A DNA stretch of 62,928 bases from positions 378,701 through 441,628 of the forward strand of contig NZ_JH815192.1 in NCBI RefSeq assembly GCF_000296405.1, in the 5' to 3' direction. The position numbers and the translations under genes were made by a program. The notes under the pieces were generated by a model, which was not told the origin of the DNA, searched no databases, and saw only the letters and a program-made list of their open reading frames with translations. The DNA comes from Corynebacterium otitidis ATCC 51513. Its GTDB lineage: Bacteria; Actinomycetota; Actinomycetes; Mycobacteriales; Mycobacteriaceae. Position 1 is the first letter of the stretch. The number at the start of each line of letters is the position of its first letter. Below, piece after piece: positions 1-62,928 of this stretch.

Positions 1-1
1 C

Positions 2-253
2 CCGGATCAGCGCCCCGGGGCGGCGAAGGGCCGCAGCGAGCAGGCCCGGATCCGCGCGAGGCAGGCGAGCCGCGACTCCGCGGCCCGCGCCGACGGGGAG
101 GCGGTCTCCTCGGCGAGCGAGGAGCGCCCGAGGCGCGGCCACGGCGCCAGGGTCACGACGAAGCGCAGCCAGCGCCGCACCCGCGAGGAGCCGCAGGCCC
201 CGCAGATCACCGTCGAGGAGCTCATGCGCCGCAACGCCCGCGGCGAGGGCTAG
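2..253 (+). CDS. C-terminal tail of a DUF6542-type protein (partial, 5' end outside window)
   Basis: An open frame runs in from the left edge and ends at the TAG at 251-253. The visible 83 residues are hydrophilic, rich in Arg, Ala and Glu, and end in TVEELMRRNARGEG. Tails of this kind occur on the actinobacterial DUF6542 membrane protein that often lies convergent to ispH, which is the arrangement here. The membrane-spanning part would lie outside the window, so family membership rests on the tail motif and the neighbour only. A strong hairpin follows immediately. Confidence 0.55.
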   Translation, partial: PDQRPGAAKGRSEQARIRARQASRDSAARADGEAVSSASEERPRRGHGARVTTKRSQRRTREEPQAPQITVEELMRRNARGEG

Positions 254-270
254 CTTTCCCACGACGAACA

Positions 271-321
271 GAGGCCGCCGCTGCCCCGCCCCAGTCTGTC
301 GGGGCGGGGCGCGGCGGCCTC
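271..321. terminator. Bidirectional hairpin terminator between the DUF6542-type gene and ispH
   Basis: AGGCCGCCGC-T-GCCCCGCCCC pairs with GGGGCGGGGC-GCGGCGGCCT across an 8-nt loop, leaving one bulged T. It lies between two convergent stop codons (253 and 370), so it can serve both genes. Confidence 0.8.
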
Positions 322-369
322 GGTGTGTCTTTAGGGCGCGGGGCTCGCGCCCGGCGCTGCCCGGGTGCC

Positions 370-1392
370 CTAGGTGCGGGCCGGGCGCAGCTCGCGGGGC
401 AGGGAGAAGGTGATCTTCTCGCTGGCGGTGGTGACCTCCTCGACGTCGCCGAAGCCCCGCTCGGCGAGCGTGGTGACGACGTCGCGCACGAGGATGTCGG
501 GCACCGACGCGCCCGAGGTGACGCCCACGGACTCGACGCCGTCGAGCCAGTCCTCGTCGATCTGGTGGGCGTAGTCGATAAGGTGTGCATCGTTAGCGCC
601 GGCCTGGAGGGCGACCTCGACGAGGCGGCGGGAGTTCGACGAGTTCCGCGAGCCGACGACGAGCATGAGGTCGCAGCGCTCGGCGATGGCCTTGACCGCG
701 ACCTGCCGGTTCTGCGTCGCGTAGCAGATGTCGTCGCTCGGCGGGTCGTCCAGGTGCGGGAAGCGCCGGTGGAGCGCCTCGCGGATCTTCATCGTCTCGT
801 CGACCGAGAGGGTCGTCTGGGACAGCCAGATGAGCTTCTCGTCGGCGAGCCAGCCGGGCAGCTCGTCGACGCCCTCGACGCCGTCGACGAGGTGGGTGAG
901 CTCGGGCGCCTCGCCGGCGGTGCCCTCGACCTCCTCGTGGCCCTCGTGCCCGATGAGCAGGATGTGGTATCCGGCCTTCGCGAAGCGCTTGACCTCGTTG
1001 TGGACCTTGGTGACCAGCGGACACGTCGCGTCCAGCGTCTTGAGCGACAGGCCGCGCGCCGAGTCGCGCACCGCGGGGCTCACCCCGTGCGCGGAGAACA
1101 CCGTGTGCGCGCCCTCGGGGATCTCGTCGGTGTCCTCGACGAAGATGGCGCCGCGCTCGCTCAAGGTCTCGACGACGTACTTGTTGTGGACGATCTGCTT
1201 GCGCACGTAGACCGGCGCACCGTACTTCTCTAAGGCGCGCTCGACGGTCTCGACGGCGCGGTCCACGCCCGCGCAGTAGCCGCGCGGCGCGGCGAGCAGC
1301 ACCTTCTTGCCGCGCTCGCCGGTCGCCACGCCCGCCACCGTCGGGGCGGTGGGGATCGACGCCTCACCGGATAGCTGACCTTCGGAGCTCAT
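370..1392 (-). CDS. ispH: 4-hydroxy-3-methylbut-2-enyl diphosphate reductase
   Basis: Last enzyme of the MEP isoprenoid pathway: an iron-sulphur protein reducing HMBPP to IPP and DMAPP. The 340-residue product carries the three cluster cysteines in their family motifs: C40 (GYCAGV), C124 (DATCPLV) and C223 (CYATQNRQ). The GHEEVEGT stretch near 151 and TSGASVPD near the end are also typical. The ATG at 1392 is preferred: the frame stays open to 1596, but the upstream part is a Pro/Arg-rich translation unlike the family. It is divergent from xseA with about 140 bp between them. It is a single-copy core gene supplying precursors for the prenyl transferase further along. Confidence 0.96.
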
Positions 1393-1531
1393 GGCCCACA
1401 CAGTATCGGACCCACCCCCCTGGCGCCTAGAGTGGAGAGGCACTCTGGCAGGCTCGGCCCTGCCCGCGGCGCCCGGCCGGGGCCTGCGGGGCGGTGGCCC
1501 GGGCGCGCAGGCGGGAAGGAGTTGAGGGCGC

Positions 1532-2875
1532 GTGGCACAGGCCTCCTCGAGCGCGGAGCGGCCGCTGCCCGTCGGTCGCGTCAACGGGCTCATCAAGGGC
1601 TGGATCGAGCGCCTCGGGTACGTGTGGGTCGAGGGTCAGCTCACCCAGGTGAACTACAAGGAGACCTGGGCGCTGTCCTACCTCACGCTGCGCGACGTGT
1701 CAGAGGAGTCCTCCCTGTCGCTCACGTGCCCGAGCTCGATCATCCGCTCCGCGCCGTTCCCGGTGCGCGACGGCGACCGGGTCGTCGTGTGCGCGAAGCC
1801 GAACTACTACCCCAAGCGCGGCACGTTCTCGCTGCGCGTCTCCGAGATCCGCCCCGTCGGCGTCGGCGAGCTGCTCGCCCGCATCGAGCGGCTGCGCCAG
1901 AGCCTTGCCGACGAGGGGCTCTTCGACGAGTCCCGCAAGACCCGCCCGCCGTTCCTGCCGCGCCGCGTGGGGCTCATCACCGGCAAAGACTCCGCCGCGG
2001 AGCGCGACGTCATGAGCGTCGCGCGCGACCGCTGGCCCGCCGTCGCCTTCGAGGTGCGCAACACCCCCGTGCAGGGCGCCGGCACCATGCCCCGCGTCGT
2101 CGAGGCGCTCAAGGAGCTCGATGAGGACCCGGCGGTCGACGTCATCATCATCGCCCGCGGCGGCGGCTCGGTGGAGGACCTGCTGCCCTTCTCCGAGGAG
2201 GAGCTCGTGCGCGCCGTCGCGGCCGCGCGCACCCCGGTGGTCTCCGCGATCGGCCACGAGCCCGACCACCCGGTGCTCGACAACGTCGCCGACCTGCGCG
2301 CCGCCACCCCCACGGACGCCGCGAAACGCGTGGTGCCCGACGTCGCCGGGGAGCGCGAGCTGCTCGCCGACCTGCGGGCCCGCGCCGCGGAGTCGCTTCG
2401 GCGCTGGGTGCGCACCCAGCGCGAGTCGCTGCGCGCCATCGCCACGCGCCCCTCGGTCGCGGACCCGACAACCGGGCTTCGCCGCCAGCGCGAGGAGACG
2501 CGGCTGCTCGGCGAGCGCTCCCGGCGCGCCGTCGGCCAGCTCCTCGAGCGGCACCGCGCGCAGCTCGCGTCGCTGCGCTCCTCGGTCGCGGCGCTGGGCC
2601 CCGCGGCCACCCTGGAGCGCGGCTACAGCATCGTCCAGGTCAAGCCGCGCGACGGCGGCGAGCCCGAGGTCGTCACCAGCGTCGAGCAGGCCCCGCCGGG
2701 CAGCCAGCTGCGCATCCGCGTCGCCGACGGCGCGGTGCTCGCCGCCGGCATCGGGGTGAGCCGCGCCGGCGCGGGCGACACGAAGAACACGGGCCAGACA
2801 GACAGCGGCGGCCCGGCCGGCGGCGCCGGCTCCCCCGCCGGACCCGAGCCCACGACCCCACCCAGCGAGCAGTAA
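1532..2875 (+). CDS. xseA: Exodeoxyribonuclease VII large subunit
   Basis: Large subunit of ExoVII, which degrades single-stranded DNA from both ends to oligonucleotides and acts in repair with XseB. The 447-residue product has the N-terminal OB-fold region (about 15-110, with [10 protein letters not shown] and YFPKR-like YYPKR), then the catalytic domain with [26 protein letters not shown] and [10 protein letters not shown], a helical coiled region, and a low-complexity Gly/Pro tail. The GTG at 1532 has a GGAAGGA box 11 nt upstream. It is followed after 11 nt by xseB, so the two are co-transcribed. Confidence 0.95.
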
Positions 2876-2886
2876 GAGAGGCCACC

Positions 2887-3192
2887 ATGACCAGCCCGAA
2901 CAACCCCGACACCGTCGGCAGCGGCGAGCCCAACGAAAACGCCTTCCCCCCGGTCGAGGAGCTCGGCTACGAGCGGGCCCGCAAGGAGCTCGCCGAGACG
3001 GTAAGCATCCTCGAGCGCGGCCAGATGAGCCTGGACGAGTCGCTCACCTACTGGGAGCGCGCCGAGGCGCTCGTCACCTACTGCGAGGGGCAGCTCAGCC
3101 GCGCCGAGGAGCGCGTCGAGAAGGCCCTCGGCGACCGGGACGGCGGCGAGGACGAGGCCGCCGCCGGCGCCGAGGAGGACGCGCCCTTCTAG
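2887..3192 (+). CDS. xseB: Exodeoxyribonuclease VII small subunit
   Basis: Small helical subunit that binds XseA. The 101-residue product has the family core LGYERARKELAETVSILERG...SLDESLTYWERAEAL followed by an acidic tail. It is slightly longer than the usual 70-85 residues because of hydrophilic extensions at both ends. The ATG lies 11 nt after the xseA stop, giving a tight xseAB operon. The gene ends 50 nt from the convergent stop of the DUF4245 gene. Confidence 0.93.
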   Translation: MTSPNNPDTVGSGEPNENAFPPVEELGYERARKELAETVSILERGQMSLDESLTYWERAEALVTYCEGQLSRAEERVEKALGDRDGGEDEAAAGAEEDAPF

Positions 3193-3242
3193 CTAGCGCG
3201 GTGCCGCTGTCCTTATCCCCCGGCGGCGCCGCTTCCCGGCCG

Positions 3243-3824
3243 CTAGCCCTGGGCGGGCTCCCCGCCGGGCAGCGGGTCGGCGTCGAGCGCGGCGCTAAAG
3301 AGCTCGGCGCGCTCCTCGTCGGTGGCCGCGCCGCTGACCATGAGCCGCGCGTCGCCCGCGTCGACGACCCACACGTCGCGCGCGTCGCCGTTCGGGTCGG
3401 CGAACACCTCGGCCGTCGCGCCGCCGGGCAGCGACTCCTCGCCCGCGGGCTCCCGAAACGCCCCGTCGAGCCCCGCCGCGCCCTCCGCGGGCGCGCCCGT
3501 CTGCACGAGCCGCAAGTACCCGTCGTCGGCGGTGATGTAGCCGACCGCCGCGCCAGGCTCCCCGTCGACCTGGAGGCGGCGGGCCGAGTTCGCGGTCCAC
3601 CCCTCGGGGCGCTCGGGCAGGCGCACCGCGAACGGCATGCTGCGCGCCTCGAGCTCGAGGAACGAGGCCTCGTCGACCTCCTGGACGGGCCCGCCCTCCG
3701 GGCGGCCCGGCTCGAAGGAGCACAGCCCGGTGGGCAGCACGAAGCCCACCATGACGGCGACGACGACGATGAGGGTGAAGACCATGTCCCGGCCGCCCTC
3801 GAAGACCTTCGGCTTGGCTACCAC
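3243..3824 (-). CDS. DUF4245 family membrane-anchored protein
   Basis: A 193-residue protein with one N-terminal transmembrane helix (about 14-32) and an exported domain of about 155 residues containing RLPERPEGWTANSARR and GYITADDGYL, the pattern of actinobacterial DUF4245 proteins. The function is unknown; the family normally sits between xseB and glpX, as here. The GTG at 3824 is chosen because AAGGGG precedes it. The gene is divergent from glpX across 193 bp that must hold both promoters. Confidence 0.85.
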   Translation of the reverse strand: MVAKPKVFEGGRDMVFTLIVVVAVMVGFVLPTGLCSFEPGRPEGGPVQEVDEASFLELEARSMPFAVRLPERPEGWTANSARRLQVDGEPGAAVGYITADDGYLRLVQTGAPAEGAAGLDGAFREPAGEESLPGGATAEVFADPNGDARDVWVVDAGDARLMVSGAATDEERAELFSAALDADPLPGGEPAQG

Positions 3825-4017
3825 GCCCCTTAGTATGGCACGCCGCCCCGCTGCGCCCGCCGGGCCTTAGGACCCCCGGGCTTGGGCGGGGAGTTTAGAC
3901 TCTGGCGGTGGACCCCGGCCCCGCGGCCACCCCGCGAGAAGGCCGGCCGCGACGACCAACCCCGCACCGAACCTTAACGTTCGGCCCCGCCGACCATGGA
4001 GGCATAAGGCAGCAATC

Positions 4018-5019
4018 ATGACCACTCCCAGCCCGCACTACCTGCCCGACCGCAACCTCGCCATGGAGCTCGTCCGCGTCACCGAGGCCGCGGCGCTCGC
4101 CGCGGGCCGCTGGGTCGGCCGGGGCCAGAAGAACGAGGGCGACGGCGCCGCCGTCGACGCGATGCGCCGCGTCATCAACTCGGTCACCATGGCCGGCGTC
4201 GTCGTCATCGGCGAGGGCGAGAAGGACGAAGCGCCCATGCTCTTCAACGGCGAGCAGGTCGGCACCGGCGAGGGCGCGGCCGTCGACATCGCCGTCGACC
4301 CCGTCGACGGCACCACGCTCATGGCCGAGGGCCGCCCCAACGCCATCTCCGTCATCGCCGCAGCGGAGCGCGGCTCCATGTACGACCCGTCCGCGGTGTT
4401 CTACATGGACAAGATCGCCGTCGGCCCCGAGGCGAAGGGCCACATCGACATCACCGCGCCCGTCAAGGCCAACATCGAGGCCGTCGCCCGCGCGAAGAAC
4501 ATCGCCGTCGCCGACACCACCGTCGTCGTCCTCGACCGGCCCCGCCACCGCGGCCTCATCGAGGAGATCCGCGAGGCCGGCGCGCGCGTCCAGCTCATCT
4601 CCGACGGCGACGTCGCCGGCGCGGTCGCCGCCGCGCAAGACGACGCGCAGAGCTCCGTCGACATCATGATGGGCACCGGCGGCACGCCCGAGGGCATCAT
4701 CACCGCCTGCGCGATGAAGTGCCTCGGCGGGGAGATCCAGGGCCGGCTCGCGCCGCGCGACGACGCCGAGGCCGAGAAGGCCCGCGCCGCCGGCCACGAC
4801 CTCGGCCGCGTGCTCGGCACGAACGACCTCGTCTCCTCGGACAACTGCTACTTCGCCGCCACCGGCGTCACCAGCGGAGACATGGTCGCCGGCGTGCGCT
4901 ACCGCTCCACCGGCGCGGTGACGAGCTCCCTGGTCATGCGCTCCAGCTCCGGCACGGTGCGCTACCTGGACTCCTACCACCGCCAGGCGAAGGTCGACGA
5001 CTACACCCCCGAGGCCTAG
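4018..5019 (+). CDS. glpX: Class II fructose-1,6-bisphosphatase
   Basis: Gluconeogenic enzyme releasing phosphate from fructose 1,6-bisphosphate; in Corynebacterium this GlpX-type enzyme is the main FBPase. The 333-residue product shows the metal and phosphate motifs of the family: [12 protein letters not shown] (64-75) and DPVDGTT (94-100), then [19 protein letters not shown] and AAGG lie 9-15 nt before the ATG. A strong terminator follows, so it is probably monocistronic. Its pairing with fumC downstream matches the conserved actinobacterial order. Confidence 0.95.
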
Positions 5020-5046
5020 CCCCGGCCCCGAACGCCGGGCCCATCC

Positions 5047-5083
5047 CCGCCCGCCCGCTCGCCGATCCGGAGCGGGCGGGCGG
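5047..5083 (+). terminator. Terminator after glpX
   Basis: A perfect 14-bp stem (CCGCCCGCCCGCTC with GAGCGGGCGGGCGG) with a 9-nt loop, 27 nt after the glpX stop. There is no real T-run, as is common in GC-rich actinobacteria. Confidence 0.75.
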
Positions 5084-5202
5084 ATTCGTCCCCCGAGACG
5101 GCCCCACCGCCCGCGCGGCTGGGCCATACTGGGTAGGCGTGCGGGCGCGGAGCAGAGGCGCCGCGCCGGGCTAGACACGGCCACCGCCCGTCCACCGCCA
5201 CC

Positions 5203-5224
5203 GCCGCCGCTCACAAGCGGCGGC
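5203..5224 (+). promoter_or_regulatory. Hairpin in the fumC upstream region
   Basis: GCCGCCGC - TCACAA - GCGGCGGC forms an 8-bp perfect stem followed by GCCTTTAAA, ending 46 nt before the fumC ATG. The possible -10 element (CATACT, 5125-5130) lies further upstream, so the hairpin would be inside the fumC leader. Whether it attenuates, stabilises or is incidental cannot be told from sequence. Confidence 0.4.
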
Positions 5225-5270
5225 GCCTTTAAACAACAGAAGACCACCAACCCCGAGAACGAAGGATCCT

Positions 5271-6671
5271 ATGGCAGACCAGGACTACCGCGTCGAACAC
5301 GACACCATGGGCGAGGTGCGCGTCCCGAAGGACGCGCTGTGGCGCGCGCAGACCCAGCGCGCGGTGAACAACTTCCCCGTCTCCGGCAGGCCGCTGGAGG
5401 CCGCGCAGATCCGCGCACTCGGGCTTCTTAAGGCCGCGTGCGCGACGGTGAACAAGGCCTCCGGGGCGCTGCCCGCGGACAAGGCCGACGCGATCGTCGC
5501 CGCCGCCACGGAGATCGCCGAGAACCGCCACGACGAGCAGTTCCCCATCGACGTGTTCCAGACCGGGTCGGGCACCTCGTCGAACATGAACACCAACGAG
5601 GTCATCGCCTCGCTCGCGAAGCGCGCGGGCGTCGAGGTGCACCCCAACGACGACGTCAACCACGGCCAGTCCTCGAACGACACGTTCCCCACCGCCACGC
5701 ACGTCGCCGCGACCGAGTCCGCGGTGCGCGAGCTGATCCCCGCCCTGAAGGCGCTCAAGGAGTCGCTCTCCAAGAAGGCCGGGGAGTTCGCCGAGGTCGT
5801 CAAGCCCGGCCGCACCCACCTCATGGACGCCGTGCCGGTCACCCTCGGCCAGGAGTTTTCCGGCTACGCGCACCAGATCGCCGCCGGCATCGAGCGCGTC
5901 GAGGCGACCCTGCCCAGGCTCGGGGAGCTCGCCATCGGCGGCACCGCCGCGGGCACGGGTATCAACACCCCGGCGGACTTCGGCGCGAAGGTCACCGAGG
6001 AGCTCAAGCGGCTCACCGGGCTCGACGAGCTCAAGGAGGCGCGCAACCACTTCGAGGCGCAGGCCGCGCGCGACGGGCTCGTCGAGTACTCCGCGGCGAT
6101 GCGCGGCGTGGCGGTCTCCCTCTACAAGATCGCCAACGACATCCGGCTCATGGGCTCCGGCCCGCTCACCGGCCTCGGGGAGCTGCGCCTCCCCGAGCTG
6201 CAGCCCGGCTCGTCGATCATGCCCGGCAAGGTCAACCCCGTGCTCTGCGAGACCGCCACCCAGGTCGCCGCGCAGGTCATCGGCAACGACTCCGCCGTCG
6301 CGTTCAGCGGCACGCAGGGCCAGTTCGAGCTCAACGTGTTCATCCCCGTCATGGCGCGTAACGTGTTGGAGTCGGCCCGGCTGCTGGCCAACACCGCCCG
6401 CCTCGTCGCGGAGAACATGGTCGACGGGCTTGAGGCCAACGCCGAGGAGATGGCCCGCCAGGCGGCCTCCTCGCCGTCGATCGTCACGCCGCTGAACTCG
6501 GCGATCGGCTACGACGCCGCCTCCAAGGTCGCGAAGCACGCCCTCAAGGAGGGCATCACCATCCGCCAGGCGGTCGTCGACCTGGGCCTCGTCGACGGGG
6601 AGAACCTCACCGAGGAGGAGCTCGACCGCCGCCTCGACGTGCTGGCGATGACCAACCCGGAGCGCGGCTAG
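5271..6671 (+). CDS. fumC: Fumarate hydratase, class II
   Basis: TCA-cycle enzyme interconverting fumarate and L-malate, iron-independent and tetrameric. The 466-residue product contains the superfamily signature [11 protein letters not shown] (about 314-324) and the substrate-site motifs [32 protein letters not shown] and [16 protein letters not shown] is correctly spaced before the ATG. It is flanked by glpX and a terminator. Confidence 0.96.
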
Positions 6672-6726
6672 CCCCCGCGCCGCCGAGCGCCCCGCCGGGC
6701 GGCAGAAGGCCAAAGCCCGGCGCCGC

Positions 6727-6774
6727 ACCCCGGCCCCGCCGCCCCAGCCACGGGCGGCCGGGGCCGGGGTTTTG
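6727..6774 (+). terminator. Terminator after fumC
   Basis: ACCCCGGCCCCG pairs with CGGGGCCGGGGT, extended inward by CCGCCC/GGGCGG with one bulge, and is followed by TTTGG. It separates fumC from the exporter gene. Confidence 0.8.
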
Positions 6775-6855
6775 GCTCACCATTATCGGAAAGTATCGAA
6801 CAGGAAAGCGCCCCGCGGCCCCCGCGGGGCGGACCGGAAAGGACAGTGACCGTGC

Positions 6856-8430
6856 ATGGCGTCTCAGGAGCACTCCCCCGCTAGCGGCTCGACGCGCCAG
6901 GGGGAGGGCGGCGGCTACGCGAGCGACGCGGAGCGCAAGCGCATGCTGCCGTGGGTGATCGCCACCCTCATCCTCTCGATGCTCATGAGCTCGCTCAACC
7001 AGATGATCTTCGTCGCCGCGCTGCCCACCATCGTCGGCGAGCTCGGCGGCGCGAACCACATCTCGTGGGTGATCAGCGGCTTCCTCCTCGGCCAGACGAT
7101 CGCCCTGCCGATCATCGGGAAGCTCGGCGACCAGATCGGCCGCAAGGGCCTCTTCCTCGGCGCGACCGTCGTGTTCGTCATCGGCTCGCTGCTCGGCGGC
7201 TCGGCGACGTCCATCGGGGTGCTCATCGCCGCGCGCATCGTCCAGGGGCTCGCCGCGGGCTCGCTCATGACGCTCTCCCAGGCGATTACCGCGGAGGTGA
7301 CGACCTCGAGGGAGCGCGGCCGCTACATGGGCTTCATGTTCGCCGCCTTCGGCGTCGCCTCCGTGCTCGGCCCGGTGCTCGGCGGCTGGTTCACCGACGG
7401 GCCCGGCTGGCGCTGGGGCCTGTACTTCAACGTGCCGCTCGGCGCGATCTCGCTGATCTCCACGGCGCTGCTGCTCAAGCTGCCGCGCCGGCCGAAGCGC
7501 CTCGACTGGGATATCCCCGGCACCATCGCGATGATCGTCGCGACCTCGAGCCTCATCGTCACGGTGACGTTCGGCGGCAACCAGTACGAGTGGACCGACC
7601 CGGTCATCCTCACGCTCGCGGGCGTGTTCATCGTCTCCACGCTGGCGTTCCTCTTCGCGGAGCTCCACTCCAGCGAGCCGCTCATCGCGCTCGGCCTGTT
7701 CCGCAAGCGCAACTTCCTCATCACGACGCTGTGCGGCTTCGGGGTGGGCATCTTCCTCTTCGGGACGCTCGCCTACCTGCCGACCTACATGCAGATGGTC
7801 CACATGCTCTCCCCCACCAACGCGGGCCTGATGATGGTGTGGATGATCGCCGGCATGATGGCCACCTCGATCACGACGGGCCAGATCATCTCGCGCACGG
7901 GCAGCTACAAGTGGTTCCCCGTCGTGGGCCTCACGCTCGTGGGCGTCATGCTCGTCCTCATCTCCGGGGTCACCCCGGAGACGCCGCTGACCAGGCTCGG
8001 GTTCTACATGCTCGGCCTCGGCGTCGGCATCGGCATGACCATGCAGATCCTCCTGCTCATCGTGCAGAACGCGTTCCCGCTCTCCGAGGTGGGCGTGGTG
8101 ACCTCGGTGAACAACTTCTTCCGCCAGACCGGCGGCGCCGTGGGCACCGCCCTGGTGGGCAGCGTGCTCTCCGCGAACCTCGCGGAGCTGCTCGCCGAGC
8201 GGGTGCCGGCCGCGCTCGGCGACGACGTCGACCCCGGCGCGCTGCCGGACGCGTCGAGCCTCACCCCGGACATCATCGACGACCTGCCGCCGGCGCTCAC
8301 CGAGGCGGTGACGAGCTCCTACAACGACGCGCTCATGCCGGAGTTCCTGTGGCTCGCGCCGCTGGCGTTCGCGTGCGCCGCGGCGCTGCTCTTCATCCGC
8401 AACGACCGGCTCAAGGAGACCATCGACTAG
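6856..8430 (+). CDS. MFS transporter, DHA2 (EmrB/QacA-like, 14-TM) family
   Basis: Proton-driven exporter of the major facilitator superfamily. The 524-residue product has about 14 hydrophobic segments and the DHA2 hallmarks: motif A GKLGDQIGRKGLFL after TM2, and the family C motif GPVLGGWFTDGPGWRWGLYFNVPLG around TM5. A periplasmic loop of about 50 residues lies near 440-490 before the last helix. GGAAAGGA precedes the ATG by about 12 nt. The upstream gap contains two TATCG repeats 11 bp apart, but no regulator gene is adjacent. The substrate is unknown; multidrug export is the family norm. Confidence 0.88.
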   Translation: MASQEHSPASGSTRQGEGGGYASDAERKRMLPWVIATLILSMLMSSLNQMIFVAALPTIVGELGGANHISWVISGFLLGQTIALPIIGKLGDQIGRKGLFLGATVVFVIGSLLGGSATSIGVLIAARIVQGLAAGSLMTLSQAITAEVTTSRERGRYMGFMFAAFGVASVLGPVLGGWFTDGPGWRWGLYFNVPLGAISLISTALLLKLPRRPKRLDWDIPGTIAMIVATSSLIVTVTFGGNQYEWTDPVILTLAGVFIVSTLAFLFAELHSSEPLIALGLFRKRNFLITTLCGFGVGIFLFGTLAYLPTYMQMVHMLSPTNAGLMMVWMIAGMMATSITTGQIISRTGSYKWFPVVGLTLVGVMLVLISGVTPETPLTRLGFYMLGLGVGIGMTMQILLLIVQNAFPLSEVGVVTSVNNFFRQTGGAVGTALVGSVLSANLAELLAERVPAALGDDVDPGALPDASSLTPDIIDDLPPALTEAVTSSYNDALMPEFLWLAPLAFACAAALLFIRNDRLKETID

Positions 8431-8491
8431 CCCCCCGGCTAGCCTCCGTCGCGCGCGGGCGCCGCCCGCCCGCCGCGCGGATAGAAGAGAA

Positions 8492-8526
8492 CCGCCCCGG
8501 CGGGCCAGCTCGGCCCGCCGGGGCGG
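8492..8526. terminator. Bidirectional terminator between the exporter and encapsulin genes
   Basis: CCGCCCCGGCGGGCC / GGCCCGCCGGGGCGG, a 15-bp perfect stem with a 5-nt loop, followed by CGTTCTTT on the plus strand. It sits between convergent stops at 8430 and 8587. Confidence 0.85.
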
Positions 8527-8586
8527 CGTTCTTTCGGCCCCGCTCCCCCGCCGCCCTACGCGGCGCGGGAGGAGGCGGGGCGCCCT

Positions 8587-9402
8587 CTAGTTCGGCTCGG
8601 CGATGGCGACGCCGGCCTCCTCGGAGGCGACGGCGAAGGTGAAGGACTCCTGCAGGTAGAGCTCCACGGCGTTCGCGTCGGAGCTCGTGTAGCCGATGGA
8701 GAGGTCCTGGCCGAGGTGGAGCTCGTAGTCCCCGCCGCGGGCGGAGACGAGCAGCGCCCCGTCGAGCGCGGGCGCCCAGATGAGGCGGCCGTCCTCGCGC
8801 AGCACCCGCTCGATGTGCTGCCGGATCGGGTAGCCGTGGTCGGTCTCCTGGAGCACCTTGGTGTAGAGCTCCTCGGAGAGCAGCAGGTTGTAGGGGCCCT
8901 CGACGCCCTCGCGGCGCAGCTTGTTGAGCGCCTCGGCGACGGCGCCGGGCAGCTCGGCGGTATCGCTCGGCAGCTCGACGGGCTCGTTGTCGGAGCTGCG
9001 CACGATCCCGGGGATCGCGCCGTCCTTCGTGCCGTGGAAGACGATCCGGTCCTCGGCGATGGCGATGCGGCGGGCGGCGGCGCGCACCGCGTCGACGTCG
9101 GCATCGACCGCGCCGCGCAGCACGGCGTCGAGCTCCGCGCGCTCGAGGGTGAAGGGCACCTTGAGCTCGACGACGGGGTAGACCTCGCGGGTGCGGGTCT
9201 CCACCCCGTCGGTCGCGGACGGCCCGTCGGTGAGCCGGCCGGTCGACAGCGCGGAGAAGTCCAGCCCCTTGGGCTCGGTGACGTCGACGACGCGGCGCCC
9301 CGCGATGGTGCGGGTGAACTGGGTGCGCGCGTCGTCCTCGATCTCGTCCCACGCCGCATCGGAGATCGGCGCGAGCTCGCGGTGCAGGTTGTTGGCGGTC
9401 AT
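8587..9402 (-). CDS. Encapsulin nanocompartment shell protein (family 1, linocin M18/CFP29-like)
   Basis: HK97-fold protein that self-assembles into an icosahedral protein shell loading cargo enzymes. The 271-residue product matches the family in length and landmarks: N-terminal NNLHRELAPISDAAWDEIEDDA; GRRVVDVTEPKG near 36; then the spine helix and A-domain with FHGTKDGAIPGI and the C-terminal TFAVASEEAGVAI. The start is fixed by GGGAGG 7 nt before the ATG. It is the second gene of an operon, 100 nt after the DyP peroxidase, which carries a loading peptide. The gap between them holds a hairpin that may set their relative yield. Confidence 0.93.
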   Translation of the reverse strand: MTANNLHRELAPISDAAWDEIEDDARTQFTRTIAGRRVVDVTEPKGLDFSALSTGRLTDGPSATDGVETRTREVYPVVELKVPFTLERAELDAVLRGAVDADVDAVRAAARRIAIAEDRIVFHGTKDGAIPGIVRSSDNEPVELPSDTAELPGAVAEALNKLRREGVEGPYNLLLSEELYTKVLQETDHGYPIRQHIERVLREDGRLIWAPALDGALLVSARGGDYELHLGQDLSIGYTSSDANAVELYLQESFTFAVASEEAGVAIAEPN

Positions 9403-9430
9403 GGCGGTCCTCCCAAAACGCTTCGTTCGG

Positions 9431-9453
9431 CCCGCGGCGTGCTGCGCCGCGGG
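9431..9453 (-). promoter_or_regulatory. Intercistronic hairpin between the DyP and encapsulin genes
   Basis: CCCGCGGCG - TGCTG - CGCCGCGGG, a 9-bp perfect stem with a 5-nt loop, 28 nt upstream of the encapsulin start on the transcribed strand. It could stabilise the shell cistron or partly terminate read-through; no T-run follows. Confidence 0.5.
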
Positions 9454-9502
9454 TGATGGTTTCTAAGGCGTCGGTGTTCGGTTGTCTCTCGGCGGTCGGC
9501 GC

Positions 9503-10582
9503 TTAAGAGCGCGGGGCGTCGTCCTCGCGGCCGAGGTCCGGGGTGGCGCGCAGCCCGCCGATGCCCAGGCCGCGCTCGGGCCCGCCGGCCGGGGGCGCGG
9601 TTAGCTCCGGCTCCCCTGCCCCGTCGCCGTCGTCCTCGGCGGGCTCGCCGGGAGCCGGCAGGTCGGCGAGCCCCTCGAGCTGCGCGACCGAGGGGATGAA
9701 GAACAGGGTGCCGGTCTCGGGGATCGAGAAGTCGAGGATCCGGTCGTAGTTGCCCTCCGGGCTGCCCAAGAACATGTTCTTAAGCATCTGCTCGGTCACC
9801 CACGTCCGGCCGCTGTAGCCGATGAAGAACGTGCCGACCTCCCCGTCCTTTAAGGATCCGAAGGGCATGTTGAGCCGGAAGATGTCCTGGTCCTCGCCGT
9901 CGTCGTCCTCGACGTCGTTGAGCGCGACGTGCGAGTTGTCCGGCTGGGCGTCGTCCTCGAGCTCGACGTCGTCGAGCTTCGTGCGCCCGATGACGCGCTC
10001 CTGCTCCTCGGTGCTCAGCGCCTCCCAGTCCTCGATCAGGTGCCGGTAGCGCTGCACGTGCACGTACGAGCCGCCCGCGTAGTCGGGGTCCTCCTCGGCG
10101 GAGATGCGCACCGCCCGCTCGGCGTCGGAGCCCTCGGGGTTCTCCGTGCCGTCGACGAAGCCTAAGAGGTCGCGGTTGTCGAAGTAGCGGAAGCCCTGCA
10201 CCTCGTCCTCGACCTCGACGTCGCCGCCGAGCTTCGCAAGGACGATGCGGGCGAGCTCCCAGCACATGCCCATCTCCCGGCCGCGGACGTGGAGGAACAC
10301 GTCGCCCGGCGTCGAGGGCGCGGCGTGCTTCGCGCCGCGCAGCTCCGGGAAGGGGTGCAGGTCCTTCGGCTTGCGCGCCGAGGTCATCCGGCCCCACATC
10401 TCGGAGCCCAGCCCGACGACCGCGATGAGCTCGGCGTCGTTGTGGCGGAACGAGACCGCCCGGGTGAGCTCGGGGAGCTCGGCGAGCTGGTCGCGCACCG
10501 CCACCGCCCTGCCGGGCCCGACGGTGAGAGTGAGGAAGATCGCGGCGTTCGCCGGCGCGGAGACGATCTGCTGGGTCGCCAT
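9503..10582 (-). CDS. Dye-decolorizing (DyP-type) haem peroxidase, encapsulin cargo
   Basis: Haem peroxidase that uses hydrogen peroxide to oxidise a broad range of substrates. The 359-residue product has the family GxxDG motif in GFVDGTENPEG (141-151, catalytic Asp 144), the downstream HVQRYRHLIEDW helix and GYSGRTW. The C-terminus is a disordered Pro/Asp/Gly-rich linker ending in LGIGGLR (339-345) plus 14 residues, which matches the encapsulin loading-peptide pattern (LxIGSLK). The ATG at 10582 is chosen over a GTG at 10594: the GAAAGGGGG ribosome site is only 1 nt from the GTG but 13 nt from the ATG. The encapsulin gene follows in the same operon, so this is the likely native cargo. Confidence 0.93.
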   Translation of the reverse strand: MATQQIVSAPANAAIFLTLTVGPGRAVAVRDQLAELPELTRAVSFRHNDAELIAVVGLGSEMWGRMTSARKPKDLHPFPELRGAKHAAPSTPGDVFLHVRGREMGMCWELARIVLAKLGGDVEVEDEVQGFRYFDNRDLLGFVDGTENPEGSDAERAVRISAEEDPDYAGGSYVHVQRYRHLIEDWEALSTEEQERVIGRTKLDDVELEDDAQPDNSHVALNDVEDDDGEDQDIFRLNMPFGSLKDGEVGTFFIGYSGRTWVTEQMLKNMFLGSPEGNYDRILDFSIPETGTLFFIPSVAQLEGLADLPAPGEPAEDDGDGAGEPELTAPPAGGPERGLGIGGLRATPDLGREDDAPRS

Positions 10583-10621
10583 CGCTAGCGGCACACCCCC
10601 TTTCGGTTCGCGCGCGTGGCT

Positions 10622-10654
10622 GCCCTCCCCGACCCCTTACTTCCCGGGGAGGGC
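10622..10654 (-). terminator. Hairpin downstream of the GNAT gene
   Basis: GCCCTCCCC pairs with GGGGAGGGC (9 bp, 15-nt loop), 114 nt beyond the GNAT stop and 40 nt before the DyP start. It probably terminates the acetyltransferase transcript, leaving little room for a separate DyP promoter except within or after the hairpin. Confidence 0.45.
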
Positions 10655-10767
10655 GCTTCGGCCCGCCCCGGGACAACGCCCAGGGGCAGGTCCTTATGCC
10701 ACCCACGCTAGCGGCCGCCGCGGACGCGTGCCGCGGGTTTGCCTCGCCCGGGGCGTGCCCGGCGCGT

Positions 10768-11325
10768 TTAGGTGTCCGGCAGGTCCTCGACGTGGATGTC
10801 GGGCTTGTCGAGGAGCTTCTCCCACACGTCCGTGTCGCGCCACTCGCCCTCGCGCTCCCCGTAGGGCATCTTCGCGATGTGGTGGTACGTCGCGACCTTG
10901 GTGAAGCCGCGCGACTCGTGGAGCCGCTGGGAGCCCTCGTTTTCGGGGAAGATCCACGAGTGGATGCCCCACTTGCCGAGCGCCGCGCAGCGCTCGATGA
11001 AGCGGTCGAGGAGCTTGCCGGCGATGCCGCGGCCGATCTCCTCGGGGTCGGTGTAGATCGAGTCCTCGACCACCCCGTGGAAGACCTGCCTCGTCGAGAT
11101 CGGCGCCCCGGAGACCCAGCCGACGACCTTGTCGGGGTTCGAGGCCTCCACGGCGACGAAGAGGGTCTCGGGCAGCTTGTGGGAATAAAACTCCTCCCAC
11201 TCCGGCGCCTTGCGCTCGAAGGTGGCGTGCCCGGACTTGATGCCGTTCTCGTAGATTTCGCGGACCTGCTCGTAGTCCTGCTCGGTCATCTCGCGCACGA
11301 GGATGTCGTTGTTGCCTTCGGCCAT
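10768..11325 (-). CDS. GNAT family N-acetyltransferase (phosphinothricin/methionine-sulfoximine acetyltransferase-like)
   Basis: A 185-residue acetyl-CoA-dependent acyltransferase. The N-terminal VREMTEQDYEQVREIYENGI...GHATFERKAPEWEEF matches the PAT/Bar subgroup, and the acetyl-CoA loop is recognisable in DPEEIGRGIAGKLL followed by NEGSQRLHESRGFTKV. Members acetylate amines such as phosphinothricin or methionine sulfoximine; the real substrate here is unknown. The ATG at 11325 is chosen (AGGA 9 nt upstream); an in-frame ATG at 11346 directly after a GACAAT element could instead be a leaderless start. Confidence 0.85.
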   Translation of the reverse strand: MAEGNNDILVREMTEQDYEQVREIYENGIKSGHATFERKAPEWEEFYSHKLPETLFVAVEASNPDKVVGWVSGAPISTRQVFHGVVEDSIYTDPEEIGRGIAGKLLDRFIERCAALGKWGIHSWIFPENEGSQRLHESRGFTKVATYHHIAKMPYGEREGEWRDTDVWEKLLDKPDIHVEDLPDT

Positions 11326-11485
11326 GGCTCCACGTCCTGTCTTCATCGCTGGGATTGTCTCGAGTTGGCCGCCGCGAGGACGCCTCGCCGCGCGGGGCCG
11401 GCCGATCCGCGCCGCGGCGCGGTGGGCTCGCGGCGCTTCGCGCCAACCTACGCCATCTCGCCGCGCCGGTCACCCCGGCGCCCCG

Positions 11486-12157
11486 TCAGCGCCGGCCGCG
11501 GCGCCTGCCCTTGGGCTTCGCGCGCGCGGCGCGGCGGGCCTGCTTGGCAAGCGTCTTCTCCCGCGCGCTGCGCTTCTTCGGCCGCTCCAACCTGGTGGAG
11601 TTGGCCGTGCGGCCCTTGGCGATGCCAACGAAATCCTGGATCGCGGGCGAGTCCTTCTCCTTGGGCCACACGAGAGCGATGGAGGTCTGTGGCACCGAGT
11701 CGTCGCGGTACTTCAGGGCCGCGACGCGCCGCCCGGCGAGCTGGCGCACGAGCGGGAAGGGCGCGACGACGACGCCGACGCCGGCGGCGACGACGGGCAG
11801 GAGCTCGCGGACCTTCGCGGGGTCGACGTCGCCGCTAGGCGTGGGCCGGTAGTGGCACGTTTCGCCTGCGATGTCGGCGGCGTCGATGGGCCCGCCGGCG
11901 AGCGCGTAGACGCTCTCGGCGGGCACGCCCACGCCGCGGGCCTCCTCGTAGAGCACCACCCGGTGGAGCTCGCCGGCGCGCTCCTCGACCCTTCGGTCCG
12001 GGAGCCTGACGAGCGCGGCGTCGGCCGCGCCGTTAAGGAGCCGGGCGACGGGGTCGTCGGCGGCCGCGGCGTCGAGGGCGGGGTGGCCGGTGCGCTCGGT
12101 GTAGCGGCGCAGCCACTTGCCGGGCTCGGTGCCGGTGGCGAAGCTTAAGGTCACCAT
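11486..12157 (-). CDS. LysR-type substrate-binding domain protein lacking the DNA-binding domain
   Basis: A 223-residue protein beginning directly at the first beta strand of a LysR effector domain (VTLSFATGTEPGKWLRRY) and continuing through the PBP2 fold (about 1-185), then a very basic tail (ARRAARAKPKGRRRGRR). No helix-turn-helix is encoded before the start, so it cannot act as a usual LysR regulator by itself. It is divergent from the DUF5997 gene with only 25 bp between start codons. Similar stand-alone proteins occur in other corynebacteria; the ligand and role are unknown. Confidence 0.75.
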   Translation of the reverse strand: MVTLSFATGTEPGKWLRRYTERTGHPALDAAAADDPVARLLNGAADAALVRLPDRRVEERAGELHRVVLYEEARGVGVPAESVYALAGGPIDAADIAGETCHYRPTPSGDVDPAKVRELLPVVAAGVGVVVAPFPLVRQLAGRRVAALKYRDDSVPQTSIALVWPKEKDSPAIQDFVGIAKGRTANSTRLERPKKRSAREKTLAKQARRAARAKPKGRRRGRR

Positions 12158-12182
12158 GGGCTGGAATGATACGGTACGAGCC

Positions 12183-12563
12183 GTGAGCGACCAGCCTGCC
12201 AACGACAGCCCGCGCCCCGCGTCCTCGACGGCGATGAAGCCGGCGACCGCGGCGAAGAAGCTCGGGATCTTCCTGCCCGCCGCGCCGCAGGAGTTCCGCG
12301 ATAACGCGGTAACCCACGCGGAGCTTCGCGAGCTGCAGCACAACCCGCCGGAGTGGCTCAACGAGCTGCGGCGCACCGGCCCGCACCCGCGGCCGGTCGT
12401 GGCGCAGAAGCTGGGCGTGACGATCTCGGCGCTCAAGCGCAACGGCGCGGACAAGGCGCTGACCACCGAGGAGATCAACGAGCTCCTCGCTAACAAGCCC
12501 GCCTGGCTCGAGGAGGCCCGCCGGCAGCTCGCCGAGGAGCGCGCCGCCCGCGGCGACGCCTAA
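12183..12563 (+). CDS. DUF5997 family protein
   Basis: A small hydrophilic protein of 126 residues. The core MKPATAAKKLGIFLPAAP...LRELQHNPPEWLNELRRTGPHPR...VAQKLGVTISALKR resembles the actinobacterial DUF5997 family and has a possible helix-turn-helix (VAQKLGVTISALKRNG). The GTG at 12183 has no ribosome site but a TACGGT-like -10 about 7-12 nt upstream, so it is probably leaderless. The promoter overlaps that of the divergent LysR-domain gene, which suggests the pair is expressed or regulated together. Confidence 0.75.
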   Translation: MSDQPANDSPRPASSTAMKPATAAKKLGIFLPAAPQEFRDNAVTHAELRELQHNPPEWLNELRRTGPHPRPVVAQKLGVTISALKRNGADKALTTEEINELLANKPAWLEEARRQLAEERAARGDA

Positions 12564-12620
12564 CGCCTCATCTCAAGCCCTCCCCCGCCGCGCCGATCCC
12601 CAGACCCGGCGCGGGAGGCC

Positions 12621-12697
12621 CAGACAGCGACGCGCCCGCCGCTGCGCCCCGGCCTGCTCGGCCTGCGGGGCGCGGCGCGCGGGCGCTCGCGTCTGTC
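12621..12697. terminator. Large bidirectional hairpin between the DUF5997 gene and glyA
   Basis: CAGAC...GCGCCCCGGCC pairs imperfectly with GGCCTGCGGGGCGC...GTCTG over some 30 bp with a short TGCTC loop, followed by TTTTTC on the plus strand. It separates convergent genes. Confidence 0.7.
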
Positions 12698-12709
12698 GAG
12701 GTGATTTTT

Positions 12710-13999
12710 CTAGTCGAGGAACTTCCAGTCCTCGAGCCCGTCGTAGAGCGGGTACTGCTCGGCGAGCTTGTCGACGCGGCGGCGCAGCGCCTCGACGTCG
12801 GCGTTCTTGCCCTCGACGAGCGCGGTGCCGATGATGTCGGCGACCTCGGTGAAGGCCTCCGCGCCGAAGCCGCGGGTCGCGAGCGCCGACGCGCCGATCC
12901 GCAGGCCGGAGGAGACTGCCGGCGGGCGCGGGTCAAAGGGCACGGCGTTGCGGTTGACGGTGATCCCCGCGGCGTGGAGGAGGTCCTCGCCCTGCTGCCC
13001 GTCGAGCGGGGAGTTGCGCAGGTCGACGAGCACGAGGTGGACGTCCGTGCCGCCGGTGACGAGGTCGACGCCCGCCTCCTTGGCGTCCTTCTCGAGGAGG
13101 CGCTCGGCGATGATCTGCGCGCCCTCGATGGTGCGCTTCTGGCGGTCCTTGAACTCCTCGCCCGCGGCGATCTTGAAGGCGGTGGCCTTCGCGGCGACGA
13201 CGTGCATGAGGGGGCCGCCCTGCTGGCCGGGGAAGACGCGCGAGTTGAGCTTCTTCGCCCAGTCCTGCTTCGCGAGGATGAGCCCGGAGCGCGGCCCGGA
13301 GAGCGTCTTGTGCACCGTCGAGGAGACGATATCGGAGTGCGGCACCGGGGAGGGGTGCAGGCCGGCGGCGACTAGGCCCGCGAAGTGGGCCATGTCGGTC
13401 CACAGCACGGCGCCGACCTCGTCGGCGATCTCCCGGAAGGCGGCGAAGTCCTCGATGCGGGGGTAGGCCGACCAGCCGGCGATGATGACCTTCGGGCGGT
13501 GCTTCTTCGCGAGCTCGCGCACCTGGTCCATGTCGACGCGCATGGTCTCCGGGTTCACGCCGTAGGCGACGACGTTGTAGAGCAGCCCGGAGAAGTTGAT
13601 CTTCATCCCGTGGGTGAGGTGCCCGCCGTGGTCGAGGGACAGCCCGAGGATCGTGTCGCCGGGCTCCGCCGCCGCGGCGAGCACCGCCGCGTTCGCCGTC
13701 GCGCCCGAGTGGGGCTGGACGTTGGCGAACTCCGCGCCGAAGAGCTCCTTCGCGCGGTCCCGGGCGAGGTCCTCGACGACGTCGACGTGCTCGCAGCCGC
13801 CGTAGTAGCGCCGCCCCGGGTAGCCCTCGGCGTACTTGTTGGTGAGCACCGAACCCTGCGCCTGGAGCACCGCGCGCGGCACGAAGTTCTCCGAGGCGAT
13901 CATCTCAAGGGTGCTGCGCTGCCGGTCGAGCTCCCCGCCGATGGCGGAGAACACCTCGGGGTCGAGCTCGGACAGCGCCTGGTATCGCACATCACTCAT
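12710..13999 (-). CDS. glyA: Serine hydroxymethyltransferase
   Basis: PLP enzyme interconverting serine plus tetrahydrofolate with glycine plus methylene-tetrahydrofolate, the main source of one-carbon units. The 429-residue product contains the PLP lysine K231 in [14 protein letters not shown], plus [17 protein letters not shown] and [18 protein letters not shown] sits 8 nt before the ATG. Between the start and the probable promoter lies a 13-bp hairpin. The gene is divergent from coaA, as in C. glutamicum. Confidence 0.96.
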
Positions 14000-14026
14000 T
14001 ATTTTGTCTCCTTGTCAAAGGCCTAA

Positions 14027-14068
14027 CGGCGCCCGGCCGCCCCCGCCCCGCCTGTCGGCCGGGCGCCG
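14027..14068 (-). promoter_or_regulatory. Strong hairpin in the glyA 5' leader region
   Basis: A perfect 13-bp stem (CGGCGCCCGGCCG with CGGCCGGGCGCCG) around a 16-nt loop, 28 nt upstream of the glyA start and just before its ribosome site. If transcription begins upstream, this structure would lie in the leader; its effect is not deducible. Confidence 0.45.
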
Positions 14069-14261
14069 CCATGATGGCGTGGGACAAAGCCGGCTTCGCC
14101 GGATCCGGAAAACACCTTACCTTCTAGATGTAGCACGAATTACACGCCCACCTGGGCATCGAGTGGGCGGTATACATTCATCGCGCCGGGCCGCGGGCCG
14201 CGCGGGACCCGGCGGGGGGTTGACGGGGGAGGCGGGGTGGCATAAGGCACAATGGTGAGTC

Positions 14262-15200
14262 ATGACTCGCAGCAGCGGATCGCCCAAGTCGGTGAGCCCC
14301 TACCTGGAATTCTCCCGGGCGCAGTGGCAGGAGCTGCGTCAGGCCATGCCGATGGTGCTCTCCGAGGCCGAGGTCGCGGAGCTCCGCGGCATCGGGGAGA
14401 ACATCGACCTCGCGGAGGTCGCCGAGGTCTATCTGCCGCTCTCGCGCCTCTTACACCTCCAGGTGCGCGCCCGGCAGCGGCTCATGGACGCCACGACGAC
14501 GTTCCTCGGCCAGCCGCCAGTGCCGGTGCCGTTCATCATCGGGCTCGCCGGCTCGGTGGCGGTCGGCAAGTCCACCACCGCGAGGCTTTTGCAGGTGCTC
14601 CTCCAGCGCTGGGACACCCACCCGAGGGTCGACCTTGTGACCACCGACGGGTTCCTCCACCCCGCCGCGGAGCTCAACCGGCGCGGGCTGATGAAGCGCA
14701 AGGGTTTCCCCGAGTCCTACGACCAGCGCGCGCTGTTGCGCTTCGTCACCAACGTCAAGGCCGGGCAGCGCGACGTGCACGCCCCGCTCTACTCGCACCG
14801 CCTCTACGACCGGGTGCCCGATGAGGACATCGTCGTCGACCAGCCCGATATCCTCATCCTCGAGGGCCTCAACGTCCTCCAGACGGGGCCGAGCCTCATG
14901 GTCTCCGACCTGTTCGACTTCTCCATTTACGTCGACGCCCCCTCGGAGATCATCGAGAAGTGGTACGTCGAGCGCTTCCTCACCATGCGCGACACGGAGT
15001 TCCGCCGGCCCGACTCCCACTTCAAGGGCTACGCAGGGCTCTCCGACGACGCCGCCGTCGCCGAGGCCCGCGACTTCTGGCAGTCGATCAACCTGCCCAA
15101 CCTCGTGGAGAACATCCTGCCCACCCGGGTGCGCGCCTCGCTCGTGCTCACCAAGGGCGAGAACCACCGCGTCCAGCGGGTGCGGATGCGCAAGCTCTAG
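14262..15200 (+). CDS. coaA: Pantothenate kinase (type I)
   Basis: First step of coenzyme A synthesis: ATP-dependent phosphorylation of pantothenate. The 312-residue product has the P-loop [12 protein letters not shown] (94-105), the VTTDGFLHP motif, GFPESYD and the C-terminal [15 protein letters not shown]. The ATG at 14262 follows CATAAGG and CACAAT elements without a well-spaced ribosome site, so initiation may be weakly led or leaderless. Confidence 0.95.
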
Positions 15201-15273
15201 CGCCCTCCCCCGCCCTCAAGACGCAGCGGCGGCCCGCCCCGGGGGACCGCGGCGGGCGCTGAGGATCGCCCGG

Positions 15274-15299
15274 CCGCGGCCGCCTAAGGCGGGCCGCGC
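15274..15299. terminator. Hairpin between coaA and the dehydrogenase gene
   Basis: CGCGGCCGCC - TAA - GGCGGGCCGCG forms a nearly perfect stem with one bulge between the convergent stops at 15200 and 15346. A second, weaker stem (GCCCGCC/GGCGGGC, 15232-15257) lies closer to coaA. Confidence 0.55.
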
Positions 15300-15345
15300 C
15301 CTATGCCCCGCTGCCGGCCGAAGCCCGCGGCGGGAAGTCTTTTAC

Positions 15346-16227
15346 CTAGTCGTCGATGCGGTTGCCGTCCTCGTCGTAGCGCAGGAAGCCCTCGCCAGAC
15401 TCGACACCGGTCTTGCCCTTCTGGACGAACTCCTCGTCGATGCGCCTCGCGATGCGGACCATCTCCTCGTCGTCGCGCGCCATGCCCACGGCGGCGACGG
15501 TGCGCAGGCCGACGACATCCATGCCCTGGAAGGGCCCCATCGGCGACCCGGTGGAGACCCGCCAGTCGCGGTCGACCTCCGCGGGGTCGGCGATGTCCTG
15601 GTCCCAGAGCTTCTGCCCGGCCTCGACGAAGGGCACGAGCAGGCTGTTGAGGATGTAGCCCGGGTGTTCCCGCTTGATCTCTACGGGGACCATCTCCATC
15701 TCGTGGGCGTACTGGACGACGGCCTTGCGGACCTCCTCGTCGGTCTTGTCGGTGGGCATGACCTCGGCGGTGCGGAAGTGCCACAGCTCGTTGGCGAAGT
15801 GCAGCGCGAGGAAGCGCTCCTCTCGGCCGGTCTCCTCGCGGTAGTCGCTGGGCCGCAGCGTCGAGGTGTTCGTCGCGAAGATGGTCTTCTCCGGGGCGAC
15901 CTTCCCGACCGCCGACCAGATCTCCTTCTTGAGGTCGAGGCGCTCCGGCACGGCCTCGATGACGAGGTCCGCGTCCGAGACGGCCTCCGCGAGGTCGCTC
16001 GACTGGGAGAGGCGCTCGCGGGTCTCCTTGATGCGCTCCTCGGTGGCGCCCTCGACGCCGGCGGCGTACGTCTTGTCGAGCTTGTCGAAGCGGTCCTTCG
16101 CGGCGGCGAGCGCGTCGTCGTTGATGTCGTAGCTGACGACGTTCTTGCCGGCGAAGGCGGCCTGGTAGGCGATCTGCGCGCCGAGCACGCCGGCGCCGAG
16201 CACGGTGACGTTGTTGATGTCGGTCAT
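15346..16227 (-). CDS. 3-hydroxyacyl-CoA dehydrogenase family protein, paralogue 1 of 3
   Basis: NAD-dependent oxidoreductase of the 3-hydroxyacyl-CoA dehydrogenase superfamily, 293 residues. It has the dinucleotide loop VLGAGVLGAQIA (9-20), acidic DIN after beta-2, IEAVPE, ATNTSTLRPSD and a C-terminal helical domain. The usual HFFNP catalytic block reads HFANELW (His 143), as in the two other copies at 54589 and 55619, marking a distinct subfamily. The three also share the ending GxFxxYDEDGN. No beta-oxidation partner gene (hydratase, thiolase, ligase) lies nearby, so the substrate remains open. Confidence 0.82.
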   Translation of the reverse strand: MTDINNVTVLGAGVLGAQIAYQAAFAGKNVVSYDINDDALAAAKDRFDKLDKTYAAGVEGATEERIKETRERLSQSSDLAEAVSDADLVIEAVPERLDLKKEIWSAVGKVAPEKTIFATNTSTLRPSDYREETGREERFLALHFANELWHFRTAEVMPTDKTDEEVRKAVVQYAHEMEMVPVEIKREHPGYILNSLLVPFVEAGQKLWDQDIADPAEVDRDWRVSTGSPMGPFQGMDVVGLRTVAAVGMARDDEEMVRIARRIDEEFVQKGKTGVESGEGFLRYDEDGNRIDD

Positions 16228-16401
16228 GGGCGATCCTTCCCGTCGGTCCTGGGCTCCACGGATTCGGCCGGGCCTGAGGGCTGGGCGCCCGCGGCCCGGT
16301 CACGCGCGATAGTAGGACCGCCTTAGCCGCGCCGGGGCGGGTTTACCCCCGCCAGTTCTATCCGGACTCGTTTCCACTAGGGCTTCTGTGGCGCGGCTGT
16401 G

Positions 16402-16422
16402 GGCCGGCAGGGGTGGCCGGCC
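16402..16422 (-). terminator. Hairpin downstream of the isoprenyl transferase gene
   Basis: GGCCGGC / GCCGGCC (7 bp, 7-nt loop), 20 nt beyond the stop at 16442 on the transcribed strand. Modest strength and no T-run. Confidence 0.4.
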
Positions 16423-16441
16423 GCGGGAAGCTGGCGCGGGG

Positions 16442-17224
16442 CTACTTCCCGAAGCGGCGGGAGCGCTTCGAGTAGGCGCGCAGCGCGCGCAGGAAGTCGA
16501 CGCGGCGGAAGGCCGGCCAGTAGGTGTCGGTGAACCAGATCTCCGAGTAGGCCGACTGCCACAGAAGGAACCCGGAGAGCCGCTGCTCCCCCGAGGTGCG
16601 GATGACGAGGTCGGGGTCGGGCTGGCCCGAGGTGTAGACGTGCTCGGAGATGGCGTCCGCGGTCACCAGCTCGGGGAGCTCCTCGGCGGAGTGCCCGGCG
16701 GCGACCTTCTCCTTGAGCAGGCGGCGCACGGCGTCGACGATCTCCTGGCGGCCGCCGTAGCCCACGGCGATGTTGACCTCGATGCCGTCCTTGTGGCTCG
16801 TGGCGTCCGCGGCGCGCTGGAGCCGCTCGACGATGACGTCGGGCAGCAGCTCGAGGCGCCCGACGAGCCGGATACGGCAGTCGTTCTCCTTGCGGGCGAG
16901 CTCGCCGACGACGTCGGCGATGATCGGCAGCAGCGCGGTGAGCTCCTCCCTGGAGCGGGAGAGGTTCTCCGTGGAGAGGAGGTAGACGGTGACGATCTCG
17001 ACCTCGGTGTCGCGGCACCAGCGCACGAGCTCGCCGATCTTCTTCGCGCCGACGCGGTGGCCGTGGCTGACGTCCTCGAAGCCGCACTCGCGCGCCCAGC
17101 GGCGGTTCCCGTCGCACATCACCGCGAGGTGCCTCGGCTGGGGCATCCCGTCGAGCTCCCGCATGAGGCGCGCCTCGTAGACGGGGTAGAGCATGCGCTG
17201 CGGGATCGGCTTCACGGCCGCCAT
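16442..17224 (-). CDS. uppS: Isoprenyl (cis-prenyl) diphosphate transferase, UppS family
   Basis: Condenses isopentenyl diphosphate onto an allylic primer with Z geometry. The 260-residue product has the family motifs MCDGNRRWAR (catalytic Asp 38), YLLSTENLSRS, NIAVGYGGRQEIVDA and PDLVIRTSGEQRLSGFLLWQSAYSE. In Corynebacteriales two such enzymes act in series (a short-chain Z-farnesyl synthase and a decaprenyl synthase) for the lipid carrier of the cell wall. The position between coaA and mca matches the short-chain member (Rv1086-like), but product length cannot be read from sequence alone. Confidence 0.9.
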   Translation of the reverse strand: MAAVKPIPQRMLYPVYEARLMRELDGMPQPRHLAVMCDGNRRWARECGFEDVSHGHRVGAKKIGELVRWCRDTEVEIVTVYLLSTENLSRSREELTALLPIIADVVGELARKENDCRIRLVGRLELLPDVIVERLQRAADATSHKDGIEVNIAVGYGGRQEIVDAVRRLLKEKVAAGHSAEELPELVTADAISEHVYTSGQPDPDLVIRTSGEQRLSGFLLWQSAYSEIWFTDTYWPAFRRVDFLRALRAYSKRSRRFGK

Positions 17225-17253
17225 CTTAGCCGGGACGGCCCCAAACGCCGGAA

Positions 17254-17289
17254 GCGGCCGGGGCGGGCGCCAGGCCCGTCCCCGGCCGC
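17254..17289 (-). terminator. Terminator after the MFS carrier gene
   Basis: GCGGCCGGGG pairs with CCCCGGCCGC and is extended by GGGC/GCCC-type pairs around a short loop, in the 87-nt gap between the MFS stop and the uppS start. Confidence 0.6.
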
Positions 17290-17311
17290 CGACGGCCGAT
17301 GCCCCGCGGGT

Positions 17312-18586
17312 CTAGTCGCCCTGCTGCGCCGCGACGCGGCGGTTCTCCAGGGCGAGCGAGCGGAACCGGACGATGAGCCCGATGCCCATGACGGTGACGA
17401 CCGCGGCGAGGATCGCGAGCGCCCACTGCAGGCCGATGACGTCGGAGAGCAGCCCGACCGCCAGGGTGGGCAGCGAGTTGCCGGCGAAGGTCTTCGCGAA
17501 GAAGAACGCCGTCTGCTTGCTGGCCTTGTCGTCGTCGATGGTCTTGGGGAAGATGTCCGTCGCGACGACGAAGATGATGCCCAGGCTCACGCCGCCGGCC
17601 ATCGCGCCGGCGAGCCCGACGATCCCGGAGAACCACGACGCCTCCCCGGCGGCGAAGGCGATGCCCACGCCCGCGGCGGTGAGGATCGCGCCCGCGACGT
17701 TGACGGGGATCCAGATGAGCAGCTGGGAGATGGACTTCGACATGGTGCGGGTGAGCAGCTGGCCGCCCATCATCGCCATGAAGAAGATGAACGGCACGAA
17801 CGCGGCGATCGGCGGGGCGACGGTGTCGCCGATGAGGCCGCCAAGCCCCAGGTAGAGCCCGCCCAGGGTCCACACCGTGCCGGCCGCCAGGCCCGCGGTG
17901 GAGATCCACTTCGCGTGGAGCTCCTTCGGCGCGGAGAAGTCGAAGAGGTTCTGCTTCTCCTCGGCGGAGTCGCCGACCTTGCGCTTCGCGTCCTCCCCGC
18001 GGGGGCGGATGACCTGCGTGCCGACGAGGAACACGATGGTCATGACGATGTGGATCGCGAAGAGCCACCGGTCGATGTTGTCGGCGCTACCCTCGAGCGC
18101 CTTCGCGCCGAACAGGCCGACGCCCAGGCCGCCCGAGGCGACGAGCGAGAGGATCATCGCGTCGAACCGGCCCCAGCCGCGCTTCTGCAGCGAGATGAGC
18201 AGCTGCGGGGCGGCGGAGTTGAGGAACGCGACGGTGATGCCCTGCAGCGCGCGGCCGAGGAAGAGCATCCACGTCGCCGCCGAGGAGACGAACACGACGT
18301 CGGCGACGACGAGCATGCAGATGCCGATGACGTAGAGCTGGATCGGCGTGATCTTTTTCAGGATCAGCGGGGTGAGCAGCAGCGTCGGCAGCAGCGCGAA
18401 GAGGTACGTCGCGAAGATGAGCGTCTGCACCGACGTCGCGAAGTCGTAGCGGGCCCGGTAGGTATCGAACGTCCCGGACGCCATGCCGGCTGCCACGAAC
18501 GCGAGCAGCATGCCGACGGGTATGGCGTGGAAGAGGATCCGGCGACGCAACAGGCTGCTCTGGCCGGGCTGGCCGGTCTGAGACAT
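17312..18586 (-). CDS. MFS transporter (12-TM)
   Basis: A 424-residue membrane carrier with about 12 hydrophobic segments in two halves of six, joined by a charged cytoplasmic loop (about 190-215: RPRGEDAKRKVGDSAEEKQN). MFS motifs are degenerate, and I cannot assign a substrate. The ATG at 18586 (MSQTGQPGQ) is preferred over an upstream in-frame ATG at 18721 because the extra 45 residues are Arg/Cys-rich and unlike a carrier N-terminus. The promoter (TTGGAC-N18-TAAGCT on the minus strand, about 18723-18755) carries a 19-bp inverted repeat around its -35, suggesting repression by an unlinked regulator. Confidence 0.8.
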   Translation of the reverse strand: MSQTGQPGQSSLLRRRILFHAIPVGMLLAFVAAGMASGTFDTYRARYDFATSVQTLIFATYLFALLPTLLLTPLILKKITPIQLYVIGICMLVVADVVFVSSAATWMLFLGRALQGITVAFLNSAAPQLLISLQKRGWGRFDAMILSLVASGGLGVGLFGAKALEGSADNIDRWLFAIHIVMTIVFLVGTQVIRPRGEDAKRKVGDSAEEKQNLFDFSAPKELHAKWISTAGLAAGTVWTLGGLYLGLGGLIGDTVAPPIAAFVPFIFFMAMMGGQLLTRTMSKSISQLLIWIPVNVAGAILTAAGVGIAFAAGEASWFSGIVGLAGAMAGGVSLGIIFVVATDIFPKTIDDDKASKQTAFFFAKTFAGNSLPTLAVGLLSDVIGLQWALAILAAVVTVMGIGLIVRFRSLALENRRVAAQQGD

Positions 18587-18743
18587 AAAATCCGCACACC
18601 TTTCACAAACCACAGTTGACGGACCCCGGCGAGGCCTTGAGGCGAGAGCCCCCGCGGGGGTGGTTCCTCGCCGGCCACGGCTACGGCTATGATCCCGCAG
18701 CATTTTCTTGGGGCTTAGCAACTAGCTTACGGACGAATCGCTA

Positions 18744-18762
18744 TGTTGTCCAAGGCACAACA
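18744..18762. promoter_or_regulatory. Operator-like inverted repeat upstream of the MFS carrier
   Basis: TGTTGTCCAAGGCACAACA: perfect 6-bp arms TGTTGT/ACAACA spaced by 7 nt. It overlaps the minus-strand -35 element TTGGAC, so a protein bound here should block the promoter of the MFS gene. The regulator is not encoded nearby. Confidence 0.5.
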
Positions 18763-18816
18763 CGGTTGATACGCTAAAAGTTTTGCAGCGAACGAAAGCC
18801 GGCTCCCGGCACGCCA

Positions 18817-18850
18817 AAAGCCCCCGGAAACCGGCGTTTCCGGGGGCTTT
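18817..18850. terminator. Strong intrinsic terminator
   Basis: AAAGCCCCCGGAAAC - CGGC - GTTTCCGGGGGCTTT, a perfect 15-bp stem with a tetraloop and A/T flanks, so it works on either strand. It lies 66 nt beyond the stop of the gene at 18916. Confidence 0.9.
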
Positions 18851-18915
18851 AAGGTTCGATTATGCGGACACTGTGCGCCGCGTCTCTTTTTTGAGGATGT
18901 ATTTCCTTCCGGGCG

Positions 18916-19224
18916 CTAGATCCACGTGCGCTTCGCGCGGTCGAGGATCCCGGCCTCGGCCATGGCCTTGTCGATGGCGTCCTGGTCGAAGGGGTCGATG
19001 CCGTTGCGCTCGGCGAAGACGCGCCGGCGCACGAAGCGCTTGTGCCGGCGGTAGAACGCCCAGCCGAGCCACAGCACCGCGGCGAGCAGCGCGACGAGCA
19101 CGAAGAGGCCGACCGGGGAGGCCTTGCCGAACTCCGGCCCGAGCGGGCCGCCGCGCTGCTGCTGCGCGAGCACGGCGCTGCCTGCCTCGCCCGCATAAAA
19201 AGCGACTGTGTCCCACGTCGTCAT
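18916..19224 (-). CDS. Small single-pass membrane protein downstream of mca
   Basis: A 102-residue protein with a Gln/Gly-rich N-terminal segment, one transmembrane helix (about 37-58, SPVGLFVLVALLAAVLWLGWAFY) and a basic cytoplasmic tail containing RRRVFAERNGIDPFDQDAIDKAMAEAGI. A similar small membrane gene follows mca in M. tuberculosis (Rv1083), and the same order holds here, so a link to mycothiol conjugate handling is possible but unproven. It lies 111 nt after mca on the same strand. Confidence 0.75.
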   Translation of the reverse strand: MTTWDTVAFYAGEAGSAVLAQQQRGGPLGPEFGKASPVGLFVLVALLAAVLWLGWAFYRRHKRFVRRRVFAERNGIDPFDQDAIDKAMAEAGILDRAKRTWI

Positions 19225-19335
19225 CGGCTCGTCGCCACTCTCCCTTCCCGGATCGGCGGATCGCCTAAATACTACGACCGGCGGCCCGGCGCGCCGAATC
19301 CGCCGCCCCGGCGGGCCGGCCCGGGCGCGGCCTAG

Positions 19336-20214
19336 TTATTCGGCGGGCTCGTCGATGCCGCTGAACAGGTCGTCCTCGGGGATGGAGGTCGCCACCCGCG
19401 AGCCCGCGAGCTCGAACTCCTCGGTGGGCCACACCTCGGCCTGCAGCTCGGTGGGCACCGCGAGGAACGCGCCCGACGGGTCGATCTGCGTGGCGTGCGC
19501 CGTGAGCGCCGCCGCGCGCCGCGGGAAGTACTCCCCGCAGGTGACCTGGGTGGTCACCCGGTCCATGACGTCCCCGCTGTCGGGGTCCATCCGCTCGAGG
19601 ATCGAGCCGAACGGGCTCGGCCGGTTCTCCTCCATGAGCCGGCGGTGGAGCAGCACCATGCGCGCCTTGGGGAAGCCGTGGGTGTAGTAGAGCTTCTCCG
19701 GCTCCCAGGGCTCGCCGGCCTCCGGGGCGTAGTCGGGGTCGCCGGAGCGCTCCCACGCGATCATGGAGAGCTCGTGGACCTTTAAGTGGTCGGGGTGCGG
19801 GTAGCCGCCGTTCTCGTCGTAGGTGATGAGCACGTGGGGCCGAAACTCGCGCACCTGCGCCACGAGCCGGGCTGCCGCGGCGTCGGTGTCCTCGAGCGCG
19901 AAGCAGCCCTCGGGGAGCGCGGGCAGCGGATCGCCCTCGGGCAGCCCGGAGTCGACGTAGCCCAGCCAGGCGTGCTCGACGCCGAGCGCCCGCGCGGAGG
20001 CGGCCATCTCCTGGCGGCGGACCTGCTCGATGCGCTCCTTGACCCCGGGCTTGTCCATCGCGGGGTTCAAGATGTCGCCGCGCTCCCCGCCGGTGCAGGT
20101 GACGACCTTCACCCGGTGCCCCTCGGCGGCGTAGCGCGCCAGCGTCGCCGCGCCCTTGGAGGCCTCGTCGTCGGGGTGGGCATGGATCGCCATGAGCCGA
20201 AGATCGCTCGCCAC
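19336..20214 (-). CDS. mca: Mycothiol S-conjugate amidase
   Basis: Zinc hydrolase that cleaves mycothiol conjugates of electrophiles to a mercapturic acid for export, a detoxification step specific to mycothiol producers. The 292-residue product has the LmbE-fold metal motif HAHPDDE (11-17) and the third ligand region GGYPHPDHLKVHE. AHATQID near the C-terminus and the length separate Mca from the deacetylase MshB. The GTG at 20214 is chosen (AAGGACG upstream); the frame is open further but only with low-complexity Pro/Ala sequence. It is divergent from the DUF4307 gene. Confidence 0.93.
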   Translation of the reverse strand: MASDLRLMAIHAHPDDEASKGAATLARYAAEGHRVKVVTCTGGERGDILNPAMDKPGVKERIEQVRRQEMAASARALGVEHAWLGYVDSGLPEGDPLPALPEGCFALEDTDAAAARLVAQVREFRPHVLITYDENGGYPHPDHLKVHELSMIAWERSGDPDYAPEAGEPWEPEKLYYTHGFPKARMVLLHRRLMEENRPSPFGSILERMDPDSGDVMDRVTTQVTCGEYFPRRAAALTAHATQIDPSGAFLAVPTELQAEVWPTEEFELAGSRVATSIPEDDLFSGIDEPAE

Positions 20215-20449
20215 AGGTCGTCCTTTCGCGTCGTTCGGGCCGGGACCCGCGCCGGGCCCGGGTGCGGTCCGGGGCCGCGCGGGCGCGGCGCTCGCCGCCG
20301 CCACCCCGCCATGCTAACCCCGGCGCGCGCCCCGCCCGCCCGGCGGCGTTCCCGCGGGATGAAACGCCCGGTTTATCATGAGTGTCGCGCGCCCGCGCAA
20401 CCCTCCCGCCCAGTTCGACCCGCGCCGCCCGCGCGGAAAGGAGCGCCCC

Positions 20450-20902
20450 ATGGCTAAGCCGCCAAAGGCCCCCGCCGACCGCTACGGCTCCCGGCGGCGC
20501 GCCGCGTCGGGGCGCTGGGTCGTCATCGGGCTCGGCGTGCTCATCGCGCTCGCGCTGGCGGCGTCCGCGGCGGTGATCTTCACCCGCGACGAGCAGACGG
20601 TGCGCGCGACGATGACGAACTTCGAGCGCGTCGACGACGACACGATGAGCTTAAGCATCGACATCGAGCGCGACGAGCCGGAGCGCGACAGCTACTGCAT
20701 CGTCACCGCGCTCGACTACTCGATGGCGGAGGTGGGCCGCCGGGAGGTGCCGGTGCCCGCCGGCGGGCCGGGCGTCATCAGCGTCGACGTGGAGCTGCCC
20801 ACCCGGGACGTGCCGGTCTCCGGCGGGGTGTACGGCTGCTCCACGGAGATTCCCGAGCACCTCGAGGTGCCGCCCCGCGCCGCGGCGGACGACGCCTCCT
20901 GA
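20450..20902 (+). CDS. DUF4307 family membrane protein
   Basis: A 150-residue protein with a basic N-terminus (DRYGSRRRAASGRW), one transmembrane helix (about 24-44) and an exported domain with two Cys (SYCIVTALDYSMAEVGRREV and GGVYGCSTEIP). This matches actinobacterial DUF4307 (Rv1081c in M. tuberculosis), which sits between greA and mca there as here. The start follows GGAAAGGAG. The function is unknown. TATCAT near 20373 is a plausible -10. Confidence 0.85.
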   Translation: MAKPPKAPADRYGSRRRAASGRWVVIGLGVLIALALAASAAVIFTRDEQTVRATMTNFERVDDDTMSLSIDIERDEPERDSYCIVTALDYSMAEVGRREVPVPAGGPGVISVDVELPTRDVPVSGGVYGCSTEIPEHLEVPPRAAADDAS

Positions 20903-21061
20903 TGTGCTAGGGTTTTTGCTATCTGCGGCCATTGACCTGGGCTTTTAGCCGCCCCTCGGACGGGGGCCGGCCACGGCCCTTAAAGCTAAGGTGGCATGGC
21001 CGCTCAGTCAGTGCCCCGGGAGCCAGAGCCGGGGCGAGCACGCGGTTGGAAAGGATGTGTC

Positions 21062-21583
21062 ATGGCAGACGAGCCGAAGCAGTACATCACCCCGGAGACG
21101 AAGGAGAAGCTCGAGCGGGAGCTTCAGGAGCTCATCGACCACCGCCCGGTCGTCGCCGCGGAGATCAACGAGCGCCGCGAGGAGGGCGATCTTAAGGAGA
21201 ACGCCGGCTACGACGCCGCCCGCGAGATGCAGGACCAGGAGGAGGCCCGCATCAAGCAGATCTCCGAGATCCTCGCGAACTCCACCACGGAGCGCACCGC
21301 GGTCGCGGAGGGCGTCGCCCACGTCGGTTCGGTCGTGCACGTCTACTACAACGACGACAAGGACGACAAGGAGACCTTCCTCATCGGCACGCGCGCCGCG
21401 GCTTCCGACAACAAGGACTTAGAGACCTACTCCGAGCAGTCCCTGCTCGGCGCGGCGATCATCGGCGCCTCCGAGGGCGAGACCCGCGAGTACTCCGCGC
21501 CCAACGGCCGCACCATCCGGGTGACGATCGAGTCGGCGGCGCCGTACGACTCCGCGAAGGCCGCCACCCCGCGCGGCGCCTAG
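21062..21583 (+). CDS. greA: Transcription elongation factor GreA
   Basis: Rescues backtracked RNA polymerase by stimulating transcript cleavage. The 173-residue product has the N-terminal coiled coil (YITPETKEKLERELQEL...INERREEGDLKENAGYDAAREMQDQEEARI) with the acidic tip residues and the C-terminal FKBP-like domain (SVVHVYYNDD...SLLGAAIIGASEGE). GGAAAGGA precedes the ATG at 21062; an in-frame ATG 66 nt earlier lacks a ribosome site. Confidence 0.95.
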   Translation: MADEPKQYITPETKEKLERELQELIDHRPVVAAEINERREEGDLKENAGYDAAREMQDQEEARIKQISEILANSTTERTAVAEGVAHVGSVVHVYYNDDKDDKETFLIGTRAAASDNKDLETYSEQSLLGAAIIGASEGETREYSAPNGRTIRVTIESAAPYDSAKAATPRGA

Positions 21584-21647
21584 CCGGCCCCGCCGCCTCG
21601 CGCTCCCCAGCCCCGACCAGCCTCCCGAGACAAGGACGTCTTTTCTC

Positions 21648-22070
21648 ATGCACTCCCGTTTTCTCCCCGCCACCGCCGCGCTGGTGACCGCCGCGGCCGC
21701 CCTCGCCGCGTGCAGCCCGCCGCACCAGCAGCCCTCCACCGAGAAGGTCGACACCGTCACCGACGCGCCCGCCCCGGCCCCCAGCCACGCCGAGGGCGCC
21801 GACGCCGCGATCGGCGATAACGCCTCCCCGCGCTACGCCTCCTGCCTCGCGGAGCCGGAGGTGCGCCCGAGCACGATCCAGGCCGACTGCACCGACTCCG
21901 ACGCCATTGTCGAGGACATCGAGTGGGCGGAGTGGACCAACGAGTCCGCGACCGGCACCGGCACCCTCGACGGCGAGGACGTCGAGGTCGAGGTCTCCCA
22001 GCCCGTCGAGGTCGACGACGGGGTGCTCTTCACCGTCCTCGAGATCGACGGCGAGCCCGTCGCCCCCTAA
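21648..22070 (+). CDS. Putative lipoprotein
   Basis: A 140-residue exported protein with a signal peptide ending in the lipobox LAAC (Cys 22). The mature part begins with a Pro/Ala linker and continues into a small acidic domain (ASCLAEPEVRPSTIQADCTDSD...TGTGTLDGEDVEVEVSQP) with two cysteines that may form a disulphide. I do not recognise the family. It follows greA by 64 nt and is followed by two terminators. Confidence 0.75.
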   Translation: MHSRFLPATAALVTAAAALAACSPPHQQPSTEKVDTVTDAPAPAPSHAEGADAAIGDNASPRYASCLAEPEVRPSTIQADCTDSDAIVEDIEWAEWTNESATGTGTLDGEDVEVEVSQPVEVDDGVLFTVLEIDGEPVAP

Positions 22071-22127
22071 GGGGCGAGCCCGCTCCCCCGGCGCGCGGGG
22101 CCTCCGACGCCCCCCGCTTCGACTCTC

Positions 22128-22160
22128 CGACGCCCCCGGGTGATTTCCCCGGGGGCGTCG
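22128..22160 (+). terminator. Terminator after the lipoprotein gene
   Basis: CGACGCCCCCGGG - TGATTTC - CCCGGGGGCGTCG, a perfect 13-bp stem 57 nt after the stop at 22070. Confidence 0.8.
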
Positions 22161-22212
22161 CCGCGTCCCCAGGCCCTTCGCCTGTGCCCGGCCGGGGCCG
22201 GGCATAAAAAAG

Positions 22213-22251
22213 CTCCCCGCCTTACCCGGCCTGAGGCCGGGTCGGCGGGGA
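22213..22251 (-). terminator. Terminator after the Bax-inhibitor-1 gene
   Basis: An outer stem CTCCCCGCC/GGCGGGGAG and an inner stem ACCCGGCC/GGCCGGGT stack on one another. On the minus strand the hairpin is followed by CTTTTTTATG, a proper U-run, 25 nt beyond the stop at 22276. Confidence 0.9.
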
Positions 22252-22275
22252 GGCCCAAGAGGGGCTCGGGGAGTC

Positions 22276-23115
22276 CTAGTTGTCGCTGCGCGCGAAGATC
22301 GCGATGAGGCGCAGGATCTCGGTGTAGAGCCACACCAGCGTCACCGCGAGGCCGAGCGCCACGCCCCACGCCTCCTTCGAGGGCGCCTGGGCGCGCACGA
22401 GCTTGTCGGCGACGTCGAAGTCCTGGAGGAAGCTCAGCGCGGCAAGCACGATGCACACGAGCGAGAAGATGATCCCGATCGGGCCCGCGTCGCGCAGGAT
22501 GAGCCCCCCGCCGGTGAACAGGCTGACCACAAGGTTGACGAGCAGCAGCACGGCCACGCCGGCGATGCAGGCGGTGAGCACGCGGGAGAACTTGTTCGTC
22601 ACCTTGATCGCGCCGACCTTGTAGACGACGAGCATGCCGGCGAACACGCCGAGCGTGCCGACGATGGCTTGCGCGATGATCGCCCCGGCGTTCTCGTTGC
22701 CGATGAGCACCCCGGAGAACACCATCGAGAAGCCGCCGACGAACAGGCCCTCGAACACGGCGTAGGTGATCGTCGTGGCCGGCGAGCCGAAGTTGCGCTT
22801 AAACGACCAGACGAGAACGGTGATGAACCCGCCGATCGCGCCGACGCCCGTGAGCAGCATGGAGATGCCCGGGTTGCCGGTCGCGACGGACAGCCCGAAG
22901 CTCACCGCCGCGGCGGCGACGATGATCGCCAGGGTGATGCCGGTCTTGATGACGACGTCGTCGACGGTGATCGGCCGGTCCTGCGAGCGCGGCGGCGCCG
23001 CGGGCGCGGCCGGCTCGGCCGGGCTGCCGAAGCCCTGATAGCCCTGGTTTTGGCCCTGCTCGGTGTAGCGCTCCGCGCCGGGAAGGCGCGCCATGACGGG
23101 GTTGTTGCTGCGCAT
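22276..23115 (-). CDS. Bax inhibitor-1/YccA family membrane protein (intact copy)
   Basis: A 279-residue membrane protein with a hydrophilic N-terminal part (MRSNNPVMARLPGAERYTEQG) and seven hydrophobic segments, ending in the conserved LVWLYTEILRLIAI. Bacterial members of this family are poorly understood; some act as pH-sensitive calcium leak channels. GGAGG lies 5 nt before the ATG. A decayed second copy lies immediately upstream on the same strand (23379-24226), pointing to a tandem duplication. Confidence 0.88.
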   Translation of the reverse strand: MRSNNPVMARLPGAERYTEQGQNQGYQGFGSPAEPAAPAAPPRSQDRPITVDDVVIKTGITLAIIVAAAAVSFGLSVATGNPGISMLLTGVGAIGGFITVLVWSFKRNFGSPATTITYAVFEGLFVGGFSMVFSGVLIGNENAGAIIAQAIVGTLGVFAGMLVVYKVGAIKVTNKFSRVLTACIAGVAVLLLVNLVVSLFTGGGLILRDAGPIGIIFSLVCIVLAALSFLQDFDVADKLVRAQAPSKEAWGVALGLAVTLVWLYTEILRLIAIFARSDN

Positions 23116-23378
23116 AGAGCCTCCGTCTCCATCCTTTCCTGGACGTTCGTTGGTTCGTTGCGGCGCCCGCGAAGTGTCGCGGGCGAAACTAGTTAGCGTC
23201 CACATGCTTCAACGAGTGGGAGGGGACGGAAGTTCCCGCCTGGCGACACAAGAACAGCCCCGCCCGGGCCCGGCGCGGGATCCCGGTGGCGTGCCGCGGG
23301 GGTCTCCCCCACCGCCTGCGGGCGCCCGCCGCGGTGAGCGCGGGGCAGGTGCGTCCCGGGCGCGGCCGGCGCGAGGGG

Positions 23379-24226
23379 TTAGTCGTCGTCGCGCGTGAGG
23401 TGCGCAAAGAAGATGAGGATCTCGATGTAGAGCCACACCAGCGTCACCGAGAGCCCCAGCGCCAGGGCCCACGCCTCCCTGGCGGGCGCCTAGGCGCGCA
23501 CGAGCTGCTCGATGACCTCGAACTCCACCTGGAAGCTCACCGTGGCGCCGAAGATGCACACGAGCGCGAAGACGATCCCAACCTCTCCCCCGTCGAACGG
23601 GACGAGCTCGCCGCCGCTGATGAGGCTGGCGACGGCGTTGACGAGCACGATCGCCGCCAGGCCGGCGATGAAGGGAACCAGGAACTGGAAGAGGCAGCCC
23701 ACCGCGTCGACGTCTTTCGTCGAGGCCTTGTAGACGACGAGCGTCCCCGCGAACACGCCGATCGTGCCGACGACCGCCTGCGTGATGATCACGCCGGAGT
23801 CGGGGATGCCGTCGACCTCGCCGAGGAGGGCCATCGAGAAGCTGCCGACCAGGAATCCCTCGAACACCGCGAAGGTGATCGTCGCGGCCGGGAGCCGTGG
23901 CTGCCCCTCGACGACCAGGCACACACGGTGATGAGCCCGCCGATCGCGCTGATCAGGCCGATCGCCGCGGCGACGCGTTCGTCGCCGATCGCGGTGGACA
24001 GCCCGAAGCCGCCCACCGCGGCGGCCACGATGACCGCCAGGGCGATGCCGGTGGTGATGACGACGTCGTCGACGGTGAGCGGCCGGTCCCGCTCCTGCAG
24101 CGCCGCCGCGGGCGCGGCCGGCTCGGCGGGGTTGCCGAAGCCCTGGTAGCCCTCCTGGTTCTCGTCCCGGACGGCGTAGCGCTCCGCACCGGCCAGGCGG
24201 CCCATGATGGGGTTGCCGCTGTGCAT
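23379..24226 (-). pseudogene. Bax inhibitor-1/YccA paralogue, inactivated by a frameshift and an amber codon
   Basis: The N-terminal half reads from the ATG at 24226 (HSGNPIMGRLAGAERYAVRDEN) through ISAIGGLITV. Comparison with the intact copy shows one base missing near 23881-23893 (GGCTCCCGGCC against GGCTCGCCGGCC), moving the frame. The remaining helices continue in the next frame (ATITFAVFEGFLVGSFS...). There a TAG at 23490-23492 replaces the CAG of LVRAQAP, and the original end (LVWLYIEILIFFAHLTR) follows to the TAA at 23379. Two lesions make loss of function likely; a sequencing error could explain the first but is less likely for both. Confidence 0.85.
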
Positions 24227-24561
24227 CAGACCTCCGCCTCCATCGTTTTACGGAAACGATCGTCGATGCGTCTCGGCGCCCGCCCTGTGGCTCGGGCGGG
24301 GATGCCGGGCGTCCACGCCTGTCACTTTCCGGGCGGGCCGGGCTGGTGAGGGAGGATCGTGGTGTCCGGCCGCGTTCGAACCGACATCGAGCGGATTATA
24401 AGCGGCCCCAGAGACGCACTTCCCCCAAAGAGGTGTGCACAAGCCGCGAAGCTCCGCGCCGAGCGCGGCGCGCGGGTCGGGGCGCGACAGGGCGGGCGCG
24501 GCGAACGGCGCCGGCGGAGAAACAGCGGCAGCCGAAACGATCAAGCGTACCGCGACAACGG
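24227..24561. other. Gene-poor stretch between the Bax-inhibitor pseudogene and tRNA-Leu
   Basis: A gap of 335 nt without a convincing coding region. It contains the upstream region of the pseudogene and a fragment resembling the 3' half of the neighbouring tRNA-Leu (24363-24408). I see no other structure in it. Confidence 0.6.
24363..24408 (-). repeat. Degenerate tRNA-Leu-like fragment
   Basis: It shares the 12-nt T-loop block GTTCGAACCGAC and a recognisable anticodon-arm echo (GCGGATTATAAGC against ACGGATTTTAAGT) with the real tRNA about 200 bp away. The T stem has a G-G mismatch and no 5' half can be folded, so it is a remnant rather than a functional tRNA. It may come from an old duplication or from recombination at a tRNA 3' end. 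Confidence 0.55.
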
Positions 24562-24635
24562 TGCCCCCGGTCGGGTTCGAACCGACACTGAACGGATTTT
24601 AAGTCCGCCGCCTCTGCCAGTTGGGCTACGGGGGC
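24562..24635 (-). tRNA. tRNA-Leu (anticodon TAA)
   Basis: A full cloverleaf on the minus strand: acceptor GCCCCCG/CGGGGGC, anticodon loop CTTAAAA (anticodon TAA, reading UUA), T stem GTCGG/CCGAC with loop TTCGAAC, discriminator A, no encoded CCA. The variable region is only 5 nt, whereas leucine tRNAs normally have a long variable arm. Confidence 0.88.
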
Positions 24636-24704
24636 CGGGCGCTTACGCCGGGGCGCGGGGCGCCCCGGCGGCTCGCCGAGAATCAGAGTCTACTAGGCGG
24701 CCCG

Positions 24705-25661
24705 CTACGAGCGTGCGCGGAGGTCGCCGATGATCCCGTCGAGGATGTCCATCTCGGAGATGACGAACGAGCGCGGCTCGGCGATCTCCTCGATCATCGC
24801 CATGACCTCCTCGACGATGACGACGCCCGCGCCGATGACGTCGGCGCGGCCCTGGTGCATGACCGGGTTGTGGGCGCGGGTCGCCGAGTCCTCGCGGCGC
24901 AGCTGCCGGGTGATGACCCGCAGCGCGTCGAAGTTGAGCTCCGAGCCGTGGATCGCCGCCGGGTCGTAGCGCTCCAGGCCCTGCGCCAGCGCGGAGAGCG
25001 TCGTGAACGTGCCCGCGCAGCCCACGAACGTCTTCGCCTTCTCCACGGGCACGAGGGCGCGCACCTCGGAGAGCCGCTCGCGGATGTAGTCGCGGGCGAT
25101 CTCCGTCTCCGCGTCGGTGGGCGGGTCGGCGCGCATGATCCGCTCGCTGAGCCGCACGCAGCCCATCTGCGTCGAGTGGGAGCCGAAGATCTCGCCGTCG
25201 GTGTTGCCGACGACGAACTCCGTCGAGCCGCCTCCTAAGTCGATGACGCAGAACGGGCCGCGCTCGGGCTTCAGGAACTGCACCGCCCCGTCGAAGGAGA
25301 GCTGCGCCTCCTCCTCGCCGGAGATGACCTCCGCGCGGGCGCCCGGCTCGACCTGGCCGAGGAGCTCCTCGGTCATCGCAAAGAAGTCCTCCCGGTTCTT
25401 CGCGTCGCGCACCGCCGAGGTCGCGACCATGCGGACCCGCTCGACTCCCTCGAAGCGCATCCGGGCGACGTAGTCGGTGAGCACCTCCCGGGCCCGCTCG
25501 ATGGCCTCCGGGTTGATCTCGTGGGTGGCGTCCACGCCCTGCCCGACGCGCACGATGCGCATCTCCCGGGTGATCTCCCGGCGCCGGCCCACGGGGTCGA
25601 CGTCGCTGATGAGCAGGCGCAGCGAGTTCGTGCCGCAGTCGATGGCGGCCAGCTTGGTCAT
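24705..25661 (-). CDS. ppx: Ppx/GppA family phosphatase (exopolyphosphatase)
   Basis: Hydrolyses terminal phosphates of polyphosphate or pppGpp; the C. glutamicum and M. tuberculosis orthologues in this position are exopolyphosphatases. The 318-residue product has the actin-like ATPase motifs: IDCGTNSLRLLI (8-19), EVISGEEEAQLSFDGAV and VIDLGGGSTEFV, and FVGCAGTFTTLSAL. It lacks the extra C-terminal HD domain of E. coli Ppx, as usual for the short form. Its ATG overlaps the TGA of the upstream DUF501 gene (ATGA), so the two are translationally coupled. Confidence 0.92.
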   Translation of the reverse strand: MTKLAAIDCGTNSLRLLISDVDPVGRRREITREMRIVRVGQGVDATHEINPEAIERAREVLTDYVARMRFEGVERVRMVATSAVRDAKNREDFFAMTEELLGQVEPGARAEVISGEEEAQLSFDGAVQFLKPERGPFCVIDLGGGSTEFVVGNTDGEIFGSHSTQMGCVRLSERIMRADPPTDAETEIARDYIRERLSEVRALVPVEKAKTFVGCAGTFTTLSALAQGLERYDPAAIHGSELNFDALRVITRQLRREDSATRAHNPVMHQGRADVIGAGVVIVEEVMAMIEEIAEPRSFVISEMDILDGIIGDLRARS

Positions 25662-26227
25662 CGGTTCGCCTCCGCGTTGCTGAAGTCGAAGTCGGAAAGG
25701 CTAATGCCCAGCTCCTCGGTCGTGGGCCAGTCCTCGGACACCGCGGTGCCGCGCAGCCCGCCGTGCTCCGCGGCGAGCGCCACGGCCTCGGTGCCGAGCC
25801 GCACCCTCTCTGGCCCCTCGGCGAGCGCGTAGGCGATGAGCACGTGCAGGCACTTCACCCGCTCCGGCATGCCGCCGGCGGAGAAGTCCGTGCCTAAGTC
25901 CTCGATCTCGTCGCGCTTGGCGAGGTAGTGCTCGTGGGCGGCCCGGTAGTCCGCGGCGAGCCCCTCGTCCGCTCCCAGCCGGTCGGTCATCCACGCCATG
26001 ACGCGCGCGACCTCGAGCCGGGAGGCCTCGGCGGTGAGCCTGGGGTCGGTGAGGTAGTAAAGCGTGGGAAACGGCGTGCCGTCGGGCAGCCTCGGCGCGG
26101 TGGTGATCACCGCCGGCTGGCCGTCGGGGGTGCGATACGCCACCCCGATCACGCCCCTGGGGCGCCGGCCCAGCTGCTCGGCGACGACGTCGAGGTCCGC
26201 CGCTAAGGACTCGTCGGAGGAGTGCAT
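25658..26227 (-). CDS. DUF501 family protein
   Basis: A 189-residue protein with the DUF501 features VAEQLGRRPRGVIGVAYR...PTLYYLTDPRLTAEASRLE and CLHVLIAYALAEG. The function is unknown; it is always found between ftsB and ppx in actinobacteria, as here. The ATG at 26227 is chosen because the family starts there; the frame extends upstream only as low-complexity sequence. The 4-nt overlap with ppx indicates an operon. Confidence 0.9.
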   Translation of the reverse strand: MHSSDESLAADLDVVAEQLGRRPRGVIGVAYRTPDGQPAVITTAPRLPDGTPFPTLYYLTDPRLTAEASRLEVARVMAWMTDRLGADEGLAADYRAAHEHYLAKRDEIEDLGTDFSAGGMPERVKCLHVLIAYALAEGPERVRLGTEAVALAAEHGGLRGTAVSEDWPTTEELGISLSDFDFSNAEANR

Positions 26228-26291
26228 GGGGCCATTCTTCCACGCCCACACGGCCTGCCGCCGGGCCGGGCCCGGGCGGGGTAATCGCGGG

Positions 26292-26936
26292 CTAGCCCTG
26301 CGGCGGGGCGGGCTCGTCGCCCTCGGGCTCGCCGCCGCCCTCGCCGGGGTCGGGCTTCCCGCCGGGCTCCTCACCCTCGGGCGCCGGGGGCTCCTCGATC
26401 GGGAGGTTCGAGCCGGTGGGGGCCTCCTCCTCCTCGCCGTCGAGCGGCTCCACGGGCTCGGCGATGGAGTCCCAGAGCACCTGCCACCACGGGCGGTGCT
26501 CCTCGCCTCCCTCGCCGCCTTGGCCCTCGGCCTCGTCCATGCCGGGGTCGATGATGCGGAAGGCGGTCTCCCCCTCGCCCACGACGGAAAGCCTCTTGCG
26601 CGCCTGCTCTCGCACGTAGGCCTCGGACTCGTAGTCGGAAAGCACCGACTCGAGCTCCTCGATGTGGCGCTCCTTGTCCTCGATGGCCTGCTCGGCGCGG
26701 GCGATCTCGGAGCGGCCCTCGAAGTAGTTCGTCAGCGGCCTCGCCACCGCGAGCAAGATGACGAGGAAGACGAGCACGAAGATGAGGACCTCGCCCGCCG
26801 AGAGTCGCGCCAGGCGAACCCGAGGCAGGCGCCGCCGCTTCGCCGGGGCCTGGTCCCGGCCCGAAACGGGGACCCGCCTGGGCCGCCCGCCCCCGCGGCG
26901 CGGCGCCTGCCCGCGCTCCTGCCTGCTGCCTGTCAT
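26292..26936 (-). CDS. ftsB: Septum formation initiator family protein (FtsB/DivIC-like)
   Basis: Divisome component linking early and late division proteins. The 214-residue product has a basic cytoplasmic N-terminus (about 1-45), one transmembrane helix (about 47-68), an extracytoplasmic coiled coil (about 72-105, EIARAEQAIEDKERHIEELESVL) and the conserved YVREQARKRLSVVGEGETAFRI. A long Pro/Glu/Gly-rich tail (about 135-214) is added. It normally follows eno directly; here that link is broken by a 6.7-kb insertion. Confidence 0.88.
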   Translation of the reverse strand: MTGSRQERGQAPRRGGGRPRRVPVSGRDQAPAKRRRLPRVRLARLSAGEVLIFVLVFLVILLAVARPLTNYFEGRSEIARAEQAIEDKERHIEELESVLSDYESEAYVREQARKRLSVVGEGETAFRIIDPGMDEAEGQGGEGGEEHRPWWQVLWDSIAEPVEPLDGEEEEAPTGSNLPIEEPPAPEGEEPGGKPDPGEGGGEPEGDEPAPPQG

Positions 26937-26977
26937 CGCCGACCCATCCTAGCGCCCCGGCCACCCGGGGCGGGAGG

Positions 26978-27676
26978 TCAGGAGAGCAGCTCGACCTGGA
27001 TCTCGCCGAGCGCGCCGGCCGGGATGTCGACCGGCCCGCCCGGCGGCTCGTGGCCCTCGGGGGCGCTGAGGACCGAGAAGCGCGCGAGCTGCGGGTAGGG
27101 GCGCTCCTCGACGCGCAGCTCCGCGCCGGGCAGGACGCCCTGGGCGGTCATGTGGCGCAGGAACTCCTCGTCGCGGTCCCGAAGCCTCGAGACTCGCACC
27201 CGCTGGCCCGGGGCGGCCTCGGAGAGGACGACGTCGTCGACCGGCGCGAGGCGGCCCGACGCGTCGGGGATGGGGTCGCCGTGCGGGTCGCGGTCCGGGC
27301 GCCCGAGGCGCTCGTCGACGCGAGCGATGAAGAGGTCGCTCACGGCGTGCTCCAGGACCTCGGCCTCGTCGTGGACCTCCTCGACGCCGTAGCCGAGCTC
27401 GCGGACGAGGAAGGTCTCGATGAGCCGGTGGCGCCGCACGAGCTGGATCGCGAAGCCGCGGCCCTGCTCGGTGAGCTTCACGTCCGCGTAGGGGGCGTGC
27501 TCGACGAGCCCGCCGCCCGCCAGCCGCTTGACCGCCTCGGAGGTCGTCGAGCGGCGCTGCCCCATCGCCTCGGCGAGCGCGGAGAGCCCCACGCCGCGCG
27601 TGCCCGCCCATTCCTCAAGGTCATAGATGTGCTTGAGGTAGTCCTGGGAGCGCTCCGGGAGCTCGTCGAGATGCAT
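26978..27676 (-). CDS. DtxR/MntR-family metal-dependent transcriptional regulator
   Basis: A 232-residue repressor with the DtxR layout: winged helix (about 1-75, SQDYLKHIYDLEEW...LSALAEAMGQRRSTTSEAVKRLAGGGLVEH), metal-binding dimerisation domain (about 76-150, RRHRLIETFLVRELGY...VHDEAEVLEHAVSD) and a FeoA-like SH3 domain (about 155-232). HRLIETFL and DEAEVLEHAVS hold the usual metal ligands. It is divergent from a Mn/Zn-type ABC importer with a palindrome in the intervening promoter region, so manganese-responsive (MntR-like) control of that importer is the simplest reading; iron is the alternative. Confidence 0.9.
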   Translation of the reverse strand: MHLDELPERSQDYLKHIYDLEEWAGTRGVGLSALAEAMGQRRSTTSEAVKRLAGGGLVEHAPYADVKLTEQGRGFAIQLVRRHRLIETFLVRELGYGVEEVHDEAEVLEHAVSDLFIARVDERLGRPDRDPHGDPIPDASGRLAPVDDVVLSEAAPGQRVRVSRLRDRDEEFLRHMTAQGVLPGAELRVEERPYPQLARFSVLSAPEGHEPPGGPVDIPAGALGEIQVELLS

Positions 27677-27799
27677 GGCCCCCGATACTAACTCACCCCC
27701 GCCCCGCCCGGACCCGGCGAGCGCCCGCCAGGTTTCAGCCCCACAGCTCCCCCGGACCGGTCGAGACCGGAAGCCACAGTTCCGCCCGGTGCTATGCTC

Positions 27800-27818
27800 A
27801 GTTAAGTCGTATTGAACT
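27800..27818. promoter_or_regulatory. Candidate MntR/DtxR operator at the metal-importer promoter
   Basis: AGTTAAGTCGTATTGAACT is an imperfect 19-bp palindrome (AGTT..., ...AACT) just downstream of the -10 hexamer TATGCT (27793-27798), so it would cover the transcription start of the importer operon. Size and position fit a DtxR-family site; the regulator gene is divergent from it. Confidence 0.6.
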
Positions 27819-27840
27819 TTCTTCTTAGTTGGAGAGCATC

Positions 27841-28857
27841 ATGATTCGATCCTTCCTCCCGACCCCGGACTCCGAGGCCCCGGCCTCCCCGCGCCGCGGG
27901 CTCACCGTCCTCGCCGCGGTCGCCGCGTCCGCCGGCCTGGCTCTGGCGGGCTGCTCGGATGCCGAGGAGCCGGACACCGCCGCAGAAGGTGGCGGCGAGA
28001 CCGAGGCCGAGGAGAGCGGCTCCGCGAACGTCGGCGACGTCGACGTGCTCACCACGTTCACGATCCTCGCGGACATCACCCAGGAGATCGCCGGCGACGA
28101 GCTCTCCGTCGCGTCCCTGACGCTGCCGGGCGCGGAGATCCACGGCTACGACCCCACCCCGGGCGATATCACCGCCGCGGCGAACGCCGACCTGGTCATC
28201 GCCAACGGGCTGGGCCTCGAGGACTGGGTCGACCGCCTGCTCGTCGACTCGGATGCGACCCGCGTCGAGGCCTCCGAGGGCGTCGACGTCATCGACATCG
28301 AGAACACCGACCACCCGAACCCGCACGCGTGGATGAGCCCGAAGGAGGCTCTCACCTACGTCGACAACATCACCAAGGCGCTCTCCGAGTACCGCCCGGA
28401 GTCGGCCGAGACCTTCGAGCAGAACGCCGAGGCCTACAAGGAGAAGATCTCCCAGGTCGGCGAGCAGATGCTCGCGGGGCTCGAGGAGCTGCCCGAGAAC
28501 CAGCGGGTGCTCTCCACCTGCGAGGGCGCGTTCAGCTACCTCACGCGCGACGCGGACCTCGAGGAGAACTACATCTGGGCGGTGAACTCCGACGAGGAGA
28601 TCACCCCGCAGAACATCCGCCGCGCCGTCGAAGGGCTCGAGGAGAACGAGGTGCCCGCCCAGTTCTGCGAGTCGACCGTCGACGACGGCCCGAAGGAGCA
28701 GGTCATCGAGGAGGCCGACCACGAGGTGCGCGACGGCGGCACCCTGTACGTCGACTCGCTGACCGAGGAGGACGGCGACGCGCCGACCTACCTCGACCTG
28801 CTCACCTTCGACGCGGATACCATCGTCTCGGGGCTCACGGGTGAGGGCGACGAGTAG
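27841..28857 (+). CDS. Metal ABC transporter substrate-binding lipoprotein (Mn/Zn type)
   Basis: A cluster A-I solute-binding protein of 338 residues. A signal peptide ends in the lipobox LAGC (Cys 38), followed by an acidic Gly/Glu linker and two lobes joined by a long helix. Metal-ligand motifs are visible: GAEIHGYDPTPGD, HPNPHAWMSP, and DSLTEEDGDAPTYLDLL near the end. Together with the ATPase and permease that follow it forms an importer for manganese, possibly zinc or iron; the absence of a His-rich loop favours manganese. The ATG at 27841 follows GGAG. Confidence 0.9.
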   Translation: MIRSFLPTPDSEAPASPRRGLTVLAAVAASAGLALAGCSDAEEPDTAAEGGGETEAEESGSANVGDVDVLTTFTILADITQEIAGDELSVASLTLPGAEIHGYDPTPGDITAAANADLVIANGLGLEDWVDRLLVDSDATRVEASEGVDVIDIENTDHPNPHAWMSPKEALTYVDNITKALSEYRPESAETFEQNAEAYKEKISQVGEQMLAGLEELPENQRVLSTCEGAFSYLTRDADLEENYIWAVNSDEEITPQNIRRAVEGLEENEVPAQFCESTVDDGPKEQVIEEADHEVRDGGTLYVDSLTEEDGDAPTYLDLLTFDADTIVSGLTGEGDE

Positions 28858-29587
28858 CGCTGTCGCCGTCGAGGGTCTAAGCGTCAGCTACGGCACGCAC
28901 CTCGCCCTCGACGACGTCACCCTCGACCTCAAGGCCGGGGAGATCACCGGGCTCATCGGCGGCAACGGCGCGGGCAAGTCCACGCTGTTCAAATCCATCA
29001 TGGGCCAGCTGCACCCGACCGCCGGCGCGGTGCGCTACCCCGGCATCGGCTCGGGCACGATCGGCGCGGCGCTCAAGGCGAACGCCCTGTCCTACGTGCC
29101 GCAGTCGGAGAAGGTCGACTGGAGCTTCCCCATCACCGTGCGCGAGGTCGTCATGCACGGCCGCTACGGCTTCATGGGCCCGCTGCGGATCCCTAAGTCC
29201 CGCGACCGCGAGGCCGTCGACGCCGCGCTCGAGCGCACCCGCCTCACGGAACTCGCCGGGCGCCAGATCGGGCAGCTCTCCGGCGGGCAGCGCAAGCGCG
29301 CCTTCGTCGCCCGCGGCATCGCCCAAGACGCGAGCCTCATGCTCCTCGACGAGCCCTTCGCCGGGGTCGACAAGGTCAGCGAGCAGACCATCGTCCAGCT
29401 CCTCAACGAGCTCTCCGCGGACGGCCGGATGGTCTTCCTCGCCACCCACGACCTCGAGTCGGTGCCGAGGCTCTGCGACCGGGTGGTCATGCTCAACCGG
29501 CGCGTCGTCGCCGACGGCCCGCCGAGCGAGGTCATCGGCCGCGACAACCTCATTCGCGCCTTCGGCGCTGACCCGAAGCGTTCGTAG
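28841..29587 (+). CDS. Metal ABC transporter ATP-binding protein
   Basis: ATPase of the Mn/Zn importer, 248 residues: Walker A GGNGAGKST, Q-loop in SYVPQSEKVDWSFPITVREVV (family-typical for metal uptake), signature LSGGQRKR, Walker B LMLLDEPFAGVD and the switch His in ATHDLE. The GTG start lies inside the end of the binding-protein gene (17-nt overlap), giving translational coupling. Confidence 0.92.
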   Translation: MRATSSAVAVEGLSVSYGTHLALDDVTLDLKAGEITGLIGGNGAGKSTLFKSIMGQLHPTAGAVRYPGIGSGTIGAALKANALSYVPQSEKVDWSFPITVREVVMHGRYGFMGPLRIPKSRDREAVDAALERTRLTELAGRQIGQLSGGQRKRAFVARGIAQDASLMLLDEPFAGVDKVSEQTIVQLLNELSADGRMVFLATHDLESVPRLCDRVVMLNRRVVADGPPSEVIGRDNLIRAFGADPKRS

Positions 29588-29652
29588 AGAACGCGAGAGC
29601 GCCTCCCGCCCCATCCCCTCCCCGACGCCCCACGAAAGCGAGTAACGCCGCG

Positions 29653-30531
29653 ATGCTCGATCTCTTCACCGAACCGCTGAGCTACGGGTTCGTCACCCGG
29701 GCGCTGATCATCGGCTCGCTCACCGGACTGGTCGCGGGCCTTCTGTCGTGCTGGCTCATCCTCGTGGGCTGGTCGCTGCTCGGCGACGCGGTCTCCCACG
29801 CGGTGCTGCCCGGCGTGGTGATCTCCTATATCCTCGACTGGCCTTACGCGATCGGCGCGTTCATCGCCGCGCTCCTCGCAGTGGGGCTGGTGGGCTCGGT
29901 GCGGGAGCACACGACCTTGAAGTCGGACACGTCCATCGGAGTGGTCTTCACCGCGCTCTTCGCCTTCGGACTAGTGCTCGTCTCGGTGACGCCGTCGAGC
30001 ACGAACCTCCAGGAGATCCTCTTCGGCAACCTGTTGGGCATCACCCGCGCCTCGCAGCTGCAGGTCATCGTCCTCGGACTCGTGGCGCTCGCGATCATCC
30101 TGCTGCGCCACCGCGACATGACCCTGTGGGCCTTCGACGCCGAGCACGCCCGCGCGATCGGCATCAACACCACCGCGGTGCGCTGGACGATCCTCGTGAG
30201 CCTCGCGCTCGTCGTCGTCGCCGCAACCCAGGCCGTCGGCGTCATCCTCGTCGTCGCGCTGCTCATCACCCCGGGCGCGACGGCGTTCCTACTCACCACC
30301 CGCTTCCAGCGGATGATGATCATCGCCCCTCTCACCGCGGTGGCCTCCACGTGGGCCGGGGTGTTCTTGAGCTTCCACCTGGACGTCTCCACGGGCGGCA
30401 CGATCGTGCTCGTGCAGGCGGCGATCTTCCTCGTCGTCTACCTCTTCGGCCCCCGCGAGGGCCTCGTCACCACCGCGGCGCTGCGCCGCCGCCAGGCCCG
30501 CGCCGCCCGCGAGGCTCACGCCACGGCGTAG
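29653..30531 (+). CDS. Metal ABC transporter permease (ABC-3 family)
   Basis: A 292-residue membrane subunit with 8-9 hydrophobic segments. The family blocks LLGDAVSHAVLPGVV (about 37-51) and the ATPase-contact region MTLWAFDAEHARAIGINTTAVRW (about 155-177) are clear. It is the only permease in this operon, so the transporter probably uses a homodimer. A terminator follows at 30574. Confidence 0.92.
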   Translation: MLDLFTEPLSYGFVTRALIIGSLTGLVAGLLSCWLILVGWSLLGDAVSHAVLPGVVISYILDWPYAIGAFIAALLAVGLVGSVREHTTLKSDTSIGVVFTALFAFGLVLVSVTPSSTNLQEILFGNLLGITRASQLQVIVLGLVALAIILLRHRDMTLWAFDAEHARAIGINTTAVRWTILVSLALVVVAATQAVGVILVVALLITPGATAFLLTTRFQRMMIIAPLTAVASTWAGVFLSFHLDVSTGGTIVLVQAAIFLVVYLFGPREGLVTTAALRRRQARAAREAHATA

Positions 30532-31026
30532 CCGCGACACCTACCCGACCACGCCGCGTTTTCGGCGGCGCCCGGCCCACCCCCGCGGGGGTGGGCCTCT
30601 TCTGTCGCTCCTCTCCTTTCTCTTCCCGGTTCTCCCCCGCCGGCGGGCGCGGCTTTTTGCACGCAGGATGGCCGGCGGGTGAACGACGATGGTCGCCTTT
30701 CGAAAACGCCAACGCCGACCCCCGAAAAGGCGGCTGATTTTCCCGCGCGGCGCCGGCCCATGAGCTCGGCATATTAATCTTCCCTAATTCTTATTCGGGC
30801 CGGGGACGGCAGCCGTCGCGACGCCTTATTTTTCAGCCGAAAGTGGGGTATGTTTCCTCCAACAGCGAGCCGTACACGGCCGACAACGGCCGCCTCGCGT
30901 TCTCTCGAAGGGAGAGGGGTTGTTCCCTCACAACAGCGCGCTGCGCCGCATCACCGACTCGTCCGACGAGGCGCCCCGCCGCGTCCGGGACGTCCCTCCG
31001 GTTTCCCCAGCGGCGGGTCGCTAGGC
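30532..31026. other. Untranslated stretch with terminator and AT-rich patch
   Basis: A gap of 495 nt. It starts with the importer terminator (30574-30597) and includes a patch of much lower GC (about 30768-30800, with TATTAATC and TTATTC elements), a possible promoter. I searched the six reading frames here for a lactococcin-972-type precursor (signal peptide, then a Gly/Trp/Tyr-rich segment) and saw none; frames that stay open are Arg/Pro-rich. Confidence 0.55.
30574..30597 (+). terminator. Terminator after the metal importer operon
   Basis: GGCCCACCCCCG directly joined to CGGGGGTGGGCC, a perfect 12-bp inverted repeat followed by TCTTCTGTC, 42 nt after the permease stop. Confidence 0.75.
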
Positions 31027-32997
31027 ATGGCCGCCGTCGCGCTCAGGTCGACAACCATCCCGGCCCTCACCGTCACGCTCGCGGCGGGGCTGGCGGTCCT
31101 CTTCGGCTACTGGTCCGCGTGGATCCTGCAGAGCGCCGAGCCGCTGCACGCCGACGGCGCGTTCCAGGTGCGCTCGCTGGGGGATGATGCCTCCTTCGAC
31201 GACGTCGTCGGCGAGCTCGACGGGATAGCCGCCGGCGCGGGCGAGACCCTCACCGTGGAGAAGAACCTCCCCGACACCCGCGTCATCTACGCCGACTCCG
31301 CCACCGCCGCGCGCTGGAAAGAGGGCGGCTACCCGGGACTGCCGCCCGGCGAGGCCGTCGAGGTCCACGAGCTCTCCGAGCTGCCGTTCGCGGAGTATCG
31401 GCAGACCTACTACCACTCCGGCGGGCAGCAGGTATTCGAGCGCTACGCGCGGGCACTCGACGAGCGGGGCATCGACTACCTCGAGTTCGGCTCCCAGTGG
31501 CTCGCCTACCTCCTCGGGCAGCGCGCGTTCGGCTCGCTCTTCTCGCTTGCCGTCTTCGCCCTCGCCGTCGTCGCGTTCCTCGCCACGACGGTCGCCGCGA
31601 AGCGGGAGGCCGTGGGCGCGCTGCACGGCGACTCGGTCGCCACAAGCGTCGCCCGGATCGTCGCCGCCACCCCGCTGCCCTGCTGGATCTTCGCGGCCGT
31701 GGCCACCGTTGCGCCGCCGGCGTGGCTGGCGGCCACCGGGCGCGGCGAGTCGCTGCCCGACTACCTGGTCGCCTGGGTGGCGATGCTGGCGGTCTTCCTC
31801 GCCGCGGCGGCAGCGGGGCTTTTCGCCGCGCGCATTGTGCTGCGCGCCCAGGCGATACCCCAGCTGCTGCGCGGGAAGCTCGCAACCCCGGTGGTGGTTG
31901 GCTCGAACCTCGTGGTTCGGGGCCTGAGCCTCGTCCTCGTCGCCGGGCTCGTCGTCGAGGCCGGGGCCCTCGGCGCGGAGGTAGCACGGCAACGCGAGGA
32001 CAAACCCGCCTGGCAGGCCGTGACCGACGTCTACCGATTCGCCATCACCGGCGCCCGCGACGACCCCTCCGTCGACGAGGCAGTCCCCTCCCTCGCCGCC
32101 GCCGTCAGGGAGCTCGACGCCGAGGGCGCGGTGCTCTTCGCCAGCGCGACCCCCAACCCGGACGATGAGGAGGAGCTGCACTACAACTGGGCCGCGTTCG
32201 AGCGCTCGCTCTCGCCCGGCCCGGAGGGTCTCGGCATCACCGACGACGATCGGGCGGGCGGCGTGATCCTGGTGTCCCCCGCGGCGGGGCGGCAGGCCGC
32301 CCAATGGCTGATCGAGGAGGCGGCCGAGGAGGGCTTCAGCCCCCGCGTGGTCGAGGCCTCCGGCTACTCGGCCTTCACGTGGGACGCGGGACAGGCCGAG
32401 TGGCTGCCTAGCGCCACCCTTCACGAGCCGCCCATCCTCGTCTACCCCGAGGGCCGCCTCCCCAACGACGAGGAGATCCTCTCCGCGGTCTCCAACGGCA
32501 GCCTGACCATCACCGGCGAAGCCAACGCCCACCGGCTCGCCACAAACCCCGAGTCCGGCTCCCTCATCGAGGCCGTGGACCCGCTGGCCGCCACCTGGGC
32601 CGGGCATCACCGCACCGCGCTCACCACGCTCGCCACGCTGCTCGCCGGACTCCTCACCGCGGTGCTCATCCTCGCCGGCGCGACGGTGCTGTGCGCCCTG
32701 GCCGTGCGCCGCGCCGTCATCGGCCGCCACCGCGTCTACTGGCTGCTCGGGGTGCCGAGGACCAAACCCGTCGCCGCACTCGTCGCGCTCGAAGCGATCG
32801 TCGCCGTCGTCACCGCTGGCTACGTGCTGTGGTCGTGGCGGGAGTCCCGGTATCTCGCGTCGGTCAGCGACGAATTCGCCCACGCCAACGTGTTCCACCC
32901 CGCAGCGGTCGGCCTCGTGGCGGCGGTCGTCGTCGCGTCGTCCGCGCTCTGGCTCGCCATCGTGATCAACCGCCCTAGAAGGGAGAGACAGGCATGA
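31027..32997 (+). CDS. Bacteriocin-associated integral membrane protein (lactococcin-972 transporter type)
   Basis: A 656-residue membrane protein with the layout of the putative immunity/export proteins of lactococcin-972 loci: one N-terminal helix (about 10-32), an outer domain (about 35-160), a cluster of four helices (about 165-310), a second outer domain (about 320-535, with the hydrophobic segment GGVILVSPA inside) and three C-terminal helices. It overlaps the following ATPase gene (ATGA). The ATG at 31027 is preferred; the frame is open to 30850, but that part is Arg/Pro-rich. The ribosome site is weak. What it exports or protects against is unknown, since no bacteriocin gene is visible. 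Confidence 0.68.
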   Translation: MAAVALRSTTIPALTVTLAAGLAVLFGYWSAWILQSAEPLHADGAFQVRSLGDDASFDDVVGELDGIAAGAGETLTVEKNLPDTRVIYADSATAARWKEGGYPGLPPGEAVEVHELSELPFAEYRQTYYHSGGQQVFERYARALDERGIDYLEFGSQWLAYLLGQRAFGSLFSLAVFALAVVAFLATTVAAKREAVGALHGDSVATSVARIVAATPLPCWIFAAVATVAPPAWLAATGRGESLPDYLVAWVAMLAVFLAAAAAGLFAARIVLRAQAIPQLLRGKLATPVVVGSNLVVRGLSLVLVAGLVVEAGALGAEVARQREDKPAWQAVTDVYRFAITGARDDPSVDEAVPSLAAAVRELDAEGAVLFASATPNPDDEEELHYNWAAFERSLSPGPEGLGITDDDRAGGVILVSPAAGRQAAQWLIEEAAEEGFSPRVVEASGYSAFTWDAGQAEWLPSATLHEPPILVYPEGRLPNDEEILSAVSNGSLTITGEANAHRLATNPESGSLIEAVDPLAATWAGHHRTALTTLATLLAGLLTAVLILAGATVLCALAVRRAVIGRHRVYWLLGVPRTKPVAALVALEAIVAVVTAGYVLWSWRESRYLASVSDEFAHANVFHPAAVGLVAAVVVASSALWLAIVINRPRRERQA

Positions 32998-33656
32998 CCT
33001 CCGTCTCACCGATCATTTCGGCAACGGGTCTCGCCAAGACCATCGGGCAACGTACCCTGTGGCGGGGCCTCGACCTCGCCGTGAACCCCGGCGAGCTGGC
33101 CTGCATCACCGGCCCGTCCGGGTCCGGCAAGACCACGCTGCTCAACTGCATCGGCCTCATCGACCGGCCCGATCAGGGCACCATCGCGCTGACCGGGAGG
33201 AGCTTCGACCGCATCCGGGGACGGGCAGCACGACGTGCGAGGCGGGAGCTGCTGGGCTATCTGTTTCAGGACTTCGCTCTGATCGATCAGGACACCGTGG
33301 CCGACAACCTCGCGCTCGCACTGCCGGTCACCACCCGACGGAAAGACAAGAGTGCCGCGATCACCGAGGCGCTAGAAAAAGTAGGTCTCGCCGGCCGGGA
33401 GGGCGATCGGGTGTTTCAGCTTTCCGGCGGGGAGAAGCAGCGCGTCGCTCTGGCCCGGGTGTTGGTGCGCCGCCCGCCGGTGGTGTTGGCCGACGAGCCG
33501 ACCGCCTCGCTGGATAGGGACAACGCGGCGGTCATCCTCGGCCTGCTGCGGGGCCTGGCGGAAGGTGGGGCGGGCGTGCTCATGGTCAGCCACGACCCCT
33601 GGGTCGTCGGCCAGGCCGACCGCACCATCGCCCTGGACGTGCGCCGGCCCTCCTGA
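32994..33656 (+). CDS. ABC transporter ATP-binding protein (MacB/lactococcin-972 export type)
   Basis: A 220-residue ATPase: Walker A GPSGSGKTT (38-46), Q-loop in LGYLFQDFALIDQDTVADNL, signature LSGGEKQR, Walker B VVLADEPTASLD and switch His in SHDP. The LxxGIxxxxDxGTI and FQDFALI patterns place it with the MacB/LolD group, which includes the lactococcin-972 exporters. The start overlaps the stop of the membrane-protein gene by 4 nt, and GAAGGGAGAG is present upstream. It ends only 46 nt from the convergent eno stop. Confidence 0.85.
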   Translation: MTSVSPIISATGLAKTIGQRTLWRGLDLAVNPGELACITGPSGSGKTTLLNCIGLIDRPDQGTIALTGRSFDRIRGRAARRARRELLGYLFQDFALIDQDTVADNLALALPVTTRRKDKSAAITEALEKVGLAGREGDRVFQLSGGEKQRVALARVLVRRPPVVLADEPTASLDRDNAAVILGLLRGLAEGGAGVLMVSHDPWVVGQADRTIALDVRRPS

Positions 33657-33702
33657 GGGGAGATCCTTCCTCTCGGGCGGGCCGGCGGCGGGGCGTCCGT
33701 TC

Positions 33703-35202
<1,500 letters not shown>

Positions 35203-35991
35203 CTAGGGCGCTGGCTGGCGCGTGCCGTAGGCGTTGGCCGCGTCGCGCACGTCGGTGAGGTACTCGCCGGACTGGTTGTAGCCGAAGATCGCGTCGGACC
35301 AGTCCTCCGGGTCGGCGAGGTCGCGCCCGTTGCACAGCATCTTCGCGGCGCTGAGTGCGGCGTCGTCGATCTGCTGCGGGTCGGCGACGCCGTCGCCGTT
35401 CGCGTCGAGACCGAAGAGCCGCCACGTCTCGGGGATGAATTGCATGGGTCCCATCGCGCGGTCGTACTCGTCGTCCCCGTCGAGCTCCCCGCCGTCGGTG
35501 TCGGGGACCTCGGCGAAGCCGGGGCGCCCGTCGAGCGCGGGCCCGAAGATCGGCGGGTCGGCGCGGCCCTCCTCGTCGAGCTCGCCCATGTTGAACAGGC
35601 CGCCGGTGTAGGAGCCGTGGCGGGTCTCGATTTGGCCGAGGCCGGCGAGGGTGTTCCAGCGCAGGTGGCACTCGGGCCACGCCTCGCGGGCGACGGCCTC
35701 GGCGTTGGCGTAGGCGCGCAGCGCCTGGCCGGGGATCTCGGTGTCTTTGGAGATGGGCTCGGACCACTCCCGAAGCTGCTCGGCGGTGCGGCCCTCGGCG
35801 TGGATGTCGACGGCGGGCACGTCCTCGGGCTCGACGGGCGGCACGTTGGGCGGCAGGGCGCCGCGCCCGGCGGCGCCGAAGACGCGGGGCTGCACGAGCA
35901 CGAGCCAGGCGACGAGCGCGACGAACAGGACGAGGCCGAGCACCGCCGCGCAGCCGAGCCCGGGGCGGCGGGAGGCGGCGGAGCGAGTCAT
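35203..35991 (-). CDS. Lytic transglycosylase (LpqU-like)
   Basis: A 262-residue envelope protein with one N-terminal membrane helix (about 13-33, no lipobox) and an SLT domain with catalytic Glu 122 in LAGLGQIETRHGSY, then DRAMGPMQFIPETWRLFG and AIFGYNQSGEYL. Such enzymes cut peptidoglycan to anhydromuropeptides. An LDANGDGVADPQQIDDA segment resembles a calcium-binding loop seen in related enzymes. The position between eno and mazG is the same as LpqU in M. tuberculosis. Confidence 0.88.
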   Translation of the reverse strand: MTRSAASRRPGLGCAAVLGLVLFVALVAWLVLVQPRVFGAAGRGALPPNVPPVEPEDVPAVDIHAEGRTAEQLREWSEPISKDTEIPGQALRAYANAEAVAREAWPECHLRWNTLAGLGQIETRHGSYTGGLFNMGELDEEGRADPPIFGPALDGRPGFAEVPDTDGGELDGDDEYDRAMGPMQFIPETWRLFGLDANGDGVADPQQIDDAALSAAKMLCNGRDLADPEDWSDAIFGYNQSGEYLTDVRDAANAYGTRQPAP

Positions 35992-36017
35992 GGTTGGCTA
36001 AGTGTAGGGCCCGTTCC

Positions 36018-36656
36018 TTAAAGGCGGGGAATCCTCCGCTGCGCTGCGTTTTTGCCAGCCGCCCACAGCTTTTCTTGAGACTCCGCGTCGATAATCCCGC
36101 TCGACCCGTCGAAGAGGTAGGGAGCGCGCGAGCGCATCTTCTCGGTAAAGGAGTCGGCGACGTCCCCGAGGGTGAAGGAGCCGCGCTCGGCGGCGATCGC
36201 GGCGTGGAAAAGCACCTGGAGGAACACGTCGGCGAGCTCCCCTTTGAGCTCCGCGTCGTCGCCGCCGTCCCAGGCGCGCACCGCGTCGGCGAACTCGCCG
36301 GCCTCCTCGTCGAGGTAGGCGAGCAGGCTCTCGTGGGTCTGGGCGCGCTCCCACTCGCCGCGGCGGCGCGCCTCGGCCATGACCGCGACCGCCCGGTCGA
36401 CGGGCCGGCGGCAGTCGACGACCTCCCCTCCCCCAGCGAGGGCGTCGGCGCGCTGCGGATCGGTCGTCGCGGGCAGCGCCGCCGCTTCCCCGCCGCCGTC
36501 GCCTGGCGCGCCGCGCCCGGCGCGAAGCGCCTCCTCGAGCAGCACGACCAGGGGCTTCGGCACGTCCGACTCGGGGGCAAGCCGCCAGGGGCCCGCGGCG
36601 AGCAGCCGGGCGGGCAACTGGGGCTCGAGGTCGTCGTCGATGAGCAGTACCGGCAC
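36018..36656 (-). CDS. mazG: MazG-type nucleoside triphosphate pyrophosphohydrolase
   Basis: A house-cleaning enzyme hydrolysing (often damaged) NTPs to NMP and PPi. The 212-residue product has a variable N-terminal half and the MazG core near 105-175: HESLLAYLDEEAGEFADAV, then KGELADVFLQVLFHAAIA, giving the EExxE...ExxD metal pattern. It follows mfd's neighbourhood and precedes the transglycosylase with 26 nt spacing, and is divergent from the amino-acid carrier. Confidence 0.88.
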   Translation of the reverse strand: MPVLLIDDDLEPQLPARLLAAGPWRLAPESDVPKPLVVLLEEALRAGRGAPGDGGGEAAALPATTDPQRADALAGGGEVVDCRRPVDRAVAVMAEARRRGEWERAQTHESLLAYLDEEAGEFADAVRAWDGGDDAELKGELADVFLQVLFHAAIAAERGSFTLGDVADSFTEKMRSRAPYLFDGSSGIIDAESQEKLWAAGKNAAQRRIPRL

Positions 36657-36716
36657 GCCCCCAACGATAGCCCCCGCTCGCCCGCCGCGCGGGGCTCGTG
36701 CTTTAGCGTAGGGCGG

Positions 36717-38195
36717 GTGAATTCAGGGTCCGCGCAAACCACGCGCCGGGGCGTCCCGCTGTGGACGCTCGTGGCGATCATCATCGGCTCCACGGTCGGC
36801 GCCGGGGTGTTCTCCCTGCCGCAAAATATCGCCTCGGTGGCCGGGCCGGGGGCGATGTTCATCGGCTGGGTGGTCTCCGGGGTGGGGATGCTCTCCATCG
36901 CGTTCGTGTTCCACATCCTCGCGCGCCGCAAGCCGCACCTCGACTCGGGCGTGTACGCCTACGTGCGCGCGGGCCTGGGCGACTTCATCGGCTTCGCCTC
37001 GGGCTGGGGCTACTGGCTGGGCTCGGTCATCGCGCAGGTGGGCTACGCGACGCTGTTCTTCAGCACCGTGGGCTACTACGTGCCGGGGCTCTCGGGCACG
37101 AACCCGCTGGGGCTGGCGATCGCCGCCTCGGCACTGACGTGGGTGGTCTTCGCGGTGCTCGCGGTGGGTGTGCGCCAGGCCGCGATCCTCAACGCGGTCA
37201 CCACGATCGCGAAGGTCGTGCCGATCCTCGCGTTCATCGTGCTCACCGCGTTCTTGGGCTTTAGCTGGGAGACGTTCGCCGACGACTTCTGGGGGCTTGA
37301 GGCCGACTCGGTCGGCGGGGTCTTCGACCAGGTGCAGGGCATCATGCTCTTCACCGTGTGGGTGTTCATCGGCATCGAGGGCGCATCCGTGTACTCGCGG
37401 CAGGCGCGCTCGCGGCGCGACGTGTCGCGCGCGACGGTCATCGGGTTCCTCTCGGTGCTGGGGCTGCTCGTCGCGGTCTCGACGCTGTCGTTCGGGGTGC
37501 TCTCCCAGGACGAGCTTGCCGCCCTGCCGGACAACTCCATGGCCTCCGTCCTCGAGGCCGTCGTCGGCCCGTGGGGCGGGGCGCTCGTCTCGGCGGGGCT
37601 GTGCATCTCCGTGCTCGGCGCCTACGTCTCCTGGCAGATGCTCTGCGCCGAGCCGATCATGCTCATGGCCACCGACGGGCTGTTGCCGAAGTTCCTCTCG
37701 AAGGTGAACCGGCGCGGCTCGGCGTGGTCGGCGCAGCTCGCGTCGACGATCGTCATCCAGGCGATCATCGTCGTCTTCTACTTCAACGAGACGACCTATA
37801 TCCAGATGGTGCAGCTCGCGACGGTGCTCTACCTCGTGCCGTACCTCTTCTCCGCGCTGTACCTGCTCCTCCTCGCGGTGCGCGGCCGGGGGCTCGCCAC
37901 CCAGGCGGGCGTCGACCTGCGCGGGCCCACCATCGGTGCGAAGGACAACCGCATCCACGGGCTCGTCGGTCTGCTGGCGCTCGTGTACTCGCTGTGGCTG
38001 TTCTACGCCGCGGAGCCGCGCTACGTGCTCTTCGGCTGCCTGGCGATCCTTCCCGGCCTCGTGCCCTACGTGTGGACCAGGCGGCGTCGCGGGGAGCAGG
38101 TCTTCAACCCCTTCGAGTGGTTCGTCCTCGCGCTCGTCGTCGCGGCCGCGGCCGCGGGCGTGTGGGGGCTCGCCGCGGGCACGCTCACCCTCTAG
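36717..38195 (+). CDS. Basic amino acid/polyamine antiporter (APA family, LysI/ArcD-like)
   Basis: A 492-residue carrier with about 12-13 membrane helices. The first carries the APA signature IIGSTVGAGVFSLPQNIA. In C. glutamicum the lysine permease LysI belongs to this group and lies next to mfd/mazG, so lysine exchange is the best guess. The GTG at 36717 has no ribosome site but TAGCGT 7-12 nt upstream, i.e. a leaderless start. Only 60 bp separate it from the divergent mazG. Confidence 0.88.
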   Translation: MNSGSAQTTRRGVPLWTLVAIIIGSTVGAGVFSLPQNIASVAGPGAMFIGWVVSGVGMLSIAFVFHILARRKPHLDSGVYAYVRAGLGDFIGFASGWGYWLGSVIAQVGYATLFFSTVGYYVPGLSGTNPLGLAIAASALTWVVFAVLAVGVRQAAILNAVTTIAKVVPILAFIVLTAFLGFSWETFADDFWGLEADSVGGVFDQVQGIMLFTVWVFIGIEGASVYSRQARSRRDVSRATVIGFLSVLGLLVAVSTLSFGVLSQDELAALPDNSMASVLEAVVGPWGGALVSAGLCISVLGAYVSWQMLCAEPIMLMATDGLLPKFLSKVNRRGSAWSAQLASTIVIQAIIVVFYFNETTYIQMVQLATVLYLVPYLFSALYLLLLAVRGRGLATQAGVDLRGPTIGAKDNRIHGLVGLLALVYSLWLFYAAEPRYVLFGCLAILPGLVPYVWTRRRRGEQVFNPFEWFVLALVVAAAAAGVWGLAAGTLTL

Positions 38196-38208
38196 CGCGT
38201 GCAGAGAA

Positions 38209-38243
38209 GAAGGCCGCCGCCGGGACTGCCGGCGGCGGCCTTC
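38209..38243. terminator. Bidirectional terminator between the carrier gene and mfd
   Basis: GAAGGCCGCCGCCGG - GACTG - CCGGCGGCGGCCTTC, a perfect 15-bp stem between the convergent stops at 38195 and 38313, followed by TGCTATT. Confidence 0.88.
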
Positions 38244-38312
38244 TGCTATTCGGGACCCGGACCGACCGGGCGGCGCGCCGCCCGGAGGCGGCGCGCGCCT
38301 CGAATTCCTGCG

Positions 38313-41300
38313 CTACTCCCCCACCGAGATGGTTCGCGGCCTACGCCCGGGCCCGCCGCGGCGGCCCCGGGAGCGGGAGCGGGCGCGGCTGGTGGTTTCG
38401 CGCTCGCCACGCCGTGAGCCGGCCTGGGCGCGGGGCTCCTCGCGCTCGGGCGGCTCGCCGCCGCGCACGCCGACGCGGTCGATGTCGAAGAGGTCGCTCA
38501 AGAAATCCACGACCCACTGGAGGAGCTCCTCGTCGCGCAGCGCCGGCGAGCCCATCGTGCGCCCGGCCTTGGGCATGGGCACGAGCACGGCCTGCGCGGC
38601 GGCGCGGATCGTCGCGCCCGGGTAGAGCCGCTTGAGGCGCACCTGCCTCGAGTCGGAGAGCTCCACCGGGTGGATCTTGATGCGGTTGCCCTGCATCCCG
38701 ATGTCGGCGATCCCCGCGGCGCGCGCCTGGAGGCGCAGCCTCGCCACGGCGAAGAGGCGCTCCACCTCGCCGGGCGGGGTGCCGAAGCGGTCGCGCAGCT
38801 CGGAAGCGATGGCCTGAAGGTCGTCCTCGCCGCCGGCCTCGGCGAGCTTGCGGTACTGCTCGAGGCGCAGCCGCTCGGAGTTGATGTACTTCTCCGGGAT
38901 GTGCGCGTCGACGGGCAGGTCGACGCGGATCTCCTTCGGCCCCTGGTCGGTGGCGTCGACGGGCTTGCCGTCGGCGAGCGCCCGGTAGGCGTCGATGGCC
39001 TCCCCGACGAGGCGCATGTAGAGGTCGAATCCGACGCCCTCGATGTGGCCGGACTGCTGCGCGCCGAGCACGTTGCCCGCGCCGCGCATCTCGAGGTCCT
39101 TCATCGCCACCGCCATGCCCGCGCCGAGGTCGTTGTTTTGCGCGATGGTGGAGAGCCGGTCATACGACGTCTCGGACAGGGTCTGGCCGGCCGGGTAGAG
39201 GAAGTAGGCATACCCGCGCTCCCGGGAGCGGCCGACGCGGCCGCGCAGCTGGTGGAGCTGCGAGAGCCCCATGTGGTGGGCGTTCTCCACGATGAGGGTG
39301 TTGGCGTTGGCGATGTCGAGGCCCGTCTCGACGATGGTGGTGCACACGAGCGCGTCGTACTCGCGGTCCCAGAAGCCCTGCACGGTGCGCTCTAAGGCCT
39401 CCTCGGTCATCTGCCCGTGGGCGACGACGATGCGCGCCTCGGGCACGAGGTCGCGCAGCGCGCGGGCGCGCTTCTCGATGTCCTTGACCTTGTTGTGGAT
39501 GAAGAACACCTGCCCGTCGCGAAGCAGCTCGCGGCGGATGGCCGCGGCGACCTGCTTGTCCTCCTGCGGGCCGACGTAGGTGAGCACCGGGTGGCGGTCC
39601 TCGGGCGGGGTGAGGATGGTGGACATCTCCCTAATCCCGGACATGGACATCTCCAGGGTGCGGGGGATCGGGGTGGCGGACATGGTGAGCATGTCGACAT
39701 GCGCGCGCAGCGCCTTGATGTGCTCCTTGTGCTCCACGCCGAAGCGCTGCTCCTCGTCGACGACGACGAGGCCTAAGTTCTTCCACTGCACCCCGGTCTG
39801 CAGCAGCCGGTGGGTGCCCACGACGATGTCGATGGTGCCGTCCGCGAGCCCCGCGATGACCTCCTTGGCCTCGGCGGGGGTGTTGAAGCGGGAGAGCTGC
39901 CTAATCGTCACGGGGAAGCCGGCCATGCGCTCCTCGAAGGTGCGCATGTGCTGCTGCGCGAGCAGCGTCGTGGGCACGAGCACCGCGACCTGGGTGCCGT
40001 CCTGGACGGCCTTGAACGCGGCGCGCACCGCGACCTCGGTCTTGCCGTAGCCCACGTCGCCGACCACCACGCGGTCCATCGGGGTGGCGCGCTCCATGTC
40101 GGCCTTGACCTCCTCGATGGCGGTCATCTGGTCCTCGGTCTCGACGAACGGGAAGTTGTCCTCAAGCTCGCGCTGCCACGGGGTGTCGGGCCCGAAGGCG
40201 TGGCCCGGCGCGGCCTGCCGCTTGGCGTAGAGGTTGACGAGCTCGCCGGCGATCTCGCGGACGGCGGCGCGCGCCTTCTTCTTCGTGTTCTTCCAGTCGG
40301 AGCCGCCCATCTTCGACAGCGAGGGCGTCTCGGAGCCGTTGTACTTGCTCAACAGGTCGAGCGAGTCCATCGGCACCCACAGCTGGTCGGCGGGCTGGCC
40401 GCGCTTGCTCGGCGCGTACTCGAGCACGACGTACTCGCGCCTGGAGGTCTCCTCGCCGGCCTTGATGGTGCGCTCGGCCATCTTCACGAAGCGGCCGATG
40501 CCGTGGGTCTCGTGGACGACGAAGTCGCCCTTCTTCAAGGCGAGCGGGTCGACGCGGTTGCGGCGCTTGGCGGGCTTGCGCTTCGCGCCGGCGATGTCGC
40601 CGACGCGGTTGCCGGTGAGGTCGGTCTCGGTGACGACGACGAGCGAGCCCGACTCCTCCTCCGTGGCGCCCTCGTCGCCGGCGGGCCGGAGCCGGGGGAA
40701 GACGAGGCCGGCGTGGCTGAGCGCCTGGAAGAGCGCGACCTCGCCCGAGGCGGGCTTTTCGCCGGGCTCGTAGATCCGGGCGGGGATCGCCTGCTCGAGG
40801 AAGCGGTCGGCCATGCGCTTGACGAAGCCGCGGGTGGGGCTGACGAACGCGGCGCGCCCGCCGGCGGCGACGTGCTTCTTCAGGCCCGCCATCGCCTCGT
40901 CGATGGCCTTCAGGTCCCCGCGGGGCGCGGGGCCGGGCTCGTAGTCGAGCGGGAGGGTCTCCTCCTCGGCGGCGGCCATCATCCCGGTCGGCGCGAGTGT
41001 CCACCACGCCTGCCCGGCGCGCTCCGCGGCGTGGCGAAGCGCCTGAAGGGAGAGATACGAGCTCGCCTCGAGGTCGAGGCCCGCGGCGTCCACCGGCCCG
41101 GAGGCGCCCATCGCGGCGGCCTCCCAGCCGGCGCGCTGGAACTCCTTGTCGGTCTCCTGGAGGTCCTCGATGCGGCGCTCGACCTTCTCCGGGGAGACGA
41201 CCACCACGTGGCGCTCCGTGCCGAGCAGCTCGCTCGGCGGGACGAGCCGCGAGTCCGCGAGCGCGGGGATGAGCGCCTCCATCCCGTCGGTGGGCGAGCC

Positions 41301-42155
41301 CTCCGCGATCGTCGTGAGCGTCTCCTGGAGGGTGGCGTTGCCGGAGTGCTCCGTCGCGAGCTTCGCCGCGCGCTCGGCGACGCCGTCGGTGACGAGCAGC
41401 TCGCGCGCCGGGAACACCTCGACGGCGTCGATGGCCACCTCGTCTAAGGTGCGCTGGTCGGCGACGGAAAACTGGCGGATCTCGGTGACCTCGTCGCCCC
41501 AGAACTCGACGCGCACCGGGTAGTCGAGCGTCGTCGGGTAGACATCCACGATCCCGCCGCGCACGGCGAACTGCCCGCGGCGCGCGACCATGTCGACGCG
41601 CTCGTAGGCGTAGAAGGAGAGCCTCGAGGTGAGCTCGTCGAAGGGCTGGTCCTCGCCCTCGACGAGAGCGATGGGCTCGCGCCCCGGCGCCTCCTGAAGG
41701 ATCGGCTGGGCCGCGCCGCGCGCCGAGGTCACCACCACCGCGGCGTCCGGGGCGTGGCGGATGGCCTGCGCGCGGCGCCCGACGATGTCCGCGCCGGGGC
41801 TTAAGCGCTCGTGCGGGAGGGTCTCCCACGCGGGGAAGTACACGGCCCCGAAGCGGCCCTCCGCGCCGGCGGGCCGGTCGAGCGCGTCGCCGATGAGCGC
41901 GCGCAGCTCGGCGGTGAGGTCCTCGGCCTCCCTCCCGGAGGCCGCGACGACGAGCAGCGGCGCCCTCTTGGAGAGCGCCGCGAGCGCCCAGGGGCGCACC
42001 TGGTCGATGCCGGTGAGGTGCAGCCGCGAATCCCCGACCCGTTCGGCGAGCCCGAGAAGCTTCGAGTCCCGGGCCGCGACGTCGAGGAGGCCGGCGAGCG
42101 GGGGTTGAGAGGCCTCCCGCTCGTCGCCGGCGGGGTGCGATGCGGCGTTGGCCAC
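38313..42155 (-). CDS. mfd: Transcription-repair coupling factor
   Basis: A DNA translocase that removes RNA polymerase stalled at lesions and recruits UvrA. The 1280-residue product has the UvrB-like N-terminal part, the RNA-polymerase-interacting domain ([19 protein letters not shown], about 535-555), helicase motifs with Walker [12 protein letters not shown] (about 698) and DEEQRFG (about 797), [13 protein letters not shown], and the C-terminal TRCF domain, then a Ser/Arg-rich tail. The GTG at 42155 is chosen: AAGGAG precedes it by 9 nt, while the in-frame ATG at 42191 has no site. Confidence 0.96.
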
Positions 42156-42503
42156 CAGTGGATGCTCCTTATATACGTGACGAACAGGCAACGACGGGCG
42201 CCGCGATGAAGGCTCCCGGGCGCCGCGCCCGGGGTGTGTCTCGCCCGCCGGGGGCGCGGCGCGCGCCGGTAGGGCCCGCCGGCGCCGAAGGGATATCTGA
42301 GGTGCGCCGGGGGCCCTCGCGGCCGCCGCTAGCCTTAGCCTAGCCCCGCCGGGGCGCCGCTCGCCCGCCGTGCCGGGGCCCGGAACTGGTTTAGGGCGCT
42401 AGCTGGCATCGGCTAGACTTTTCATTCGCGCGGGGCCTCTGGCGGGCCGCGCGGCCCCTTCAGTAAGGGGCGCCGCCGCCAGGCAGCCGGGCCGCCCGCG
42501 CGG
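42156..42503. other. Intergenic region between mfd and tRNA-Gln
   Basis: A gap of 348 nt without a credible gene. The mfd end carries GTATAT (42171-42176, minus strand) directly before its ribosome site, so mfd probably has a very short leader. On the plus strand TAGACT (42413-42418) is a reasonable -10 for tRNA-Gln, about 80 nt ahead of it. The rest is GC-rich and featureless to me. Confidence 0.5.
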
Positions 42504-42575
42504 TTCCCCATGGTGTAATCGGCAACACTACGGTTTTTGGTACCGTCGTTCAAGGTTCGAGTCCTTGTGGGGAAG
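42504..42575 (+). tRNA. tRNA-Gln (anticodon TTG)
   Basis: 72 nt; acceptor TTCCCCA/TGGGGAA perfect, anticodon stem ACGGT/ACCGT with loop TTTTGGT (anticodon TTG), T stem CAAGG/CCTTG with loop TTCGAGT, discriminator G, no encoded CCA. It stands 90 nt upstream of glmU. Confidence 0.95.
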
Positions 42576-42664
42576 CCCAGGCCCGCAGGGCCCGGGCGGG
42601 GCGCGTTCCCGCCGGGCCCGCGGGCTCCAGGAGCAGCCCCACACGCCCAAGGAGGTCCGCTTTC

Positions 42665-44137
42665 GTGACCAGCCCCACCACCGCCCCGCTGGCGGTCGTC
42701 GTCCTCGCCGCGGGCGCCGGCACGCGCATGCGCTCGGCCACGCAGAAGACGCTGCACGCCATCGGCGGCCGCAGCCTCCTCTCGCATAGCCTCCACGCCG
42801 CCGCGGACGCGGACCCGAAGGAGCTCGTCGCCGTCGTCGGCCACCAGCGCGAGCAGGTCGCCCCCGCCGTCGAGCAGGTCGCGGACGAGCTCGGGCGGGG
42901 GATCGCCACCGCGGTGCAGGAGGAGCAGCTCGGCACCGGGCACGCCGCCGCCTGCGGGCTGTCGGCCATCGAGGGCTTTGAGGGCACCGTCGTCGTCACC
43001 AACGCCGACGTGCCGCTGCTGCGCGCGGAGACGATCCGGGGGCTCGCCGCCGCCCGCGAGGAGGCGGGCGCGGCCGTCACGGTCTTGAGCCTCACCCTCG
43101 ATGACCCGACGGGCTACGGGCGCATCGTGCGAGGCGACAGCGGCGAGGTCCTGAGCATCGTCGAGGAGAAGGACGCCACCGACGAGCAGCGCCGCATCGA
43201 CGAGGTCAACTCGGGCGTCTTCGCCTTCGACGCGGCGGTGCTCAAAGACGCGCTCGAGCGGCTCGACTCCGACAACGCGCAGGGCGAGCTCTACCTCACC
43301 GACGTCCTGGCCATCGCCCGCGGCGACGGCAAGACGGTCGCGGCGCACCCCGCGACCGACCCGCGGGAGCTCTCCGGGGTCAACGACCGGGTGCAGCTCG
43401 CCGCGGCGGGCAAGGAGCTCAACCGGCGCGTCGTCGAGGCCGCGATGCGCGGCGGCGCGACGATCGTCGACCCCGACACCACCTTCATCGACGTCGACGT
43501 GCGGATCGGCCGGGACGTCACCATCGAGCCGGGCACCCAGCTCAAGAACGGCACCGTCATCGCCGACGGCGCGCTCATCGGCCCGGACACCACCCTCGAC
43601 GCCGTCGAGGTCGGCGAGGGCGCCAGCGTCGTGCGCACCCACGCGTTCGACTCGGTCATCGGCGCCGACGCGAAGGTCGGGCCCTACACCTACATCCGGC
43701 CCGGCACCCGGCTCGGGGAGCGCGGGAAGCTCGGCGGCTTCGTCGAGGCGAAGAAGGCGATCATCGGGGCGGGCTCGAAGGTCCCCCACCTCACCTACGT
43801 CGGCGACGCGACGATCGGCGAGGAGTCGAACATCGGGGCCTCCTCGGTGTTCGTCAACTTCGACGGGGTCGACAAGCACCACACCACGGTCGGCTCCCAC
43901 GTGAGAACCGGCTCCGATACGATGTTCATCGCCCCGGTCAGCGTGGGCGACGGGGCCTACTCGGGCGCGGGCACGGTCATCAAGGACGACGTGCCCGCCG
44001 GCGCGCTGGTCGTCTCCGGCGGCAAGCAGCGCAACATCGAGGGCTGGGTCGAGCGCAAGCGGCCTGGCACCCCCGCCGCAGAGGCGGCCCGCCGCGCCCG
44101 GGAGGACGCGGCCGGCGACGCCCCCGAGGGGCCCTAG
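42665..44137 (+). CDS. glmU: Bifunctional GlmU: glucosamine-1-phosphate acetyltransferase / UDP-GlcNAc pyrophosphorylase
   Basis: Makes UDP-GlcNAc for peptidoglycan and mycothiol. The 490-residue product has the uridyltransferase half with [28 protein letters not shown] and NADVPLL, then the left-handed beta-helix acetyltransferase half with hexapeptide repeats and [12 protein letters not shown]...[11 protein letters not shown] and [10 protein letters not shown]. The GTG at 42665 has AAGGAGG upstream. It is followed by prs as in other actinobacteria. Confidence 0.96.
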
Positions 44138-44241
44138 GGATACCCCGCGGAGGAGGACATCCTCCGCCCGGTCGTCCCGTGGGCGCCCTCAGGCGGTCCC
44201 GCGCATCGTTGGCAGCGACAGAAAGGCTAGTTGACCTCGCG

Positions 44242-45219
44242 ATGTCTTCCCACTGGAAGCAAAACCAGAAGAACATGATGCTCTTCTCCGGGCGCGCCCA
44301 CCCGGAGCTCGGCGAGCAGGTCGCCCGCAACCTCGGCATCGAGCTCACCCCCATGGCGGCGCAGGACTTCGCCAACGGGGAGATCTTCGTGCGCTACGAG
44401 GAGTCGGTGCGCGGCTCAGACTGCTTCGTGCTCCAGTCGCACCCGCAGCCGCTCAACAAGTGGCTCATGGAGCAGCTCATCATGATCGACGCGCTCAAGC
44501 GCGGCTCCGCGAAGCGCATCACCGCGGTGCTGCCCTTCTACCCCTACGCCAGGCAGGACAAGAAGCACCGCGGCCGCGAGCCGATCTCCGCGCGGCTCGT
44601 CGCCGACCTGCTCACCGCGGCGGGCGCCGACCGCATCGTCTCGGTCGACCTGCACACCGACCAGATCCAGGGCTTCTTCGACGGGCCGGTCGACCACATG
44701 CACGCCATGCCCATCCTCACCGACCACATCCGCGACAACTACGACCTGAGCAACATCACGGTCGTCTCCCCGGACGCGGGCCGCGTGAAGACCGCGGAGA
44801 AGTGGGCGGACTCGCTCGGCGGCGCGCCGATGGCCTTCATCCACAAGACCCGCTCCGTCGAGGTCGCGAACAAGGTCGTCACCAACCGCGTGGTCGGCGA
44901 CGTCGAGGGCAAGAACTGCGTGCTCGTCGACGACATGATCGACACCGGCGGCACGATCGCCGGCGCGTGCCGCGTGCTGCGCGAGGCGGGCGCGAAGGAC
45001 GTCGTCATCGCCACGACCCACGGCGTGTTCTCCGGCCCGGCCCGCGAGCGGCTCGCGGGCTGCGGCGCCCGCGAGGTCATCACCACCGACACGCTGCCGC
45101 AGTCCACCGAGGGCTGGGACAACCTCACGGTGCTCTCGATCGCGCCGCTGCTCGCCCGCACGATCAGCGAGATCTTCGAGAACGGCTCGGTCACCCACCT
45201 CTTCGAGGGCTCGGCCTAA
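44242..45219 (+). CDS. prs: Ribose-phosphate pyrophosphokinase (PRPP synthetase)
   Basis: Makes PRPP from ribose 5-phosphate and ATP for nucleotides, His, Trp and (in this group) arabinogalactan precursors. The 325-residue product begins SSHWKQNQKNMMLFSGRAHPELG and has the flexible loop YPYARQDKKHRGREPIS, DLHTDQIQGFF and the PRPP loop VLVDDMIDTGGTI. The ATG at 44242 fits the family start; AAAGG is 15 nt upstream. The gap of 104 nt from glmU suggests an operon. Confidence 0.96.
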   Translation: MSSHWKQNQKNMMLFSGRAHPELGEQVARNLGIELTPMAAQDFANGEIFVRYEESVRGSDCFVLQSHPQPLNKWLMEQLIMIDALKRGSAKRITAVLPFYPYARQDKKHRGREPISARLVADLLTAAGADRIVSVDLHTDQIQGFFDGPVDHMHAMPILTDHIRDNYDLSNITVVSPDAGRVKTAEKWADSLGGAPMAFIHKTRSVEVANKVVTNRVVGDVEGKNCVLVDDMIDTGGTIAGACRVLREAGAKDVVIATTHGVFSGPARERLAGCGAREVITTDTLPQSTEGWDNLTVLSIAPLLARTISEIFENGSVTHLFEGSA

Positions 45220-45722
45220 GGCCCCCTCTCCCCTCCCCCACCCGGCTCGCGCGCGGCTCGGGCCCACGGGTGAGGGTCGCCCCCGGCGGGTTTCCCGCCG
45301 GGGGCTATGGCGTGCTAGGATCTGCCGCTGTCTCGGCGAGGGCGCCGGTGCGGGAGAACCGCCCCGGGGCCGTGATCGACGCGACGGTTGTGCTTGATTT
45401 CGGGCGCGGCGCGCGGGGTTTCTCCCGCGACCGCCGCGCCCCGCGCCCGGAGGGCTTGGATCTTCCCGGGCGGCCAGGCCCCGCGGCGGCTCGTTGACGA
45501 CGGCGAGCCCGCGGGGCCGCAGTCGTCTCTGGGCGGGCGCCGCACCCGGGCCCCTTGATCCAAGGCGAGTGCTCCCCGCGCGGTCTCTCCTCGAAGCCCC
45601 CGCCGGTTCGCCGCGAAACACCAGCCGTTCGCCCTCTCTTGCCGCCGGGCCCCCGCGGGCCAGGCAACCGTTGAGGGCGGGCGGGTGCCGATAACCGCTG
45701 ACAGAAGGAGATGCCAAGCGTC
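45220..45722 (+). ncRNA. Structured untranslated region upstream of rplY (candidate leader or small RNA)
   Basis: 503 nt without a credible gene. After the prs terminator (45279-45305), an extended -10 (TGCTAGGAT, about 45311-45319) could start a transcript of about 400 nt to the rplY ATG. It contains a two-level stem (45401-45409 with 45441-45449, inner CGCGGG/CCCGCG) and a larger domain closed by CTTGGATC (45455-45462) with GATCCAAG (45557-45564), CCCGGG (45465-45470) with CCCGGG (45545-45550), and inside it a hairpin GGCCCCGCGG..GCTCG / CGAGC..CCGCGGGGCC (45477-45518). No known riboswitch, RNase P RNA or tmRNA motif was recognised. Confidence 0.4.
45279..45305 (+). terminator. Terminator after prs
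   Basis: GCCCCCGGCGGG - TTT - CCCGCCGGGGGC, a perfect 12-bp stem with a 3-nt loop, 59 nt after the prs stop. Confidence 0.8.
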
Positions 45723-46367
45723 ATGGCCAAGAAGTACCCCACCCTCAAGGCCGAGGAGCGCACCGAGTTCGGCAAGGGCGCCGCGCGCCGCCTGCGCCGC
45801 CAGTGGAAGGTCCCCGGCGTGATCTACTCCGGCTCCCTGGAGAAGCCCGTCCACTTCGCCATCGACCTCCTCGAGATCGAGCAGCTCGTGCGCGACAACG
45901 GCGTCAACGCCATCGTCGACCTCGAGGTCGGCGGCGAGAACTACCTCACCATGGTCAAGAGCATCGAGCAGAACGTGCTCAGCCTCGACATCGACCACAT
46001 CGACCTCCTCGCCATCACCCGCGGCGAGAAGGTCGAGGTCGAGGTCCCGCTCGTCCTCGAGGGCGAGCCCTTCCCGGGCACCGTCGTCCTCCAGGACGCG
46101 GACGTCCTCCTCGTCGAGGCCGACGTGCTCGACATCCCCGACGAGCTGCCCGTCTCCGTCGAGGGCCTCGAGGCCGACTCCAAGGTGCTCGCCTCCGACG
46201 TCGAGCTGCCCGGCAACACCACGCTCGTCGCCGACCCGGAGACCGTCATCGCGTCGATCTCCTGGCCGGAGCAGGACGAGGAGCTCGAGGCCGAGGCCGA
46301 GGCCGCCGAGCAGGGCTCCGCCGACAAGGAGCCCGAGGCCGCCGAGGAGTCCGGCGACGACGAGTAA
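45723..46367 (+). CDS. rplY: 50S ribosomal protein L25, general stress protein Ctc form
   Basis: 5S rRNA-binding ribosomal protein. The 214-residue product is the long (TL5/CTC) form: the L25 beta-barrel (about 1-95, TEFGKGAARRLRRQWKVPGVIYSG), the extra C-terminal beta domain (about 96-185) and an acidic Glu/Ala tail. The ATG at 45723 is preferred over one at 45711 because AAGGAG is 12 nt before the former and abuts the latter. It is preceded by a long structured leader. Confidence 0.94.
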   Translation: MAKKYPTLKAEERTEFGKGAARRLRRQWKVPGVIYSGSLEKPVHFAIDLLEIEQLVRDNGVNAIVDLEVGGENYLTMVKSIEQNVLSLDIDHIDLLAITRGEKVEVEVPLVLEGEPFPGTVVLQDADVLLVEADVLDIPDELPVSVEGLEADSKVLASDVELPGNTTLVADPETVIASISWPEQDEELEAEAEAAEQGSADKEPEAAEESGDDE

Positions 46368-46394
46368 AGCCACACCCGGCCGTCTTCTTTGCTA

Positions 46395-46436
46395 GAAGGC
46401 CGGCGCCCCGCGAGCACCGCGGCGGCGCCGGCCTTC
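46395..46436 (+). terminator. Terminator after rplY
   Basis: GAAGGCCGGCGCC pairs with GGCGCCGGCCTTC (13 bp); the 16-nt loop itself holds a small CCGCG/CGCGG stem. 27 nt after the rplY stop. Confidence 0.85.
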
Positions 46437-46546
46437 GGCTGTCTCCCGCTCCCCTCGCGGCGGCGCCGCCCGCCCGGCGGGGTCCTAGCCTCGTATCCTT
46501 CTTCAGCGAGACCGCAATTCTCCCCCGACGAAAGGACACCCGCGAC

Positions 46547-47104
46547 ATGGGCTCCGCGACGCGCCTGGTGGTGGGCCTGGGCAACCCCGGCCCTCGCTTT
46601 GCTGGCACCCGCCACAACCTGGGCCGCATGGTCGTCGAGGAGCTCGCCCGCTCCCGCGGCGAGCGCTTCACCGTCCACCGGCGCACCAACACCGAGCTCG
46701 CAGAGCTGCCCCCGCTCGTGCCCGGCTCGGGCGGCAAGACGATTCTCGCTCTGCTGCGCTGCCCGATGAACGGCTCGGGCACCCCGACTCAGGCGTTAGC
46801 GAGGTTCTTCTCCGTCGAGCCGCGCAACCTCGTCGCGGTGCACGACGAGCTCGACCTCGAGCTCGGGGAGGCGCGCCTGGACGTCGGCGGCGGGGACCAC
46901 GGCCACAAGGGGCTGCGCTCCATCTCGGCGGCGCTGTCGAAGTCCGGCGGGGAGAAGAAGTACGCCCGGCTGCGCGTCGGCATCGGCCGCCCGCCGGGCC
47001 GCCAGGCGCCCGCGGACTTCGTGCTCAAGCCCTTCAACTCGAAGGAGCGCGCCGAGCTGCCGCTCGCCATCGACGAGGCGATCCGCCTCCTCGAGGACTT
47101 CTAG
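46547..47104 (+). CDS. Divergent peptidyl-tRNA hydrolase paralogue
   Basis: A 185-residue Pth-fold protein: VVGLGNPGPRFAGTRHNLG (8-26; Asn 13 and catalytic His 23 present) and HDELDLELG (Asp 100 present). Two usual blocks are altered: TYMNxSG reads RCPMNGSG, and GHNGL reads GHKGL, so the Asn that contacts the tRNA (N114 in E. coli numbering) is Lys 121. A normal Pth is encoded at 47484, so this copy may have a narrower, altered or lost activity. GAAAGGA precedes the ATG. Tandem pth genes are also found in C. glutamicum. Confidence 0.85.
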   Translation: MGSATRLVVGLGNPGPRFAGTRHNLGRMVVEELARSRGERFTVHRRTNTELAELPPLVPGSGGKTILALLRCPMNGSGTPTQALARFFSVEPRNLVAVHDELDLELGEARLDVGGGDHGHKGLRSISAALSKSGGEKKYARLRVGIGRPPGRQAPADFVLKPFNSKERAELPLAIDEAIRLLEDF

Positions 47105-47120
47105 GGCTTTCCGCCCCTAG

Positions 47121-47345
47121 CTAGCGGCGACGGGCCTCTTTGAGCTCCCTCGGGAGGTTCTCGTCGTTCCTTCTCCACGCCCCGGAGCGCTCCAGGCGGA
47201 GGTAGACGACCGGGCAGTTGACGCAGCGCGGCGCACTCCCGCAGCAACGCTTCTTGATCCTTAAGCCCAGCGGGTTGTCCGTCACCCGCACCCGGCTCTT
47301 GCGCCGCGAGCGGCCTGCCGCGTAAACCCTATCCTTAGCTCCCAT
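47121..47345 (-). CDS. Small Cys-rich protein between the pth paralogues
   Basis: A basic 74-residue protein: MGAKDRVYAAGRSRRKSRVRV, then RIKKRCCGSAPRCVNCPVVY and a basic C-terminus. The CCxxxPRCxxCP cluster looks like a small metal-binding or zinc-ribbon-like motif and recurs in short conserved actinobacterial proteins. It is read on the strand opposite to both pth genes, its stop only 16 nt from that of the first. The function is unknown. Confidence 0.75.
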   Translation of the reverse strand: MGAKDRVYAAGRSRRKSRVRVTDNPLGLRIKKRCCGSAPRCVNCPVVYLRLERSGAWRRNDENLPRELKEARRR

Positions 47346-47483
47346 AGCCTCGTCTACCCTAGCCGGGCTGCTTCCGGGGGAGAAACCGCCTCGGAACAGT
47401 ACAGCTAGGATGAGGGCGATCGGAAGAGAAGCCGGGGCTAGCCGACCTCCCCTCCCCGGCGGGGCGAACCGAGGGGGATCCCC

Positions 47484-48122
47484 ATGGCAGGAGCGCTGCG
47501 GCGCCTCGCTTCGATGCTGGGCATCGGACCGAAGCGGGAGGAGCCCGCCTCGCTCGAGGCCGGCTGGCTCGTCGTGGGGCTGGGCAACCCGGGCGCCGGC
47601 TACGCCCGGACCCGCCACAACGCGGGACGGCGCGCCCTCGAGCGCCTCGCCGCGGAGGAGGGCGCCGCCTTCCACCAGGTCTCGGGAATCCCCGCCGAGG
47701 TCGCCCAGGTCGGCCTCGGCGAGGAGGCCGCGCTGCTCGTGAGGCCCACGACGTACATGAACACCTCCGGCGAGGCGGTAGGCCCCCTGGCGGAGCGCCT
47801 CGGCGTCGCGCCCGAGCGCGTCGTCGTCCTCCACGACGAGCTCGACCTCGCCGCCGGCCGGGTGCGCATCAAGGCCGGCGGCTCGGACAACGGGCACAAC
47901 GGGCTCAAATCCCTCGCGCTCGCGCTCGGCTCCGCGGCGTTCCCCCGGGTGCGCGTCGGCATCGGCCGCCCGCCGAGCGGGGTGCGCGTGCCCGACTACG
48001 TGCTCGCGCCCGAGGCCGCGCCCGACGACGACGCCGAGGAGACCGCGGCGCTCGCAGCTCGGCTCGTCGTCGCCGAGGGCCTCGCCCGCGCCCAGCACCG
48101 GATCCACTGCCGCCGCGGCTAG
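47484..48122 (+). CDS. pth: Peptidyl-tRNA hydrolase
   Basis: Releases tRNA from peptidyl-tRNA dropped by ribosomes. The 212-residue product has every canonical block: VVGLGNPGAGYARTRHNAG, RPTTYMNTSGEAV, VVVLHDELDLAAGRVRIKAGGSDNGHNGLKSL. An N-terminal extension of about 27 residues precedes the fold. GGGGGATCCCC surrounds a weak ribosome site before the ATG. This is presumably the essential copy. Confidence 0.95.
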   Translation: MAGALRRLASMLGIGPKREEPASLEAGWLVVGLGNPGAGYARTRHNAGRRALERLAAEEGAAFHQVSGIPAEVAQVGLGEEAALLVRPTTYMNTSGEAVGPLAERLGVAPERVVVLHDELDLAAGRVRIKAGGSDNGHNGLKSLALALGSAAFPRVRVGIGRPPSGVRVPDYVLAPEAAPDDDAEETAALAARLVVAEGLARAQHRIHCRRG

Positions 48123-48180
48123 CGGCCGCCGCTCGGGCGGGTGCGGGGGATATGTCCCCGCGCGCCTAGACTCTGCCTAC

Positions 48181-49818
48181 ATGAGTTCGCTTTCGGCCGA
48201 AGCCGCCCGCCGCCGCACGTTCGCGGTCATCGCCCACCCGGACGCCGGCAAGTCGACGCTCACCGAGGCGCTCGCGCTGCACGCGCACGTCATCGCCGAG
48301 GCGGGCGCCGTGCACGGCAAAGCCGGGCGCAAATCCACCGTCTCCGACTGGATGGACATGGAAAAAGACCGCGGCATCTCGGTGGCGTCGTCCGCGCTGC
48401 AGTTCCCCTACGCACCGGAGGGCCACGAGGGCGAGCCCTACATCATCAACCTCGTCGACACGCCAGGCCACGCGGACTTCTCCGAGGACACCTACCGGGT
48501 GCTCATGGCCGTCGACGCGGCCGTCATGCTCATCGACGCAGCCAAGGGCCTCGAGCCGCAGACCCTCCAGCTGTTCCGGGTGTGCAAGGCCCGCGGCCTG
48601 CCGATCGTCACCGTCATCAACAAATGGGACCGAGTCGGGCGCGCCCCGCTCGAGCTCGTCGACGAGATCGTCTCCGAGATCGGGCTGCAGCCCACCCCGC
48701 TCTACTGGCCCGTCGGCGAGGCCGGCGACTTCCGCGGCCTCGCCCGCGTCGGCGATGGCGGCGAGCCGGAGGAGTACATCCGCTTCGAGCGCACCGCCGG
48801 CGGCTCGACCATCGCGCCCGAGGAGCACCTCGACCCCGAGGCCGCGGAGGCGCGCGAGGGCGAGGCGTGGAGCACCGCCGCCGAGGAGGCCGAGCTGCTT
48901 GCCGCGGACGGCGCGACCCACGACCAGCAGCTCTTCGAGGCCTGCGAGACCTCCCCGCTCATCTTCGCCTCCGCGATGCTCAACTTCGGCGTCCACCAGA
49001 TCCTCGACACCCTCTGCCGCCTCGCGCCCGCCCCGCGCGGCAGGTCCAGCGACCCCGCCGCCCTCGAGGCCGCGACCGGCGCCATCGACGAGCGCCGCGA
49101 GCCCGCCGACGAGTTCTCCGGGGTGGTGTTCAAGGTGCAGGCCGGCATGGACCGCAAGCACCGCGACACGCTCGCGTTCCTCCGCGTCGTCTCCGGGGAG
49201 TTCACCCGCGGCATGCAGGTCACCCACGCGCAGTCCGGCCGAACGTTCTCCACGAAGTACGCGCTCACCGTCTTCGGCCGCAGCCGCGAGACCGTCGAGA
49301 CCGCCTACCCCGGCGACATCGTCGGCATGGTCAACGCCGGCTCGCTCGCGCCGGGCGACACGATCTACACCGGTAAGAAGGTGCAGTTCCCGCCGATGCC
49401 GCAGTTCGCGCCCGAGCACTTCCGCACCCTGCGGGCGAGCCACCTCGGCAAGTACAAGCAGTTCCGCAAGGGCCTGGAGCAGCTCGACGCGGAGGGCGTG
49501 GTGCAGATCCTGCGCAACGACGCGCGCGGCGACGCCGCCCCGGTCATGGCGGCGGTCGGGCCGATGCAGTTCGAGGTCATGCAGGCGCGCATGGACAACG
49601 AGTACAACGTCGAGACCGAGACCGCGCCCGTGCCCTACAAGGTCGCGCGCCGCACCGACCGCGAGAGCGCGGAGAAGCTCGCCGCGCAGCGCTCGGTGGA
49701 GGTCTTCACCCGCACCGACGGGGCGCTCATCGCGCTGTTCTCCGACAAGTGGAAGCTCAACTTCGTCGCCAAGGAGAACCCCGACCTCGTCATCGAGCCA
49801 CTCATGGCCGACATCTAG
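48181..49818 (+). CDS. prfC: Peptide chain release factor 3
   Basis: GTPase that recycles RF1/RF2 from the ribosome. The 545-residue product has G1 AHPDAGKST (17-25), the switch region SDWMDMEKDRGISVASS, G3 DTPGHADFSEDTYR and G4 NKWD, then domains II and III (PQFAPEHFRTLRASHLGKYKQFRKGLEQL, VGPMQFEVMQARM). It contains an insert of about 25 Glu/Ala-rich residues near 215-240. TAGACT 10-15 nt before the ATG, with no ribosome site, indicates a leaderless start. Confidence 0.96.
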   Translation: MSSLSAEAARRRTFAVIAHPDAGKSTLTEALALHAHVIAEAGAVHGKAGRKSTVSDWMDMEKDRGISVASSALQFPYAPEGHEGEPYIINLVDTPGHADFSEDTYRVLMAVDAAVMLIDAAKGLEPQTLQLFRVCKARGLPIVTVINKWDRVGRAPLELVDEIVSEIGLQPTPLYWPVGEAGDFRGLARVGDGGEPEEYIRFERTAGGSTIAPEEHLDPEAAEAREGEAWSTAAEEAELLAADGATHDQQLFEACETSPLIFASAMLNFGVHQILDTLCRLAPAPRGRSSDPAALEAATGAIDERREPADEFSGVVFKVQAGMDRKHRDTLAFLRVVSGEFTRGMQVTHAQSGRTFSTKYALTVFGRSRETVETAYPGDIVGMVNAGSLAPGDTIYTGKKVQFPPMPQFAPEHFRTLRASHLGKYKQFRKGLEQLDAEGVVQILRNDARGDAAPVMAAVGPMQFEVMQARMDNEYNVETETAPVPYKVARRTDRESAEKLAAQRSVEVFTRTDGALIALFSDKWKLNFVAKENPDLVIEPLMADI

Positions 49819-49837
49819 CAGCGCCCGAGACAAAGTC

Positions 49838-50200
49838 ATGTCGCCGCTGTTTCGCCGCCGGCGCCGGGGCCGGGTGCTCGCCTACGAGGCGGGCGTCCTC
49901 CACGTGCACACCGCCGAGGACCTCGTCGTCGTCACCACCACCGCGGAGGCCGCCTCGCTGCTGTGCCGGGAGGCGGGATCCGGCCGGGCGTTCCGGCTGC
50001 GCCGCGAGGGCGAGCGGACCGTGACCTTCGAGCCCGCCGAGAACCCCGACGACCCGCCGGTCCTCGACCCCGATCGCGGCTGGGTGGTGCCGGTCTCCCC
50101 GGGGCTGGGGGATGAGCTCGCCGCGCTGGGCGCGCCCGGCCCTGGCGGCTACGAGTTCTCCTCGCTCAACCTCGCGCTCGTCGTCGAGGACGAGCCCTAG
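49838..50200 (+). CDS. Hypothetical protein downstream of prfC
   Basis: A 120-residue soluble protein, basic at the start (SPLFRRRRRGRVLAYEAGVLHVHTAEDLVVVTT) and otherwise beta-rich with FRLRREGERTVTFEPAENPDD and WVVPVSPGLGDELAALG. I do not recognise the family. The ATG lies 19 nt after the prfC stop without a strong ribosome site. Its TAG and the bioD stop share the palindrome CTAG (50197-50200), so the two convergent genes overlap by 4 nt. Regular codon use supports a real gene, though the antisense frame is also open. Confidence 0.6.
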   Translation: MSPLFRRRRRGRVLAYEAGVLHVHTAEDLVVVTTTAEAASLLCREAGSGRAFRLRREGERTVTFEPAENPDDPPVLDPDRGWVVPVSPGLGDELAALGAPGPGGYEFSSLNLALVVEDEP

Positions 50201-50904
50201 GCCCGCGCGGGCCCGGCCGTCTCTTTCAGCCGCCGCTCGAGGAGCTCCCCGTCGAGCCAGCTGGGCGCGAGCTCGCCGAACTCCGCACCGGAAAGGCGGC
50301 CCGAGCCCTCGGGGACACCGCCGAGCCAGGGCGCGTCCCCGCCGGCGGCCGCCATCTCCTCGGCGGTGAGCCTGGCTGCGAGGTCCGGCGTCGCCGGCAG
50401 GCAACCGCCGACGACGCCCGCGACGCGCAGCCCCCGGCGCCGCGCGGCCTCGAGGGTGAGCTCGAGGTGGTTGAGGCTGCCGAGCACGCTCGAGGTCACG
50501 ACGAGAAGCGGCGCGCCGAGTTTGCCCGCGAGGTCCGCGATCGTCCAGCCCTCCCCGAGCTCGACGAGCAGCCCGCCGGCGCCCTCGGCGAGAAGCACCC
50601 GGTCGGGCCGGTCTATCTCCTCTAGCCTTGCTGCGATGTCGTCGAGCTTGGGCTGGGGCAGGCCAGCGCGCCTCGCGCTCATCACCGGGGAGAGCGGCTC
50701 CGGGAGGCGCACGAAGTTGTAGGTCTCCTCCACCCCGGCGAGGCGCCGCACCGCCGCGAGGTCGCCCGCGCCCTCGGGCTCGCCGGTCTCGATGGGCTTG
50801 GCGGCGGCGACTCTCCTGCCGCGGGATTTAAGCGTCGCGGCGAGCGCCGCGGTGGCGACGGTCTTGCCGACGTCGGTTCCGGTTCCGGTGACGAGAGCGA
50901 TCAC
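50197..50904 (-). CDS. bioD: ATP-dependent dethiobiotin synthetase
   Basis: Closes the ureido ring of dethiobiotin from DAPA, CO2 and ATP. The 235-residue product has the P-loop VTGTGTDVGKT (5-15), AAKPIETGE and LLAEGAGGLLVE. The GTG start overlaps the bioA TGA (GTGA), so bioA and bioD are coupled. The ending is convergent with the hypothetical gene. Confidence 0.94.
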   Translation of the reverse strand: MIALVTGTGTDVGKTVATAALAATLKSRGRRVAAAKPIETGEPEGAGDLAAVRRLAGVEETYNFVRLPEPLSPVMSARRAGLPQPKLDDIAARLEEIDRPDRVLLAEGAGGLLVELGEGWTIADLAGKLGAPLLVVTSSVLGSLNHLELTLEAARRRGLRVAGVVGGCLPATPDLAARLTAEEMAAAGGDAPWLGGVPEGSGRLSGAEFGELAPSWLDGELLERRLKETAGPARA

Positions 50905-52274
50905 TTACTCCTCCTTCCCGCGAGCGCCGCGGCGGAAAGCCCTGCGGCGATCCGGTCGATCTCTTCCTCGGTGCAGGTAAACGGGGGCATGGCGTAGACG
51001 AGGTTGCGAAACGGCCGCAGCCACACCCCGGCCTCGACGGCGGCGGCCGTCGCGGCCCGGGCGTCGACCTCGTCGTCGAGCTCGACGACGCCGATCGCGC
51101 CGAGGCAGCGCACCTCCTTGATCCCCGGCTCCCCGGCGAGTGGCTCGAGGCCGGTCTCGAGGCGCGCCTCGATGGCGGGCACGGCCCGCTCCCAGTAGCC
51201 GTCCTCGACGAGGTCGAGCGCGGCGTTGGCGACGGCGGCGGCGAGCGGGTTGCCCATGAACGTCGGGCCGTGCATGAGCGACCCGCCGCCGTCGGGGCTG
51301 TCGACGAGCCGGGCGACCTCCCCCGTCGCGAGCGTCGCGGCGAAGCTCAGCACCCCGCCGGTGAGCGCCTTGCCCACGCACAACACGTCCGGGGAGACGC
51401 CGGCCCGGGCCGCGACGAACGGCGCGCCGGTGCGCCCGAAGCCGGTGGCGATCTCGTCGAGGATGACGAGGATGCCGCGCTCCCGGCAGACCTCCGCGAG
51501 CCCGGCGACGAGCTCGTCGTCGTGAAAGCGCATCCCGCCGGCGCCCTGGACGACGGGCTCGACGATGAGCGCCGCGATTCGGGATTCCGGGTGGGTGGCG
51601 TCGTGGCGGTCGATGCGCTCCTGCGCGTCCCGAAGGTAGGCGTCGATGGCCTCCCGGTCCGAGCCGCGGGCGGGCGGCTCGGGGAGGAAGACCTGTTCCT
51701 CGATGACGCCGCGCCACAGGGAGTGCATGCCGCCCTCGGGGTCGCACACGCTCATCGGGGCGCGGGTGTCGCCGTGGTAGCCGCCGCGCCAGGTGAGGAA
51801 CCGGGTGCGCTCGGGGAGGCCGCGGCCGCGTTGCGCCTGGAGCGCCATCTTCATGGCGACCTCGACGGCGACGGAGCCCGAGTCGGAGAAGAACACCGAG
51901 TCGAGCGCCGGCTTCGGCCCCCGGCCGCCGGGCCGGCGGTTGGCGAAGGCGACGAGGCGCTCCGCGAGCCTCGCCGCGGGCCCGTGGGTGAGCCCGCCGA
52001 ACATGACGTGGGCCATCTCGTCGAGCTGCCGGTGCGCCGCGGCGAGGAGGTGCGGGTGGCCGTGCCCGTGGCAGGCCGCCCACCACGAGCTCATCGCGTC
52101 GATGAGCTCCCGGCCGTCGGCAAGGGTCAGCCTCGTGCCGCGGGCGGAGCGCACGACGAGCGCGTCCTCCGGGCGAGTGCGGGGCGCGTACGGGTGCCAG
52201 ACGTGGGCCCGGTCGGCGGCGAGCACGCGCTCGGCCGGCCACGCGGCGCCTTCGGGTGCGGTGATGCGCGTCAT
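50901..52274 (-). CDS. bioA: Adenosylmethionine-8-amino-7-oxononanoate aminotransferase
   Basis: PLP enzyme making DAPA with SAM as amino donor. The 457-residue product has HVWHPYAPR, SSWWAACHGHGHP, FFSDSGSVAVEVAMKMALQ, TWRGGYHGDT, ILDEIATGFGRTG and the PLP lysine (about K302) in CVGKALTGG. TATAGC (52283-52288, minus strand) ends 8 nt before the ATG and there is no ribosome site, so it is leaderless. The promoter overlaps the inverted repeat shared with the divergent bioF. Confidence 0.95.
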   Translation of the reverse strand: MTRITAPEGAAWPAERVLAADRAHVWHPYAPRTRPEDALVVRSARGTRLTLADGRELIDAMSSWWAACHGHGHPHLLAAAHRQLDEMAHVMFGGLTHGPAARLAERLVAFANRRPGGRGPKPALDSVFFSDSGSVAVEVAMKMALQAQRGRGLPERTRFLTWRGGYHGDTRAPMSVCDPEGGMHSLWRGVIEEQVFLPEPPARGSDREAIDAYLRDAQERIDRHDATHPESRIAALIVEPVVQGAGGMRFHDDELVAGLAEVCRERGILVILDEIATGFGRTGAPFVAARAGVSPDVLCVGKALTGGVLSFAATLATGEVARLVDSPDGGGSLMHGPTFMGNPLAAAVANAALDLVEDGYWERAVPAIEARLETGLEPLAGEPGIKEVRCLGAIGVVELDDEVDARAATAAAVEAGVWLRPFRNLVYAMPPFTCTEEEIDRIAAGLSAAALAGRRSK

Positions 52275-52291
52275 GCCCCCTAGCTATACAC

Positions 52292-52313
52292 TGTTCAATT
52301 CCGACGCTGAACA
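52292..52313. promoter_or_regulatory. Inverted repeat between bioA and bioF (candidate BioQ operator)
   Basis: TGTTCA-N10-TGAACA with perfect 6-bp arms. Each arm contains the half-site GTTCA/TGAAC of the BioQ box seen at bioB. It overlaps the -35 region of bioF (TTCAAT, 52295-52300, with GATATC at 52317) and the bioA promoter on the other strand, so one bound regulator could shut both. Confidence 0.65.
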
Positions 52314-52367
52314 CCGGATATCCCCTCGCCCACCCAGGCGCTACCCGAGCCAAGGAAGGAGGCCGCC

Positions 52368-53579
52368 GTGGCCTCGACCGACGCCCCGCACCCCGCCAAA
52401 GGCCCGCTCGAGGCGGCGTGCGCCGCCGCGCTCGACGAGTGGCGCTCGGCGGGACTCGAGCGCCGCCCGGCGAGCTTCTTAAGCGCGCAGGATCCGGTGT
52501 CCGTCGTCGACGGCGAGCGGCTCGTCAACTTCGCGAGCGCCAACTACCTCGGGCTCGCCACCCACCCCCGCGTCGTCGAGGCGGCCGCCGCCGCGGCCCG
52601 GAGGCTCGGGGCGGGCTCGGGCGGATCGAGGCTCACCGCCGGCACCACGGACCTCCACCTCGAGCTCGAGGCCGAGCTCGCCTCGTGGCTCGGCTACCCC
52701 GACGCGGTGCTCTTCGGCAGCGGCTTCAGCGCGAACGTCGGGCTGCTCGGCGCGCTGGGCGAAAAGGGTCGTCTCGTCTGCTCGGACGCGGCGAACCACG
52801 CGAGCATCATCGACGGCGCCCGCGCCGCGCGGCAGGCCGGCGCCGGGCTCGCGGTCTACCCGCACCTCGACGCCACCGCAGCCGAGGAGGCGCTCGCCGC
52901 CGCGCCGGACGCGCTCGGCATCGTCGTCACCGACGGGCTGTTCTCCATGTCCGGGGATCTCGCTCCCATCGCCAAGCTCTCCCGCGCCGCGCGGCGCCGG
53001 GGCGCGGCCCTCGTCGTCGACGACGCGCACGGCATCGGCGTTTTGGGCGCGGCCGGCCGGGGCGCGTTCGAGGAGGCCGGCGCCGAGCGGCCGGACGTGC
53101 TCGTCGGCGCGCTGAGCAAGGCGCTCGGCGGGGAGGCCGGCTTCGTGTGCGCCTCAAAGGAGGTGTGCGAGCTGCTGCGACAGAAGGCCCGGACCTACGT
53201 GTTCTCCACCGCGCTGGCGGCGCCGGCCGTGGCCGCGGGGCTCGCCGCGGTGCGCCTCGCCGCCGGCGAGCCCGAGCGCCGCGGGCGCCTGGCCCGGCTC
53301 ACCACCCGGCTGCGCGGCGGCCTCAAGGAGGCGGGCATCCCCGCCCTGCCCGGGACGGGCCCCATCGTCGCGGTGCCCGCGCCCGGAGCCGGGGTCGCGG
53401 TGACGGCCGCGCGCCGGCTGCGCGGGGCCGGGCTCTTCGCCCCGGCGATCCGGTATCCCACCGTGCCCCGCGGCGGGGAGATCGTGCGCGTCACGCTCAT
53501 GGCGACCCACACCGAGGAGCACGTCGACCGCCTCGTCGAGGAGCTCGCCGGGGCGCTGGCCGCCCCCGCCGGGGCCTAG
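52368..53579 (+). CDS. bioF: 8-amino-7-oxononanoate synthase
   Basis: PLP alpha-oxoamine synthase condensing a pimeloyl thioester with alanine, the first step of biotin ring assembly. The 403-residue product has NFASANYLGLATHPRV, GSGGSRLTAGTTDLHLELE, DAANHASIIDG, VVDDAHGIGVLG and the PLP lysine (about K251) in ALSKALGGEAG. AAGGAGG precedes the GTG. Many corynebacteria, C. glutamicum included, lack bioF and need biotin; its presence beside bioA/bioD suggests this strain can go from a pimeloyl thioester to biotin. Confidence 0.93.
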   Translation: MASTDAPHPAKGPLEAACAAALDEWRSAGLERRPASFLSAQDPVSVVDGERLVNFASANYLGLATHPRVVEAAAAAARRLGAGSGGSRLTAGTTDLHLELEAELASWLGYPDAVLFGSGFSANVGLLGALGEKGRLVCSDAANHASIIDGARAARQAGAGLAVYPHLDATAAEEALAAAPDALGIVVTDGLFSMSGDLAPIAKLSRAARRRGAALVVDDAHGIGVLGAAGRGAFEEAGAERPDVLVGALSKALGGEAGFVCASKEVCELLRQKARTYVFSTALAAPAVAAGLAAVRLAAGEPERRGRLARLTTRLRGGLKEAGIPALPGTGPIVAVPAPGAGVAVTAARRLRGAGLFAPAIRYPTVPRGGEIVRVTLMATHTEEHVDRLVEELAGALAAPAGA

Positions 53580-53756
53580 GAAGAGGGACGCGCCCCAGCG
53601 CCCTACCGCGCGCCGCGCGGGCGCCGCGCGGGCGCCGCCCGGCCTCGGCCCGGGGCCGCGTCCGGGGCGATAGATAGTATCCCGGTAGTAACGACGGCCG
53701 ACGCCTCGAGTACGGGTCCCGGCCTTCCCCCGACGACGACGAAGGGACCGACATCC

Positions 53757-54410
53757 ATGGCCCGGACGACCACCCTGCTCGGCGCGCTGGCCCTCGCGGG
53801 CGCGCTGCTCGCCGCCGGCGGCTGCGCCGGCGACGCCGACGACCGCCCCGAGAACGACACGACCTCCTCCTCGGCCGCGGCGAGCGCCACCACGACGAGG
53901 AGCAACGAGCGCCCCGCCGAGAAGCCCGACCGCGAGCGCGACGAGCCCGAGGAGGCCGCGCCCGAGGGCGAGCCCGCCGGCTTCTCCCCCGCCGAACCCG
54001 GCTCGGCCCCGGACCTCGCGATCTCCTCCTGCGGGGACCCGTCGATCCACGAGCGGGGCACGACGTTCTTCGCCGACGGCACGAGCGGCTGGACCCAGTT
54101 CTGCCAGGACCAGATGTCCGGGATCGCCGGCGGCGCGCCGAGCTCGTTCGACGTCTCCCACTGCCTCCCCGCGGGCGAGGCGACCCAGTGGCGCAACACG
54201 GTCTTCACCGACGGCTCGTCTGGTTTCACCCAGGGGTGCGCCACCCCGGCGCCCTCGGTGCACTGCCCGGCCAGCGGCGCGTGGGTGCGCCCCGGCGAGG
54301 CGTGCCCGCCGGTGAGCCGCGATGAGGTCTCGCCCTGGGTGCGCGGGCAGCTCGAGTGGGCGGAGTGCCTGGAGGCCGGCAACCCCGTCGAGGTGTGCCG
54401 GGAGCGCTAA
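53757..54410 (+). CDS. Putative lipoprotein with internal repeat
   Basis: A 217-residue exported protein: signal peptide ending near Cys 23 (AAGGC, a slightly atypical lipobox), a long Ser/Thr/Glu/Pro linker (about 30-85), then a Cys-rich domain. The domain carries two copies of a motif: TTFFADGTSGWTQFC and NTVFTDGSSGFTQGC. Six to eight cysteines suggest disulphides outside the membrane. The family is unknown. GAAGGGA is 9 nt upstream of the ATG, and TAGTAT (53675-53680) is a likely -10. Confidence 0.78.
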   Translation: MARTTTLLGALALAGALLAAGGCAGDADDRPENDTTSSSAAASATTTRSNERPAEKPDRERDEPEEAAPEGEPAGFSPAEPGSAPDLAISSCGDPSIHERGTTFFADGTSGWTQFCQDQMSGIAGGAPSSFDVSHCLPAGEATQWRNTVFTDGSSGFTQGCATPAPSVHCPASGAWVRPGEACPPVSRDEVSPWVRGQLEWAECLEAGNPVEVCRER

Positions 54411-54588
54411 CCCATCACCGTCCGGAACCCGGCCCCCCGCGGGCGCCCGCCGGGGCCGGTACCGGCGCCGGCCCTGGCGAGCGATCCGCAACAACATTTG
54501 CCTACTAACTACCCCGCGCCTCGCCCTTTGGTTCGGTTATATTCGGTGCCACAAGAAGAAACTCCCTTTCAAAAAGGACGTGGCAGCG

Positions 54589-55488
54589 ATGGCTGCGAAG
54601 AAAGTTGAGAAGGTCACCGTCCTCGGCGCCGGCGTGCTGGGCGCGCAGATCGCCTTCCAGGCGGCGTACGCGGGCTTCCCCGTGGTGAGCTACGACATCG
54701 ACGACGACGCGGTGGAGGCCGCGAAGAAGCGCTACGAGTCCATCAAGCGCAGCTACCTCCTCCACCTCGACTCCGCGACCGAGGAGGCCGTGGACGCCGC
54801 CCGGGAGCGCGTGACGCTCACCAGCGACCTCGAGGAGGCGGTCTCGAGCGCGGACCTCATTATCGAGGCGGTGCCCGAGGTCCTCGAGCTCAAGCGCGAG
54901 TTCTGGGAGAAGGTCGGCAAGATCGCCGGCCCGGACACGCTGTTCGCGACGAACACCTCCAGGCTGCGGCCGAGCGACTTCGCGGACTCCTCCGGCGCCC
55001 CGGAGCGCTTCGTGGCGCTGCACTTCGCCAACCGGCTGTGGACTCAGCGCCTCGCGGAGCTCATGCCCACCCCGAAGACCGACGACGACGTCGTCGACGC
55101 GGTCGAGGACTACGCCAAGCGGATGGACATGGTGCCCATCGTGCTGCGCAAGGAGCACCCCGCCTACCTGCTCAACACGCTGTTGGGCAACCTCGTCACC
55201 GCCGGCGTGCAGCTGTGGATCGACGGGATCGCCGACTACCGCGACATCGACCGCGACTGGCACCTCGGCCACGGCGACCCGCACGGCCCCTTCCGCATCA
55301 TGGACATCATCGGGCTGCGCACGATTCTTAACTCCACGCGCACCAACCCCGGCATCCGGGACGCCGAGTGGGGCCAGGAGTTCGCCCGCCGCCTGCAGGA
55401 GGACTTCATCGACAAGGGCAAGCTCGGCGTCGAGACCGGCGAGGGCTTCTACAAGTACGACGAGGACGGCAACCCGCTCAACTGGTAA
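54589..55488 (+). CDS. 3-hydroxyacyl-CoA dehydrogenase family protein, paralogue 2 of 3
   Basis: A 299-residue NAD-dependent dehydrogenase: VTVLGAGVLGAQIAFQ near the start, IEAVPEVLELK, TNTSRLRPSDF, LHFANRLWTQRLAELMP (modified catalytic block with His), and GEGFYKYDEDGNPLNW at the end. It is closely related to the copy at 55619 and more distantly to the copy at 15346. Strong promoter elements precede it (TATATT, 54538-54543), with AAAAAGGACG as ribosome site, so it is likely well expressed. The ATG at 54589 matches the paralogues. Confidence 0.85.
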   Translation: MAAKKVEKVTVLGAGVLGAQIAFQAAYAGFPVVSYDIDDDAVEAAKKRYESIKRSYLLHLDSATEEAVDAARERVTLTSDLEEAVSSADLIIEAVPEVLELKREFWEKVGKIAGPDTLFATNTSRLRPSDFADSSGAPERFVALHFANRLWTQRLAELMPTPKTDDDVVDAVEDYAKRMDMVPIVLRKEHPAYLLNTLLGNLVTAGVQLWIDGIADYRDIDRDWHLGHGDPHGPFRIMDIIGLRTILNSTRTNPGIRDAEWGQEFARRLQEDFIDKGKLGVETGEGFYKYDEDGNPLNW

Positions 55489-55618
55489 GGCCGCGCCCCG
55501 CTGTGCCCCCGCCGCGCCCGCGCCGCCGGCCCTACGGCCTGCAGCGCGATGCCAATAAGCGTGAGTGGGGGTACAACGGAAGGCAGAGGGTTCCGATAGA
55601 CAAAAGGAGGAAGAACCT

Positions 55619-56518
55619 ATGGCTACGTCCATCAAGAACGTCACCGTCCTCGGCGCCGGCGTGCTCGGCGCGCAGATCGCCTTCCAGTCGGCCTACGCCG
55701 GCTTTAACGTCGTGAGCTACGACATCAACGACGACGCGCTCAAGGCCGCGCAGGACCGCTTCGAGTCGATTAAGAAGAGCTACAAGACCGCCCTTCCCGA
55801 CGAGGCGACCGACGAGAAGCTCTCGGAGGCCTCCGGGCGCATCACCCAGACCGCGGACCTCGAGGAGGCGGTCAAGGAGGCCGACCTCGTCATCGAGGCC
55901 GTGCCCGAGAAGATCGACCTGAAGAAGAAGGTCTGGACCGACGTCGGCAAGGCCGCCCCGGAGCACACCATCTTCACGTCGAACACCTCCACCCTGCTGC
56001 CGAGCTCGTTCGCGGACGCCTCGGGCGCGCCGGAGCGCTTCCTGTCCTTCCACTTCGCGAACCGGCTGTGGGTCCAGCGCCTCGCGGAGATCATGCCCAC
56101 CGAGAAGACCGACGAGAAGTACGTCGAGGAGCTCGAGGCCTACGCCAACGACATGCAGATGGACCCCGTCGTCCTCAACAAGGAGGAGCCGGGCTACATC
56201 ATCAACTCCCTGCTCGTGCCCTTCCTCGAGGCCGGCCAGAGCCTCTGGGCCCGCGGCGTCGCCGACTTCAAGGACATCGACCGCGACTGGACCATCGGCA
56301 TGGGCGTGAACAACGGCCCCTTCCAGATCATGGATGTCATCGGGCTGCGCACCGTCTTCGCAATCTCCGAGGACAAGATCGAGGAGGCCGGCGCCGGGTG
56401 GCGCAAGGAGTTCGTCAAGCGCCTCAAGGAGGAGTACGTCGACGAGAACAAGCTCGGCGTCGAGACCGGCGAGGGCTTCTACAAGTACGACGAGGACGGC
56501 AACCGCGTCGACGACTAG
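55619..56518 (+). CDS. 3-hydroxyacyl-CoA dehydrogenase family protein, paralogue 3 of 3
   Basis: A 299-residue protein in tandem with the previous one, 130 nt downstream: KNVTVLGAGVLGAQIAFQSAYAGF, VIEAVPEKIDLK, SNTSTLLPSSF, FHFANRLWVQRLAEIMP and GEGFYKYDEDGNRVDD. AAAAGGAGG is an almost ideal ribosome site 7 nt before the ATG. Differences from its neighbour (for example LLPSSF for LRPSDF, and the helical region near 55-75) suggest a different substrate rather than simple redundancy. Confidence 0.85.
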   Translation: MATSIKNVTVLGAGVLGAQIAFQSAYAGFNVVSYDINDDALKAAQDRFESIKKSYKTALPDEATDEKLSEASGRITQTADLEEAVKEADLVIEAVPEKIDLKKKVWTDVGKAAPEHTIFTSNTSTLLPSSFADASGAPERFLSFHFANRLWVQRLAEIMPTEKTDEKYVEELEAYANDMQMDPVVLNKEEPGYIINSLLVPFLEAGQSLWARGVADFKDIDRDWTIGMGVNNGPFQIMDVIGLRTVFAISEDKIEEAGAGWRKEFVKRLKEEYVDENKLGVETGEGFYKYDEDGNRVDD

Positions 56519-56541
56519 TCTCCGCTAGCCGCGAAGCCTCA

Positions 56542-56578
56542 GCGCCCGCCGCACCGGGTCTTCCCGGGCGGCGGGCGC
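56542..56578. terminator. Terminator after the tandem dehydrogenases
   Basis: GCGCCCGCCGC pairs with GCGGCGGGCGC (11 bp) over a 15-nt loop, between the convergent stops at 56518 and 56633. Confidence 0.7.
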
Positions 56579-56632
56579 AGTCATCTCTCGGGGCGCCGGC
56601 AGAGAGATCACGCCACGGTCCGCGCGGGGCCG

Positions 56633-56821
56633 CTATTCGTCGCGGCGGGCACGCCTCTTCTGCAGCAGGTACCTCAACTCGCAAACGATCGAGCACCCCA
56701 CGAGCGCCGGCCCTGCCCAGAACCACGGCATGGGCAGCCAGCCCGCCACGAGCCCGAGGAAGAAGAGCACCCACGCGGCGAGATTGAGCAACTCGTCGGG
56801 CTCGGTCGTGTTCGCCGCCAT
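56633..56821 (-). CDS. Small two-helix membrane protein
   Basis: A 62-residue protein with two hydrophobic segments (LAAWVLFFLGLVAGWLPM, about 14-31, and FWAGPALVGCSIVCELRYLL, about 34-53) and a basic tail LQKRRARRDE. The start follows AAAGGAC. I do not recognise the family; the size resembles small accessory membrane proteins. It lies between the dehydrogenases (convergent) and the surface protein. Confidence 0.65.
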   Translation of the reverse strand: MAANTTEPDELLNLAAWVLFFLGLVAGWLPMPWFWAGPALVGCSIVCELRYLLQKRRARRDE

Positions 56822-57004
56822 GGTGTCCTTTCTCGTCGAGGGCCACCCGCCGGGCGGGCCCGAAAGCTCGTCGCGCGGCGGCGCGCCTCGGGCCTCGGAT
56901 CGGCGGGAATCGTTCTCTCCCCCGCCCACGGTAACGGCCGCCCGAAAGGCGGCAACCAGGGCAGGCGGCGCGGCCGGCGCCGCTACAGCGGGGATACGGA
57001 AAAC

Positions 57005-57041
57005 GCGGCCGCCGGGGACCCTGGGTCCGCCCGGTGGCCGC
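57005..57041 (-). terminator. Terminator after the surface-protein gene
   Basis: GCGGCCGCCGGG pairs with CCCGGTGGCCGC with one mismatch, 28 nt beyond the stop at 57069 on the transcribed strand. Confidence 0.6.
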
Positions 57042-57068
57042 GCTATCGGCTAGCTAGCCCCTAGGTTT

Positions 57069-59801
57069 CTAGCTCTCCTGGGACTGGTCTCCCTTGCGGC
57101 GGCGGCCGAAGAAGACCGCGGCGCCGCCCAGCGCGAGGAGCGCCAGGGCGATCGCGCCGATCGTCGCGACGTTCGCGCCGGTCCGCGCGAGCGAGCCGCC
57201 CTGCGCCTCGGCCTGGTGGCCGGCGGCGACGGGCTGCGGCGCAGCATTCTGGCCGGGCGCGGCGTGGGAGCCGGCACCGGGTTGCGCGCCGGGGTTCTGA
57301 CCCTCGCCCTCGGGCTTGTGCTCGTCGCCCTTCTCGCCGGCGGGGCGGTCCCCGACCTCGGTCGGGTTATCGGGGTCGCCCTTGTCCTCGGGCTGGGCGC
57401 CCGGCTCGACGTCCTTGCTCGGTGGGTCGGCCGGCGGCACCTCGTCGCTGCCGGAGCCGTCGGTGGGGCCCTCGGGGTCCGTCTGGCCGGTCGGCGGCTC
57501 CTGGCTGCCACCCGGCGGGGTGGGCTGCCCGCCCTCGCCGTCGCAGTTCTCGCCGGCGGGCGGGGTGACCTCGCCGTCCGGGGCGACCTCGAAGGTCACG
57601 GTCGCCCAGTCGGTGGCGTTGTCGTCGTTGCCGACCTCGACGGCGCGCACCTTAATGGCGTAGGTGCCGGGCTTCGAGAAGGACCACGAGTTGTGCAGGT
57701 GGAAGCGCTCGGGGCGCTCGATGCGGGACGCGCCCTCGCTCGAGGCGAGCATCTCGTGGCTGCGGTCGATCGGGTTGAGGGTGTAGGCCCACCACTTCGC
57801 GCCCTCGGGCGCGGAGACCGGCTCGAGCTCGACGGCGTAGTTCGCGTCGCCGGGCGCGTGCTCGGTGCTGAACCCGGGCCACAGCTGGTTGCCGTGCTGC
57901 GTCTGGTCGAGGTGGTAGATCTCGTCGCCGGCGTCCTTGAGGAACGGCGCGGCCTCGAGCTCGCGCTCGCGGACCGGGCGGCGCATCTTCTTGTCGACGA
58001 CCAGGGTGGCCGCCTCGGGCAGGCGGTCGACCCGCTCCTTGGCGTGCTGGCCGGTCTCGTCGCCGACGGCGAGCTCGAGCCCGGCGTCGGTCTCGACGGG
58101 GCCGAGGTCCACGTGGCCGCCGTCGATGGCGACGGGGGTCGCGTCCAGGGCGGTCGGCCGGCAGACCTTCACGTCGCCGGACTCGGCCGGCGGCTGCGGG
58201 TTCGGCTCGACCGGCGGGGTCGGGTCGGGCTTCTCCGAGGGATCGGGCTTCGTGGACGGATCCGGCTTCCCAGAAGGGTCGGGCTTGTCCGAGGGGCCCG
58301 GCTTGGCCGGGGGCTTCGCGTCGCCGCCCTCGCGCGGCACGAACGGCGCCTCGGGGAACTCGAGGTGCAGCGGCTTGTTCGCGGCGAGCTCCTGCCCGCT
58401 CAGCGTGATCGCGCCGACGTTGGCGCGGCTGTCCGGGATGAGGGTGAGGTCCGCGGACTTAATCTCCTCGGGCTCGCGGCACTCGGCCTCGTGCTCGACC
58501 TGGCTGCGCATCCCCTCGGACGAGGTGAACTGCACGTCCTGGTAGCAGTGCCCGTCGAGGGTGCCCATGACCTGGAAGGTGAGCCGCTCGTCGTCGGGGG
58601 TCGCCTCGATGGCGACCTCGCCGTCGCCCTGGTGCTTCACCTCGAGGGTGACGCCCCGGTCGGAGACCTCGACGTCCTCGTCGCGGAACTCGGGCGCGGG
58701 GTCCTTGGTCGCCGGGGTGGGGTACTCGCCGGCGGTCTTCTGGGTGCTGGCCTCGTCGTCGCCGCGCGTGAAGCTCAGCGGCTCGGTGACGAAGCGGGGG
58801 CTCTCGGCGCCGTCGGCGGGGATGAACACCGCCTGGTAGTCGGCGGCCTGGGAGCCGAGGAACTCCGGGTGGACGGCCTTGCCGCCCTCGACGGGGACCT
58901 CGGCGAGGTAGTAGCCGTCGATGAAGAACACGGCGGTGCCGGTGTCCTTCTTGTTGCCCGTGTCGAGCCTCAGCTCGTTGAGGTGCTGGGCGCCGGGGAT
59001 CTTGGAGCCGTTCTTGTCGTGCTTCCCGATCGTCAGGGTCGGTTTCGCCTCGCCCTCGGCGGGCGCCTTGTCGAAGGCGGCCCGCACGTCGCCGATGCCG
59101 TCCTCCTTCGGGGCGGTGCCGCCGACCTGCCAGACGAGCGTCTGCGGCTCGGAGGCGACGAAGTTGCCGTCCTTGTCGCGGGTGGAGGCGCGGAACTGCA
59201 GCTCGTAGCGCCCCGGCTTGGAAAAGCTCGTCCGGTTGTGGGTGTGGGTGCCGGGCTTGATCCACGCGGAGCGCAGCCCCGGCTCGTGGCTGGAGAGCAG
59301 CCGGGTGACGGGGAAGTCCTCGTCGGTGGCGGTGTGGTAGTCGACCCGCCCCGGCCCGTCGAAGCCGACGAGGTCGAGGGTGAAGGAGCCGTCCTTGAAG
59401 CCGTCGGCGGGGATGTTGGTGTCGGCGCCGAAGCCCGACCAGATGGACTCGCCGCTCGACCAGTAGGCGGGCGCGTCCCAGATGAGGTCGCCCGGCTTGC
59501 CGAGGAACGACTGCCGCGGGTCGTCGTCGACCTTCCCGATGTAGGAGGCCTTGGCGCCGGGCTGCCCCTTGCTCAGCCAGTTGACGGTCTCCTCGATGGG
59601 GCGGGTCTGCCGGCCCGCCTCCGAGCGGAGGTTGAAGCCGCCGTCCTGCCAGAAGATCTTGGGGCTGTCGACGTGGCGCTGGGTGGCCACGAACTTGCCG
59701 TCGTCCGGCCCGGCGAGCGCCGGGGTCGCAAGCCCCCCGGCCGCCAGGGCGGCGACGGCGACGCTGACCGCCACGCGGCGGCCGCTCGTCATCGTTTTCA
59801 C
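57069..59801 (-). CDS. Sortase-anchored surface protein with two choice-of-anchor M-like domains
   Basis: A 910-residue exported protein: signal peptide 1-30 (ATPALA cleavage), a first actinobacterial surface-anchored domain with HTHNRTSFSKPGRYELQF (186-203), an intermediate beta-rich part, a repetitive KPDPS linker (about 500-535), a second copy with HLHNSWSFSKPGTYAIKV (about 701), a long Pro/Gly/Glu wall-spanning region, and a sorting signal LARTG (871-875), hydrophobic helix and RRRK tail. LAxTG favours a class E sortase. Such domains are known from proteins linked to metal ABC transporters; none adjoins here. The GTG at 59801 follows GGAGGG closely; the ATG at 59792 is an alternative. Confidence 0.85.
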   Translation of the reverse strand: MKTMTSGRRVAVSVAVAALAAGGLATPALAGPDDGKFVATQRHVDSPKIFWQDGGFNLRSEAGRQTRPIEETVNWLSKGQPGAKASYIGKVDDDPRQSFLGKPGDLIWDAPAYWSSGESIWSGFGADTNIPADGFKDGSFTLDLVGFDGPGRVDYHTATDEDFPVTRLLSSHEPGLRSAWIKPGTHTHNRTSFSKPGRYELQFRASTRDKDGNFVASEPQTLVWQVGGTAPKEDGIGDVRAAFDKAPAEGEAKPTLTIGKHDKNGSKIPGAQHLNELRLDTGNKKDTGTAVFFIDGYYLAEVPVEGGKAVHPEFLGSQAADYQAVFIPADGAESPRFVTEPLSFTRGDDEASTQKTAGEYPTPATKDPAPEFRDEDVEVSDRGVTLEVKHQGDGEVAIEATPDDERLTFQVMGTLDGHCYQDVQFTSSEGMRSQVEHEAECREPEEIKSADLTLIPDSRANVGAITLSGQELAANKPLHLEFPEAPFVPREGGDAKPPAKPGPSDKPDPSGKPDPSTKPDPSEKPDPTPPVEPNPQPPAESGDVKVCRPTALDATPVAIDGGHVDLGPVETDAGLELAVGDETGQHAKERVDRLPEAATLVVDKKMRRPVRERELEAAPFLKDAGDEIYHLDQTQHGNQLWPGFSTEHAPGDANYAVELEPVSAPEGAKWWAYTLNPIDRSHEMLASSEGASRIERPERFHLHNSWSFSKPGTYAIKVRAVEVGNDDNATDWATVTFEVAPDGEVTPPAGENCDGEGGQPTPPGGSQEPPTGQTDPEGPTDGSGSDEVPPADPPSKDVEPGAQPEDKGDPDNPTEVGDRPAGEKGDEHKPEGEGQNPGAQPGAGSHAAPGQNAAPQPVAAGHQAEAQGGSLARTGANVATIGAIALALLALGGAAVFFGRRRKGDQSQES

Positions 59802-59827
59802 GTATCCCTCCGTGGACTGTGTCGGTG

Positions 59828-59843
59828 ATTCCGTTATTGGAAT
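59828..59843. promoter_or_regulatory. Inverted repeat upstream of the surface-protein gene
   Basis: ATTCC-N6-GGAAT lies 27 nt upstream of the GTG start, downstream of a possible minus-strand -10 TACACT. Its position would suit a repressor site; the regulator is unknown. Confidence 0.35.
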
Positions 59844-59883
59844 TGAGACTCAGTGTAGCGGAGGTTCAGCGCGCCCCGACGAG

Positions 59884-60150
59884 CTACTCAAGGAGCTCGG
59901 AATCGAGGCTCCCGTGGCGCGAGCAGGTCGCCTGCCAGCCGGACGGGCGGACCTGCACTTTCATGCGCCGGCCGCACAGCTGGCAGTAGCGCGGCGGCTC
60001 GAGGCCCGCGGCCGCCCCCGGGCTCAGTCGCGTCGCGTCCGCGGCCGGCCCGCCGCTGTAGGGGTGGAATTTCGGCGCGTCGCCGAGGACGACGGCCTCG
60101 GCGAGCTCCCCTAGAAGCCCGCGCTCGCGGGCGAGTCGTGCATCGACCAT
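59884..60150 (-). CDS. bsaP: Biotin synthase auxiliary protein BsaP
   Basis: An 88-residue protein found next to bioB in actinobacteria and needed for BioB function, thought to help its iron-sulphur cluster or sulphur transfer. It shows the diagnostic features: YSGG near 35, then PPRYCQLCGRRMKVQVRPSGWQATCSRHG with the CxxC...C cluster. It starts 11 nt after bioB on the same strand, forming a bioB-bsaP operon. Confidence 0.9.
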   Translation of the reverse strand: MVDARLARERGLLGELAEAVVLGDAPKFHPYSGGPAADATRLSPGAAAGLEPPRYCQLCGRRMKVQVRPSGWQATCSRHGSLDSELLE

Positions 60151-60161
60151 GACTTGTTGTC

Positions 60162-61160
60162 CTACACGACCCGGTTGAGGACCTTGAGGGGCAGCTGCAC
60201 CTTGCCGAGCATGTCGAGGTCCTGCTCCGCGGGGCGGCCCAGGGTGGTGAGGTAGTTGCCGGCGATGAGCGCGTTGATCCCGCCGAGCAGCCCGGCCTCG
60301 GTGCCCTCGGGGCCAAGCGCGAGCTCGCGGCCGCCGGCATACCGGATGATCTGCTTGGGCAGCGCGAGCCGCAGCGCCGCGATGGCGCGCAGCGCGTCGG
60401 GGGTCTCGATGACGGGGTAGTCGGCAAACGGGGTGCCGGGGCGGGGGTCGAAGAAGTTGAGCGGCACCTCCTCGGGGTCGATGCGCTGGAGCTCCGCGAT
60501 GAACTCGGCGCGCTGCTCGAGCGACTCGCCCATCCCGATGATCCCGCCGGAGCAGATCTCCATGCCGGCCTCGCGCACGAGGTCGAGGGTGTCGCGCCGC
60601 GACTGCCACGAGTGGGTCGTCACGACGTTTTCGAAGTTCGACTTGGCGGTCTCGAGGTTGTGGTTGTAGCGGTGCGCGCCCGCCTTCTTCAGGCGGAAGG
60701 CCTGCTCGCGGTCGAGGATGCCGATAGAGACGGAGACCTCGATGTCGACCTCCGCGTGGATGGCGCGGATGGCCTCCTCGACCTGGCGCATGAGCCGCTC
60801 GTCGGGCCCCTTGACCGCCGCGACGATGCAGAATTCGGTCGCGCCGGTCTTCGCGGTGTTCTTCGCGGCCTCGACGAGCTCCGCGATGTCGAGCTGCACC
60901 GCGCGCACCGGGGTCTCGAAGCGGCCCGACTGGGAGCAGAAGTGGCAGTCCTCGGGGCAGCCGCCGGTCTTGAGCGAGATGATCCCCTCGACCTCGACCA
61001 TGTCGCCGCACCACTTCAGCCGCACCTCGTGGGCGAGCGCGAGCGCCTCGGGGATGTCGTCCTCGGGCAGGGTGAGGACCTCGAGGACGTCCGCCTCGCC
61101 GATCCCCTCGCCCCTGTCCAGGGCGGTCTCCCTCGCCCGCTTGAGCACCTCGCTAGCCAT
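60162..61160 (-). CDS. bioB: Biotin synthase
   Basis: Radical SAM enzyme inserting sulphur into dethiobiotin. The 332-residue product has the cluster motif CPEDCHFC (C68, C72, C75), the family Y/N-H-N-L-E-T block ([23 protein letters not shown]), [12 protein letters not shown] and the C-terminal RYAGGRE...[11 protein letters not shown]. The ATG at 61160 (GGAGAGG upstream) is preferred to an in-frame ATG at 61202. Promoter TTGAAC-N18-TAGTGT overlaps a BioQ-type box. Confidence 0.96.
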
Positions 61161-61263
61161 CGGCCCTCTCCTTAAATCCGTGAGTCGATCGAACCGTGCC
61201 ACCCCTCGACCCGGGCGCGCCGCGCGGCCGGGAGGGTTGCGGGGATCACACTAGCCGCAAGGC

Positions 61264-61276
61264 TGAACGTCGTTCA
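61264..61276. promoter_or_regulatory. BioQ-type operator upstream of bioB
   Basis: TGAACGTCGTTCA: TGAAC-N3-GTTCA, a perfect palindrome close to the 13-bp BioQ box described in C. glutamicum (TGAAC-N3-GTTAC). It overlaps the -35 element of bioB (TTGAAC, minus strand), the place expected for repression when biotin is sufficient. Confidence 0.75.
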
Positions 61277-61361
61277 ATTCGGGCGCGGCCGAGGACCTGC
61301 GCCGCCGCGGGCGGCCCCTCCCCGGCCGCGGACACGGGTGCGCGCTAGAGTGGCGCACAGC

Positions 61362-61374
61362 ATTGTTCAACAAT
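61362..61374. promoter_or_regulatory. Perfect palindrome upstream of pxpA
   Basis: ATTGTTCAACAAT, a 13-bp perfect palindrome, 12 nt downstream of a possible -10 (TAGAGT, 61346-61351) and 56 nt before the pxpA ATG, so it would sit at or just after the transcription start. Its sequence differs from the BioQ box, pointing to another regulator. Confidence 0.55.
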
Positions 61375-61429
61375 CTGCGTGGCGGGGCTTACCCTCCCGC
61401 CGCCGCGAGACCTGACAAAGGAGGCACCC

Positions 61430-62209
61430 ATGTCCGGCACCGCTGCGGGCGCCCGCATCGACCTCAACGCCGACCTCGGGGAGGCCAACGGCGGCGTGCC
61501 CGTCGCCGACGACGAGGCGATGATCGCGCTCATCTCCAGCGCGAACATCGCCTGCGGCTTCCACTCCGGCGACGCGCGCACCATGCGCGCCGCAACGAGC
61601 GCCGCGGCCAGGCGCGGCGTCGCCGTGGGCGCGCACGTCGCCTACCGCGACCAGGCCGGCTTCGGCCGCCGGTTTATCGACTACGACCCCGAGGAGCTCG
61701 CCGACGAGGTGCTCTACCAGATCGGCGCGCTCGACGCGATCGCCCGCTCCCAGGGCACGAGGGTCGGCTACGTCAAGCCCCACGGCGCGCTCTACAACGC
61801 GATCGTCAAGAACCGCGAACAGGCCCGCGCCGTCGTCGCGGGCGTGCGCGCCTTTAGCGACCTGCCGATCGTGCTGCTGCCCGGCGGCGTCGCCATCGAG
61901 GAGGCGGAAAACGCGGGCTTAACCGTCGTGCGCGAGGCGTTCGCCGACCGCGGCTACACGCCTGAGGGCACGCTCGTTCCCCGCGGGAAGCCCGGCGACC
62001 TCTTGGACGGCGCCGACGCCGTCACCGAGCGGGTCCTCGGGCTCGCGAGCTCCGGCACGGTCACCGCCGTGGACGGCAGCGTCGTCGACGTCGCCGCCGA
62101 CTCCATCTGCGTGCACGGCGACTCCCCCGACTCCGTCGCGATGACCGAGGCGATCGTGAAGGCCCTCGACGAGGCGGGCGTCGAGCTGCGCCCCGCGGTG
62201 GGGGCCTAA
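61430..62209 (+). CDS. pxpA: 5-oxoprolinase subunit PxpA (LamB/YcsF family)
   Basis: Subunit A of the ATP-dependent bacterial 5-oxoprolinase, which opens 5-oxoproline to glutamate together with PxpB and PxpC. The 259-residue product has IDLNADLGEANGG (9-21), NIACGFHSGD, VGAHVAYRDQAGFGRR and YVKPHGALYN, all family hallmarks. AAAGGAGG is well placed before the ATG. The pxpB region starts 5 nt after its stop. Confidence 0.93.
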   Translation: MSGTAAGARIDLNADLGEANGGVPVADDEAMIALISSANIACGFHSGDARTMRAATSAAARRGVAVGAHVAYRDQAGFGRRFIDYDPEELADEVLYQIGALDAIARSQGTRVGYVKPHGALYNAIVKNREQARAVVAGVRAFSDLPIVLLPGGVAIEEAENAGLTVVREAFADRGYTPEGTLVPRGKPGDLLDGADAVTERVLGLASSGTVTAVDGSVVDVAADSICVHGDSPDSVAMTEAIVKALDEAGVELRPAVGA

Positions 62210-62214
62210 AAAAG

Positions 62215-62928
62215 ATGGCCGACATCGAGATCAGACCCGTGGGCCGCCGCGGCCTGCTTATCGAGCTCCCCGACCTCGACGCGGTCGCCGCGTGGCGCGC
62301 CCAGCTCTCAGGCTCCCCGCTGGACGGCCAGGTCGACGCCGTCGCCGCCGCCCGCTCGGTGCTTCTCACCTTCGACGCGCCCGCCGCCGCGCACGCCGCG
62401 CGCGACACTATCCAGGGCCTCGAGCCCGGCCCGCCCGACCAGTCGGAGGCCCGCGTCATCGACGTGCCCGTCGTCTACGACGGGGAGGACCTCGCCGAGG
62501 TCGCAGACGAGCTCGACCTGTCGGAAGAGGCACTCGTCGAGTGGCACTCGGGCACCCAGTGGACCGCCGCGTTCGGCGGCTTCGCGCCCGGCTTCGCCTA
62601 CTGCGCGCCCGCCGACGCCGACCAAGCTCGCTCGGTCGCCAGGCTCGAGTCGCCGCGCACCGCGGTGCCAGCGGGGGCGGTGGGGCTCGCCGGGGAGTTC
62701 TCCGCGATCTACCCGCGCACCTCGCCGGGCGGCTGGCGGCTCATCGGCTCCACCGACGTGGCCCTCTGGGACGCGAGCTCCGACCGGCCCGCGCTCATCG
62801 CGCCCGGCGACACCGTGCGCTACCGCCCCGTGCGCGAGGCCGCGCGCCTGAGCAGCAGCGAGGAGGACGGCGCGGGCGAGGCCGCCGGGACGGGCCCCGG
62901 CGACGCGGGCGAGGCCTCGGCCAATCCC
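62215..62928 (+). CDS. pxpB: 5-oxoprolinase subunit PxpB (KipI-like), possibly fused to PxpC (3' end outside window)
   Basis: 238 residues are visible, open to the right edge. The KipI-like core is clear: VGRRGLLIELPDLDAV at the start, VPVVYDGEDLAEVADELDLSEEALVEWHSG, and FGGFAPGFAYCAPADAD...RTAVPAGAVGLAGEFSAIYPRTSPGGWRLIGST. After about residue 215 a Ser/Glu/Gly/Ala linker begins with no stop, so a fusion to the PxpC (KipA) half, common in actinobacteria, is likely but not shown. The start follows pxpA by 5 nt. Confidence 0.88.
   Translation, partial: MADIEIRPVGRRGLLIELPDLDAVAAWRAQLSGSPLDGQVDAVAAARSVLLTFDAPAAAHAARDTIQGLEPGPPDQSEARVIDVPVVYDGEDLAEVADELDLSEEALVEWHSGTQWTAAFGGFAPGFAYCAPADADQARSVARLESPRTAVPAGAVGLAGEFSAIYPRTSPGGWRLIGSTDVALWDASSDRPALIAPGDTVRYRPVREAARLSSSEEDGAGEAAGTGPGDAGEASANP

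Follow-up and report, generated by a model that had tools for sequence, protein, structure and literature searches.

A DyP peroxidase–encapsulin operon in Corynebacterium otitidis, a putative nanocompartment system rare in the genus

DyP–encapsulins are common, the benefit of the shell to the enzyme is still debated, and free DyPs are active. The locus described here lies in a 62,928-nucleotide stretch of the genome of Corynebacterium otitidis ATCC 51513 (the whole stretch is hereafter called the window), and it raises two questions: do its two adjacent genes encode a peroxidase-loaded compartment, and how did such a pair come to stand at this place in this genus?

Identification of the shell protein and its cargo

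The two genes of the unit are the following:

8587..9402, minus strand: family 1 encapsulin shell protein, 271 aa, recognised by Pfam, NCBIfam, PDB and fold comparisons
9503..10582, minus strand: DyP-type peroxidase cargo, 359 aa, recognised by its domains and the heme-pocket motifs D144, H218, R236 and N238

By sequence, the product of 8587-9402 is a family 1 encapsulin, the single one of the genome. It matched Pfam Linocin_M18 (E 8.5e-91) and the NCBIfam equivalog NF041155 encap_f1 (324 bits, for a cut-off of 100), and its top PDB sequence match was 7bcv from Brevibacterium linens (E 4.4e-85). An AlphaFold2 model of the shell built from 33 sequences reached a mean pLDDT of 90, versus only 52 for a model built from four sequences. 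Compared with the PDB, the former matched 7phm, 6i9g and 7bcv at TM 0.94 (rmsd 1.4-1.6, 50-54% identity), these best folds coming from the encapsulins of M. tuberculosis, M. hassiacum and B. linens. An HK97-type fold is predicted from this model, in agreement with the first-pass annotation, which had proposed an encapsulin for the 271-residue protein. A phage capsid was ruled out, as the equivalog model is that of family 1 encapsulins and the 50 best folds were all encapsulins or engineered cages derived from them.

The product of 9503-10582 is, judging from its domains and motifs, a DyP-type peroxidase, and the genome encodes one DyP at E ≤ 1e-30. Its length was counted from an ATG; starting instead from a GTG at 10594, the protein would be 4 aa longer. 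Both Dyp_perox domains were found (Pfam), TIGR01413 scored 263 bits (cut-off 100.5), and the best PDB sequence matches were 7bok, DypB (3qnr) and, in the M. tuberculosis encapsulin complex 9bkx, the DyP component. The four heme-pocket residues were identified by motif, and the Asp (D144) and the Asn (N238) presumably have their usual DyP heme-pocket roles; those of the His and the Arg are taken from parts of PMC10960027. Since the genome also encodes a catalase, the DyP–encapsulin pair is not its sole defence against peroxide.

Operon structure and flanking genes

The unit is bordered and subdivided by the following features:

6856..8430, plus strand: MFS exporter (outside the unit), the left flank, conserved in the genus
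8491..8527, minus strand: terminator-like hairpin 3' of the encapsulin gene, 17 pairs, terminator-like on the plus strand too
9403..9502, minus strand: spacer from the DyP stop to the encapsulin start, 100 nt, with a Shine-Dalgarno-like GGGAGGA
10768..11346, minus strand: GNAT acetyltransferase (outside the unit), the right flank, conserved in the genus

On the minus strand, the DyP gene is followed by the spacer containing GGGAGGA and then by the encapsulin gene, and the hairpin stands between the latter and the convergent MFS gene. The open reading frames, their strand and their positions were all as first annotated, with encapsulin and DyP forming one unit between the MFS exporter and the GNAT gene. 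In family 1 systems the cargo gene is described as immediately preceding that of the shell (PMC8346489, in part), and the window DyP gene ends 100 nt 5' of the shell gene, on the same strand.

A search of genome contigs with the shell matched at least 593 stretches; 573 of these were confirmed, and the 80 best were retained. DyP adjoined encapsulin in 77 of the 80 loci fetched from these best matches, so the pairing is not a matter of chance. The window spacer is long, given that the shell and DyP genes overlapped in 63 of 83 relatives (under a simple start rule). A potential hairpin in the spacer was not stronger than in shuffled sequences (z -0.03), an Rfam search of positions 8000-14500 gave no match, and a consensus scan of 8400-10900, which covered the sigma-70-like type only, found no promoter of that type.

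Encapsulin genes without a DyP in the stretch read were also observed: in Brevibacterium yomogidense (L012 4443-6807), directly downstream of an Rce1-like membrane protease-like gene, and in Ca. B. intestinigallinarum (L013 1382-3653), where the upstream gene resembled, by eye, that of L012.

Loading peptide

A candidate loading peptide was recognised near the C-terminus of the window DyP:

about 9548..9574, minus strand: loading-peptide-like motif RGLGIGGLR, located from the translation, 14 residues before the DyP stop

The consensus of the encapsulin targeting peptide is given as GSLxIGSLK in parts of PMC10960027. The window motif keeps the L, I, G and L of this consensus and its basic residue (as Arg), with Arg, Gly and Gly replacing Gly, Ser and Ser. 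A census of 133 encapsulin-linked DyPs (not de-duplicated, with 127 distinct cores, and omitting L253, whose DyP is interrupted) found the motif in 131. Among these 131 motifs, the first serine place (Ser339) was occupied by S (127), T (2), A (1) or R (1), and never by Gly; the second by S (89), T (31), D (6), G (4) or A (1). At the G338 place, where the window has Arg, Gly was present in 116 and Arg in 2. Ser and Thr were both absent from the two places in one other encapsulin-linked DyP out of 131. The motif was followed by a median of 4 residues, and by 14 or more in 2 out of 131, compared with 14 in the window DyP.

In the alanine scan of the Klebsiella peptide, as described in parts of PMC10960027, the three hydrophobic residues, the second Gly and the terminal Lys were each essential for loading; G338A cut loading substantially, the S339A/S344A double mutant eliminated it, and the remaining hydrogen-bond mutants lowered it to varying degrees. 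The binding site on the shell was taken from the same source, with the E. coli shell as a proxy for numbering. The peptide-binding Arg34, Asp38 and Asp229 correspond to identical residues of the window shell (R36, D40 and D233), and other positions of the site are changed (Ile230 to Leu234 and Thr217 to Ala221). Because RGLGIGGLR has neither of the conserved serines, the window DyP may be loaded more weakly than usual.

A more advanced state, a decaying compartment in which the shell is still made while the DyP is loaded poorly or no longer and works mostly free in the cytosol, seems unlikely to us. It would fit a motif with no Ser at either place and Arg at the G338 place, considering what the corresponding Klebsiella mutations did to loading (PMC10960027, in part), as well as the 55 out of 59 related corynebacterial loci that function without a shell. 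However, all the residues individually essential in Klebsiella (L, I, G, L and the basic residue, here Arg) are kept, as are the peptide-binding residues of the shell, and the other encapsulin-linked DyP without Ser or Thr at both places indicates that the window is not alone in this respect.

An exact LGIGxL[KR]-like DNA pattern, used to look for a second cargo, occurred at four places in the whole genome: in the window DyP, and at three others that, judged by eye, lie in spurious frames or midway through a UvrA-like protein.

Some atypical loci were noted among those fetched. In L004 513-2295 (genome G182), the encapsulin-adjacent DyP ends with the tail SLGIRNNQKGK, a degraded loading peptide. 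In L253 (G476), a stop interrupts the DyP frame, and encapsulin adjoins it. The DyPs of L285 (G572) and L262 (G448) have peptide-like ends (GSL/SSL...G.L[KR]) with no encapsulin within the stretch read, which may reflect contig ends or a recent shell loss.

Distribution in Corynebacterium

With one genome sampled per species, a family 1 encapsulin was found, above cut-off in each case, in 4 of 242 Corynebacterium genomes (4 of the 235 good ones): the window genome, G149, G173 and G182. DyP adjoins the shell in each of the last three, at loci other than that of the window. In a control of the encapsulin search on 14 named genomes, a signal was obtained in three, above cut-off in one; C. glutamicum was one of the 14 and not among the three. 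The rarity in the genus that had been anticipated was thus confirmed, including the lack of signal in C. glutamicum.

The pair had also been expected to be foreign to the fumC-glyA interval of other species. We compared 27 glyA neighbourhoods of other genomes (G149, G173 and G182 included), of which 24 also contain fumC and so represent the full interval, and no encapsulin or DyP match was obtained at E ≤ 1e-8 in any of them. A pair present throughout the genus at this locus was ruled out by these neighbourhoods (0 out of 27) together with the four shell carriers among 242 genomes. MFS then GNAT, as in the window, was observed in 21 of the 27 neighbourhoods, with a gap of 26-1208 nt in 20 and of 3430 nt in one, compared with 2337 nt in the window (values are approximate, being measured between match edges). 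In the remaining six, MFS was undetected (3), GNAT was undetected (2), or the region was rearranged (1). At the G173 locus (L003 2416-3195), the opposite-strand gene after the encapsulin gene resembles, by eye, an rRNA adenine methyltransferase.

In the available parts of PMC7355545, Corynebacterium appears merely as a test organism, and the string "corynebacteri" is absent from the main text of PMC8346489. The operon is a further example of a known compartment type, rare in Corynebacterium.

This distribution could suggest a recent horizontal import of a DyP–encapsulin operon into the MFS-GNAT gap, which holds no such genes in all 27 neighbourhoods, and enterobacterial operons of this type are found on plasmids and close to transposases. 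We nevertheless consider such an import very improbable. The GC (0.71-0.72) and GC3 (0.97-0.99) of both genes are like those of their neighbours, and the relatives compared were all at most 59% identical; for the shell, the best identity among the best 80 matches was 58% (59% in another alignment, 57-59% overall). Moreover, the DyP belongs to a corynebacterial lineage (see below), there is no tRNA near the unit, and repeats at its edges amounted to scattered short matches inside genes, none of them flanking the unit or scar-like. Of the strain- or clade-specific insertion proposed in the first-pass annotation, the absence from the other species compared at this place therefore stands, whereas the insertion itself is not supported, given the corynebacterial DyP clade, the native composition, the lack of a close donor among the relatives compared and the lack of a tRNA or scar.

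Shell-less DyP relatives

A DyP was detected at E ≤ 1e-30 in 84 of the 242 Corynebacterium genomes, 59 of which matched the window DyP at E ≤ 1.1e-80: four with a shell and 55 without. No encapsulin match was obtained at these 55 loci with the window shell (E ≤ 0.1) or with eight shells (E ≤ 1e-3), and the encapsulin search of the 242 genomes found none elsewhere in the 55. The peptide-like motif was present in the last 70 residues of none of the 55 DyPs. Past the stops of five of them, no relic of a tail was seen, and a shell relic was found at none of the 55 loci. The window DyP was 62-64% identical to the shell-less DyPs of G192 and G015, versus at most 58% to the encapsulated DyPs compared.

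At the level of the class, 62 of 345 genomes (that of the window counted) had a DyP at E ≤ 1e-60. Encapsulin was near DyP in 51 of 63 loci (that of the window excluded, about 1.5 to 2.5 kb being read on each side), and 47 of these 51 shell-linked DyPs carried the peptide (strict expression). The other 12 loci had no encapsulin in the stretch read, although contig ends or short flanks may hide some.

A second corynebacterial case was provided by G149, at a locus (L141 8379-13576) ordered DUF4185 (plus strand), encapsulin (minus), DyP with peptide (minus) and MFS (plus). In G050, the order is DUF4185 (plus), DyP without tail (minus) and MFS (plus), and the ends of DyP and DUF4185 overlap. Six shell-less loci from six species (L204 and L206-L210) share both G149 flanks, with 51-57% and 64-68% identity, these identities being backed by domain matches in G149 and G050. 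The G149 DyP groups, in a second clade (support 100, 108-row tree described below), with 12 shell-less corynebacterial DyPs, several of which retain a similar linker (QPA...) that stops ahead of any peptide.

Phylogenetic analysis and origin of the pair

Trees were built after near-duplicates had been removed by hand, leaving 58 and 62 rows for the shell and 79, 108 and 48 rows for DyP; the L025 shell, whose start is unreadable, was omitted from all shell trees. In the quick 108-row DyP tree, the window DyP shared a clade (SH-aLRT 99) with 18 shell-less corynebacterial DyPs. In the careful 48-row tree, G192/G165 formed its sister group (95/77), and the whole window clade was in turn sister to the encapsulated Kocuria varians DyP (90/87); excluding the window from the shell-less clade gave p-AU 0.037, and joining the window and Kocuria DyPs alone was rejected (p-AU 0.015). 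The position of Kocuria is a soft point, as its DyP was placed elsewhere in the 108-row tree. In the shell trees, the window shell was near those of Kocuria and two Brevibacterium (100/95 and 98/88; 95 and 83 in the 62-row tree), where long branches meet. AU tests on the 58-row shell tree did not reject the four corynebacterial shells as one clade (p 0.0985), and gave p 0.025 for the window and G149 shells together. The comparison of shell and cargo identities was saturated (r = 0.13 for the window).

We favour a repeated loss of the shell in Corynebacterium over its recruitment, which is a serious rival. There is about an even chance that the window pair descends from an encapsulated DyP lineage and was kept here, shell and peptide having been lost several times in the genus. 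Loss is favoured because encapsulation is the common state outside the genus (the 51 out of 63 loci above). The position of the Kocuria DyP as sister to the clade, with the Kocuria shell near that of the window (100/95; 95), also speaks for loss, as do the placement of the window DyP within the shell-less clade (SH-aLRT 99; p-AU 0.037 for keeping it out) and the two flanks that G149 has in common with the six shell-less loci. That Kocuria is nearest for both shell and DyP is what would be expected if the pair had stayed together. On the other hand, in the 48-row DyP tree the window clade requires three losses versus one loss and one regain, so step counts alone do not favour loss, and the long branches of the shell trees, the different position of the Kocuria DyP in the 108-row tree, the rejected window-Kocuria grouping and the saturated comparison also weigh against it.

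Under recruitment, a free, shell-less corynebacterial DyP would have acquired both an encapsulin gene and a tail for loading, here and separately in G149, for example by recombination with an incoming DyP–encapsulin operon; the pair would be young, and the compartment would work in the same way. This is possible, although we rather doubt it. It would account for the window DyP being nested among shell-less DyPs in the 79-, 108- and 48-row trees with fewer steps, for the grouping of the window shell with Brevibacterium shells lacking an adjacent DyP, for the unusual peptide, and for a locus that differs from that of the shell-less relatives. It is less consistent with the distance of both genes from everything sampled (57-59% for the best shell), with their native GC3, and with Kocuria being the nearest encapsulated relative in both the careful DyP tree and the shell trees.

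Returning to the favoured reading of repeated loss, the chances seem balanced that at least two corynebacterial DyP lineages shed encapsulin and peptide, the window representing a late stage at which the peptide is eroding. A narrow keyword search of the literature found no report of encapsulin gene loss together with the targeting peptide. In PMC8346489 (in part), which counts 1,505 DyP systems, the way operon types are distributed is taken to indicate that horizontal transfer has been frequent.

Proposed function

Overall, it is highly probable that the two genes form a DyP–encapsulin operon that makes a DyP-loaded cage; its retention from an encapsulated lineage is less certain. What was established for the window is the identity of the genes, the predicted fold, the gene order, the peptide, and the binding- and active-site residues. 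By analogy with characterised homologues, 60 copies of the shell protein would make up a T=1 cage of the HK97 type, about 24 nm in size. DyP hexamers would be packed inside through the C-terminal RGLGIGGLR, which would dock in the groove on the inner side of the shell (R36, D40, D233). The enclosed DyP would oxidise an organic co-substrate, entering through the pores, with H2O2, and this oxidation would also remove peroxide. That the cage assembles, takes up its cargo, is active and protects against peroxide (perhaps together with acid) is inferred from these homologues: at low pH, the M. tuberculosis system gives protection from oxidative stress (PMC8635971, in part), and the enterobacterial DyP likewise has its highest activity at low pH (PMC12140327, in part).

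Comparison with known systems

The DyP–encapsulins of M. tuberculosis and M. smegmatis resemble the window system in their family 1 shell (50-51% identity, TM 0.94), and encapsulin-linked DyPs are among the top PDB sequence matches of the window DyP. However, the genes of the mycobacterial pairs fetched mostly overlap, whereas the window has a 100-nt spacer and a peptide without both serines; a stress role has been demonstrated in the mycobacterial system (PMC8635971, in part) and is presumed for that of the window. The Linocin-M18 and DyP of Brevibacterium linens are similar in shell fold (7bcv, 54% identity, TM 0.94), but this identity is only about 54%, and genus and locus are different.

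The Klebsiella and E. coli DyP–encapsulins follow the same logic of shell and cargo, with Arg34, Asp38 and Asp229 identical in the window shell. Their operons include FDH and RpoH genes with transposases nearby (PMC10960027 and PMC12140327, both in part), whereas the window neighbours are MFS and GNAT genes. The serine-less peptide of the window offers a natural test of the peptide rules derived from Klebsiella mutants.

The closest relatives of the window DyP are the shell-less corynebacterial DyPs (G192, G165, G015), with up to 62-64% identity. These stop near residue 305-311, lacking both linker and peptide, and their genomes have no encapsulin, in contrast with the window DyP, which has both peptide and shell. 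The same DyP lineage, with shell and peptide in few species and without them in many, thus provides matched pairs for testing the shell, including a pair at a single locus (G149 versus six other species). If true, the decapsulation reading would allow the contribution of the shell to DyP to be tested directly.
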